Below, one piece after another: positions 1-41,859 of a stretch of 41,859 nt of DNA; the stretch's first letter is position 1; every line of letters starts with the position of its first letter. The notes under the pieces were generated by a model. The model worked only from the letters and a program-made list of their open reading frames with translations. It made no database searches and was not told where the DNA came from. A program made the translations under genes and the position numbers. The stretch comes from a virus: positions 1 to 41,859 of IMG/VR virus record IMGVR_UViG_3300034071_000909; one strand, 5' to 3'.

Positions 1-2
1 TT

Positions 3-356
3 CTTTTTCCAGATTTAGCTACTTTTATTAATGGCAAATGGGTTATTATAGACGGGTTTCATCGAATGGAGTCACTGAAAAGAAAAGGCAAAAAATACAT
101 ATCAATCATTGATATGTCACACCTTTTGATTGAAGATCGAATGAAGCTAACCGTACTTATGAATCGAATAAAAGGAATGCACATGGTTGAGCGTATGAGT
201 AATTTAGTTGTTTCGCTTAACTCTGGCTTGTCCGATATAGACATCTGTAACTCACTTGGTATGGAGGCTGAGGAGTTTATACGCCTAAAACAGCAGTTAG
301 GCGTGGCGCATAGTTACCGAAATCACCCCTACTCCAAATCATGGGACGTAAAATAA
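3..356 (+). CDS. ParB-like nuclease-domain protein (5' end missing)
   Basis: The reading frame is open from the first bases of the window, so the N-terminus is missing. The visible start, NGKWVIIDGFHRMESLKRKG, matches the ParB/sulfiredoxin-like fold (a beta strand, then a G-H/F-R signature). The rest matches the helical half of phage ParB-like proteins: a KGMH..ERM segment, LSDIDICNSLGMEAEE and a YSKSW ending. Phage members of this family are DNA-binding or nuclease proteins that often accompany methyltransferases and recombination genes. An operator and promoter follow it directly, so it ends its operon. The family call is fairly sure; the biochemical role is not. Confidence 0.75.
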   Translation, partial: LFPDLATFINGKWVIIDGFHRMESLKRKGKKYISIIDMSHLLIEDRMKLTVLMNRIKGMHMVERMSNLVVSLNSGLSDIDICNSLGMEAEEFIRLKQQLGVAHSYRNHPYSKSWDVK

Positions 357-383
357 TCTGCCTGAAAATCATTCAGTTACAAG

Positions 384-431
384 AATTATGCAAAATAAAT
401 TTGCATAATTAAATCAGGTAATATACATTTG
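384..431 (+). promoter_or_regulatory. Bacteroidota-type promoter with 11-bp-arm operator (copy 1 of 3)
   Basis: A perfect inverted repeat, AATTATGCAAA (384-394) and TTTGCATAATT (400-410), is separated by ATAAA. Its right arm contains the -33 element TTTG (400-403). Twenty bases later comes the -7 element TACATTTG (424-431). The same core and layout recur before the genes at 9101 and 40287. The inverted repeat overlaps the -33 element, as expected for a repressor or activator site. The regulator is not identified. Confidence 0.8.
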
Positions 432-458
432 CTTCATCAAACTAACAACCTAACGACA

Positions 459-674
459 ATGATAACAGCTAAACTCATCTCACAGACCGGCCAGACATTG
501 GCGCATATCACATACAGTGGCATGGCCATAACAGCCGAAATTGTTTCGTCAGCAAAACAAGCCCTTGAGTTGCAGATTGGCCGAAAAAGACATCCGGTCA
601 ATGAGTTTTTTAAAATTGAAAGTCACGCAAAAACGGCGGCTGATCTCGATAGGGAAGAAATTCATGTTTGCTAA
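459..674 (+). CDS. Hypothetical protein, first gene of an early operon
   Basis: 71 residues, no family recognised. I chose the ATG at 459 because it follows the promoter by 28 bases in the same ACGACAATG context as the starts at 9101 and 40287; an upstream in-frame alternative at 429 lies inside the -7 box. The protein mixes beta-prone sequence with a charged C-terminus and has no membrane segment. Confidence 0.65.
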   Translation: MITAKLISQTGQTLAHITYSGMAITAEIVSSAKQALELQIGRKRHPVNEFFKIESHAKTAADLDREEIHVC

Positions 675-677
675 CTT

Positions 678-857
678 ATGCCCACAACCGCCACAATATG
701 CCAAAACTGCGCTTTCTTTCAACCCATCCGCAAGCGTACCATTTATTCACCGCAGCACTACCGGTGCGGCAAACACGGTATTGTAATGGACACGCCAACG
801 TTCCGGGCTTGCGGGACTTTCACAACTAAACAACCTGTAAATAATGCAAACCCCTAA
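678..857 (+). CDS. Small four-cysteine zinc-ribbon-like protein
   Basis: 59 residues, starting with ATG four bases after the preceding stop and overlapping the next start (844). Cysteines are arranged as C-x2-C (CQNC), then YRCGKH and FRACGTF. Aromatic residues after the first pair fit the small phage zinc-binding proteins found among early genes. Metal binding is inferred from the spacing. Confidence 0.6.
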   Translation: MPTTATICQNCAFFQPIRKRTIYSPQHYRCGKHGIVMDTPTFRACGTFTTKQPVNNANP

Positions 858-1068
858 ACACTTCAAATCTATGATCGGAGACAGCGACGGTATGCAATGG
901 CGCGAAGCCGAACCGGGCGAAGTAACGCAGCCTGAATTTAAAACTGCGGAAAAACTCGCAATTGGCCAGGTCGATGCAATGTGCATCGAAAGCTTATCGC
1001 CACTCACTTATAAGAAGTGGGAGGCGGTGATGCACGAGTTAAAAATAACTCGAAAAATAAACAACTAA
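844..1068 (+). CDS. Hypothetical protein
   Basis: 74 residues, overlapping the end of the zinc-ribbon gene by 14 bases, which suggests translational coupling. Acidic first half, basic C-terminal end (ELKITRKINN). No known domain, signal peptide or membrane segment. Confidence 0.6.
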   Translation: MQTPKHFKSMIGDSDGMQWREAEPGEVTQPEFKTAEKLAIGQVDAMCIESLSPLTYKKWEAVMHELKITRKINN

Positions 1069-1079
1069 AACAAAAAACC

Positions 1080-1175
1080 ATGTTAGAAAACCTCACAACC
1101 GAACAACTCAAAGCCGAATTTCTGGTGTTTTACAAAGAGGCTTTAGCGGCAATTCAAAACAGTATTAACAACTAA
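1080..1175 (+). CDS. 31-residue protein sharing an N-terminal motif with a neighbour
   Basis: Begins MLENLTTEQLKAEF, nearly the same as residues 2-14 of the protein starting at 1462 (ELSNLTTEQLKAEL). It has its own ATG in an A-rich context and fills the gap between its neighbours. Either a genuine mini-protein or a shortened duplicate of the 1462 gene; no function can be proposed. Confidence 0.45.
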   Translation: MLENLTTEQLKAEFLVFYKEALAAIQNSINN

Positions 1176-1185
1176 GACAAATCAA

Positions 1186-1455
1186 ATGAACAATTTTGAA
1201 ACACTGGCGGATGCTATTCAGCAGCTTGAATCCGTTAATTACCAAACTCCTGACGGCCTACATCGTCTGGTCGACAATTCGGCGTTTGTTCAAATTGCTG
1301 AATTTTCAAAAATTTGCAGAATTCCAATATCAAAAACCGGATTAAATTTAATTGAACTGCTTTCAAATCTGTCTAACAACTACGCGGTGATTGATGACAA
1401 CTACGTCATATATAAAAATGACCTTGATGAATTTATTCAAAATTTAAAAGCATAA
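1186..1455 (+). CDS. Hypothetical protein
   Basis: 89 residues in the early operon, ten bases after the mini-gene. Asn- and Leu-rich and probably helical, with a middle segment LNLIELLSNLSNNYAVID. No recognised family. Confidence 0.6.
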   Translation: MNNFETLADAIQQLESVNYQTPDGLHRLVDNSAFVQIAEFSKICRIPISKTGLNLIELLSNLSNNYAVIDDNYVIYKNDLDEFIQNLKA

Positions 1456-1461
1456 AACACA

Positions 1462-1755
1462 ATGGAACTTTCAAACCTCACAACAGAACAACTCAAAGCC
1501 GAATTAGATGCCCGCGAAAAAGCGGAGATTATGGCTGAATCCCAAATCTATGAAACCGGATACGCCCGATGGGGTAAATCGTTTTATGCCCTAAACAAAT
1601 CCGGCGAATTAATGGTGGCGCTTCATGAAGACGGAGCAGTACTTATTGACGTTGAAATAAAATCTATCTGCAAATACTTCACATCCTGCACCCGCGAAGA
1701 CTTCATGCAAGCCCTCGAAAACAACTTCACCAAAATTCGGGAGGCGTTGGTATGA
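1462..1755 (+). CDS. Hypothetical protein with LTTEQLKAEL N-terminus
   Basis: 97 residues. The N-terminal helix shares NLTTEQLKAE with the mini-protein at 1080. The rest (ETGYARWGKSFYALNKSGEL) is unrecognised. Its stop overlaps the next start as ATGA, so translation is probably coupled. Confidence 0.6.
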   Translation: MELSNLTTEQLKAELDAREKAEIMAESQIYETGYARWGKSFYALNKSGELMVALHEDGAVLIDVEIKSICKYFTSCTREDFMQALENNFTKIREALV

Positions 1756-1889
1756 ACTACGTAAACAGAGAGGCCGCACAAGCCCTGAAAGATGCGGGGT
1801 TTGATGTGCCGTGCGTTTATCGCTACTTTCATAAGTCGGAAAATATTGAGGTGGTTATACCAGATCAACCAACAGAAACGCCATATTGA
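1752..1889 (+). CDS. 45-residue hypothetical protein
   Basis: Starts in an ATGA overlap with the preceding gene. The sequence NYVNREAAQALKDAGFDVPC looks like a short helix followed by a strand. No family recognised; supported by the overlap and by filling the gap. Confidence 0.5.
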   Translation: MNYVNREAAQALKDAGFDVPCVYRYFHKSENIEVVIPDQPTETPY

Positions 1890-1934
1890 TGCGTTGGAGT
1901 TGAACGTTAAACTGCTCACTGAAAAATTGAACGC

Positions 1935-2123
1935 ATGTACATAATAATTGAAATCCAAACTGGCGATTTTTTCAAAAAACAAGCGTTAACGTCTGACGAT
2001 TATTCGGACTGCATACTTGGAATTATTGATATTATCAGTATTTCAGATCGAAAAAACCCTGAGTTCTATAATCCCGAAACAGCCGAATGGAACGACGTTG
2101 AAGAACTAAAAAACCAACACTAA
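1935..2123 (+). CDS. Hypothetical protein
   Basis: 62 residues, strongly beta-prone at the N-terminus (MYIIIEIQTGDFFKKQ), with an acidic C-terminus. It sits 12 bases before the recT start. No function recognised. Confidence 0.6.
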   Translation: MYIIIEIQTGDFFKKQALTSDDYSDCILGIIDIISISDRKNPEFYNPETAEWNDVEELKNQH

Positions 2124-2135
2124 CCAATAAAGAAA

Positions 2136-3077
2136 ATGGCAAAGCAAAGAGAACAAGGTATCATATACCCCGAAGGGTTTGACACCCCTGCTGAACAGCA
2201 GCAACCACCACCGGCACAACCACCGGTTTCCGAACAAACACAAACACAAGTTCCGGCAGTACAACCGCAACCACCGGCGCAATTGTCCGCTGAAAAAACG
2301 GTTACTGATCGTAATGCGATTAAGTCTATTTCGGATGCACTAAACTCACTGCCCGCGCAACTTGAAAAACTCAACTTAGATGCACGTCGAATAAACATCG
2401 AACTTGGCTTCGCGTCTCAGGCAATACGAAAAGGAAGCTATCTAAAACAATGTGACCCTAAAACAATTTTCGACGCTGTTATTTTCGCTGCTCGAATCGG
2501 ATTAACGCTGAACCCGGCGTTAGGTTTATGTTACCTTGTGCCGCGCAGGAATAAGGATAAATGGGAGTGTTCGTTAGATGTTGGATATAAGGGATGGTCT
2601 GCAATACTTCGCGCAAACAAATCTGTTTCCGACATTAATGCGGTTGTGGCTTATGAAGATGAAATCTTTGAATGGAATCCGGCAAGCGGCAAGATCAAAC
2701 ACTTTCCGGTATTCGCAAAATCAGAAGCTGAACACAACGCACGTAAAGTAAAATGTGCATACACGGTTGCGATCTTGCCAGACGGCAAAGTAGTTCACGA
2801 AGTTATTCCCGCTTGGGAGCTTGAAAAGATTGAAAAGACTTCGCCCGCATCTAAGGGCTTTACGCCTTACAAGTCGTGGAAAGATGAGATGCTGAAAAAA
2901 GCACCGATCAAACGTCACGCTAAAAAACTTCTGCCGCTGCAAAATCACGAAGCGATTGCCGAAATGTTTGAAGCCGAAAACAACAACAGCGAACCCGTCA
3001 ACACCACAACAAAAACACGCTGGCAATTAGAAGAGGAAAGCATACCATTTGAGGAGGTGAAAGATGGAGCAGAATAG
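2136..3077 (+). CDS. recT: RecT-family single-strand DNA annealing protein
   Basis: 313 residues. Residues 1-52 are a Pro/Gln-rich, probably disordered tail. The RecT core follows, with IGLTLNPALGLCYLVPR (about 121-137), then SLDVGYKGWSAILRAN, the characteristic hydrophobic strand and glycine turn of the family. RecT proteins anneal complementary single strands and work with a 5'-3' exonuclease. The next gene, overlapping by 14 bases, is that exonuclease. The Pro/Gln-rich extension is longer than usual. Family call secure. Confidence 0.92.
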   Translation: MAKQREQGIIYPEGFDTPAEQQQPPPAQPPVSEQTQTQVPAVQPQPPAQLSAEKTVTDRNAIKSISDALNSLPAQLEKLNLDARRINIELGFASQAIRKGSYLKQCDPKTIFDAVIFAARIGLTLNPALGLCYLVPRRNKDKWECSLDVGYKGWSAILRANKSVSDINAVVAYEDEIFEWNPASGKIKHFPVFAKSEAEHNARKVKCAYTVAILPDGKVVHEVIPAWELEKIEKTSPASKGFTPYKSWKDEMLKKAPIKRHAKKLLPLQNHEAIAEMFEAENNNSEPVNTTTKTRWQLEEESIPFEEVKDGAE

Positions 3078-3747
3078 TATCGAATGGCACGAAGCAAGAG
3101 GAGGTATGTTTACCTCCTCTAAAGCAAACGATCTGATTTGCACACCGAAAAAAAAGCCGCGCCCGTATATTATGACGCGCCTTGCTGAACGTGTACGCGG
3201 TGAAAGTTTGGAGGTGCAATTTACCAACGCATCTATCGAATGGGGCATACACAACGAGCCGTTAGCGGCACGCCAATACGCCAAACGAACAGGCGCAACG
3301 GTTGAGAAATGCGGATTCATAACGCACCCGACAATGTATTACTTTGGCGGTTCACCTGATCGTTTAATAGTTGAAAACGGCAAGCCCGGAATACTTGAAA
3401 TCAAATGCCCTGATACGCATACGCACTTACAACATTGCCTTATTGATTCGGTTGACTTTTTCAAAAAGAACTACGCGGATAAATATTGGCAATGCGTTTC
3501 AAACATGGTTATCACCGGCAGCAACTTTTACGACTTCGTGTCGTTTGATCCCCGTGTTGATGCGGATGCCGGGCTGTTTGTTTTTCGTGTGCCTTATATG
3601 CGTGAAGAGGCTGACATTGTTTTAAACGCAGTACGTAAAGCTGAACAGGAACTTTGTGAAATCGCTGAACGTATAGGCGTTGCTGATCTAAACAACAAAT
3701 GGATTGAATCAAAAAAATCATTATTAACCACATCCAAACCCGCGTAA
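3064..3747 (+). CDS. YqaJ-type phage exonuclease (RecE/lambda-Exo-like)
   Basis: 227 residues in the PD-(D/E)XK YqaJ viral recombinase family. Visible motifs are IEWHEARGG near the start, SSKAND (18-23), WGIHNEPLAARQY (E65), GGSPDR (D99), ILEIKCP (E112-x-K114, the metal-binding and catalytic pair) and YWQ (Q143). It should resect double-strand ends and hand 3' tails to the RecT partner encoded upstream. The overlap with recT indicates coupled translation. All key residues are present. Confidence 0.9.
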   Translation: MEQNSIEWHEARGGMFTSSKANDLICTPKKKPRPYIMTRLAERVRGESLEVQFTNASIEWGIHNEPLAARQYAKRTGATVEKCGFITHPTMYYFGGSPDRLIVENGKPGILEIKCPDTHTHLQHCLIDSVDFFKKNYADKYWQCVSNMVITGSNFYDFVSFDPRVDADAGLFVFRVPYMREEADIVLNAVRKAEQELCEIAERIGVADLNNKWIESKKSLLTTSKPA

Positions 3748-3781
3748 CCGATTGCCGGGACTGGATGAAAAATAATTTGAT

Positions 3782-3970
3782 ATGAAACAGGGATTAACAA
3801 TTAAAGGCGGTGCTACTGATATAGTTTTTCATCCGTTTGACCAAGACGAAGAAATGGAAATTTCGCTAGGGCACGACAACCGTATATTTGGTGCTGTATT
3901 TCTAAACCAGAGCGACATTTTAAAAATAATACACTATCTGTCCGAACAGCTTATTGACGTAAACAAATAA
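3782..3970 (+). CDS. Hypothetical protein
   Basis: 62 residues after a 34-base gap. Beta-rich N-terminal half and a C-terminal helix (SDILKIIHYLSEQLIDV). Lies just after the recombination pair; no family recognised. Confidence 0.6.
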   Translation: MKQGLTIKGGATDIVFHPFDQDEEMEISLGHDNRIFGAVFLNQSDILKIIHYLSEQLIDVNK

Positions 3971-3972
3971 CC

Positions 3973-4212
3973 ATGCACGATTACACCGCCGCCAAACGCA
4001 TCTTAGAACGTCACGGGTTAAGCCAAAACCAGCCCGATGCGTACTGGCAATACTCATGCAACGGTAACAACTGGATTCCCGTAATGCGTGGAATCGAATT
4101 TCATCCGGCGCTGTTTACCTGTCGAGGCAACAAGCCAGACGCTAATGCTGAATTAATAAACGCGGTTAACGATGAGTTGGCCGCGCTGAAACTTAAAACT
4201 GAAAGTAAATGA
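3973..4212 (+). CDS. Hypothetical protein
   Basis: 79 residues, two bases after the previous stop; its own stop overlaps the next start as ATGA. No domain recognised. C-terminal helix rich in Ala and Leu. Confidence 0.6.
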   Translation: MHDYTAAKRILERHGLSQNQPDAYWQYSCNGNNWIPVMRGIEFHPALFTCRGNKPDANAELINAVNDELAALKLKTESK

Positions 4213-4544
4213 AAAAAATAATCTGCCGGTTTATCGGGCATAAAGAATTTCGCGAAAGCGGGTATCGCTGCTGCTTACGCTGTCATGCTCACGAATATTA
4301 CGACGAAGATTTTGATAAGGCCGTTTATTTACGATACTTTGTTCGGCTGCTTAATTTGATCTCAGAATATCGAGATAATAAACGATCTGCTAAAAGTTCA
4401 TTAGAACACGAACAAGATTGGTATGGCTACCTTGCCGATTGTAATTTGCGCGATATTAAACAGCATTTACTATACCCTATCAACTGGATTAAATGGAAAT
4501 TTAAACCGATCAAACAAACAGATGAAAACGAACTACCGTTCTAA
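4209..4544 (+). CDS. Small zinc-binding-like prophage protein
   Basis: 111 residues. The N-terminus MKKIICRFIGHK followed by YRCCLRCH places Cys6, His11, Cys21, Cys22, Cys25 and His26 as possible zinc ligands, resembling the short DUF1660-type prophage proteins that start with a C-x4-H segment. The remainder is charged and helical. Coupled to the preceding gene by ATGA. Family match tentative. Confidence 0.6.
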   Translation: MKKIICRFIGHKEFRESGYRCCLRCHAHEYYDEDFDKAVYLRYFVRLLNLISEYRDNKRSAKSSLEHEQDWYGYLADCNLRDIKQHLLYPINWIKWKFKPIKQTDENELPF

Positions 4545-4545
4545 C

Positions 4546-4743
4546 ATGACAATCGAAACCGCAATAGCAATTCTCAAACAGCATCAGAAGTGGCGAATTG
4601 AATTAATCGACGAAGCACCATGCACACCAAAGCAACTATCTGAGGCAATCGAAACTATCATTGCTTATCACGAATCTAAAAGCAAAACCAATGACACAAA
4701 TACCGCAAACCGAAAAACAAAACGAGACGTGGACGCTCGATAA
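4546..4743 (+). CDS. Hypothetical protein
   Basis: 65 residues. I chose the ATG at 4546, two bases after the preceding stop. The pattern ETAIAILKQHQKWR followed by SEAIETIIAYH is one seen in small Bacteroidota phage proteins of unknown function. Its last 53 bases overlap the next gene in another frame. Confidence 0.6.
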   Translation: MTIETAIAILKQHQKWRIELIDEAPCTPKQLSEAIETIIAYHESKSKTNDTNTANRKTKRDVDAR

Positions 4744-4933
4744 ATTTATTGAACAAAACAAAGATCGGATAAGCGAAGAAAAGCTAACACTGCTAAAATC
4801 ATTCGCTAATTTATCTGGCTTTGAGTTTACGTCTTCGGTGTATGTTCCGAAAGATATTAATAAGCCTCACGGTGCATCTTTGACGTTTTATCGAAAGGAC
4901 AAAATAACAATAAATATTAGTCTGGAGCTTTAA
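4691..4933 (+). CDS. Hypothetical protein
   Basis: 80 residues starting at the ATG inside the end of the preceding gene. C-terminal part beta-rich (ASLTFYRKDKITINISLEL). No family recognised. Confidence 0.55.
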   Translation: MTQIPQTEKQNETWTLDKFIEQNKDRISEEKLTLLKSFANLSGFEFTSSVYVPKDINKPHGASLTFYRKDKITINISLEL

Positions 4934-4935
4934 CA

Positions 4936-5112
4936 ATGGCAGCTAACACCATAAAACCCGGCTATCACTGGGCAATGTATCGCGGCAAACCTGAAATAGT
5001 TTTTGTCGTTAACGGCTACGTGCAGAGGATGGGTAAACACCTGTCTTATCTGCTCAATGAGTTTACATTTGTTGAACATATACCTGAGAAAAAACACAGC
5101 GAACCCTTGTAA
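4936..5112 (+). CDS. 58-residue hypothetical protein
   Basis: Starts two bases after the previous stop. Sequence GYHWAMYRGKPEIVFVVNGY suggests a small beta sheet. Its last codons contain the -33-like element of the RNA promoter that follows, so it ends its transcription unit. Confidence 0.55.
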   Translation: MAANTIKPGYHWAMYRGKPEIVFVVNGYVQRMGKHLSYLLNEFTFVEHIPEKKHSEPL

Positions 5113-5136
5113 CTCCCGTTCTTTTTTCTATATTTG
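5106..5136 (+). promoter_or_regulatory. Promoter of structured RNA, copy 1
   Basis: CTTG (5106-5109, one change from TTTG), a 19-base spacer, then TATATTTG (5129-5136), a perfect TANNTTTG. Predicted start near 5142, just before the first helix of the structured RNA. Confidence 0.65.
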
Positions 5137-5142
5137 CAACAC

Positions 5143-5256
5143 GGATTGAGACCCGTTTACAGTGAGTAAAATATTCACAAGCCTGATTGGCCGAAGATCA
5201 CAAGGGTTCACTGTACCCGTCTCAATTGTGGTTGTAGGCTTTTCAGGCTTTTTTAA
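5143..5256 (+). ncRNA. Candidate pseudoknotted RNA, copy 1
   Basis: Helices visible: A, ATTGAGAC (5145-5152) with GTCTCAAT (5219-5226); B, AAGCCTGA (5179-5186) with TCAGGCTT (5243-5250), followed by a T run; B2, GCC (5190-5192) with GGC (5237-5239); C, GATCAC (5196-5201) with GTGGTT (5228-5233, one G-U); D hairpin, GGGT (5204-5207) with ACCC (5215-5218). Because B and C open inside A and close outside it, A and B/C form a pseudoknot. The loop of D (5208-5214) complements 5159-5165. Copy 2 at 6040 keeps every helix with different bases. Ends 15 bases before the next start, so it could be a cis-acting leader or a separate small RNA. I recognise no published class. Confidence 0.75.
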
Positions 5257-5265
5257 TTTAATGCA

Positions 5266-5751
5266 ATGCCCAAAAAAATACTTGACGCTTGTTGTGGTAG
5301 CCGCATGATGTGGTTTAACAAATCACACCCCGACGCTATCTATACTGATATTCGTGAGGTTTCGGCTGATCTTTGTGACGGCAGAAAATTAGAAGTAAAG
5401 CCGGATATTATCGCTGACTTTACAAACTTGCCGTTTGAAAATGAATCGTTTTACCTTGTTGTGCTCGACCCGCCTCACATGAAAAATTTAGGTGAAAACA
5501 CATGGCTTTTCCAAAAATACGGTAAACTGTTTCCGGGGTGGGAGGAACAAATAAAGCACGGTGTAAATGAATGTATGCGTGTTTTAAAACCCAATGGCGT
5601 TTTGATTTTCAAATGGAACGAGCATCAGGTAAAACTAAATGAGGTGCTTTCTATAATAGACTTCGAGCCATTGTTTGGTCACACATCCGGTAAACACGGT
5701 AGAACAATCTGGCTAACTTTTATGAAAAATGAAGAACCGAAAAGCGTTTAA
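5266..5751 (+). CDS. Class I SAM-dependent methyltransferase-like protein
   Basis: 161 residues. Motif I reads ILDACCGSRMMWF (5-17), then an acidic YTDIR strand end. The catalytic-type motif is DPPH (68-71), as in the N4/N6-amino DNA methyltransferases (consensus D/N/S-PP-Y/F/W), with His in the aromatic position. Target base and site cannot be read. Similar single-domain proteins occur in many siphophages. Its start lies directly after the structured RNA. Confidence 0.78.
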   Translation: MPKKILDACCGSRMMWFNKSHPDAIYTDIREVSADLCDGRKLEVKPDIIADFTNLPFENESFYLVVLDPPHMKNLGENTWLFQKYGKLFPGWEEQIKHGVNECMRVLKPNGVLIFKWNEHQVKLNEVLSIIDFEPLFGHTSGKHGRTIWLTFMKNEEPKSV

Positions 5752-5754
5752 CTG

Positions 5755-6006
5755 ATGGCAAAAATAGACTTCAAAATAGGAAACATTTACGAACTCGACG
5801 GCATACAATTTCGATTAATCAGAATGCGTTCTGGTCTTGTAAAAGTATTTCAGCAACTCAATCCAGACGGAACAGATTTTCAGGTATGCCGTAAACGCCC
5901 AGACGGTACATTTGGGGCAATAGTTGATTTTGGCGTTAGGGTTATTCACGCTCGAATTGATGAGGTGAAAGAGGTGCAAACAGAGCAGCAGCAAAAATTA
6001 TTTTAG
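5755..6006 (+). CDS. Hypothetical protein
   Basis: 83 residues, three bases after the methyltransferase gene. The beta-rich pattern FKIGNIYELDGIQFRLIRM resembles a small barrel domain. The Gln-rich C-terminus is probably flexible. Followed by the second structured RNA. Confidence 0.6.
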   Translation: MAKIDFKIGNIYELDGIQFRLIRMRSGLVKVFQQLNPDGTDFQVCRKRPDGTFGAIVDFGVRVIHARIDEVKEVQTEQQQKLF

Positions 6007-6031
6007 TTAGTCTAAATAATCACTATCTTTA
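6001..6031 (+). promoter_or_regulatory. Weak promoter of structured RNA, copy 2
   Basis: TTTT (6001-6004), 19 bases, then TATCTTTA (6024-6031), each one base from the Bacteroidota consensus. Its position relative to helix A is like that in copy 1. Transcription could instead read through from the gene upstream. Confidence 0.4.
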
Positions 6032-6037
6032 TCACGC

Positions 6038-6150
6038 GGATTCAGACCCCGTTCAAACAATGAATAAAACATTGCCCGCTTGGCGAAACTACAAGGGTTA
6101 CATTGTACCCGGTCTGAATGTAGTTATCGCTTTGCGGGCTTTCTATTTTT
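6038..6150 (+). ncRNA. Candidate pseudoknotted RNA, copy 2
   Basis: Same architecture as copy 1 with changed pairs: A, ATTCAGACC (6040-6048) with GGTCTGAAT (6111-6119); B, GCCCGC (6074-6079) with GCGGGC (6134-6139); B2, GCG (6083-6085) with CGC (6128-6130); C, AACTAC (6087-6092) with GTAGTT (6120-6125); D, GGGT (6095-6098) with ACCC (6107-6110). ACAATG (6057-6062) can pair either with CATTGT in the D loop (6101-6106) or with a local CATTG (6070-6074). Copy 1 has the same two options. Ends 16 bases before the replication gene. Confidence 0.75.
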
Positions 6151-6155
6151 AACTG

Positions 6156-7073
6156 ATGGCCAGACCTGCTAAAAAATCCTGTGACTATTTTCCGCATGAT
6201 GCCGGAATGAGAAATCACAAAAAGATAAAAGCTATACGCACAAAGTTTGGCGTAACCGGCTATGCGGTTTGGTGTATGTTGTTGGAGCATTTGACCGGTA
6301 GTGATTACACCCGGTTTGAATATTCCGATCTTGAATTTGAATTGCTTTCTGGCGACTTCGGAGTTTCTGCAACAGAAATTCGGGAGGTTGTGGATTACTG
6401 TTTTGTTTTGGGGTTGCTTTTTAAAACCGATAACTGGATTTCAAGTGAATCTCTTAACGAAAGGCTTGAACCGGTATTCGCCAAACGTGAACGCGCAAAA
6501 GAGTTTCTGCAACAGCAACCCCGTTCTAATGGACGTTTCTGCAACAGTAATACCGATGCTACGGGAGTTTCTGTGACAGAAATGCCGCAAAGGAAAGGAA
6601 AGGAAATAAAAGAAAATGAAAAGAAAGGAGATGAAAGTAAATTAGGCGTAATGCCTTCGGCTGATGTCTCTCAAATTCCTGAATCGGATAATTTACAACC
6701 AGAACCTAATGCACCTGAAAAGCCCGATACTCAAAAAAAATTCCGGCCGCCCGAAATTTCCGAAGTTGAAAACTATATGTTTAAAATCGACTTTCCGGGC
6801 ATAATCAAAAACGAGGCTGAAAAATTTATCAACCACTATACGGCTAACGGATGGATGGTCGGAAAGTCAAAAATGAAGAACTGGCAAGCAACAGTAAGAA
6901 ACTGGAAACTCCGAAGAAATGAAGAATCAACAATTACAACAACAGGCACAGGCGTTACCGGCAATACCGGCAGAACTTCAAAGCACGGGCATAGCGACGA
7001 AGAACTTTATGCAGCAGTTGCAAGGCAGCACGGCATCCAATTTGTGCCCCCGAACGGTAACGGAGGCAATTAA
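6156..7073 (+). CDS. DUF4373-type phage replication protein
   Basis: 305 residues. Residues 4-100 match the Lin1244/Lin1753-like (DUF4373) domain: KSCDYFPHDAGMRNHKKIKA, then GVTGYAVWCMLLEHL and a winged-helix-like region. A charged linker leads to a C-terminal segment (KFINHYTANGWMVGKSKMKN) typical of phage replication initiators and DnaD-like proteins. It probably binds the phage origin and helps load the host helicase; no phage polymerase or helicase is seen here. The last 155 bases are shared with the next gene in another frame. Confidence 0.78.
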   Translation: MARPAKKSCDYFPHDAGMRNHKKIKAIRTKFGVTGYAVWCMLLEHLTGSDYTRFEYSDLEFELLSGDFGVSATEIREVVDYCFVLGLLFKTDNWISSESLNERLEPVFAKRERAKEFLQQQPRSNGRFCNSNTDATGVSVTEMPQRKGKEIKENEKKGDESKLGVMPSADVSQIPESDNLQPEPNAPEKPDTQKKFRPPEISEVENYMFKIDFPGIIKNEAEKFINHYTANGWMVGKSKMKNWQATVRNWKLRRNEESTITTTGTGVTGNTGRTSKHGHSDEELYAAVARQHGIQFVPPNGNGGN

Positions 7074-7689
7074 CGAAACCGGCCAAATTAGTTTCATTCA
7101 GAAGTACATTAGCCCGGCAATGTGTGACGCAATGCTAATTAAGCTGTTGAATGAATTTATGGCACTTGGCGGAGCGGCCACTACGCCGGATGTACTGGCG
7201 ACAATGGCTACAAACATCCGAACTAACTTTTGGATGCTCAGGATTTCAGAGGTGATTTACGCGATTAGCCGGGGTATGTCTGGTAAGTACGGTAAGCAGT
7301 ACGGCACTATCACCTATCCGATTGTAGCCGAATACCTAAACGCATATATGGAGGGTGAGCGTGAAGCCGAAATAACACGCCGCCGTGAAGCGCGTGACGC
7401 TGAAATAAAAGCGGACGTGATTACATTGCCGGATGCTGAATTGTATTTGACTGCAAAGTACACGCCGCCTGAGAAAAAAGAACAGGTCGAAGTACGGGAG
7501 CAAACACCCGAAGATAAAGCGTTTGTTGCCCTTGTAACGTTTGCTAATTCGTTTACTGAAAAGGAATTGAACCGTGTTATTCAAGATGCAACTACGCTCA
7601 ACTGGCCGCGTGTATTGAATCGGGCAACCGAGATATTAAACGAGCGAAAATCTAACTCAATTCAATCACTAACAACCAACGAGAAATGA
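6919..7689 (+). CDS. Probable replication-partner protein (DUF6633-like)
   Basis: 256 residues. A Gln-rich start (1-35) is followed by a helical domain. The segment GKYGKQYGTITYPIVAEYLN and a highly charged stretch (EGEREAEITRRREARDAEIK) resemble proteins found beside replication initiators in Bacteroidota elements; the DUF6633 match is from memory and tentative. If the start at 6919 is right, it overlaps the upstream gene by 155 bases. ATG at 7009 is a shorter alternative that still overlaps. Confidence 0.6.
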   Translation: MKNQQLQQQAQALPAIPAELQSTGIATKNFMQQLQGSTASNLCPRTVTEAINETGQISFIQKYISPAMCDAMLIKLLNEFMALGGAATTPDVLATMATNIRTNFWMLRISEVIYAISRGMSGKYGKQYGTITYPIVAEYLNAYMEGEREAEITRRREARDAEIKADVITLPDAELYLTAKYTPPEKKEQVEVREQTPEDKAFVALVTFANSFTEKELNRVIQDATTLNWPRVLNRATEILNERKSNSIQSLTTNEK

Positions 7690-8135
7690 ACATTACCGAA
7701 CAATTAGAGCTTGCAAAGCACATCGCAAACGAAGCTTTTAAAAACAAAAAAGACCGCGCAGGTTCGCCGTACATTAAACACATTCAACGAGTAGCAGACG
7801 GTTGCGCTGAAACTCACTGTAAGGCTATTGCTTATCTGCATGATTTGCTCGAAGATTGTCCCGAATGGACAGAAGCGGCACTAAGGCAATTGTTTATTCC
7901 GCTTATTGTTGATACGGTTGTTATTCTGACTAAGCGCAAAGACGAAGACTATTTTGCATACATCAGGCGTGTTCGTGAGGACAGGGATGCCGTGTTTATA
8001 AAAGTCAAAGACCTCGAAGATAACATGAACATTACCCGGCTGAATTGCTTAGATGATAAAGACATTGAGCGGCTTAAAAAATATCATCAGGCGTATATCA
8101 TGCTTAAAACACCTACAACACAGCCAAATGATTAA
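7686..8135 (+). CDS. MESH1/SpoT-like HD-domain hydrolase
   Basis: 149 residues. Motifs of the (p)ppGpp hydrolase HD domain are in order: AGSPYIKHIQRVA (His32), AIAYLHDLLED (His52-Asp53, Glu56-Asp57), a VVILTKRKDE helix and IKVKDLEDNM (Asp109, Asp112-Asn113). No synthetase domain follows, so it is the small-hydrolase type. Members remove the 3' pyrophosphate of ppGpp or related nucleotides. In a phage this could blunt the stringent response or a nucleotide-based defence, which is inference. Starts in an ATGA overlap with the previous gene. Confidence 0.82.
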   Translation: MNITEQLELAKHIANEAFKNKKDRAGSPYIKHIQRVADGCAETHCKAIAYLHDLLEDCPEWTEAALRQLFIPLIVDTVVILTKRKDEDYFAYIRRVREDRDAVFIKVKDLEDNMNITRLNCLDDKDIERLKKYHQAYIMLKTPTTQPND

Positions 8136-8277
8136 CCACAACGAAGCAATAAAGCTGCTTTCCGAAATCGAAACCATTGTGGAGCGGTGGCGAATAGGGC
8201 GCGAAAATGACGACGAGGCAATGCAAAAAATATTCGGCTTGCTTAAACCAAAAAAAGAAAACGACAATGGCAACTAA
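8128..8277 (+). CDS. 49-residue hypothetical protein
   Basis: Starts at the ATG overlapping the stop of the HD-domain gene. Helical and charged (EAIKLLSEIETIVERWRIGR), lysine-rich end. Unknown role. Confidence 0.55.
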   Translation: MINHNEAIKLLSEIETIVERWRIGRENDDEAMQKIFGLLKPKKENDNGN

Positions 8278-8461
8278 AGCGAAACCAGTAACCGCGTGGG
8301 CGGTGTATTCGCCAAGCGGGTACATCATCTTTTACTCCATAAATCCAGAGGAAAACAATAGTAAGCAAATGGCATGTAACCGGCTTTGCGCTGCATGGGA
8401 TGCACTTGAATTACACGGCTACACCTGCCGCAAAATCCAAATCACGGAGGCTGAGAAATGA
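8267..8461 (+). CDS. Hypothetical protein
   Basis: 64 residues with the ACGACAATG start context common in this genome. Mixed strand and helix pattern (TAWAVYSPSGYIIFYSINPE). Ends in an ATGA overlap with the next gene. Unknown. Confidence 0.55.
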   Translation: MATKAKPVTAWAVYSPSGYIIFYSINPEENNSKQMACNRLCAAWDALELHGYTCRKIQITEAEK

Positions 8462-8775
8462 GCCACGAACTACATGACCTCGACCGCAACTGTAACGATT
8501 GCCGCTGCATGGTGCGAAATTTTGACCAGTATAATATTGCACTGGCAAAGCATAATAAGAACTTGCGTGAACGGTTTGACCGCGAACGGCAGCGGCTACT
8601 ATCCATCGGAAACGCTGAGACATTACGCGAGGCAAACAAGATGAAGTTTCAGCCGGATAGCAAGATTAACGAGGGTTTCGGCCACTGCACAAAGTTTGAC
8701 AAACCGGTTGACTTTATACCGGGCATTTGTCAGATTCATACGCAGGGGTGCTTTGAGCATAGAACTAAAAACTAA
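8458..8775 (+). CDS. Cys-rich hypothetical protein
   Basis: 105 residues. Two clusters of possible metal ligands, NCNDCRC near residue 13 and HCTKF...GICQIHTQGC near the C-terminus, flank a charged helix (NLRERFDRERQRLL). This looks like a zinc-stabilised small protein split by a coiled segment. Function unknown. Confidence 0.6.
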   Translation: MSHELHDLDRNCNDCRCMVRNFDQYNIALAKHNKNLRERFDRERQRLLSIGNAETLREANKMKFQPDSKINEGFGHCTKFDKPVDFIPGICQIHTQGCFEHRTKN

Positions 8776-8779
8776 AAAA

Positions 8780-9001
8780 ATGATACACTGGACAAAAACA
8801 AGCGACGAATTGCCGCGACTTAATGAATTACTGTGGTTAAAACAGCGAAACTGGATTTTTCTCGGAGAGCGATACGCGACCGCTGAAACATGGCTTTGGG
8901 CGGTTCATGTCGGTAGCTTGCACTTTGAGGATACTAAGGTTGTTTCGGATGAATGTGAGCCGGATGATGTTAGCCCCGACGAATGGGCTTATGTAAATTA
9001 A
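8780..9001 (+). CDS. Hypothetical protein, DUF551-like N-terminus
   Basis: 73 residues. IHWTKTSDELPRLNELLWLK resembles the W-x-LP opening of DUF551-type phage proteins, of unknown function. The Trp-rich middle and acidic end are otherwise unrecognised. Last gene before the second operator/promoter. Confidence 0.6.
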   Translation: MIHWTKTSDELPRLNELLWLKQRNWIFLGERYATAETWLWAVHVGSLHFEDTKVVSDECEPDDVSPDEWAYVN

Positions 9002-9030
9002 TCACCCTGAAAAACAACCACTTGCAGAAA

Positions 9031-9075
9031 TTATGCGAAATAAATTTGCAGGTATGATAAATGTGCTTACCTTTG
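9031..9075 (+). promoter_or_regulatory. Early-type promoter/operator, copy 2
   Basis: TTTG (9045-9048), 19 bases, TACCTTTG (9068-9075), with TTATGCGAA-ATAAA-TTTGCA (9031-9050) overlapping the -33 element. The left arm differs by one base (G for A) from copy 1. The upstream CCTGAAAA and the downstream CTTCATCAAACTAA also match copy 1. Confidence 0.75.
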
Positions 9076-9100
9076 CTTCATCAAACTAAAACTAACGACA

Positions 9101-9409
9101 ATGGACACTATTTTAAACACTTGGCGCAGCACGGCAGAAAAGCCGGTTTATTATTTTCTTGGCTTTCCTATCTATACAAACGGGCACTGGTCTATTTACT
9201 GTGAATTTGCGGGTAGTTTCATCTACACCTACAAAAACATAGCCATATCTAATTTAGGCGGCATAAATAAAGACCTTGTAGATATACTTTCTAACGGAGT
9301 TATCAATGTTGATGGTGACGCTGAAACACAATTGCGCGTTTTGATTAATCGGTGTTTGGAAACAAAAAGGCGCGGCGAAGAACTTTTAAAGGCGCTTAAA
9401 GGTAACTAA
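9101..9409 (+). CDS. Hypothetical protein, first gene of second small-gene operon
   Basis: 102 residues, ATG in the ACGACAATG context 25 bases after the -7 box. N-terminal part rich in aromatic residues (YYFLGFPIYTNGHWSIY), then a helical basic C-terminus. No family recognised. Confidence 0.6.
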   Translation: MDTILNTWRSTAEKPVYYFLGFPIYTNGHWSIYCEFAGSFIYTYKNIAISNLGGINKDLVDILSNGVINVDGDAETQLRVLINRCLETKRRGEELLKALKGN

Positions 9410-9640
9410 ATGAACTCCGCCCAACAACGTGCATTAAGCCGCCTAACACCCGAAGAACGGCGGTATTTAGAGTTGCCAGACCGAACTATGTACATTCGGG
9501 ACGTTGAGGCCGAGCTGTTTTCAAAGATCGACCTGCGGCAAAAACTGAAAGAACAGCGGCCACTCGACACAATCGCAATCGAAGAACTAACCAAACGTAT
9601 TGACCACCTGCAATCTGTTTATGCGGGGTACTGCGTTTAA
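9410..9640 (+). CDS. Hypothetical helical protein
   Basis: 76 residues starting immediately after the preceding stop. Charged and helical (SRLTPEERRYLELPDR, then LRQKLKEQRPLD); probably a short coiled coil. Confidence 0.55.
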   Translation: MNSAQQRALSRLTPEERRYLELPDRTMYIRDVEAELFSKIDLRQKLKEQRPLDTIAIEELTKRIDHLQSVYAGYCV

Positions 9641-9650
9641 AAAAAGAGAT

Positions 9651-9878
9651 ATGGAAAACAAAAACACCTGCCCTGACTTTGTGCCGCTTCCGCCTGATTT
9701 TGATTCGTGCAAGCCGGTTGGTTATAGAAACAGGCTTAACGAAATTGTATTTAAAGGGCGCGGCGCATACGTTAATGGAAAGCACATCGGGGATGTGATT
9801 TACTCCGACGATAAGGTTATCCATATTGCGCCCATCGACCCGAAATCGGAAATAATTACAATAAGGACAAACCAATGA
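9651..9878 (+). CDS. Hypothetical protein
   Basis: 75 residues from ATG 9651, preceded by an A-rich stretch; an earlier in-frame ATG at 9621 would overlap the previous gene. Beta-rich (GYRNRLNEIVFKGRGAYVNG). Ends in an ATGA overlap with the membrane protein that follows. Confidence 0.55.
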   Translation: MENKNTCPDFVPLPPDFDSCKPVGYRNRLNEIVFKGRGAYVNGKHIGDVIYSDDKVIHIAPIDPKSEIITIRTNQ

Positions 9879-10057
9879 AACACACCCTTAACACCATCGG
9901 ATGGTCTGGATTGCTCGTTACGCTATTCCTGTGCTTCATTTATGGTGACAACAAAACAGCGGTTGAGGTCGTGCGGCCGGTAAAGGACACGACAGATCAG
10001 TATTACAACGAACTGCCAGAGCGGATTCATCGGCTTTGGGTGGTTAGAAATAAGTAG
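9875..10057 (+). CDS. Small single-pass membrane protein
   Basis: 60 residues. One hydrophobic segment, about residues 8-24 (IGWSGLLVTLFLCFIYG), then a hydrophilic C-terminal tail. Unknown function. Followed after four bases by a second small membrane protein. Confidence 0.55.
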   Translation: MKHTLNTIGWSGLLVTLFLCFIYGDNKTAVEVVRPVKDTTDQYYNELPERIHRLWVVRNK

Positions 10058-10061
10058 TGGT

Positions 10062-10205
10062 ATGTGGGAAGAAATTAAAGACTGGATTTCAGCCGTATTT
10101 ATAACTGCGCTTATAGTTGGAGGTATGGCCGCTCTTCTTTGGGCTGGATCGGACGCCCAACTTGAGTACTGCAAAGGGCATAACTGTATTCATAAACACG
10201 ATTAA
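10062..10205 (+). CDS. 47-residue single-pass membrane protein
   Basis: Hydrophobic segment VFITALIVGGMAALLWAG (about 12-29) and a C-terminal tail with two Cys and three His (CKGHNCIHKH). It fills the gap between its neighbours. Paired membrane proteins of this size can be spanin-like or accessory, but the pair sits among early accessory genes, so no role is assigned. Confidence 0.5.
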   Translation: MWEEIKDWISAVFITALIVGGMAALLWAGSDAQLEYCKGHNCIHKHD

Positions 10206-10214
10206 AATTAACCA

Positions 10215-10586
10215 ATGATACAACCACATGAACTATTCCCCGGCGCATGGCTTCTGGATAAGGACGGGCAACCGTTTGAAGTACGCGCCTTTTTACCGAT
10301 ACCCGATTACAAGGGCGGCGGGTATATGGTCAATGGATTGCACTTGCTTTCCGAATGCAGCCCGATTGAATTGACGGATAAGATCGTTAATGATTTAGAT
10401 ATTAACAGCGTCACTCCGAAGCATATATATGTTTGGATGCCGGGCAAAGAATGTGAAGTCGAAAACACTGATCTTGATAGGGCGGAATTTAGCACAACGC
10501 ATCTGCATAACTTGCAAGCGTTCTTCAATCTGCACTACACACCAATAACCATCAACGAACAACAACTACGGGAGGCGCTGAAATGA
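10215..10586 (+). CDS. Conserved-type Bacteroidota phage hypothetical protein
   Basis: 123 residues. The opening PHELFPGAWLLDKDGQPFEV and the ending HLHNLQAFFNLHYTPITIN match a pattern common in small Bacteroidota prophage proteins (an (H/Q)LQNLYF-like segment near the C-terminus). Function unknown. Ends in an ATGA overlap. Confidence 0.65.
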   Translation: MIQPHELFPGAWLLDKDGQPFEVRAFLPIPDYKGGGYMVNGLHLLSECSPIELTDKIVNDLDINSVTPKHIYVWMPGKECEVENTDLDRAEFSTTHLHNLQAFFNLHYTPITINEQQLREALK

Positions 10587-10882
10587 CACCAGAAGAAATA
10601 ACAATTGAAAAAGCAATAGAACTTCACGACAAACACACTCGCTTACGCGGCAATCTTGTTGGCGGTATAGATGCGGTTACCGAAGCCCTAAACACAATCA
10701 ACTGGATTCCGATTGATGCGGATAAGTTGCCGGAGGGTGATGTGTTGTGTTGCCATAGGCCGACAAGAGTAATGTATTTTACAAACCCTTACAAACAACC
10801 AAACTCAGACCGTGTTTTTTTTGAAAGCTGCAACAGGATGGTATGGGAATGCACCCATTACGCACACGTAAACCTACCGTGA
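10583..10882 (+). CDS. Hypothetical protein with DUF551-like segment
   Basis: 99 residues. NWIPIDADKLPEGDVLC has the W-x-P...LP...V pattern of DUF551-like phage proteins. Several Cys and His near the C-terminus. Coupled to the previous gene by ATGA. Confidence 0.6.
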   Translation: MTPEEITIEKAIELHDKHTRLRGNLVGGIDAVTEALNTINWIPIDADKLPEGDVLCCHRPTRVMYFTNPYKQPNSDRVFFESCNRMVWECTHYAHVNLP

Positions 10883-10883
10883 T

Positions 10884-11075
10884 ATGCAAACTAAACACTA
10901 CCGAGCCAAAGCCGTAGCGATCTGCGGGGCAATGGCAGAATGTTATGAGTTGAAAGCTAATGTCAAAAACCAACATCAGGTAAGTAACATTATCTGTAGG
11001 TTATGGTGGCAGCAACGGATTCGACTAATTAACAAAGAACTTGAAATTAAACTCAAACGAACATGCACGTACTGA
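10884..11075 (+). CDS. Hypothetical protein
   Basis: 63 residues, one base after the preceding stop. Basic, probably helical (WWQQRIRLINKELEIKLKR). Overlaps the next gene by 13 bases. Confidence 0.5.
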   Translation: MQTKHYRAKAVAICGAMAECYELKANVKNQHQVSNIICRLWWQQRIRLINKELEIKLKRTCTY

Positions 11076-11236
11076 TCGAACCACAATTCCGCCCCATGCC
11101 GTTAACGCTGCCAATGCCGCAATTCGAGCACCCTGTTAGCCGGTTCTTTGGCAAGGGTAAGATTGCCTACATTGAGCAGGATGGTATTTTGTACCGGTAC
11201 GCAATCTTTCACGCCCGGATTATCGGGGCTAATTAG
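11063..11236 (+). CDS. 57-residue hypothetical protein
   Basis: ATG at 11063 inside the end of the preceding gene. Pro-rich start (PQFRPMPLTLPMPQF), then a strand-rich half (IAYIEQDGILYRYAIF). It fills the gap before the RNA gene at 11308. Confidence 0.5.
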   Translation: MHVLIEPQFRPMPLTLPMPQFEHPVSRFFGKGKIAYIEQDGILYRYAIFHARIIGAN

Positions 11237-11270
11237 CCCTAAGCCAAATTGTTGAAAAAGTAGAAAAACA

Positions 11271-11301
11271 TTTGCAATCTCAAAAATAAGTTGTAGTATT
11301 G
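11271..11301 (+). promoter_or_regulatory. Promoter of small RNA at 11308
   Basis: TTTG (11271-11274), 19 bases, TAGTATTG (11294-11301), one base from TANNTTTG. Predicted start about 11307. Confidence 0.6.
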
Positions 11302-11307
11302 CAGCAG

Positions 11308-11391
11308 CGTTGTGGCAGACGCAAAGGACTTGGAAGCTCTCTAAACTTCCATAAGCCCCGATCTCAACTGCCACTGAGACGGGGCTTTTTA
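11308..11391 (+). ncRNA. Candidate small RNA with pseudoknotted terminator hairpin
   Basis: Between a promoter and a T run lie a hairpin TGGAAG (11331-11336)/CTTCCA (11346-11351) and a strong 3' hairpin, AAGCCCCG plus TCTCA (11353-11366, one bulged A) with TGAGA plus CGGGGCTT (11375-11387). The loop of the 3' hairpin contains CTGCCAC (11368-11374), fully complementary to GTGGCAG (11312-11318), so the 5' end can pair with the terminator loop. Ends 19 bases before the next start. No known class recognised. Confidence 0.7.
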
Positions 11392-11409
11392 TTTTAACAC
11401 GAAATTGAA

Positions 11410-11580
11410 ATGGACATTGAGAAACTAATCAAACACATTGACAGCTTGATATACGATTGTCGAACACAGGAGACTGTTTTTGAAGAGGCTGGAATGAATA
11501 CCTCAGCATTGTGTTCGGCAGCAATGGCTCGTGCATACGAAAATGTTAAGAACCTTATTTTAACCGAAACTAACACCTAA
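11410..11580 (+). CDS. 56-residue hypothetical protein
   Basis: ATG preceded by an A-rich stretch just after the small RNA's terminator. Helical sequence (IEKLIKHIDSLIYDCR, then AAMARAYENVKNLI). Unknown. Confidence 0.5.
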   Translation: MDIEKLIKHIDSLIYDCRTQETVFEEAGMNTSALCSAAMARAYENVKNLILTETNT

Positions 11581-11586
11581 GCCGAT

Positions 11587-11889
11587 ATGTCAACAACACT
11601 AAGCGTAACCGCACACTCAAGCAAAAACAGCCCCGAATTTCAAAAACATTTTAAGGCCGTTGTTTTTTGCATTGAAAACGACTTATCGTTTCCAGCTGAA
11701 ACATCTGCTTTTTTCAAAGGAAAGATAGGCGGCGATGATCTCGAATCTATTAACCGAACCGCAATAATGAAATATATTGAAAACGGAATTGCAGTTGATA
11801 TGCCAGTTGAAAATAATGGGTATCAGGCAACAATAAATGTTTCCGACATACCGGCGGGCGTAGATTTGATAATGGTAAAATTAGACTAA
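11587..11889 (+). CDS. Hypothetical protein
   Basis: 100 residues. Central acidic segment and a beta-rich C-terminus (YQATINVSDIPAGVDLIMVK). No family recognised. Confidence 0.55.
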   Translation: MSTTLSVTAHSSKNSPEFQKHFKAVVFCIENDLSFPAETSAFFKGKIGGDDLESINRTAIMKYIENGIAVDMPVENNGYQATINVSDIPAGVDLIMVKLD

Positions 11890-11907
11890 CACCTAAACCA
11901 AACGACA

Positions 11908-12258
11908 ATGAGAGAGATTAAAAAATTTAGGGTATGGGATAACCAGCTCGGTGTATGGGTAAACAACATCGGCATGAAAAAAAACAATGTGCTATGCGAT
12001 GGCACGGAAAAGCGATTTCACGTGATGCAATTCACCGGCCTGTACGATAAGGACGGGCGGGAGATTTATGATGGCGACTGGTTGCGCGTTCCTGATAATG
12101 ATTGTATTTATGAGGTTCGTATTGAGGTCTGTGATTTTATTCTTTGGGGCTTAAAGCATAATGTTTTATGGGGGCGGCTTTCTCGTGCTGTTGAACATCA
12201 ATGGTCGTTAAAAGTAATAGGCAACACCCATACGTATTTTAAAGATCAAACGATATGA
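11908..12258 (+). CDS. YopX-family protein
   Basis: 116 residues with the YopX hallmarks: MREIKKFRVWD at the start, then MQFTGLYDKDGREIYDGDWL in the middle, and a VIGNTH ending. YopX proteins are widespread in Gram-positive and Bacteroidota phages; their role is unknown. ACGACAATG start context. Confidence 0.8.
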   Translation: MREIKKFRVWDNQLGVWVNNIGMKKNNVLCDGTEKRFHVMQFTGLYDKDGREIYDGDWLRVPDNDCIYEVRIEVCDFILWGLKHNVLWGRLSRAVEHQWSLKVIGNTHTYFKDQTI

Positions 12259-12294
12259 ACTACCCACAAACATCCGCACCTAACAAACTTTAAC

Positions 12295-12302
12295 TACATT
12301 TG
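12295..12302 (+). promoter_or_regulatory. -7 element placed for a leaderless transcript
   Basis: TACATTTG matches TANNTTTG and ends six bases before the A of ATG 12308. No TTTG is seen at the right upstream distance, so this promoter is weaker than the similar ones at 12779 and 20182. Confidence 0.4.
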
Positions 12303-12307
12303 GAATG

Positions 12308-12496
12308 ATGGAAAAGCGATTTAATAAAGAAATGCCCGAAATAGTTGTGGGTGAAAAATACGTGCTGCTGAACGGCGATCACGTCAGAATAATGGCTTTT
12401 ACTGAGGGGTATTACATGGCACGGCGCAAAGGCTGTATGCCGTTTGTAAAGCACGAAAAGGAAATGATTGACTGGATGCGCAAATGGTGCGAATAA
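12308..12496 (+). CDS. 62-residue hypothetical protein
   Basis: Two adjacent ATGs (12305 and 12308); I prefer the second because of its spacing from the -7 box. Sequence VVGEKYVLLNGDHVRIMAFT looks like a small beta domain, with a basic, Trp-containing C-terminus. Unknown function; last small gene before the structured gap. Confidence 0.55.
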   Translation: MEKRFNKEMPEIVVGEKYVLLNGDHVRIMAFTEGYYMARRKGCMPFVKHEKEMIDWMRKWCE

Positions 12497-12720
12497 CACC
12501 GCAAACACTCCTATTCGCCACAGTAGGATGCAAACGGCATGATCGGTTGAGATAGCCCGAATAACGCTGCATTGCAATTAACAACAACTAAATCCGGGCA
12601 ACGGTGGGCAACCTGACCGACCCGGTGGGCGAAGCTGAATGATGGCTCATTATACGCAAGTCCTGATAACGGGTTTACCTCTTAGGGGTAGGGGTAAACC
12701 TGTTATGGGTTCAGCCTCAT
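12489..12720 (+). other. Structured non-coding stretch before the packaging genes
   Basis: The 295 bases between 12496 and 12792 hold no gene I can support. Seen: GCGAATA (12489-12495)/TATTCGC (12512-12518); a nested hairpin CCGGG (12594-12598)/CCCGG (12621-12625) enclosing CGGT (12602-12605)/ACCG (12616-12619); a 14-bp hairpin 12666-12679/12693-12706 with a 13-base loop, enclosed by GCTGAA (12634-12639)/TTCAGC (12710-12715). It could be an RNA element, or a packaging recognition site given the terminase genes downstream. Confidence 0.5.
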
Positions 12721-12754
12721 TCCGGCTATTGCCGCAATCAATCAAAACAGCAAA

Positions 12755-12786
12755 TTTGCTTATTTGGAACATTTGGCCTAAATTTG
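12755..12786 (+). promoter_or_regulatory. Promoter for a leaderless gene upstream of the terminase
   Basis: TTTG (12755-12758), exactly 20 bases, TAAATTTG (12779-12786), a full match to the Bacteroidota consensus. The ATG at 12792 begins six bases after the box, where transcription should start. Confidence 0.75.
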
Positions 12787-12791
12787 ATGTC

Positions 12792-13238
12792 ATGAAACAC
12801 ATTTTAACTTTTGGCGCAATTTCTTTTTTTTTAATGTCTGCGAATTTTCAGCAGCAGATCGCACCATTTCGAACACATGAAATCGGTTGGATAACTGCTT
12901 ACAGTGGCGATACAATCACTCAAAACATTGCCGCAACAACAACAGTGGTTAATGGCATGACCAATTACCAATGGCGCTATGTTACGCCAAACGGTAACAA
13001 TGTAGGCATAGCCGTTACTGATGTGAACAACGGCGCAATCATGCCGAATGAAGTGTATTGGTCACGCAACGTTCAGTGTTATATTACTCAGCCAAACGGC
13101 GATACACTTTTTCCACTTCAAACACCTTCACGCGCTTACTGCTCAATGCAGGGTGATACACTGAGGATTGATTTTAGTTGGTGTATGTTGCCGTTAAATG
13201 GTTTGAATGCTAATGCTTATGTTAAACTAACTTATTGA
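12792..13238 (+). CDS. Secreted small protein of unknown function
   Basis: 148 residues from ATG 12792; the frame extends upstream to 12639, but that region is non-coding structure and lies before the promoter. The N-terminus KHILTFGAISFFLMSANF fits a signal peptide. The rest is beta-rich, with Thr, Asn and Gln and three Cys (VQCYITQ, AYCSMQ, SWCML). It sits alone in front of the terminase genes behind its own promoter. A periplasmic or envelope role, such as superinfection exclusion, is possible but only inferred. Confidence 0.65.
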   Translation: MKHILTFGAISFFLMSANFQQQIAPFRTHEIGWITAYSGDTITQNIAATTTVVNGMTNYQWRYVTPNGNNVGIAVTDVNNGAIMPNEVYWSRNVQCYITQPNGDTLFPLQTPSRAYCSMQGDTLRIDFSWCMLPLNGLNANAYVKLTY

Positions 13239-13241
13239 AAT

Positions 13242-13691
13242 ATGGGGCGACCTGCATTTGAGTTCACCGAGGAAAACATGGATTTCATTTGCGAAAAGAT
13301 TGCAGAATCTTCGCTTGGACTTGTTGAATTACACGAACAGTTTAAACCTAATTTCCCGGCTAAGTCTGTTATTTATCGGGAATTAGCTAAGAATGAAGTA
13401 TTTAGGGATAAATACGCGCAAGCCCGGCAAATGCAAGCCGAAGCAATGGCCGATGAAATACTTCGCATTGCAGATGACGGCAGCAATGATCTGATGACCA
13501 TTTCAAAAGGTAACGAGAGTTACGAAGTTGAAAACAAAGAGGTTGTTAACCGTTCACGTTTGCGAGTTGACACTCGCAAATGGTTAATGAGTAAGTTGCT
13601 GCCGAAAAAATACGGTGATCGTTTGGAGTTGGATAATAAACATTCCGGCTCCCTCGATGTTACACAGATCACCGGCATGAATGTAGAATGA
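13242..13691 (+). CDS. terS: Terminase small subunit
   Basis: 149 residues. An N-terminal helix-turn-helix-like segment (ENMDFICEKIAESSLGLVEL) and a second half with QARQMQAEAMADEILRIADD and RSRLRVDTRKWLMSKLLPKK, the signature of terminase small subunits in many siphophages. It recognises the packaging site and partners with TerL, whose start overlaps its end by ATGA. Confidence 0.85.
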   Translation: MGRPAFEFTEENMDFICEKIAESSLGLVELHEQFKPNFPAKSVIYRELAKNEVFRDKYAQARQMQAEAMADEILRIADDGSNDLMTISKGNESYEVENKEVVNRSRLRVDTRKWLMSKLLPKKYGDRLELDNKHSGSLDVTQITGMNVE

Positions 13692-15049
13692 TCTTAACAT
13701 TCAACACTCACGGTAACGATAAGCAAAAGCAAGTTGCCCGCTACTGGTGCGATAAGCAAACAACCGAAATTGGATATGGAGGGTCAAAAGGCAGCGGAAA
13801 ATCATTTCTCGGGTGCTCGCTTATTTTTGGCTCAGGGTTTATGTACCCCAAAACCCATTGGTTTATTTCTCGCCGTGAACTAAACGACCTTAGAAAATAT
13901 ACTATACCTTCAATTCACGAGGTCATTACAGATACATGGGGATTAGATCAAAGATATTTTAAATTCAACGGACAAGACAATTATTTCTCTCTATACAACA
14001 ATAGCCGCGTTTACCTTTTAGAAGCCGCTCGAAAGCCATCAGACCCGGATTATGCACGTTTTGGTTCAATGCAAATGACCGGCGGTTGGATTGAAGAGGG
14101 TGGAGAAAAAGGTTTTGAGGCCGACGCAAAGGCAAATCTATCTGCATCTGTTGGTCGTTGGAAAAATGACACTTACGGAATCATTGGAAAGTTACTTATT
14201 ACCTGCAATCCATCGAAAAACTATTTATACCCTCAGTTTTATTTAGCCAATAAACGGGGTGAGATTCCCGCGTTTAGAAAGTTCGTTCAGGCGTTACCAC
14301 AAGATAATAAGAAATTACCACCCGGTTATCTCGAACACCTCGAACAAACACTATCACCAAACCAGAAACAACGCTTACTCTACGGCAACTGGGAGTTCGA
14401 CGACGACCCGCGTGTATTGTGCGACTATCAGGCTATTGTCGATGTGTTTACTAATTCGTTTGTTGATACAGGTGAACTGTACATTACTTGCGACGTTGCG
14501 CGACTTGGCAAAAACTTTACGCGAATATTTGTTTGGGATGGATGGCGTGTTATTGCTCACATCGCAATGGCTCAGTCAAAAATACCCCAAACTGCAACAG
14601 TGATTAAACAATTACAGGCCAAGTACGCTATACCCGCTCGACACGTTTGTATTGATGAAGATGGTATCGGCGGCGGAGTTTTAGATCACATACACGGAGG
14701 TGTTGGTTTCATCGCTAATCACTCGCCAATCTATACCGTTGATGACAGTGAAAGTTATGGCACATTAAAAGATCAATGCGGGTTTTGGTTGGCTGATCGC
14801 GTCAACCGATCTCAGATTTATGCAGGCGAGTTAACCGGCGAAGATCGCCAGATGTGCATTGAAGAACTCGAACAGTTAAAAGTAAACGAGATTGAAAGCG
14901 ATATAAAGAACCGTTTAGTGCCAAAGGATGAAATTAAAAAAAGTTTAAACGGCGGACGTTCGCCCGATTTCCTTGACAACATGATTATGCGGTCGTACTT
15001 CGATGTTATGAAACGCATACAACGCAGCCGCAAGATTGTAACGCATTAA
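13688..15049 (+). CDS. terL: Terminase large subunit
   Basis: 453 residues. ATPase domain: Walker A GGSKGSGKS (31-39), Walker B-like GGWIEEGGE (132-140), coupling motif TCNPS (172-176), then LLYGNWEFDDD (230-240). RNase H-like nuclease domain: CDVARLGKN (D269), CIDEDGIGGG (D323) and SPDFLDN (D427/D430). It drives DNA into the head and cuts concatemers. Length and motifs look complete. Confidence 0.95.
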   Translation: MILTFNTHGNDKQKQVARYWCDKQTTEIGYGGSKGSGKSFLGCSLIFGSGFMYPKTHWFISRRELNDLRKYTIPSIHEVITDTWGLDQRYFKFNGQDNYFSLYNNSRVYLLEAARKPSDPDYARFGSMQMTGGWIEEGGEKGFEADAKANLSASVGRWKNDTYGIIGKLLITCNPSKNYLYPQFYLANKRGEIPAFRKFVQALPQDNKKLPPGYLEHLEQTLSPNQKQRLLYGNWEFDDDPRVLCDYQAIVDVFTNSFVDTGELYITCDVARLGKNFTRIFVWDGWRVIAHIAMAQSKIPQTATVIKQLQAKYAIPARHVCIDEDGIGGGVLDHIHGGVGFIANHSPIYTVDDSESYGTLKDQCGFWLADRVNRSQIYAGELTGEDRQMCIEELEQLKVNEIESDIKNRLVPKDEIKKSLNGGRSPDFLDNMIMRSYFDVMKRIQRSRKIVTH

Positions 15050-15099
15050 CATTATGTACACACGTTAACCGTGTTTACTGTTGCCCGTTGTGTTTTCGG

Positions 15100-15107
15100 T
15101 ACTTTTG
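15100..15107 (+). promoter_or_regulatory. Possible promoter before the head genes
   Basis: TACTTTTG is a perfect -7 element 19 bases before ATG 15127, but no good TTTG lies 19-20 bases upstream (TTTA at 15074-15077 is 22 away). A small inverted repeat ACACG-TTAAC-CGTGT lies just upstream (about 15060-15075). Confidence 0.4.
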
Positions 15108-15126
15108 AAAAAAAACATAACTTAAC

Positions 15127-15726
15127 ATGGCATCTATTTGCGATACTCTTAACTGTACGGACGGGCTTCCGACAGTTCCTACACCTGAATGTGGCGATAT
15201 TAACTACGGGCGTAAGATTGTTCGCCTGTTTATTGGCGACATTGACGCTAACCCGTTTGCCTCTGTTTCGGATATTCAGACGCTTTCCGTGTGGAATACT
15301 CGACTTGCCGAACCATCAACCGGCGACACACAGGTACGCCTTGTTTCGCTTGGCTATATTTTCGACGGACTGAAAGGTGAGGGCGAAGTTGAAACCGAAG
15401 AAGGATGGACTGGCTCACTTGTTCGTGTTGACACAAAGCAAATGGTTGAGGGTTATCTTAAACGATTTACCGCTGACAGCTTTCCGGCCATCAACAAACT
15501 TCGTTGCCGCGATGCGTTTACCATTTGGGCAGTAACTGATAAGGGTTATGTACTTGGCGGTCTTGACGGGTTTCAGTTTGCAACACTTATGCTTGGCAAC
15601 TATGAAGTTGTTGGTACAGGTAACGGCAGCAACCGCATTAAGGTGAATGCTGAATGGCGAACACATGACGACAGTACACCGTACTTGTGTACTGGTCTTG
15701 TAAACGCACTCAACACCGCTAACTAA
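15127..15726 (+). CDS. Virion-associated protein between terminase and portal (unknown)
   Basis: 199 residues, several Cys in the first 25 (ICDTLNCTDG, PTPECG). Strand-rich, with IVRLFIGDIDANPF and SLVRVDTKQMVEGYL segments. The position after TerL and before the portal suggests a structural or assembly protein. No family recognised. Confidence 0.6.
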   Translation: MASICDTLNCTDGLPTVPTPECGDINYGRKIVRLFIGDIDANPFASVSDIQTLSVWNTRLAEPSTGDTQVRLVSLGYIFDGLKGEGEVETEEGWTGSLVRVDTKQMVEGYLKRFTADSFPAINKLRCRDAFTIWAVTDKGYVLGGLDGFQFATLMLGNYEVVGTGNGSNRIKVNAEWRTHDDSTPYLCTGLVNALNTAN

Positions 15727-15731
15727 CCATT

Positions 15732-17666
15732 GTGCCTCGAAGCGACGAACAAATAATCGAACTTATCAAAAAGCCTCTTTCGGAAGATTTTCTGAAAGAG
15801 GCTAAAGCCGGTTATAAGGCACACATTCGACACGTTACAGGAAAAGGCGCAAACGATTTTCTTGAAGAAACGGATATTGCGGGGTATGAAACTGTTGAAG
15901 CAAAAAAACTACGTGTATCGCTAAACAGGCCGCGAACCGTTCCGGTTATTGGTGAAGACATTGAAGTGTTCGATAAAGCGTTTAGCGCGTCTGGTTACGT
16001 TTCCTATCACGACTTTGGCGGCAACAAAGACAAAGAAAAAGATTTTGTTGAGTACCTGAAAAAACCAATTGCGGATGGTTATACATTACGCCAGTGGATG
16101 GCTGATGTGTGGGGTAAAAAGATACACTACGATTACATGGGTGTTGCTATGGTTGAATTGCCGGAACAGGCAAAGGAAATAGCAGAGCCTTATGTTATAT
16201 TCAAGTCGATCAACTGCATTAAAGACATCGGTGTTAAAGCCGGTGAAATTACGCATCTGCTTTATCAGATGCGTGAGGAAAATCAGATCGTTAACGGCAA
16301 GGAAAAGAAAGTAGAGTATTACCGATACATTGATAACGAGCGCGATGTTATCATTATAGAGGTTGATGAAAAGTACAGCATACCTGTTGAGGGTGTAAAC
16401 GCACCGAAGCCGAATACACTTGGATATGTACCCGGTGTATTCCTTTCAAATCTTCGTGACGGCGAAAAGCGAGAAAGCTACATTTACAAAGCGTTGCCTC
16501 ATCTTGACGATCTGCTGTTAGATTCGTCGATTCATGCGGTGAGTAAAAAACTGTTTGGCTTTCCGCATCGTTGGATGTACGATCAGGAATGCTCTACTTG
16601 CGGCGGTGAGGGTAAACTTAATATGCGGCGCAAGTATGCAGACAATGGCAAGGATTTTGAAACCATTGGAGATAACTGCACAGCATGCAAAGGCACAGGT
16701 AAGTCATACACTATGCGACCGGATAAGGCGATTATTAAGCCGATGCCAGATGCAAACAACCCTGACATATCTGAACCTGCCGGATTCGTAACACCACCAA
16801 TTGAGACGCTTGAAAATCAGGTTGAGGAAATGAAGCGGCTGCAAGGTCTTGTGCATCGCGCAGTTTGGCAACACGAAACAATCGAAGGTGAACAAAGCAG
16901 CGGCAATGAAACAGCAACAGGCCGAATGCTGAACGTAAGCAGCTACCAATCTAAGTTGAACAGGTTTAGCGATAACGGCGAATATGTCGAGCGCAAACTG
17001 ATTGAAATGATTGGTAAACTGCGTTACGATACGGCTTACAAAGGCTCAGTTGTTAATTGGGGGCGCAGGTACTACATACTTAATGAAAACCAGTTAGAGT
17101 TAAACTATAAAGAGGCTAAAGCGGCGGGTATGTCTGCTGCTGTGTTGAAGTCGATTTTGGAAAGCGTGATCTACTCGAAATACTCGAACGATCCGCTCGA
17201 ACTTCGTAAACAATTGCGGTTACTGCAAACCGAACCGATGCCACATTTAACAGTAGCAGAGGTTCAGGCGTTAACATCTGTAACGATCAATGATAAGTAT
17301 TTGAAATCGTACTTCAATGATTACGTGCAGCAGATCGAAAATACTTCGCCCAAATTACTTATTGATCCAAAACCGGAAGCATTCATTACGCAGCTAAACA
17401 AGCTAAACACCGAAAAGATGCGTGCAGCCGGATTGATTGACGAACAGGGCAATGCGGTTTCATCTGATAAGCGTGAGGAACTGAAATCAACAGTGGGCGG
17501 ATTTACCGCTGCATTGAATCTTGCTGTAGCTGTTGGTCGTGGTGAGATTACATCCGAAACAGCCGCGGCACAATTCGCTTACTTTATGGGAACACCACCG
17601 GCAGAGGCTTTACAAATGTCAGGCACAAAAATAATTCAACTACCGGCACAACAACCTATCAATTAA
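15732..17666 (+). CDS. Portal protein with an embedded DnaJ-like zinc motif
   Basis: 644 residues, GTG start. Position after terL, large size and the SSGNETATGRMLNVSSYQSK segment support a portal. Residues about 287-325 carry two CxxCxGxG repeats (CSTCGGEG and CTACKGTG), the zinc-binding signature of DnaJ central domains, 29 residues apart. This is unusual in a portal and could form a surface zinc finger on the ring. The C-terminal part is helical. Portal identity rests on context and length more than on a diagnostic motif. Confidence 0.75.
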   Translation: MPRSDEQIIELIKKPLSEDFLKEAKAGYKAHIRHVTGKGANDFLEETDIAGYETVEAKKLRVSLNRPRTVPVIGEDIEVFDKAFSASGYVSYHDFGGNKDKEKDFVEYLKKPIADGYTLRQWMADVWGKKIHYDYMGVAMVELPEQAKEIAEPYVIFKSINCIKDIGVKAGEITHLLYQMREENQIVNGKEKKVEYYRYIDNERDVIIIEVDEKYSIPVEGVNAPKPNTLGYVPGVFLSNLRDGEKRESYIYKALPHLDDLLLDSSIHAVSKKLFGFPHRWMYDQECSTCGGEGKLNMRRKYADNGKDFETIGDNCTACKGTGKSYTMRPDKAIIKPMPDANNPDISEPAGFVTPPIETLENQVEEMKRLQGLVHRAVWQHETIEGEQSSGNETATGRMLNVSSYQSKLNRFSDNGEYVERKLIEMIGKLRYDTAYKGSVVNWGRRYYILNENQLELNYKEAKAAGMSAAVLKSILESVIYSKYSNDPLELRKQLRLLQTEPMPHLTVAEVQALTSVTINDKYLKSYFNDYVQQIENTSPKLLIDPKPEAFITQLNKLNTEKMRAAGLIDEQGNAVSSDKREELKSTVGGFTAALNLAVAVGRGEITSETAAAQFAYFMGTPPAEALQMSGTKIIQLPAQQPIN

Positions 17667-17689
17667 TAACCACAACAAACAACTACGCC

Positions 17690-18073
17690 ATGTATCAAAC
17701 AAACAAACACGGGCAATTGCTAACACACGTTAAAGTTGTGAAGGCTGTACTCATTCAAAACAAAGAAGTGATTTTGCAAAAAGGGCAAGCCGGTAGCCGC
17801 GTAACTGCTATGCCGGTTGAGCAGTGGAATCGACTACATAAGCAGTACAATATGCACCCGTCTTTACTTTCTGCACAGGAGGGTTACTTTGTGAAGATTG
17901 AGGCTATTCCCGCACCTTCTCCCGGCGATATTCTTTCTTATGAGACTACCGATGGTGCTGAACTTGCTTGTGTGCGTGAAGCCGAAGCAAAGGCCCAAGC
18001 GGACGCAAAAGCAGCCGATAAAAAGGAAAAGAAAACACCTGCCGGAAATACTGCTGGCAATACACCTGAATAA
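17690..18073 (+). CDS. Head-module protein of unknown function
   Basis: 127 residues. An N-terminal beta-rich half is followed by a disordered-looking Ala/Lys-rich tail (EAKAQADAKAADKKEKK). Between portal and scaffold-like genes, so probably a minor head or assembly protein. Confidence 0.55.
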   Translation: MYQTNKHGQLLTHVKVVKAVLIQNKEVILQKGQAGSRVTAMPVEQWNRLHKQYNMHPSLLSAQEGYFVKIEAIPAPSPGDILSYETTDGAELACVREAEAKAQADAKAADKKEKKTPAGNTAGNTPE

Positions 18074-18095
18074 TAACGCCTAATAAATACGCCAA

Positions 18096-19010
18096 ATGAA
18101 CATCAACGAACATTCAATTACCGAACTTGCTAAAGTGCTACTGGTTGAACCGGCAGTACTGAAAGCACATATTGTAGCCGAAGGAACGGAAGCGCCCAAA
18201 GAAACAAAGATCGGTGAACTGCTTACCGGTTACAACATCATGCCCAAAACCGCATACGATACGTTCATCGACAATTTGGGTAAAACTAAATACGATGAAG
18301 GGCGCAAGGCCGCAATCGGCATACCCGTTCAAATGCTTCACGAACAACTTTTAGGCGAAAAGAAAGAGTTTCGTTTTGACCGTTACGAAGATGCAGCAGC
18401 ACAGGCAAAAGCTATTGCAGACGCATACACTGAAAGGAAACTCAAAGAAAGCGGGCAAGACCCGGATAAACGCATTACCGCACTTAACTCCGATCTCGAA
18501 CAACTACGCCTGAGCCTGAAAACGAAAGAGGACGAACTCGTTAAGGCTAATGCAAAGGTTGCAGAGGTTGAGCAGTTCGGCAGTATTAATTCAATTGTTA
18601 TCGCAGCAGCAGCAAGCATTCCGCTTGCCGCCGAAGACGATAAAATCGCACAACAACAGCGTGATGTGATTAATAACATTTTTCACCAACAGTACAAAGT
18701 TGAAGTGCAAGACGGTAAGCAAGTTGTAATTGATCGTGCCACAGGACAGGTACGCAAAAACAATCTGCTTGAACCCGTTTCAATCAAATCGGTGGTTGAG
18801 GAAGTAGCCGCCATATTCCCGAAGAAATCCGCTGCATCCGGTCGCGGAGACGGAACAGACACCGGAGGTAACATTACATCGCTCAAAGGGTTGACAAAGG
18901 AACAGATCAATAAGCACATCGAAAGCAAAGGGCTATCACTTGTAGGAGAGGAAGGGAAAGCGCTTTATCGTCAATGGCTGAAAGAGAACCCGGAGCAAGC
19001 AAACAAATAA
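18096..19010 (+). CDS. Scaffold-like protein
   Basis: 304 residues directly before the major capsid gene. An N-terminal helical region is followed by a coiled coil (about 125-170, LNSDLEQLRLSLKTKEDELV) and a C-terminal helix-rich end. Charge pattern, coiled coil and position are those of capsid scaffolds. No protease is fused, and no separate protease gene is recognisable. Confidence 0.6.
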   Translation: MNINEHSITELAKVLLVEPAVLKAHIVAEGTEAPKETKIGELLTGYNIMPKTAYDTFIDNLGKTKYDEGRKAAIGIPVQMLHEQLLGEKKEFRFDRYEDAAAQAKAIADAYTERKLKESGQDPDKRITALNSDLEQLRLSLKTKEDELVKANAKVAEVEQFGSINSIVIAAAASIPLAAEDDKIAQQQRDVINNIFHQQYKVEVQDGKQVVIDRATGQVRKNNLLEPVSIKSVVEEVAAIFPKKSAASGRGDGTDTGGNITSLKGLTKEQINKHIESKGLSLVGEEGKALYRQWLKENPEQANK

Positions 19011-19022
19011 AAAACTCTCTAA

Positions 19023-20075
19023 ATGGCTATTACAGCAACGGAACTGCTTAACATCAACATGAATGTTGAAGCGGTACTCGCGGGTAAGTTTCAGAAAAAC
19101 GAACTCCGCACAGAAACAAAAGGAGCGCTTGACGCTTACATTGCATCAACTCCCGGCCTTGTGGTTGGAGGCACTGCAACACTTGAAAGTATCCGCCAAA
19201 GTTCAAACAAGAAAGGCCAGATTTCGGTGTTTCAAAAAACATCGGCAACTGTTGGCAACGCACGAAGCTGCAACAGCTCTTCGTCTGTTGATTCAACCGC
19301 AACAATCACACCTACATGGGTGTTGAAGTCTGCCGATTTCTTTGTGCCGGTTGCCGCGCTTGGCGAAAACATTTTCAGCGTTCAGCAGTTCATTCAGCAC
19401 CAGATGGAACAGCGAATGAACATTCTGCACACATCGTTGGATGAAATGTGTCTTACTCATCTTGAATCGAATAAGTCACAGGTGAATGCCGGTACACTAA
19501 ACACGTTCAACGGCGCTACCGATACAATGGAGGTTTCACTCGCAAACATCACCCGCTACTTTGGCTCTATTCAGGCCGAGATGCAACAAAACAATTTCCC
19601 CGACGCACCGTACTACAACGTACATACGCTCGGCGAACAGGTGTATCAGGTAAATGCACAGACAGCGCAGGGCATGAACAATGCTACAAACCTGAACTGG
19701 CAGCTTGCCGGTGGACAGTTCCAAAACTTTGGTTCAAGTAACTTTGACATCGCAACCGGAACATCTGCAAGCAGCTACATCTTTGTACCCGGTACAACTG
19801 GTATGGTATCTTGGGCGCGTCCCGATTTCCGTAATGGTTTCATTTCCGGTGACAAAACATGGACAACCTTTCAAGACCCGAAATATCCGGGTATTACATG
19901 GGAGTTGCTGATGGTTTCAGGATGCACCAATCAATCAAGCTATGTAGCCGCTAACGCAGGATATGAAGCCGGTTACGGCGTATCTTACCACCTGTCTGCT
20001 GAGTTCTCAACACTTGCCGCGTACACAAGCAACACAGACACCGGTATCTACAAGTACAACCAGAAAACCAGTTAA
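19023..20075 (+). CDS. Major capsid protein
   Basis: 350 residues. Position after the scaffold and before a strong terminator, the length, and the composition (Thr, Ser, Asn and Gly rich, few charges) fit an HK97-type major capsid protein. The segment ALGENIFSVQQFIQHQMEQR resembles the spine-helix region and DPKYPGITWELLMVSGC a late strand. Fold assignment is inferred. Confidence 0.78.
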   Translation: MAITATELLNINMNVEAVLAGKFQKNELRTETKGALDAYIASTPGLVVGGTATLESIRQSSNKKGQISVFQKTSATVGNARSCNSSSSVDSTATITPTWVLKSADFFVPVAALGENIFSVQQFIQHQMEQRMNILHTSLDEMCLTHLESNKSQVNAGTLNTFNGATDTMEVSLANITRYFGSIQAEMQQNNFPDAPYYNVHTLGEQVYQVNAQTAQGMNNATNLNWQLAGGQFQNFGSSNFDIATGTSASSYIFVPGTTGMVSWARPDFRNGFISGDKTWTTFQDPKYPGITWELLMVSGCTNQSSYVAANAGYEAGYGVSYHLSAEFSTLAAYTSNTDTGIYKYNQKTS

Positions 20076-20106
20076 TCTGTAAAAAAACTGGTGGCCACCT
20101 TAAAGA

Positions 20107-20140
20107 CCCCTGCACCGGCGTAGTGCAGGGGTTATTTTTT
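20107..20140 (+). terminator. Strong intrinsic terminator after the capsid gene
   Basis: CCCCTGCAC (20107-20115) pairs with GTGCAGGGG (20123-20131) around a seven-base loop, followed by a T run to 20140. It separates the head genes from the glycosylation cassette. Confidence 0.88.
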
Positions 20141-20149
20141 ACTTTTTAT

Positions 20150-20189
20150 TTAGAACATTTGTTCTAATTAACTTTTTGTTATATGTTTG
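20150..20189 (+). promoter_or_regulatory. Promoter with palindromic operator before the DNA-binding gene
   Basis: Palindrome TTAGAACATTTGTTCTAA (20150-20167, 8-base arms around TT) contains the -33 element TTTG (20158-20161). Twenty bases later is TATGTTTG (20182-20189). The A of ATG 20195 lies six bases after the box. The palindrome differs from the early-operon operator, so it probably binds another regulator, perhaps the product of the gene it precedes. Confidence 0.75.
20167..20180. repeat. Left arm of inverted repeat flanking the glycosylation cassette
   Basis: ATTAACTTTTTGTT here occurs as its exact reverse complement at 24915-24928, at the other end of the cassette. It also lies in the spacer of the cassette promoter. 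Confidence 0.55.
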
Positions 20190-20194
20190 CGGGC

Positions 20195-20476
20195 ATGGTA
20201 TTAAACTCAACTAACGCGGCTGAGATACGCCTAATGATGTCAAACTTTATTCGTGACCTGCACCAAAACAAGGGCATGACGTATGCGGCCATTGGTGAGG
20301 TGTTTGGGTGTACAGCGACAATGATTTGCTTCACTGCAAACAACCCTACTCATTTACATCGTACAGGCAAGAACACCCGCTCCATTTCTATTTATCGTTT
20401 CGCCGATGGTGTTAAGTCGCTTGGTTATGAAATGACTGTAACTCTTAAACGTGTTCAGGATGAAGATAGCAATTGA
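20195..20476 (+). CDS. Small helix-turn-helix protein, possible autoregulator
   Basis: 93 residues. MTYAAIGEVFGCTATMICFT has the length and spacing of a helix-turn-helix (AIGEVFG, turn, recognition helix), followed by NNPTHLHRTGKN. The frame also opens at 20183, but that ATG lies inside the -7 box; ATG 20195 is where transcription should start. Its end overlaps the first glycosyltransferase gene. The palindrome in its promoter is a natural candidate for its own operator. Confidence 0.6.
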   Translation: MVLNSTNAAEIRLMMSNFIRDLHQNKGMTYAAIGEVFGCTATMICFTANNPTHLHRTGKNTRSISIYRFADGVKSLGYEMTVTLKRVQDEDSN

Positions 20477-21467
20477 GCAATTAGGCGATTCCGGTGTATG
20501 GTATCACAGGCAGTATATACCTCACAAGGGTATGGATGTTGTTTGGTTTAAGCCGGGCGAACCTGTGCCGCGTGGCTGTGATATTGTGGTTAAGTCTTCA
20601 AACACACGCCCGCTTTCGTTTCCGGTGAATTACACGCCAAAGGTAGTTGTCGATGTTGACGATTATTGGTCACCGCCGAAACATCATTTACTTTATGGTT
20701 CTTCGCGGGTGAATGATTGGAAAAGCATAAAGCGGGCGAACTTTAATAATGCCGATTTAATTACGTGCAGTACCGATGCGCTTGCTTGGCAAATTTCTTT
20801 CTTATCAGACTTCACAAAAGATGTAGAAATAAAAGTACTGCCAAACTGCATTGACACAGACAAACCGCAATTCCAGATCAACCGGCAAAAACAATCAGTG
20901 TTTACATTCGGTTATGTAGGAGGCTCAACGCATCTACATGATATTCGAGAAATACGACACGCATTAATCAAACTTCGTGCAGAGCGTCCCGGAGAATTTC
21001 AGTTCGTGTATGCCGGGTACGACAACCGTGTTGAGATTCGTGACGCTAAAGGTAAATTGATTTCAAACGCAGTTAATCCACACGACCAGATTTGTGATAT
21101 ACTGAAACCCGAACACGTTGTAAATGCACGACCTGTGCAGGATTACGCACAAGTGTATAACTTTCTGGATTGCGCTATCGCACCGCTCGAACGTCACCGT
21201 TTCAACGAATGCAAATCACCGTTGAAGTTTATTGAAGCAGCCGCATTCGGTGTGCCTGTGATTGCTTCTGACATTCATCCGTTTCAAAATATCAACAACA
21301 TTGTGTTGTGTAAAAATAGTATCGACTGGTACAGGGCAATGAGCGCTGCGATTGACGGCAAACTGCACAACATCGGAGATAAGGCTAAAGTAGAAGCCGA
21401 AGAAAGATTTAATTACAAATTACAGCGCGAAGTTAGAGCGCAGATTTATAGGAGGTTTATAGGATGA
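20460..21467 (+). CDS. GT4-like glycosyltransferase
   Basis: 335 residues, GT-B fold pattern. N-terminal domain with VVVDVDDYW (62-70) and ADLITCSTDALA (98-109). The linker has VLPNCID, the C-terminal domain FGYVGGSTHLHDI (150-162), and near the end SPLKFIEAAAFGVPVIAS, the E-x7-E-type nucleotide-sugar binding region of family 4. Donor and acceptor unknown. First enzyme of the cassette; ends in an ATGA overlap. Confidence 0.85.
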   Translation: MKIAIEQLGDSGVWYHRQYIPHKGMDVVWFKPGEPVPRGCDIVVKSSNTRPLSFPVNYTPKVVVDVDDYWSPPKHHLLYGSSRVNDWKSIKRANFNNADLITCSTDALAWQISFLSDFTKDVEIKVLPNCIDTDKPQFQINRQKQSVFTFGYVGGSTHLHDIREIRHALIKLRAERPGEFQFVYAGYDNRVEIRDAKGKLISNAVNPHDQICDILKPEHVVNARPVQDYAQVYNFLDCAIAPLERHRFNECKSPLKFIEAAAFGVPVIASDIHPFQNINNIVLCKNSIDWYRAMSAAIDGKLHNIGDKAKVEAEERFNYKLQREVRAQIYRRFIG

Positions 21468-21841
21468 GTAAGCCAAAAAAACTATTCTACATTTTAGATT
21501 CCGATTTATACAGTTTCGGAATTATGTTTTGCTTTGGCATGACAAACAAGGAGGTTATCGCTAAGGTTAAAAAATATATTCCTGATTGGCACATTGATTT
21601 TCCAAATCATTTTTCAGGATGCGTTATAATGCAAAATCCAGAAATACCGCGAATGGTTTTGTATTTACCGAATTACCCTGAAAAAGCAAGCGATTACGCG
21701 ATATTGCAACACGAAATTTTCCACGCAACACACGCGATATTAAGGGCTGTTGATTTGCCCTATTCAAAAGAAAACGAGGAAGCATTTGCACACCTTAATA
21801 AATTTATCACCCTGCGTATTTATCAACAGCTTTGGAAATGA
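21464..21841 (+). CDS. Zincin-like protein (HExxH)
   Basis: 125 residues. LQHEIFHATHAIL carries the HExxH zinc motif (83-87), and a downstream Glu in NEEAFAHL (about 104-111) could be the third ligand, as in gluzincins. The rest is short, so this is a minimal metallopeptidase-like fold. No signal peptide. Its place between two glycosyltransferase genes is odd; it may act on a virion protein or have lost activity. Confidence 0.65.
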   Translation: MSKPKKLFYILDSDLYSFGIMFCFGMTNKEVIAKVKKYIPDWHIDFPNHFSGCVIMQNPEIPRMVLYLPNYPEKASDYAILQHEIFHATHAILRAVDLPYSKENEEAFAHLNKFITLRIYQQLWK

Positions 21842-22491
21842 AAATACCCTGCTTCATAATCACATTTAAACGCAATACCTACCTACGTAAGTGCATTGAA
21901 TCGCTATTGCCTGAATCGCGCTTAGACATTATCGTTGTTGATAATTGCCCTGATAATTCAGCAAAAGAAACGGCGGATATGTTCGGTGTGAAGTATATTC
22001 CTGTTGAGCAAAATGCCGGGCATCGCGTGGTATGGACAAAGCAGTTATGCCCTACCGATATGCCTTACATTGTAACCGATTGCGATATTACTGTGCCACA
22101 CAAATTACCGTGGCTTGACTTGCTTTTGCAGGGCTTAAAGATTGACGGGTACAACAAAGTAGGTTTAGGCTTAAACGTTCGACACATACCCGATACTTAT
22201 CCGCGTAAGGCCGAAGTAATAAAGCACGAAACGCGAACACTATACCGGCGCAAGATTGCAGACACGCGATTCGTTGAAATGCCTGCCGATACTACACTTG
22301 CACTATATCGCAGCGGATATAATCATTATTCGGTTTGGGGAACGGAAAGCAACCAATATACCGGTGTTTGCAAATCACTTCGCACTGTTGCGCCGTTTGA
22401 AGCAATGCACCTAACTTGGCAAGAACCGAACCCCGATAACGAACAATATATTAACAGCATATTACCAAACTCAACACATTGGAGCAAATGA
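21838..22491 (+). CDS. GT-A-like glycosyltransferase
   Basis: 217 residues from ATG 21838 (ATGA overlap). The start IPCFIITFKRNTYLRKCIES and IIVVDNCPDNSA match the nucleotide-binding half of family 2-type enzymes. VTDCDIT (about 81-87) is the DxD-like metal site. Shorter than typical, so probably only the catalytic domain. Confidence 0.75.
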   Translation: MKIPCFIITFKRNTYLRKCIESLLPESRLDIIVVDNCPDNSAKETADMFGVKYIPVEQNAGHRVVWTKQLCPTDMPYIVTDCDITVPHKLPWLDLLLQGLKIDGYNKVGLGLNVRHIPDTYPRKAEVIKHETRTLYRRKIADTRFVEMPADTTLALYRSGYNHYSVWGTESNQYTGVCKSLRTVAPFEAMHLTWQEPNPDNEQYINSILPNSTHWSK

Positions 22492-23000
22492 TAGAAAAAA
22501 TTCACTTTAAAGATCACGAATACCCGGCGTTTCAGGCAAATGGTTTCGCTGCTCGTTTCTGTTTCCCGTTTGCTGATGAGTTTTGCAAAGGTTCAGGCGT
22601 TGACGTAGGTTGCAACCGTGACGAATGGATGTTGCCTGATAATGGAGAGCGCGAAGTTTGGCCGGTTGATCCCGCTGTTAATGGTAAAACTGCAACACAC
22701 TTTACCGGCGATGAATGGGATTTTATTTTCTCATCGCATTGTCTCGAGCACATACCAGACTGGTGCAGCGTTTTGGATTATTGGCATACCAAACTAAAGC
22801 AAGGTGGCTGCGCGTTTCTATACTTACCAGATCACTCACAAGTGTATTGGAGGCCACACCACAACCGTAAACACGTTAACGCTTTCACTCCGAAAATACT
22901 TGCAGCCTACTTCAAAGATCAACCAGATAAGTGGACTGGCATTTATGTGTCCGGCATTGATCTCAACAACTCATTCATCATAGCAGCACACAAAGCATGA
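22488..23000 (+). CDS. SAM-dependent methyltransferase
   Basis: 170 residues. SGVDVGCNRDEW is motif I, WPVDPAVNG the acidic loop, and FIFSSHCLEHIPDW the methyltransferase-11-type motif. YLPDHSQVYWRPHHNRKHVN follows. Probably acts on a small molecule or sugar, given its glycosyltransferase neighbours. Overlaps the previous and next genes by ATGA. Confidence 0.8.
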   Translation: MIEKIHFKDHEYPAFQANGFAARFCFPFADEFCKGSGVDVGCNRDEWMLPDNGEREVWPVDPAVNGKTATHFTGDEWDFIFSSHCLEHIPDWCSVLDYWHTKLKQGGCAFLYLPDHSQVYWRPHHNRKHVNAFTPKILAAYFKDQPDKWTGIYVSGIDLNNSFIIAAHKA

Positions 23001-23635
23001 AAATCGGATTACTCATAACCACGTACAATAGAGAGGATTATTTAAAAAAATGTCTATCTTCTTTATCTGATACAAAAAAGCCTATAAATACTTTTGTTTT
23101 AGGTATTGATGATGGATCGGATGATCTTGATGCAAGGGACACTATAGTAGGTTCAAATAACTGCAATGCAGTGATAGTAAGAGATGAACCTCGCGGCATA
23201 CACAATTCAATTAAAACCGGATTTGATTTTTTAATCAATGAGGGCTGCGACGTACTCATAAACCTCGACCCCGACACAATCGTTAAACCCGACTTTATCC
23301 AACGCCTTACCGATATGCTTTTAAAGCACCCGGATAAGATCGTAACCGGGTTTAATACCACAACCGGCGGCAGACATAAACCTGTCAGCTACTTTGACGG
23401 AGGGGTATATAAACGCACAATCGGCGGCGTAAATATGTGTATGACCGCTGAAACATATCAATCAATCGTGCGTCCGTGCTTAGTTGCGAATAACTGGGAC
23501 TGGCGCGTATGCGAGGCAATGCAAAAGGAAAATAAATACTTCGTTGCGCTCACTCCGTCCGTTGTGCAGCACATTGGTTTTATTTCATCAATGGGGCATT
23601 ACGACGGCGGCGTTGATGTTGCAGAAGATTTTTAA
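22997..23635 (+). CDS. GT2-family glycosyltransferase
   Basis: 212 residues. IGLLITTYNREDYLKKCLSS (3-22), LGIDDGSDD (35-43) and the DxD motif LDPDT (90-94) define a GT-A family 2 enzyme. A C-terminal region (VAEDF end) is short and lacks a membrane anchor. Third sugar transferase in the cassette. Confidence 0.88.
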   Translation: MKIGLLITTYNREDYLKKCLSSLSDTKKPINTFVLGIDDGSDDLDARDTIVGSNNCNAVIVRDEPRGIHNSIKTGFDFLINEGCDVLINLDPDTIVKPDFIQRLTDMLLKHPDKIVTGFNTTTGGRHKPVSYFDGGVYKRTIGGVNMCMTAETYQSIVRPCLVANNWDWRVCEAMQKENKYFVALTPSVVQHIGFISSMGHYDGGVDVAEDF

Positions 23636-23653
23636 ACAACAAAAACAAATAAC

Positions 23654-24220
23654 ATGAATACACACATCAACTTAGACGGCAGCGGTTACGATTCGCATTT
23701 GCCGGTACTGCACTTTATCAACGATACAATCGGCATCCGCAAAGTGTTTGAGTTTGGCTGCGGCGAACATTCGACTGGGTTCTTCGCGTCTATCAAAGCA
23801 AACGTTATCGCTTTTGAAATGCAGGATGAGAACTGGTTTAAAAAGATGTCCGAAAATTTTTGGTTTGATGAAAATATACACATCAACTATTTGCCCGGCG
23901 CAACGGATGCGATAAACAAGTTTGATACCTACAACACAATCTTTGATCTTGTATTCGTTGACGGGCACGGAGAAACACGGCCTGATTGTATTATCGCTGC
24001 ACTTGGCAAAGCAGATACAATCGTTTGGCATGATTCTGAAAACGGATGGTATGGATGGGATAGGGTTTGGAAATCAAAGCACCCGGCGCTCGTTGAGTAC
24101 GAATATTTCGAGGTTAAAAAATGGCATCCAAATACAGCTATATTAACCCGGAATGTTCACCTTGCCGCCGAACTTAAAAAGCTGCAATCGCATGAAGTAA
24201 CACAACACGTTATTGAATGA
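23654..24220 (+). CDS. Class I methyltransferase-like protein
   Basis: 188 residues. VFEFGCGEHSTGFF (31-44) is motif I, VIAFEMQDENW the acidic strand, LVFVDGHGETRPDCI the motif IV region, and IVWHDSENG follows. Resembles family 24-type methyltransferases acting on sugars or phospho-compounds. Ends in an ATGA overlap with the next gene. Confidence 0.75.
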   Translation: MNTHINLDGSGYDSHLPVLHFINDTIGIRKVFEFGCGEHSTGFFASIKANVIAFEMQDENWFKKMSENFWFDENIHINYLPGATDAINKFDTYNTIFDLVFVDGHGETRPDCIIAALGKADTIVWHDSENGWYGWDRVWKSKHPALVEYEYFEVKKWHPNTAILTRNVHLAAELKKLQSHEVTQHVIE

Positions 24221-24915
24221 GAAAGACGTTAATCGTTAATCAGTTTCGAGGGCTTGGCGATCTGCTGTTTTGTGTGCCACTGCTGCGTACATATATTGAG
24301 CGAGGCTATCAGGTAGTGCAACCGGTAACGTCTGAATACGTTGACTGTGCAAAGCATTTTCCTGAATTTACATGGCTGCACAAAGACCTGATTAGAATTA
24401 ATTACGAAAGCCGGGAGTTTGTCAATAACGATCATTACGAAGTGTTGCCGCTGCGATTCTCTGACACCATTGCCCGGAAACCATACCGTGAGGTTATGCG
24501 ATCAAAGTATGACATGATGAATATGGATTATCGAAGTTGGCGGCAGCTTACATGGGTGCGTGATACAGAGGCGGAACAGCGGTTATTCGATTCATTCAAC
24601 ATCAACGAGCCGTACATACTTGTAAACGATGTGTTCCGAACAGATAAGACTGGTAGCGTGTCGATTAATCCGCAAACAGAAAAACGTATTATTCGTATGT
24701 CTGTGCTGCCCGGTTACACGTTACTCGACTGGTTGCTACTGATGCAAAGAGCGGATGAGATACACACCGTAGGCACATCAATTAATTACATTATCGACGT
24801 TCCATTTGCGGAGGTGAAATGCCCGGTACACCTGTATGTTCGTCGTCCTGATGAAAGCAACTTCGATAACTACAACTACTTGTTAGAGCGGGGCGATTAC
24901 ATTTTCCATAACTAA
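24217..24915 (+). CDS. GT9-like (heptosyltransferase-type) glycosyltransferase
   Basis: 232 residues. RGLGDLLFCVPLLR (11-24) is the classic N-terminal loop of ADP-heptose:LPS heptosyltransferase-like proteins, and ADEIHTVGTSINYIID the C-terminal sugar-binding part. Shorter than the bacterial enzymes (about 320-350). Last gene of the cassette. Confidence 0.72.
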   Translation: MRKTLIVNQFRGLGDLLFCVPLLRTYIERGYQVVQPVTSEYVDCAKHFPEFTWLHKDLIRINYESREFVNNDHYEVLPLRFSDTIARKPYREVMRSKYDMMNMDYRSWRQLTWVRDTEAEQRLFDSFNINEPYILVNDVFRTDKTGSVSINPQTEKRIIRMSVLPGYTLLDWLLLMQRADEIHTVGTSINYIIDVPFAEVKCPVHLYVRRPDESNFDNYNYLLERGDYIFHN

Positions 24916-24928
24916 ACAAAAAGTTAAT
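24915..24928. repeat. Right arm of inverted repeat flanking the cassette
   Basis: AACAAAAAGTTAAT is the exact reverse complement of 20167-20180. It starts at the stop codon of the last cassette gene. Confidence 0.55.
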
Positions 24929-24961
24929 AGGCTGCGATTTTAAACAAGGTAACTTAGCAAC

Positions 24962-26053
24962 ATGGTTGACTTCAATAAATTAGTTGATTGCTTTACCGGT
25001 CTTGTGGGCTTTCGCAATGGAGGTCGAACCGGTATTGAATCATTTTCTGGTACACAAACCGGCAGTACTTCGGGCGTTTATTACACAGACGAACCCGGCG
25101 TTACACAAAGCACAATGTACTTTGCCAAAAGCAAAGACTACGCAACGCTTGCAGACTATGCAGATCAGGTAAATAAAGATGCTATCCGCGAAGTAATGAA
25201 TGATTACGTTTCGCGGCACAGCGAATTGACCGGCTCACGAACTGTAATGAAGGCAATCAACCCGGTTAATCAGGTTGTACGAATGTCAGATCAGGTGGCA
25301 AAAAATGGCCGCTTTGTGTACGTTCGTTTTGACTTACAACCGTCCGATACATTAGTTGCAAACATTGTTCGGTTAGGCGTTCAATTCAACACGCTCAACA
25401 ATGGATTGAGGTTTTACCTGTTCGAGACATCGCAGTACGAACCGATTGCCGAATATGAGTTAACAGGACATACTAAAGTTATGTCGCTGCAATGGTTTGA
25501 TGTCAATCTGAAATGTCCGTACAAATCAACAACCGGCGGCACGGGTCAAAGCTATTTACTTGGTTATTTTGAAAACGATTTGCAAGGTCAGGCAATCAAC
25601 ACAAAGGTTTACGATGCGTGTTGCGGCAATGAAAACTGGGTGAACCAATACCGCAAACACGTATGGATAACCGGCGGCTTAGTTGAAGAAATCAGGCTCA
25701 ACGGCACAAACCTACCTAACCCGGATTACTACGGGCAAACAGATCAATCATTCGGCATTCATGTTTCAGTAAATGTAACGTGCGATATTAGTGACATAGT
25801 CTGTGACAATTCAATGGTGTTTGCTAAAGCCATTCAGAAGCGCGGGGCTATGCGTGTGTATCGCGATTATATGAACACATCGAACATAAGCCGTGAAGCT
25901 GAGTTAAGCCGCGATCAGGCCGCGACTAATTACGCAATGGTTGAGGCCGATTACAATCGCTTTATGAAAAACCTAACTATCAACTTCACGGATATTGACG
26001 GCATCTGCCAACCGTGCAGTAAACGTGTAATTCAATCAATGCAATTAACATGA
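24962..26053 (+). CDS. Structural protein, head-tail region (unknown)
   Basis: 363 residues, cytoplasmic-type start, strand-rich middle, one Cys-rich spot (VYDACCGNENW) and a C-terminal CQPCSK. Position after the capsid module and before the tail chaperone suggests a connector or tail-tube component; none is otherwise identifiable here. No family recognised. Confidence 0.55.
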   Translation: MVDFNKLVDCFTGLVGFRNGGRTGIESFSGTQTGSTSGVYYTDEPGVTQSTMYFAKSKDYATLADYADQVNKDAIREVMNDYVSRHSELTGSRTVMKAINPVNQVVRMSDQVAKNGRFVYVRFDLQPSDTLVANIVRLGVQFNTLNNGLRFYLFETSQYEPIAEYELTGHTKVMSLQWFDVNLKCPYKSTTGGTGQSYLLGYFENDLQGQAINTKVYDACCGNENWVNQYRKHVWITGGLVEEIRLNGTNLPNPDYYGQTDQSFGIHVSVNVTCDISDIVCDNSMVFAKAIQKRGAMRVYRDYMNTSNISREAELSRDQAATNYAMVEADYNRFMKNLTINFTDIDGICQPCSKRVIQSMQLT

Positions 26054-26337
26054 TACAGTTCGACAATTGTTCGGTAGCGTTTGCGACTGTTGCCTGTATC
26101 GGATGCTGCGTGGCTGTATTTCGTTTTGTTCTGGACAAATGGGAAATAACAGACCGCATCGAAACCATTTCCAAAACCCGTAAGTTTTGCAGATGGTGCT
26201 TTCTTACGTGGTGGCCTTGTGCTGTTTGGTGCTTTATCGAACTGCCGATGCACACCCTCTCTGAATTACTGCTTATTCCCGTTGCCGCTGTTATCGCCAC
26301 CATCGGCTACGTCTATTTAAAATCACAACCCGAATAA
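26050..26337 (+). CDS. Membrane protein in the tail module
   Basis: 95 residues with hydrophobic segments at about 7-27, 50-64 and 72-90 (LLLIPVAAVIATIGYVYL), Cys and Trp rich in the middle. Starts in an ATGA overlap with the structural gene. Holin or inner-membrane accessory are possible. Confidence 0.55.
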   Translation: MIQFDNCSVAFATVACIGCCVAVFRFVLDKWEITDRIETISKTRKFCRWCFLTWWPCAVWCFIELPMHTLSELLLIPVAAVIATIGYVYLKSQPE

Positions 26338-26347
26338 ATACGCCAAA

Positions 26348-26839
26348 ATGAAAACACTAACAATAGGTGACTGTACAATTGAAGTAGCGGAAAGCGCCGA
26401 AGATTTAGGCCCTGTCCGATACACGGCAATTAAAACAGTTGTCGCAAAACAAACGTCGGGACTTGAAATGCCTGATCTAATTACTTTCTTTTCTTCACGC
26501 CGGGAAATGTATAACAGTTCAGACCTGTTCGGCCTTATGACTTCGGAAATGAATTTTGTTCAGCAGCTTCAAACGCAGCAAACGACTATTGCCGAAGATG
26601 CAAGCGTTGAATTATTCGGCATCATTTGTTTTGAACCAGACGAAGATAAAACCAGTTACGACAGCACACGCAGCCGTGAAAAATTAAAACGCCTGTGCGC
26701 CGCAGGTTTGACAATGGGGGATGTCTGGCGGGAGGTCACGGGTTTTATCAACGCCTCACCACAACTCTCAGTATCCTTTTTCCTGACGAGTTTGGAGGCG
26801 ATAAAGACACAGCGGACACTATCCGAAATATTGCCATAA
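26348..26839 (+). CDS. Tail assembly chaperone (gpG-like), zero-frame product
   Basis: 163 residues upstream of the tape measure gene, as in lambda-like phages. Acidic and helical. A second ORF in the -1 frame overlaps its end (see 26740) and continues to 27147, so a frameshifted longer form is expected. Family assigned from arrangement, not sequence. Confidence 0.7.
   Translation: MKTLTIGDCTIEVAESAEDLGPVRYTAIKTVVAKQTSGLEMPDLITFFSSRREMYNSSDLFGLMTSEMNFVQQLQTQQTTIAEDASVELFGIICFEPDEDKTSYDSTRSREKLKRLCAAGLTMGDVWREVTGFINASPQLSVSFFLTSLEAIKTQRTLSEILP
26740..26746 (+). other. Candidate -1 ribosomal frameshift site
   Basis: G_GGT_TTT in the zero frame fits X_XXY_YYZ. After a -1 slip the reading frame stays open to 27147. 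CTTTTTC at 26776-26782 is an alternative with a weaker P-site match. No strong downstream hairpin is evident. Confidence 0.55.
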
Positions 26840-27147
26840 TACAAGCAAGTTGCGCCGGACTTGTTTCAATTGAGCAGCGATTAAAAGCACACAAACAGAT
26901 CAGTGAACTACGTAAACAACTTGAAGACGAACATAAAGTAAAACCGCTATACGCATACAATGACGGCCAGATACAGTTAGGCGTACTGACTAAGATTTGG
27001 CAGTCGATGGATGAGATGCTTTTTTACATTGCCCGCGCAGACGGCAATATCAACGTCAAAGAGTTGAAGCAAATGAACCTGATTGAATTGTACACGCATA
27101 AAACGCTGCTTTATAAATCATTGAAAAAACGGCCAAAAGATGAGTAA
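26740..27147 (+). CDS. -1 frame extension of the tail assembly chaperone (gpT-like)
   Basis: Reached by frameshifting from the 26348 gene; the fused product would be about 265 residues. The extension is helical (LRKQLEDEHKVKPLYAYNDG), with a charged C-terminus, and overlaps the tape measure start by 8 bases. Independent initiation at 26695 is possible in principle but unlikely given the arrangement. Confidence 0.65.
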   Translation, partial: GFYQRLTTTLSILFPDEFGGDKDTADTIRNIAIIQASCAGLVSIEQRLKAHKQISELRKQLEDEHKVKPLYAYNDGQIQLGVLTKIWQSMDEMLFYIARADGNINVKELKQMNLIELYTHKTLLYKSLKKRPKDE

Positions 27148-30100
27148 TACAATCACGCTAACACTTGACCAGTTCACACAGGCGCAAAGCCTGAACACGG
27201 TTGTGTCGGGTTTGGAACGAATGTTAGTGCTGTTAGAGCAGGTCGATAAGTATAAAGAACTGGTTAACAAAGCAACAGGAAAGCCGCAGGAGTTGTTGAA
27301 AATAACGACAGAGCTTGCGAAAATTGAAAAGCAGATCATTGCCCTGCAAATGGCAGAGGAAAAGCTTTTAAAGCAAAGAGAAAAAACGAATCAAGAGGCA
27401 TCAAAATCAGCGCTGATTCAACAACGCCTTGAGGAGCAAAAACAAAAAGCCGCCGAAAGAGCAGCACAAGCAAAGGCCAAAGCGGAAGCCGCCGCACAGG
27501 ACGCTACACAAAGAGCGGCGCAAGCAAAAGTCAAGGCAGAAGAAGCCGCCGCGAGGGCTGCGGCAAGGTCAACAGCCGAAGCGCAACGGCTTGCTGAGCA
27601 GCAAAGAAAAGCGGCAGAAGCGGCTAAAAGGGATGCTGAAAGAGCCGCCGCCGCCGCCCAGAGATTAGCGGATCAACAAAACCGAGCAGCAGACCAGCAA
27701 CGCCGCGCAGCCGAACAACAGCGACGTGCGTCCGATTCAGCGGCAAGGGCAGCAGAGCAAGCAGCAATAGCCGAAGAAAAAAAGAAAAGACAATTAGCTG
27801 CACAGGGTGGGTTGCTTGGTAAATTACAAGATCAAATTAGGCGGCTTAATCAACTTAAATTACAAGCCGATACACCCGAACAAATTGCGCGTATCAACCG
27901 AATGCTCGATGAGCAAAAAAACAAACTCCGTGAGTTGGGTAATGTTGGGCGCGAATCCACAAACACATTTACCGATGCACTTGGTTCGTTTCAATTCAAA
28001 TTTAACTTTCTCGGCAACCTTGTAGCGGACGCAACGCAAAAGGCTATTTCATCGGTTAAGGAAGGAATTTCACAAGCAGTAGAAGCGCGGGCAAAACTGT
28101 CTGATGAATTTGCAGATATTCAGAAGACAACCGGAATGACCAAAGATGAGGTTGTTGCGCTGAATGATGAATTGCAAAAAATAGACACACGCACAGCAAC
28201 GTCTGAACTAAGAAAAATTGCAGCAGTTGCAGGGCAATTAGGTATTTCAAAAGAGCAAGTATTTTCATTTACAAAAGCTGTTGATACGCTCGTTGTTGCG
28301 CTTGGTGATGAGTTTGGCGGAGGTGCAGAGCAAATCACAAAAGAACTTGGCGCACTCAGAAATATTTTTGGTGACATAAAGACCGATGCGATTGATAAAG
28401 ATATGTTGCGCATCGGTAACGCGCTTAATGAACTTGGTGCAACAGGCGCGGCAACAGCACCGGTTGTGGCAGATTTTGCAAGTAGGATCGGCGGCGTGGC
28501 TATACCGATGGGATTAACATCCGATCAGGTACTTGCGCTATCCGCAACACTTCAAGAGTTAAACGTAAATGCAGAACGCGGAGGAACGGCAGTAGTTAAG
28601 ATTCTGCAAAAGATGGCAAGCAACACAAAAGACTTTGCAAAAGTCGCCGGTATGGATGTTGCTGAATTTTCCGAAATGGTTAACACCGATCTATACGGCG
28701 CGTTTATTCGTGTGGTTGAGGCAAGTGGTAAATCTTCCGAAAGCGCAACATTGTTTGCAGAGCAATTGCAAGATATGGGCGTTGAAGGGGCGGGCGCATC
28801 TGAGGTAATTGCTAAACTTGGAGCAAACACAAAATTGCTTGAGTCTCGTTTGAAGCTATCAAACAAAGCGTTAAAAGAAACCAGTTCAATAACAGGAGAG
28901 TTTAACACAAAGAATGAAAACTTTGCCGCAAAAGTTGAAAAGATCGGCAAGGCAATGACCGACACATTTGTTAACTCAGGTTTTGCAAAAGCAATTGAGG
29001 AAATTGTTGGTTGGTTCTATGACCTGACAAAAATTCCGCTTTCTGAAAAACTTGAAGAAGAACAGGTGCAGTTGGGTGTGATGCAGATAAAGTTGAATGA
29101 TGTAAATATTTCAGCAGAAGAAAGGGTTGCATTAGTCAAACAATTACAGTTACAATACCCGGAATATCTCGGCAACCTTAATGCGGAAACGGTTTCTAAC
29201 AACCAATTGAATGCGGCATTAGATAAGGTAAACAATAACCTTATCAATAAAATTATCCTACAAAAGAAAGACGAGGAGGTCACAGCAAAAGCGGACGAGG
29301 CGGCGGATGCGGGGCTAAGAAAAGTAAAGGCGCAACAAAAAATAATGGAGGGTATTACTCAGGCCAAAATAAAATATAACTATCAGGTTAAATTGGGGAT
29401 GAGTATTGAGCAGCAAGCGGGAGATGTGACAGAATTTTTGGCTAAGAAATACGATGAGGCCGCAGGAGATATCACAGACATTACCGCAAGTAACGCTTAT
29501 GCCATTGAAACGCTTAAGGGAAAAATTTCGAGCGCGACATTAGATTATACATCAGCATCAAATGAGCTTAACTCAGCAACAACAGAGACAAATATATTAT
29601 TAGCGGAACGAAACGCGCTTGAAAAAGAGTTAGGATTAAACATAACTAACAACACCGCAGCTGTAAAGGGATTATCAGATGCGGAGAAACAAGCGGAAGC
29701 TGACAGAAAAAAACAAGAACAATTAGCGAAAGAACTTGCGGCGGCGGACGAAAATGAAAAGAACAGGATACGCATAATTCGTAACTCTCGGCTTCGCGAA
29801 ATCGCAGAGGCTAATCTTGCGCGTAAAAAAGAACTGCAAACAGCAGAGGAAAAGGGCTATGATAAATCACTAATTGAAACTTACTATAATCAAAAAATCG
29901 CAGACATCAACGCCAAGTATCGCAAGATGCAAAACGACCAGAATTTAAGACTGATCGAAGAAGGACGTGAGCGTGAGATTGCAGCCGCCGAATTGTCAAT
30001 GCAGGAAGAACTTGCCGCTGCGAATGATTTGGGTATGAATAAAGCCGCAATCGCTGAGTATTGGAATGCACAGATAGCTGAGATTAACAAGCGGTATGAT

Positions 30101-31099
30101 GAAAAAGAGATTGAGGATTTAATCACGCAGGGCAACAAAGAGCAAGAACAATACATAGCAAACAAAGAAAAATTAGCTGCCGAAAAACAAAAGCAATTCG
30201 AGGAAGAGCGCAAGCGTTCGCAAATGATTATCGACCTGAAAAAAGAGGAAGACGAAATCATTGCCCAAATGCAGCAGGAAAACTTAGATCGTGAAAAGCG
30301 GTTGATGGAAGAACGTATTGAAATGACCGATCAGATTGTGTCTAATGCAATTGACGGTGTTTCTAAACGACGTGACGCTGAGATAAGCGCTATTGAAGAT
30401 CAGGTAAGCGCTCAACGTGATGCGGTTGCACAACAGCGTGAACTTGCTAATCAGGGTGCAGCAAATTCACTTGCCGCCGAAGAGCAGCGGTTGGCTGAAT
30501 TAGAGCGCAAAAAAGTTGAGGCGCAACGTAGAAACGAGCGGTTGCAGAAAGTTGAAACGTATTACAATCTACTATCCTCATACGCTAAAGACGACCCGAA
30601 AACAGCACCACAAAAGGCGTTGGTACAGATGGCTATTGCCGAAGGTATCGCCGCTGCGTTCCTTGAAAAAGGCGGCATTGTGGGCGATGCAACAGATACA
30701 ACTACAATCGGTAATTTAGGTTTAAGTAAGTCACACAAAGACGGAAACGTACTTGCTGTGTTGTCACCGAATGAAGGCGTATTAAGCGCAAAGCAAGTTC
30801 AGGCGTTAGGCGGTGAAGCGGGCTTTTACAGCTTGCAACGTATGTTAGACAATCCGCACAACGACGACTTCACAAAGCAAGCCGAACCGTTTACGCATAT
30901 AGTATCTGCACCGCGTATTGACATTACGCCGGTCGTTCAAAAACTTGAAGCCGTTGAAAAGGCAATCAAAAAAATACCCGGCAACAGCTTTGCAGTTGAT
31001 GAATTTGGAAACCTTATTCATACCATTGTGCAGGATGGAAAACGCGAAGTAATAAACAAAGGCAAGTTCGTTTCACCTAATCGTAAACGGTTCTTATGA
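27140..31099 (+). CDS. Tail tape measure protein
   Basis: 1319 residues. A long Ala/Gln/Arg/Lys-rich coiled coil fills roughly 70-225, then a TP901-like core (KLSDEFADIQKTTGMTKDEV; GLTSDQVLALSATLQELNVN). The remainder is more coiled coil, and a C-terminal domain ends with SPNEGVLSAKQVQALGGEAG. At about 1.5 angstrom per residue this predicts a tail near 200 nm. Overlaps the next gene by ATGA. Confidence 0.93.
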   Translation: MSNTITLTLDQFTQAQSLNTVVSGLERMLVLLEQVDKYKELVNKATGKPQELLKITTELAKIEKQIIALQMAEEKLLKQREKTNQEASKSALIQQRLEEQKQKAAERAAQAKAKAEAAAQDATQRAAQAKVKAEEAAARAAARSTAEAQRLAEQQRKAAEAAKRDAERAAAAAQRLADQQNRAADQQRRAAEQQRRASDSAARAAEQAAIAEEKKKRQLAAQGGLLGKLQDQIRRLNQLKLQADTPEQIARINRMLDEQKNKLRELGNVGRESTNTFTDALGSFQFKFNFLGNLVADATQKAISSVKEGISQAVEARAKLSDEFADIQKTTGMTKDEVVALNDELQKIDTRTATSELRKIAAVAGQLGISKEQVFSFTKAVDTLVVALGDEFGGGAEQITKELGALRNIFGDIKTDAIDKDMLRIGNALNELGATGAATAPVVADFASRIGGVAIPMGLTSDQVLALSATLQELNVNAERGGTAVVKILQKMASNTKDFAKVAGMDVAEFSEMVNTDLYGAFIRVVEASGKSSESATLFAEQLQDMGVEGAGASEVIAKLGANTKLLESRLKLSNKALKETSSITGEFNTKNENFAAKVEKIGKAMTDTFVNSGFAKAIEEIVGWFYDLTKIPLSEKLEEEQVQLGVMQIKLNDVNISAEERVALVKQLQLQYPEYLGNLNAETVSNNQLNAALDKVNNNLINKIILQKKDEEVTAKADEAADAGLRKVKAQQKIMEGITQAKIKYNYQVKLGMSIEQQAGDVTEFLAKKYDEAAGDITDITASNAYAIETLKGKISSATLDYTSASNELNSATTETNILLAERNALEKELGLNITNNTAAVKGLSDAEKQAEADRKKQEQLAKELAAADENEKNRIRIIRNSRLREIAEANLARKKELQTAEEKGYDKSLIETYYNQKIADINAKYRKMQNDQNLRLIEEGREREIAAAELSMQEELAAANDLGMNKAAIAEYWNAQIAEINKRYDEKEIEDLITQGNKEQEQYIANKEKLAAEKQKQFEEERKRSQMIIDLKKEEDEIIAQMQQENLDREKRLMEERIEMTDQIVSNAIDGVSKRRDAEISAIEDQVSAQRDAVAQQRELANQGAANSLAAEEQRLAELERKKVEAQRRNERLQKVETYYNLLSSYAKDDPKTAPQKALVQMAIAEGIAAAFLEKGGIVGDATDTTTIGNLGLSKSHKDGNVLAVLSPNEGVLSAKQVQALGGEAGFYSLQRMLDNPHNDDFTKQAEPFTHIVSAPRIDITPVVQKLEAVEKAIKKIPGNSFAVDEFGNLIHTIVQDGKREVINKGKFVSPNRKRFL

Positions 31100-32862
31100 G
31101 TTCGCTACAATTCTTTTTAAACGGAGTTCCGATGCCGCCGCCCGCTGAGTGGCAGCAGATGGAGTTGCAGATAAACTTTGACAATGATAACCCATCCGCT
31201 ACTTTGCAGACTTCGCAATTTACGTTTGAGGGGACGGCAGCAAGGTTTATTAATAACTGGATTTCACTTAATGGAATATTTCAGGGCATACCGTTTAAGA
31301 TCACCGATTGTAATACGCTAACTGTACTTGACGGGTGTTTAGACTTGGCGGCAGATGAGGCGCGTTATGAATGTGACCGTGTTGTTGTTCCGGTTCGTGA
31401 TAACGGATTACGCGATTACCTTGACGACAGGGCTAAGTCTTTTCGGTTTGCCACGCTTGCGGATTTACCGGCAACAGCCCCCGGCGCGATTACTACAAAT
31501 GATTATCTGGCCGTACCTTATTGCATAAATGATATTCCCGATTACGTTCAGGTTGTAATTGTTTCGCTGAGTATTTATTCAATAACAAAGGAAACAATAC
31601 AGGTTGTTAAGGACATTGGCGATCTGATCGCAGACCTTGCAAACCCGGTCACAACGGCAAACGCAATAGTTCAAGCTGCATTACTATTGGTGTACTTAAC
31701 CGCGCTTATTGTTGCAATGATTAATCTGATTCAGCAATTCATTGATAACATCATTCAGGTACGTAAGCATAAGTTAGCGATGCACTGCCGAACGTTGTTT
31801 CAGCGCGGCTGCGCCTATCTTGGGCTTTCGTTTCAGTCGAGCATCTTTGCAACAAACAGCGTGTTTTATAACGCTGCAATCATTCCGCGAAAGGTTTCAG
31901 ATTATGACCGCGCAAACTTTATAAATCGGTTACGCGAATACGACGAGCTGCAAACACCGGCAGAAAGTTACGGCTATTACGACGGTACATTTGCTGAGTT
32001 TATTAATGATATGGAGTTGGTGTTTAATGCAAAGGCGCGTGTAGTTGCCGGTGTACTAAGGTTCGAGCGGTTTGACTATTGGAATATTTCGACACCGTAC
32101 ACGCTGCCAAATGTGGACACTGAACCATTTATGTATAACGCCTCAGAACTTGCAGCGAATTATCTATTTTCATGGCAACTGGACGCGCAAGATCAAAACA
32201 CATACGATGAGTTCATCGGCACAAATTGCCAAATGCAAGCATCGGTTACAAGTGTATTGAATCAGAAAAACATACTGCTTACAAATCTTACAGAAGTACG
32301 CCCCGGCCTTGCGTTAGCAAAACGAAAAGAGGTATTAAACCGTGTCGAGTTGCTTTTAGATTCGGCTATTTCACTGCTCACAAATTTGGCTAATGCTATA
32401 ACGGCAGCAATCAATGCAGTGCTTTCAGTACTACCCGGAAACATTCAAATACCACCGCTTCCCGGCAACCTGATTAATCAACGTGTCGGATGGCTGCGCC
32501 TATCTTCGGACTTTATCGGAGTGCCGAAATTTGTAATACTTGACGGTTCAAACAACATAGATGCAAATAACCACCTATACACGTCCGCAGAATACCTAAT
32601 GCAGAATTACCATTCAGCATCTTTCCCGCTGCAAAATCAATGGCTACTTTATAAAGATCAGGAAGTCCCGTTTTGCTGCGAGGATTATTCATATTTGAGG
32701 CAATCAAACGGTATGCGTACATTTGATAATCGTTTCGCAAAAGCTATTACAATTCGTTGGCAAATGGGTGCTAACATTGCCAAAATGGATTACCGGGTTA
32801 AGCCCATTGGCGGACGATACGACAACAATATTACTGAAACACTAATTGTAAACAGAAACTAA
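31096..32862 (+). CDS. Tail-tip protein following the tape measure
   Basis: 588 residues. Position right after the tape measure suggests a distal-tail-type protein. It contains a long hydrophobic stretch (IVQAALLLVYLTALIVAMIN, about 197-216) that could be buried in the tip or act in the membrane during DNA entry. A second hydrophobic segment lies near 430-450. No family recognised with confidence. Confidence 0.65.
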   Translation: MSSLQFFLNGVPMPPPAEWQQMELQINFDNDNPSATLQTSQFTFEGTAARFINNWISLNGIFQGIPFKITDCNTLTVLDGCLDLAADEARYECDRVVVPVRDNGLRDYLDDRAKSFRFATLADLPATAPGAITTNDYLAVPYCINDIPDYVQVVIVSLSIYSITKETIQVVKDIGDLIADLANPVTTANAIVQAALLLVYLTALIVAMINLIQQFIDNIIQVRKHKLAMHCRTLFQRGCAYLGLSFQSSIFATNSVFYNAAIIPRKVSDYDRANFINRLREYDELQTPAESYGYYDGTFAEFINDMELVFNAKARVVAGVLRFERFDYWNISTPYTLPNVDTEPFMYNASELAANYLFSWQLDAQDQNTYDEFIGTNCQMQASVTSVLNQKNILLTNLTEVRPGLALAKRKEVLNRVELLLDSAISLLTNLANAITAAINAVLSVLPGNIQIPPLPGNLINQRVGWLRLSSDFIGVPKFVILDGSNNIDANNHLYTSAEYLMQNYHSASFPLQNQWLLYKDQEVPFCCEDYSYLRQSNGMRTFDNRFAKAITIRWQMGANIAKMDYRVKPIGGRYDNNITETLIVNRN

Positions 32863-32866
32863 TAAG

Positions 32867-33166
32867 ATGCAAGATTACGCCAAAGTTGCAGCCGATCAAA
32901 TGAAGCAAGTTAACTCACAAGTCACTGGCATGATGGGTAAGTTAACCGAAATGCTATTGCCGCAAAAAACAGCCGTTATCAACATTGCCGATCAGAAAGA
33001 CGTGACAATGAATTTAACCGGCAAGGGCGAAAGCGGAATGATTACTTTAGTTTTCAAAAACAAACAAGCCGCCGAACAGGCATTCAATACACTGGTGAAA
33101 CATGGCACTGACAATAACAAGGCAAACATTCTACGACGAATTTACCAATCTATCCGGTGGTGGTAG
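32867..33166 (+). CDS. Small tail-module protein
   Basis: 99 residues, overlapping the next gene by 65 bases in another frame. Mostly helical N-terminal half, a beta-rich middle (TMNLTGKGESGMITLVFK). Unknown. Confidence 0.55.
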   Translation: MQDYAKVAADQMKQVNSQVTGMMGKLTEMLLPQKTAVINIADQKDVTMNLTGKGESGMITLVFKNKQAAEQAFNTLVKHGTDNNKANILRRIYQSIRWW

Positions 33167-35411
33167 CCCGTACTTGCTTAGTGCGCCCGGTGATACAATC
33201 ACGGCGGTAACTGAGTTTTACGTGAAATGGTCTGCCGAAGGAGTTGATTGCAGCTTTTCTTCTTCTGGAAACACCATAACGAGAAATGACGGGCTTTCTT
33301 TTGTTGGTGATGGTTTCCGCAATGGAGATACGATTACCGTGACAAATTCCAGTTCGCACAATGGCAACTACACCGTTTTGTCAGTTGAAGATAGTGTATT
33401 GCATTTAACTACTTCACCCGGCAGCGGCGGCGCATCGGCGGCAAACATCTATGGCACAACATTAATAACAGCAGCGGACATATTTTGGGGGCTTATTGAA
33501 AATGATGAAGCAGATAATTTTTACTCAAAAATTGACACACAAACCCAGCAGCGTTATACGGTTAGCGGAATTAGTGCAACCGTGCTAACTTCAACAGATG
33601 CGGCAGTTGCGACAAATTCCAAAGGTTGGGTTGTCGACGCGACCGGGTATAAATTACAAGTGGCCGGTGTAAGCAACACAAATTACAAACAATCGTTTAA
33701 AGTCACGCACAAATTTATTGTCCCGGTTGGCACGTATCAGCAACTGCGAAACTTTCAAAACGGAAATCCCCCTGCGCCTGATTATTATCAGGACAGAAAG
33801 GCATTAAAGTATGTGATCGGAATCGGCGCAAAATACGAAGCGCCTGACCCTGATTATCCGCATTATGACACTTATTCATATCGAGGCAATTCAGCGTGGT
33901 TTAACGAACACTTTAATGGCTCCGATGCAACATTTACTATTGAAAGCGTTTCGTTTTCAATCGGTGGCGATGCGGTTGACAGGCTAAGTTACTGCGAAGA
34001 TACCAACGTGCAAATAGTATTAGGCAGTAATAACTCTACATTTACAACCGGTTCAACGGTTGTGGTTTCTCAGGTGTATTTGCCCGGCGATGTTACCGAA
34101 GTAGTAAACACAACTACAAAGTATTTACAAAACTTCGGGCATGATCGCGCAAAACAGACAGCGGGTGCAGCAGCAGTTGATGGCATAAACTTAGGCACAA
34201 CCTACCGGCAAATAGATAACCTAACTGTTACTTATAACAGTGCATCACAGATTACCGTTAACTACACATCGCAACTTTCAACGGCATTAAAGAACCGCAT
34301 TGACAGCAAACGAGACGACAACCGATATTATGTAATTGCGGTTAGTGTTCAATCGCCGTCTATAACTACAACAAAAGGTAGTGACCGCGTGGCGCTGATC
34401 GCAGATGTAAACACATACGACTGCAATAAAGACGATGCGACGCTTTTTGAAGTTGACCCGGAAATAACATTTGAAACTCCCGGCGGCGTTGAGATCGGAA
34501 GTGTTTGCACCGTTCCTGCCGGTAGCGATGTGCTGGCCGTTGTGCCGTTCAAAGTTAAAGCAAGTGCAGGCGGCATACTTGACGAACTTACCGTGACCAT
34601 TGATGCGATACACGCAACAGACGGCACAATGAATTTAGAAAGCTGGGGTAATGCGTATTCGGACGGCTGCTTAACTAATGGTGTGCAAACACTGTCCATT
34701 TCACAATCACGCGGCTTCCGTTTGCCGGGCAATGAAAATAATCTGATTACTGTTGAGCGCTACGCAACATTAGACGATGCGGATTATAACGGCTACATTT
34801 TAAAGTACCCATTTCGCACACGTTACGAAAGTTGGCAGCGGTTACCAAACGCCGTATGCGACTTTAAAGGCGCTGTTAATGATTGGTCGCTAATCACAGC
34901 GGCGGCAGGATGGCAAATAAAGTTTATTGTCGGAGCTAAAGTAACAGCAAACGACTATCAAACACAGTTCTATCACCGTGCAAACATTGACGTAACAGCC
35001 GCAACCGCAACTGGCAGCACTGGCGTTTTCGGAATTGTGCAAACATACACAGCGGACGGCATTACTCCACTCGACGCAAACGCACTGCTTGAAGATGAAA
35101 ACACATTAATTGAAGCAACGTTCGACGGACTGCCGGATATGACTGTGTTGCCCGTTGGTGCTACCGGTGTTTGGGCTGCGCTGTATTTGGATTTTCCCGG
35201 CGTGGGTGGTGTTACTTCGGAGTATTGCTATCACTCTGAATTTGATGCAAAAATACCCGGCAATCCGTTCAAGTCCGTAAACAATACAGACCGGCCACTA
35301 ATTACAATTACAACGGGCAGCATTACCGTTAAAGCATTAATCGACCATACACAAATCTCACCGTCAACAACACAGTATCAGATACGTGCGTTGATGGGGT
35401 ATAAATACTAA
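33102..35411 (+). CDS. Large beta-rich tail/baseplate protein
   Basis: 769 residues, rich in Thr, Ser, Gly, Asn and Asp, with few long helices. Typical of tail-tip or receptor-interacting structural proteins. Starts at an ACTGACAATAAC-rich site within the previous gene. No catalytic motif seen. Confidence 0.6.
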   Translation: MALTITRQTFYDEFTNLSGGGSPYLLSAPGDTITAVTEFYVKWSAEGVDCSFSSSGNTITRNDGLSFVGDGFRNGDTITVTNSSSHNGNYTVLSVEDSVLHLTTSPGSGGASAANIYGTTLITAADIFWGLIENDEADNFYSKIDTQTQQRYTVSGISATVLTSTDAAVATNSKGWVVDATGYKLQVAGVSNTNYKQSFKVTHKFIVPVGTYQQLRNFQNGNPPAPDYYQDRKALKYVIGIGAKYEAPDPDYPHYDTYSYRGNSAWFNEHFNGSDATFTIESVSFSIGGDAVDRLSYCEDTNVQIVLGSNNSTFTTGSTVVVSQVYLPGDVTEVVNTTTKYLQNFGHDRAKQTAGAAAVDGINLGTTYRQIDNLTVTYNSASQITVNYTSQLSTALKNRIDSKRDDNRYYVIAVSVQSPSITTTKGSDRVALIADVNTYDCNKDDATLFEVDPEITFETPGGVEIGSVCTVPAGSDVLAVVPFKVKASAGGILDELTVTIDAIHATDGTMNLESWGNAYSDGCLTNGVQTLSISQSRGFRLPGNENNLITVERYATLDDADYNGYILKYPFRTRYESWQRLPNAVCDFKGAVNDWSLITAAAGWQIKFIVGAKVTANDYQTQFYHRANIDVTAATATGSTGVFGIVQTYTADGITPLDANALLEDENTLIEATFDGLPDMTVLPVGATGVWAALYLDFPGVGGVTSEYCYHSEFDAKIPGNPFKSVNNTDRPLITITTGSITVKALIDHTQISPSTTQYQIRALMGYKY

Positions 35412-35416
35412 CCGCT

Positions 35417-36427
35417 ATGCCAGTTATAACAGACAACACAGACACAATTGATCGCGGCGGCAGTTCGAGCGGAACATCAACCAATGTGCCACTAACTCGG
35501 TTTGTGCCGTATCAAATTGCGGGACTTGTTTTAATGTCGGCTTGCACATCAAACGAGTGTAGAACATGGCCTGTTGATTGCTGTTTCTCTGTTCCGGTGT
35601 TTGCTAATCCGGCGGCGGCAAACAGCATGATTCAAAATGATTTCAGTGCGTTTCTGCTTTCGTTTCCCACATACGTAACAGGCGGCAATACGTCCGCTAT
35701 ATGGTCAATTCAGAAATGGGTAAACGGTGCATGGGTTCAGCAGTCAATTATCACCGGCAGCACATACGGCAGTTATTATGCGTTTGAAAGTTTAGCGATT
35801 GATTCATACACTGGCGTAGTTATTCAATGGCTTAATATTTTCAACGTGTTTGGTGAGGGCTGTTACCGAATTGCGTGTAATTACCTGAGTTCAGATGTTC
35901 CGGGCTGCGTGGCAAGCGAAGTATTTTGGTTGCGCGAATTTAGCTGTCAACGCGCACACGGTACGGTTCGTTTTGATTCCTATTTATTCGACGGCCAAAT
36001 TGCACACATCGACATTGACGGCTTTATGTGCAATCTGTGCGAAATCAAATGGGAAGATCAGGTACGTTTGCCGGGTTTCTTTGGGCGTGAAAACTCAGAG
36101 CGCGAAGATCGTAAAATTGAACTGATCGACGGTAAACAATATAACACACGTAGCGAGTTAATTAATAAATTCAAGTTGCGTTCGGGGCTTTGGCCGAAAT
36201 GGGTACATGACCGTCTCAAATCCTATGGTTGTATGTCTGATGAATTGCGGGTTACGGATTACAACTATAATAACTCCGATTATTTAATTAAGCGCAAACT
36301 AATTGTTGCAGACGGTAACTATCAACCTACGTACAACATCGGCTCTCGCATGGCTATTGTAGAGTGTGACTTTGCCGAGGGCTATCAGAATGTTATACGC
36401 ACACTTTGCTGTCCTGTTGTTCGATGA
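35417..36427 (+). CDS. Tail-associated structural protein
   Basis: 336 residues with many Cys (SACTSNEC, DCCFS, SCQRAH, MCNLCE, TLCCPVV). Beta-rich N-terminal part and charged C-terminal half (LPGFFGRENSEREDRKIEL). Ends in an ATGA overlap with the next gene. No family recognised. Confidence 0.6.
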   Translation: MPVITDNTDTIDRGGSSSGTSTNVPLTRFVPYQIAGLVLMSACTSNECRTWPVDCCFSVPVFANPAAANSMIQNDFSAFLLSFPTYVTGGNTSAIWSIQKWVNGAWVQQSIITGSTYGSYYAFESLAIDSYTGVVIQWLNIFNVFGEGCYRIACNYLSSDVPGCVASEVFWLREFSCQRAHGTVRFDSYLFDGQIAHIDIDGFMCNLCEIKWEDQVRLPGFFGRENSEREDRKIELIDGKQYNTRSELINKFKLRSGLWPKWVHDRLKSYGCMSDELRVTDYNYNNSDYLIKRKLIVADGNYQPTYNIGSRMAIVECDFAEGYQNVIRTLCCPVVR

Positions 36428-36912
36428 ACTTACAGCCGCTTCGTAACCTTATCGCTTTTTATAAGGATTTGCCAAACGTTGTTTTTCGTATGGCAGACGA
36501 GGCCGTTATGTCGTTGTCTGATTGGATTATCGAACAAAACATTAACCAACTATCACGCGGCACAGACGCGAACGCAAAGCCACTAAAATACGCACGTCCG
36601 CGATCAACACCGTTAAACGCATCGGGTGCATACACCAATCCATACAGTAAGTACAAGTCAAAAAAAGGCGGGCAAACAGCGGTTGTTGATTTAAAACAAA
36701 CCGGTGAATTTTACGGCTCTTTGATACTTGACCGGGAGCGGGCGGGCGTATATAAAATAATCTCACTTAGTAACGCTGATCTATTGGATGTGCTTAACAA
36801 AATGTACACGCCAGACATAACCGGCCTGAACCAGTCAAACACAAGCGTATTAGTGAGTAAATTAGGCGAAGAAATAAACAGGCGTATTAACGTCAAGATC
36901 AATTCATTCTGA
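36424..36912 (+). CDS. Tail-module protein of unknown function
   Basis: 162 residues from ATG 36424 (ATGA overlap). A helical start (LRNLIAFYKDLPNVVFRMAD) is followed by a Lys/Ser/Tyr-rich middle (NPYSKYKSKKGG). Could be a small tail-completion protein, by position only. Confidence 0.55.
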   Translation: MNLQPLRNLIAFYKDLPNVVFRMADEAVMSLSDWIIEQNINQLSRGTDANAKPLKYARPRSTPLNASGAYTNPYSKYKSKKGGQTAVVDLKQTGEFYGSLILDRERAGVYKIISLSNADLLDVLNKMYTPDITGLNQSNTSVLVSKLGEEINRRINVKINSF

Positions 36913-37643
36913 TGCCGACTTTTAACGCACCAACTCCGAACCCGAATGCACAGCTTGAAGTGGCTGTATGCAATGCGATTGCGGCGCGGTTGTCGTTACA
37001 AATTGATTGGCTCGAATTGTCGTTAGGTTTATCGCAATCGTTTGAAGAAACAACGGATGCGGGTACTAAACGAATCCCGCGTATCTATTCTACAAACTCT
37101 CAATACATTGACTGTTCACCGGATGAGCAGTTTCAATCAATGAGTTTCTTTGCGCGTAACGGCGCGGTGCAAATCAATAACGGCGAAGATGAACCGGAAA
37201 TGCGTTTCCCGCTCTCGCTATTTGTTTGGGCTGATCTTTCAAAAATAGAAACAGGCAACACATACGACTATACCGATCAGTTATTAGGCGATGTACTGAA
37301 TGTATTAAAGTCTTATTACGATTCAGAAATAACCGTCTTTCAATATGAGTGCGATCCGCTGCGGGTGTATGACAGATATACATTAACCGATCTTCGGACG
37401 CGGTTAATGACGTATCCGTATACTGCTTTCCGAATTGATTTTGATTACATACACTTCGGCTCACTTCGATGCACAAATACAATTGCCGTTCCGACGTGTC
37501 AAGGCGTTACTATTGTCGATCAGGACGGCAACACGGTTGCAACTGTGCCGCCGGGAGGAACTTATTCGGTGATCGTTGGTGATCGAATTTCGCCACTGTT
37601 GCCGTTATCTGCAAATACTAACATTGTAATACCCGCGATATGA
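36912..37643 (+). CDS. Tail-module protein with Ig-like C-terminus
   Basis: 243 residues. The last 50 (VTIVDQDGNTVATVPPGGTY) look like a single Ig-like carbohydrate-binding or adhesion repeat. The first part is acidic and strand-rich. Ends in an ATGA overlap with a 38-residue gene. Confidence 0.6.
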   Translation: MPTFNAPTPNPNAQLEVAVCNAIAARLSLQIDWLELSLGLSQSFEETTDAGTKRIPRIYSTNSQYIDCSPDEQFQSMSFFARNGAVQINNGEDEPEMRFPLSLFVWADLSKIETGNTYDYTDQLLGDVLNVLKSYYDSEITVFQYECDPLRVYDRYTLTDLRTRLMTYPYTAFRIDFDYIHFGSLRCTNTIAVPTCQGVTIVDQDGNTVATVPPGGTYSVIVGDRISPLLPLSANTNIVIPAI

Positions 37644-37756
37644 GTAAGCAACGAACAAAACAAAAGTCGAAGCAAAGCGCAAACGACATAAAGCAAAAAA
37701 TGAAACTGCTTCAAAATGATATTAATATACAACCTATAATCAATGGCAACAGTTAA
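37640..37756 (+). CDS. 38-residue basic protein
   Basis: Starts in an ATGA overlap and is nested before the fibre gene. Very basic at the start (SKQRTKQKSKQSAND). Too small to assign; supported by the overlap and by filling the gap. Confidence 0.4.
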   Translation: MSKQRTKQKSKQSANDIKQKMKLLQNDINIQPIINGNS

Positions 37757-38756
37757 CTGGCGCGTTGGCGCAGCAACACAAACAGAAGCGCAATGGACTT
37801 CTGAAAACCCGATTCTGCTTCCCGGTGAAACTGCCGTTTCATCCGATCAGGTTTACACCGGTACAGATCAACGCAAATTCAAGATGGGTAACGGCACTGA
37901 CCGTTGGAATGATCTTGACTATATGCCAGTTGGTGGCGGCAGCGCAACAACGCCTACACTCGAACAAGTACGCACAGCGGGCAATGCAATTAGCGGCACA
38001 ATTGTTCATAGTGTGAGCGGGGGGGTATTAAGCCTGTCAGATACTACGCCCAGTGCTGCATCGGCTACATTAAGCAGCGGTGACGGTATGGTGTATGCAA
38101 ACAATACAGGTTCTGGCATTGGCACAAATACGCAAACAGTAGGCGTGTTTACAGATTTCAGCACCGAAACAACAGTAATTAAAAATTCATCAGGAACTGT
38201 AACGTTATTAAGTAGCGGCTCTCTCGATATTGGCGGCTATCAAATAAAGTCACTGCAAGCGGGTTCGGCATCAACAGACGCGGTGAATAAATCGCAGTTG
38301 GACGCAAAGCAAGATAAACCTATCGAAGTTTATTTAACCGGCTCAAACCAAACCAACAGCACAGTAACACCGCAAGTTATAACCGGTTTAACTGCTGCGC
38401 TTGCAGCAAATTCGCGGTATGCTTTTCGGGCGTCAGTTCGCATCGGATGCAGCGGAGCGGCTGGTACATTTTTTTCAATCACACTACCGGCGGGCGCAAC
38501 TATGGCCGTCAATGTTTACGGCATCACCACCGCGTCAACGGTAGACGCAAACCAATTGCTAACCACATCTGGCACTGAAACTGGTTCAGCTTTTTGCCGC
38601 TTTAATTCAACAGCGTGTATGATTGATATGTATGGAACAATTACAACCGGCGCAACAGCCGGAAACTCAAACGTATTATTTCGCTCGGCAACAGCAGGAC
38701 AAATATCAACGGTATTCGTCGAGGGTACATACGGCTCACTAACAAAATTTGTTTAG
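37743..38756 (+). CDS. Probable tail fibre protein
   Basis: 337 residues. The N-terminus ILLPGETAVSSDQVYTGTDQ with KFKMGNGTDRWNDLDYMPVG matches the attachment domain shared by many phage fibre and hyaluronate-lyase-type proteins. The rest is Gly/Ser/Thr-rich with short repeats, then a C-terminal domain (IDMYGTITTGAT) fitting host binding. Confidence 0.78.
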   Translation: MATVNWRVGAATQTEAQWTSENPILLPGETAVSSDQVYTGTDQRKFKMGNGTDRWNDLDYMPVGGGSATTPTLEQVRTAGNAISGTIVHSVSGGVLSLSDTTPSAASATLSSGDGMVYANNTGSGIGTNTQTVGVFTDFSTETTVIKNSSGTVTLLSSGSLDIGGYQIKSLQAGSASTDAVNKSQLDAKQDKPIEVYLTGSNQTNSTVTPQVITGLTAALAANSRYAFRASVRIGCSGAAGTFFSITLPAGATMAVNVYGITTASTVDANQLLTTSGTETGSAFCRFNSTACMIDMYGTITTGATAGNSNVLFRSATAGQISTVFVEGTYGSLTKFV

Positions 38757-38775
38757 ACTTAAAAAATAACTAACC

Positions 38776-39081
38776 ATGATTACTATTCAAGTAACAAACG
38801 GAATACCTGACCGTGAACTAACGGCGCAGGAATTGCAAAGTGTGCGATACGTGTACAATCGACACGTAAACACAAATGGCGATCATTGCTACATTGAGTT
38901 TGGCGATGAAACAAGTGCAGACACGGCGGTTATGGCTGCTTATGCTGACATTCAAACACAACTTGAAAACGAAGAAACAAACCCTGATGGTGTGTTTTTC
39001 CGCAATGTGTTAAACCAAACACCTGATTCCCAAATATTACGAATGATGCAGCACATAACAGCCGCACAAAACGCAAACTAA
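38776..39081 (+). CDS. Small protein after the fibre gene
   Basis: 101 residues, acidic. Fibre-adjacent small proteins are often assembly chaperones, which is only a positional guess. No family recognised. Confidence 0.5.
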   Translation: MITIQVTNGIPDRELTAQELQSVRYVYNRHVNTNGDHCYIEFGDETSADTAVMAAYADIQTQLENEETNPDGVFFRNVLNQTPDSQILRMMQHITAAQNAN

Positions 39082-39083
39082 AA

Positions 39084-39329
39084 ATGGAACACACATTCGA
39101 CAAACAACAAACGGCGCTATTCCTTGCCGACGGACATCCCGGTTATGCACCCGGGCGGCAGCATGACATTGCAGAAATTGATCTGCTGCCACAAGATCAA
39201 CTCATTATTATACTGACTGATCTTCATGCAATTGCAGACGGCGCGGAAACGCTTTTAGGAACTATGCCGGACGGCACAATCGTGTATATCGGAGATGCAC
39301 CCCGCAATCCGATTCCTCCGACTAATTAA
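39084..39329 (+). CDS. Small protein of unknown function
   Basis: 81 residues starting two bases after the previous stop. Acidic and strand-rich (QLIIILTDLHAIADG). Its stop is followed at once by the next gene. Confidence 0.5.
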   Translation: MEHTFDKQQTALFLADGHPGYAPGRQHDIAEIDLLPQDQLIIILTDLHAIADGAETLLGTMPDGTIVYIGDAPRNPIPPTN

Positions 39330-39722
39330 TTGACGGCTTTTCTGCTCGCTGTCAACGACCCGACAACACAGCAAGAAATGGAAAAAGCCTATGAATTAAT
39401 TATTGCCGCGCTTACACTGATTCTTGTTGTAGCCAATAAATGGACGCGAACGCACGTAATAAAAGCCATTAAGAAATGGCTGACAGACGACGCTATTATT
39501 GAGCAGCAGAAAAAGATAACCGAGGATATTAAACAACTGGTTGAGATGCAACACGCCGCAATCGTTCAATTAACACAAACGACATCAACAATAGACAAAC
39601 TGCGCGAAGCGGTTAAAGAATTGGGGATCGACTTTTCCGAATTGAAAAAGAGCGAAGATGCTTTACGTGAAAAAATTTCCGATATTCGGGAACGAATCGC
39701 TAAACTCGAAGCCAGACAATGA
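39330..39722 (+). CDS. Membrane-anchored coiled-coil protein, holin-accessory-like
   Basis: 130 residues if the TTG at 39330 is used; ATG 39378 is a shorter alternative. A hydrophobic segment (LIIAALTLILVVANKW) is followed by a basic helix, then a coiled coil to the end (KLREAVKELGIDFSELKKSE). This design resembles XhlA-like accessory proteins of lysis modules. Ends in an ATGA overlap. Confidence 0.6.
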   Translation: MTAFLLAVNDPTTQQEMEKAYELIIAALTLILVVANKWTRTHVIKAIKKWLTDDAIIEQQKKITEDIKQLVEMQHAAIVQLTQTTSTIDKLREAVKELGIDFSELKKSEDALREKISDIRERIAKLEARQ

Positions 39723-40072
39723 AGTCACACTATTACAGATACCTTGCCCTTATAGCCATCGACACGCTGCTGTCGATGGCTTGGCATTTAGGCACAACCG
39801 AAACACAGGAGCGTTACATTTACTACGCTTCAATGGCGTTACGCGCAACAATCGCAATAAATGCCGCCTTACTCGCAGGGGCTAAAGGTTGGAAACCGGG
39901 GCGATTTGCGCTTATACTTGTGCTATGGTATAGCCTTGTATCGGTTGAGGACGTTGGCGATACTTTGGCAAATGGTAACAAGATACCGGCAACCGTTGAG
40001 TTGATAGTGTTTGTTATTGGCGTTATTATAATTACTTGCGCTCGCAGATTTTTGCCGGATAAAAAATTGTAG
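39719..40072 (+). CDS. Multi-pass membrane protein, holin candidate
   Basis: 117 residues with three to four hydrophobic segments: about 8-22, 38-54, 62-75 and 92-108 (ELIVFVIGVIIITCARRF). Size and position after the coiled-coil membrane protein fit a holin. No neighbouring endolysin is recognisable. Confidence 0.55.
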   Translation: MKSHYYRYLALIAIDTLLSMAWHLGTTETQERYIYYASMALRATIAINAALLAGAKGWKPGRFALILVLWYSLVSVEDVGDTLANGNKIPATVELIVFVIGVIIITCARRFLPDKKL

Positions 40073-40080
40073 TATATTTG
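40051..40080 (+). promoter_or_regulatory. Promoter of small RNA at 40086
   Basis: TTTG (40051-40054), 18 bases, TATATTTG (40073-40080). The first element lies within the end of the membrane-protein gene. Confidence 0.65.
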
Positions 40081-40085
40081 CATCT

Positions 40086-40160
40086 CTACAATACCTGTCG
40101 TTGGTTTTGAGAGCAACGCCCATCGTTGCGAACCCGCCCTTTGATAAGGCGGGTTTTTTT
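40086..40160 (+). ncRNA. Candidate small RNA with alternative hairpins and terminator
   Basis: After the promoter, CAACG (40114-40118) can pair with CGTTG upstream (40099-40103) or, within GCAACG (40113-40118), with CGTTGC downstream (40124-40129); the two hairpins exclude each other. A terminator follows: AACCCGCC (40131-40138)/GGCGGGTT (40148-40155) and a T run to 40160. No ORF. The gene at 40287 has its own promoter, so this is likely a separate transcript. Confidence 0.65.
40131..40160 (+). terminator. Intrinsic terminator of the small RNA
   Basis: Perfect 8-bp stem with a nine-base loop and a T run. It also ends transcription of the tail and lysis genes. Confidence 0.85.
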
Positions 40161-40220
40161 ATCCCCAAAACCATCCCGGCCGTAAATTAATAACCCTACT
40201 TTACAGCACGTTACAATTTA

Positions 40221-40265
40221 TTTGCAAAATAAATTTGCGTATGTCGAACCGGTGATATACATTTG
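40221..40265 (+). promoter_or_regulatory. Early-type promoter/operator, copy 3
   Basis: GCAAA-ATAAA-TTTGC (about 40224-40238), then TTTG (40234-40237), 20 bases, and TACATTTG (40258-40265). Same core as the copies at 384 and 9031, with the outer arms diverged. Confidence 0.75.
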
Positions 40266-40286
40266 TCGTATCAAAATCAAACGACA

Positions 40287-40700
40287 ATGAAAAACGAATC
40301 AGCATTTACCGCCAAAGCAATTCGCGCCGAACTTAAAAAGGCGTTTCCGTCAATCAAATTCAACGTAACATCTGAGCGTTATTCAGGCGGAAATTCGGTT
40401 CACATTGAATATACAGACGGCGTAACTACGGATAAAGTAGAGGCTGTTGTTAAGAAATACCAGTACGGCGAAGTATGCTCGATGGAAGATACATACGACA
40501 TTACAAACGCCATTGCCGGATTGCCGCAGGTAAAGTTTGTGAATATAGCGCGCAAAAAGTCTGCCGCTGTAATTGCTGAGTTGCTTAATGAGGTTCGCGC
40601 TGTTTGGGGTGACTGCAAAGACGGTGAAGACTTTCTGCCGAATGCCGGTGAGTACGCGATAACAATGGTTCACCGCCTGTTTGTAACCCGCTCTTACTAA
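40287..40700 (+). CDS. LPD29-like domain protein
   Basis: 137 residues from ATG 40287 (ACGACAATG context). AKAIRAELKKAFPSIKFNVT followed by SGGNSVHIEYTDG matches the LPD29 domain, a module found alone or in large polyvalent proteins of phages and conjugative elements. The role is unknown. First gene of the last operon. Confidence 0.72.
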   Translation: MKNESAFTAKAIRAELKKAFPSIKFNVTSERYSGGNSVHIEYTDGVTTDKVEAVVKKYQYGEVCSMEDTYDITNAIAGLPQVKFVNIARKKSAAVIAELLNEVRAVWGDCKDGEDFLPNAGEYAITMVHRLFVTRSY

Positions 40701-40714
40701 TCAACTAACTAACA

Positions 40715-40918
40715 ATGCACTATCCCACCACCTTATCAGCCGCCCGTAACCAGTTCCGCAAATCACCGGAACACAAAGACGGTTACACAGCATTCGTATG
40801 CAGCATAGGCCGCGAACACTCAGTTGTTTACTTAGCCGCTAATGCTGTTGTCGGCTCTATTATCGACGGCTTTACGGTGTGTGGATTGCTGCATCCTGAA
40901 CCTATGTTTAACAATTAA
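40715..40918 (+). CDS. Hypothetical protein
   Basis: 67 residues. Basic start, strand-rich middle (YTAFVCSIGREHSVVYLAAN). Between the LPD29 gene and the coiled-coil gene. Unknown. Confidence 0.5.
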   Translation: MHYPTTLSAARNQFRKSPEHKDGYTAFVCSIGREHSVVYLAANAVVGSIIDGFTVCGLLHPEPMFNN

Positions 40919-40934
40919 TAATTCACAACAACCA

Positions 40935-41859
40935 ATGGAAGAACAAACAAACACCCTGCCCGCCGAAGTGGCGCAGATTGCTCAATCGGTTTCAGCCGAA
41001 AAGAGAAACGAAGTTCAATCAGTACTTAACCATGTCTTTTCAGGTGTTTCAAAAATGCGGGCACAACTCGACGCTGTTGTGGTGTCCGACGAAACCGATA
41101 AGGTTAACATGAAGTTGGCAAACACAATACGGCTTGGCGTTCGTCAGGTTCGTTTGGATGCCGAAAAAGTATTCGACGCTAAGCGCGTTGAGGTTCAGGC
41201 TTTAATGATCTCGTTCAAAACCGAAGATCAACTGTGGCTGAAAGCAAAACAAACGATGCAACTGTTAACCAAAGAAATCGAAGAACAAGCGCGATGGAAA
41301 GAGGAAACTAAAGCGCGTTACGATGCTGAGCAAAAAGAACTGAAAGCACAGCAACGCATGGTTCAGGTGCAAAAGTTCAATCCTGAAATTCCGCGCAGTG
41401 ACTTTGAGCACATGACAGACGAGGCGTTTACCGTGTTTCTTTCTGGCCTTGAAAAGGCGCACAACGATAAGATTGAGGCGGCGCGGGCTGCCGAAGAACA
41501 GCGGATTGCAAAAGAAAAAGCAGATGCCGAAGAACGCGAACGTGTGCGACTTGAAAACGAGCGATTAAAAGCAGAAGCAGAAGCAAAGGAAAAGCAACTT
41601 GCCGACGAACGCGCTAAAGCAGCAGCAGAGAGAGCCGCAGCCGAAGAAAAGGCGCGTAAGGAGCGCGAAGCTATTGAGGCAAAAGCCGCCGAAGAAAAGC
41701 GAATTGCAGATGAAAAGCTGAAAGCCGAGCGTGAAGCAAAGGAAAAGCAACTTGCCGACGAACGCGCTAAAGCAGCAGCAGAGAGAGCCGCAGCCGAAGA
41801 AAAGGCGCGTAAGGAGCGCGAAGCTATTGAGGCAAAAGCCGCCGAAGAAAAGCGAATTG
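40935..41859 (+). CDS. Long coiled-coil phage protein, DUF1351-like (3' end missing)
   Basis: 308 residues visible, open to the edge. An N-terminal helical domain of about 170 residues (LGVRQVRLDAEKVFDAKRVE; KFNPEIPRSDFEHMTDEAF) is followed by a Glu/Ala/Lys/Arg-rich coiled coil. Proteins of this layout (DUF1351-like) often accompany phage recombinases. The coiled coil holds a 51-residue repeat (see the repeat entry), and the window ends in its second copy. Family tentative. Confidence 0.65.
   Translation, partial: MEEQTNTLPAEVAQIAQSVSAEKRNEVQSVLNHVFSGVSKMRAQLDAVVVSDETDKVNMKLANTIRLGVRQVRLDAEKVFDAKRVEVQALMISFKTEDQLWLKAKQTMQLLTKEIEEQARWKEETKARYDAEQKELKAQQRMVQVQKFNPEIPRSDFEHMTDEAFTVFLSGLEKAHNDKIEAARAAEEQRIAKEKADAEERERVRLENERLKAEAEAKEKQLADERAKAAAERAAAEEKARKEREAIEAKAAEEKRIADEKLKAEREAKEKQLADERAKAAAERAAAEEKARKEREAIEAKAAEEKRI
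41580..41859 (+). repeat. Tandem 153-base (51-codon) repeat at the window edge
   Basis: Bases 41580-41706 recur identically at 41733-41859, an offset of 153, keeping the frame. The shared stretch is exactly 127 bases and ends at the last base of the window. That suggests assembly stopped at a repeat of k-mer length; the true number of repeats is unknown. Confidence 0.85.

Follow-up and report, generated by a model that had tools for sequence, protein, structure and literature searches.

The 41,859-nucleotide stretch analysed here (IMGVR_UViG_3300034071_000909; hereafter the window) carries two copies of what is, judged by its sequence, a real RNA element, structured and covarying, on the strand of the genes. 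Copy 1 spans 5141-5254 (+), from its predicted start to the end of a U-run, and copy 2 spans 6036-6150 (+). We put at about 0.5 the probability that each copy is a transcription-attenuator leader that gates the early gene behind it, and the RNA is probably an uncatalogued motif of this known type of control, transcription attenuation. If this reading is true, a leader RNA recurring before different early genes, a replication initiator included, would offer a control point open to direct testing and might amount to a viral sensor of the riboswitch kind. To our knowledge, little is known about early-gene regulation in Bacteroidota phages.

We regard the virus as a phage because genes for RecT, a YqaJ exonuclease, a replication initiator and a terminase are on board; the nearest relatives of the terminase are found in phages of Bacteroidota (Flavobacterium phage 11b and Bacteroides phage Versailles). 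A search with the RecT of the window led to a related virus contig, IMGVR_UViG_3300044625_000951 (L214; RecT identity 94%), where a third copy of the RNA lies at 10850-10965. Two repeats were also observed in the window. The contig closes on the right with a perfect 127-bp direct repeat (41580-41706 and 41733-41859), which either a tandem duplication or an end effect of the assembly might explain, and a 33-bp repeat (97%; 1088-1120 and 1473-1505) flanks a block that L214 has in swapped order.

The four helices of the original prediction (A, B, B2 and C) are present at the places it named in both copies, with the compensatory changes it described. Helix A pairs 5145-5152 with 5219-5226 (+) in copy 1 and 6040-6048 with 6111-6119 (+) in copy 2. 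Together with a further helix, D, the others build a predicted terminator hairpin at 5179-5250 (+) in copy 1 (B 5179-5186/5243-5250, B2 5190-5192/5237-5239, C 5196-5202/5227-5233, D 5204-5207/5215-5218) and at 6074-6139 (+) in copy 2 (B 6074-6079/6134-6139, B2 6083-6086/6127-6130, C 6087-6093/6119-6125, D 6095-6098/6107-6110). The core of helix B in copy 1 (5181-5186/5243-5248) extends to 8 bp as AAGCCTGA/TCAGGCTT (5179-5250). The stretches CAAGGGTT and GTACCC, which had been described as unpaired, in fact contain helix D (GGGT/ACCC). At the 5' end is a hairpin, H0, with the sequence ACGG[ATTGAGAC]CCGT (5141-5156, + strand, in copy 1), whose loop holds the 5' strand of A (A5') in the terminator fold and in which an A-U pair of copy 1 becomes G-U in copy 2. 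A local hairpin L, GCC[TGATT]GGC (5181-5191, + strand, in copy 1), keeps its GCC and GGC invariant in all three copies. To these we add PK2, a pairing between the D loop and an upstream strand that was missing from the earlier list of helices: ACAGTGA (5159-5165, +) with 5208-5214 in copy 1, and ACAATG (6057-6062, +) with 6101-6106 in copy 2.

Between copies 1 and 2, six pairs change on both sides with pairing kept (pair 4 of A, pair 4 of PK2, pairs 4 and 6 of B, pair 3 of B2 and pair 4 of C), and two more, pairs 1 and 3 of C, change on one side and still pair. The pair counts come from an alignment made by hand, which was preferred to RNAalifold and pair-count tools because MAFFT misaligns A in copy 2 and D in copy 3. 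PK2 reads ACAGTGA/TCACTGT, ACAATG/CATTGT and AATGA/TCATT in copies 1, 2 and 3, respectively; it is supported by a single compensatory pair and by changes in length, and comprises just 5 A/U-rich pairs in copy 3. A descriptor combining A, C, D, B and a T-rich tail, with the D-loop pairing also scored, picks up all three copies. The observed scores were not reached by any of the 3000 dinucleotide shuffles made of each copy, of which 4 or fewer gave any match at all; over 2.7 Mb of other DNA, the score of copy 2 was equalled by a single match, an AT-rich one due to chance (L149). A loose descriptor of helices only was of no use.

The original prediction had counted on further homologues with compensatory changes, and copy 3 is one, with changes of its own. 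It is 86% identical to copy 1 (L214 10801-10975 aligns to window 5092-5265); the sequence sample for covariation amounts to three copies, two of them at this identity. Copies 1 and 3 do not differ in promoter, H0, A5', B or B2; their differences fall into two blocks, the stretch of the PK2 5' strand and the stretch running from C through D, the loop and the 3' strand of A (A3') to the 3' strand of C (C3'). Within the latter, helix D changes from GGGT/ACCC to GGAG/CTCC with pairing kept, and helix C from ATCACA/TGTGGT to ATCAAAG/CTTTGAT with most pairing kept; A and C have each lost an end pair. Copy 3 precedes a different gene, an ORF without relation to the methyltransferase gene that follows copy 1. 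This gene has been swapped for the unrelated ORF in L214, between flanks that are near-identical (window 5092-5265 and 5727-5764 versus L214 10801-10975 and 11302-11339). With near-identical flanks around differing genes, the RNA and its promoter form a unit that persists through gene exchange.

All three copies have a predicted promoter directly upstream. For copy 1 this is CTTG, 19 nt and TATATTTG (5106-5136, +), of the Bacteroidota sigma-ABfr type with boxes at -33 and -7; the same CTTG-N19-TATATTTG arrangement precedes copy 3, and a weaker one, TTTT, 19 nt and TATCTTTA (6001-6031, +), precedes copy 2. By their sequence alone, the three agree with the TTTG/TAnnTTTG consensus described for the primary sigma factor of Bacteroides (PMC7366714). 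The end of the -7 box lies 4 nt upstream of H0 in all three copies, which would put the start of the RNA at, or adjoining, the start of transcription; the latter is thus predicted just past the promoter, at ~5141 for copy 1 and ~6036 for copy 2. At the other end, helix B leads into a U-run in the manner of intrinsic terminators: TTTTTT in copies 1 (5249-5254, +) and 3, and an imperfect U-rich tail, TTTCTATTTTT, in copy 2 (6140-6150, +). In L309, a Bacteroidales genome, a common terminator hairpin of like sequence, AAGCCTGC...GCAGGCTTTTT, is similar to helix B and its U-run; a terminator consensus scan restricted to loops of 3-8 nt did not list the B/B2/C/D hairpin. As had been noted from the outset, the copies end at a T-rich run near a start codon, with the end of helix B 17 nt before the ATG at 5266 and 16 nt before that at 6156. 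Three different genes follow the three copies: a DNA methyltransferase gene (phrog_954; 5266-5751, +), a gene for a replication initiation protein (Lin1244_N/phrog_2562; 6156-7073, +) and, in L214, the ORF of unknown function. The 13-base sequence TTTAACTGATGGC, a translation-start element, is present in exactly two places (5747-5759 and 6148-6160), where the genes at 5755 and 6156 begin.

Another repeated block with promoter features was seen at 348-461, 8993-9103 and 40210-40293 of the window and near 730-830, 5264-5355 and 14629-14706 of L214. Its -33 region is overlapped by an inverted repeat, which reads TTATGCAAA-ATAAA-TTTGCATAA in the first of the copies, and the block ends in a TAnnTTTG box. 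It looks like a family of phage operators/promoters, one ahead of each gene cluster.

Helix A crosses B, B2 and C, and on this ground the RNA had been called a pseudoknot. The crossing stands, but A and C abut without a linker: there are 0-1 nt between the 5' strands of C and D, and 0 nt both between the 3' strands of D and A and between A3' and C3'; in copy 2, nucleotide 6119 is needed by both A and C. With bridges of 0-1 nt and 6119 shared, full A (7-9 bp) and full C together look sterically impossible, an exclusion that we infer from general A-form geometry and the linker lengths, not from a 3D model. Folding of successive prefixes, a simulation of the nascent chain that admits nested structures only, gave the same series in all three copies: the GCC/GGC hairpin, then A+D+GCC/GGC (at ~84-98 nt), then H0+D+C, and finally H0+D+C+B with the U-run. 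By this computation, the order of folds would thus run from A+D+L to H0+D+C+B. When C3' has freshly emerged, no more than ~2 kcal/mol separates the two states of copies 1 and 3, whereas copy 2 favours A; just before the 3' strand of B emerges, the states of copies 1 and 3 are close in energy. For the full-length RNA, the terminator fold comes out ahead by 14.1, 6.2 and 14.2 kcal/mol (copies 1, 2 and 3), and the A state is not the minimum-energy fold. Compensatory changes are found in both states, in A and PK2 of the one and in B, B2 and C of the other, with D common to both. Given the abutment without linkers and the succession of nested folds, A and B/B2/C are better read as alternative attenuator states; crossing, covarying helices need not imply a pseudoknot. 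What is likely instead is a smaller, separate pseudoknot, PK2, which is compatible with the A state.

In the attenuation mechanism that we propose, the leader would be transcribed from its own predicted promoter. During synthesis, the 5' part of the RNA would close A around hairpins L and D, with the D loop pairing upstream to form PK2. This A state would keep the strands of C and B separated, and hairpin L would sequester the 5' strand of B. Were the A state lost, C, B2 and B would zip and A5' would drop back into H0, and the resulting long hairpin with its U-run would stop transcription shortly upstream of the start codon. Were it held, whether by a ligand or a protein or because elongation is slow or paused, the terminator would be delayed or prevented and the polymerase would enter the gene. 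The default may be off or on, with the computed thermodynamics leaning to termination.

The strongest rival, which we nevertheless hold to be unlikely, is that the phage makes an independent small RNA, ~115 nt long, that has a promoter and a terminator to itself; it would act in trans, its target being RNA or protein, and other transcripts would serve to express the genes downstream. It owes this standing to the fact that promoter plus terminator is its signature too: the accepted mark of Bacteroides intergenic sRNAs is a transcription start site together with a Rho-independent terminator (PMC7366714), and here a predicted promoter sits directly upstream and copies 1 and 3 have a terminator-like 3' end. 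These elements would yield a small RNA equally well, and the downstream gene is not conserved. Against this, the RNA always lies 11-17 nt upstream of a start codon on the same strand, complementary trans-targets within the window reach at best 11-13 nt, none of them compelling, and the covarying alternative helix A would have no role unless the pseudoknot forms.

It is that pseudoknot on which a clearly less probable explanation rests, a single compact RNA with A and B/B2/C paired simultaneously, serving as a protein-binding or nuclease-resistant element. Every helix covaries, the helices do cross, and the order of strands is like that of P1/P2/P3 in HDV-like ribozymes. Linkers of 0-1 nt, however, would have to span a helix A of 7-9 bp, with 6119 claimed twice in copy 2, nested folding yields two successive states instead, and P4, J4/2 and any Rfam match are absent. 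Very improbable, in our view, is a put-type antitermination element, a nascent RNA that acts on RNA polymerase so that later terminators are read through; a structured RNA opening a predicted early transcript, in two copies per phage before early genes, would suit it, but each copy ends in a terminator-like hairpin and U-run of its own. We give marginally less credit still to an attenuator of the pT181 type, in which an antisense counter-transcript would choose between the two folds. The two-state leader and the position of copy 2 before a replication initiation gene recall such systems, but a sequence scan found no minus-strand promoter above chance across either copy, and copies 1 and 3 precede other genes.

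The attenuator leader may belong to an RNA family that is larger than seen here. As far as our searches reached, the family looks narrow, since neither the viral scans nor ~1,580 Bacteroidota genomes, in overlapping samples, gave any more homologues. At the gathering thresholds of Rfam 15 the whole window has no match, and 4900-6400 has none at E<=5; copy 3 gave chance-level matches only, far below threshold (e.g. Phe_leader, 18.9 versus 55 bits). No family having matched, the original description of the RNA as apparently undescribed holds for Rfam, the comparison it had proposed, and for the collections searched here. A covariance model (R1), which recovered copy 3 in L214 as a positive control, found the three copies and chance matches only in related-phage loci from 70 sources, 0.98 Mb in total; in the Bacteroidota genomes (samples of 395, 398, 393 and 396) it produced a single match, in L309, which is a plain terminator hairpin and not a homologue. 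With blastn against phages and plasmids there was no match or chance matches only. In viral contigs, a DNA pattern for B/B2 retrieved the L214 contig alone, and a promoter-side pattern, ACRCGGATTSAGACCC, gave 11 stretches of which the real one was only in the L214 contig. DNA patterns of the form CAAGGGTT...GTACCC matched 118 (loose) or 22 (strict) stretches of viral contigs and 70 of genome contigs, and none of those inspected had the layout.

Among the matches to this last pattern, several in Bacteroidota look like hairpins adjacent to tRNAs, and another belongs to a repeat array of Halosegnis. A hairpin (e.g. AACCCTCGTAGAAGTTGTTCTACAAGGGTT) is common to the MAGs L147, L157, L158, L168, L180, L190, L196, L202 and L210, which belong to Rikenellaceae, Bacteroidaceae, Muribaculaceae and other Bacteroidales, with an apparent tRNA 3' end next to it on the opposite strand; hairpins of this type are probably tRNA-linked terminators or integration sites.

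More tentatively, and with less than an even chance of being right, the attenuator reading can be widened to a signal-sensing RNA family of Bacteroidota phages. Here an aptamer-like domain (A, D and PK2) would gate replication, methylation and other early genes, and phages would exchange the covarying core without any change of promoter and terminator.

Among known systems, the antitermination RNAs putL and putR of phage HK022 are nascent RNAs that act on RNA polymerase. Like them, the RNAs described here would be two similar structured elements of early phage transcripts, but they end in predicted terminator hairpins. HDV-like ribozymes, including the theta ribozymes of phages, share the order A5', C5', D hairpin, A3', C3', corresponding to P1, P2, P3, P1, P2; unlike them, the present RNA has neither P4 nor the catalytic C of J4/2, and A5' is just 4 nt from the predicted transcript start. 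A self-cleaving HDV-type ribozyme was rejected, C3' following directly after A3' in all three copies and catalytic elements being absent. The rep attenuators of pT181 and pIP501 likewise place a two-state leader before a replication initiator, as in copy 2, but no antisense promoter or RNA was found here and the other copies precede unrelated genes. The closest parallels are attenuating leaders and riboswitches. This RNA differs from them in having no known ligand or match to an Rfam riboswitch or leader, and in being phage-borne, as far as seen in two related virus contigs only. It shares with them the succession of promoter, 5' domain, alternative fold (here only putatively exclusive), predicted intrinsic terminator and start codon, and the placing of the same RNA before several genes.
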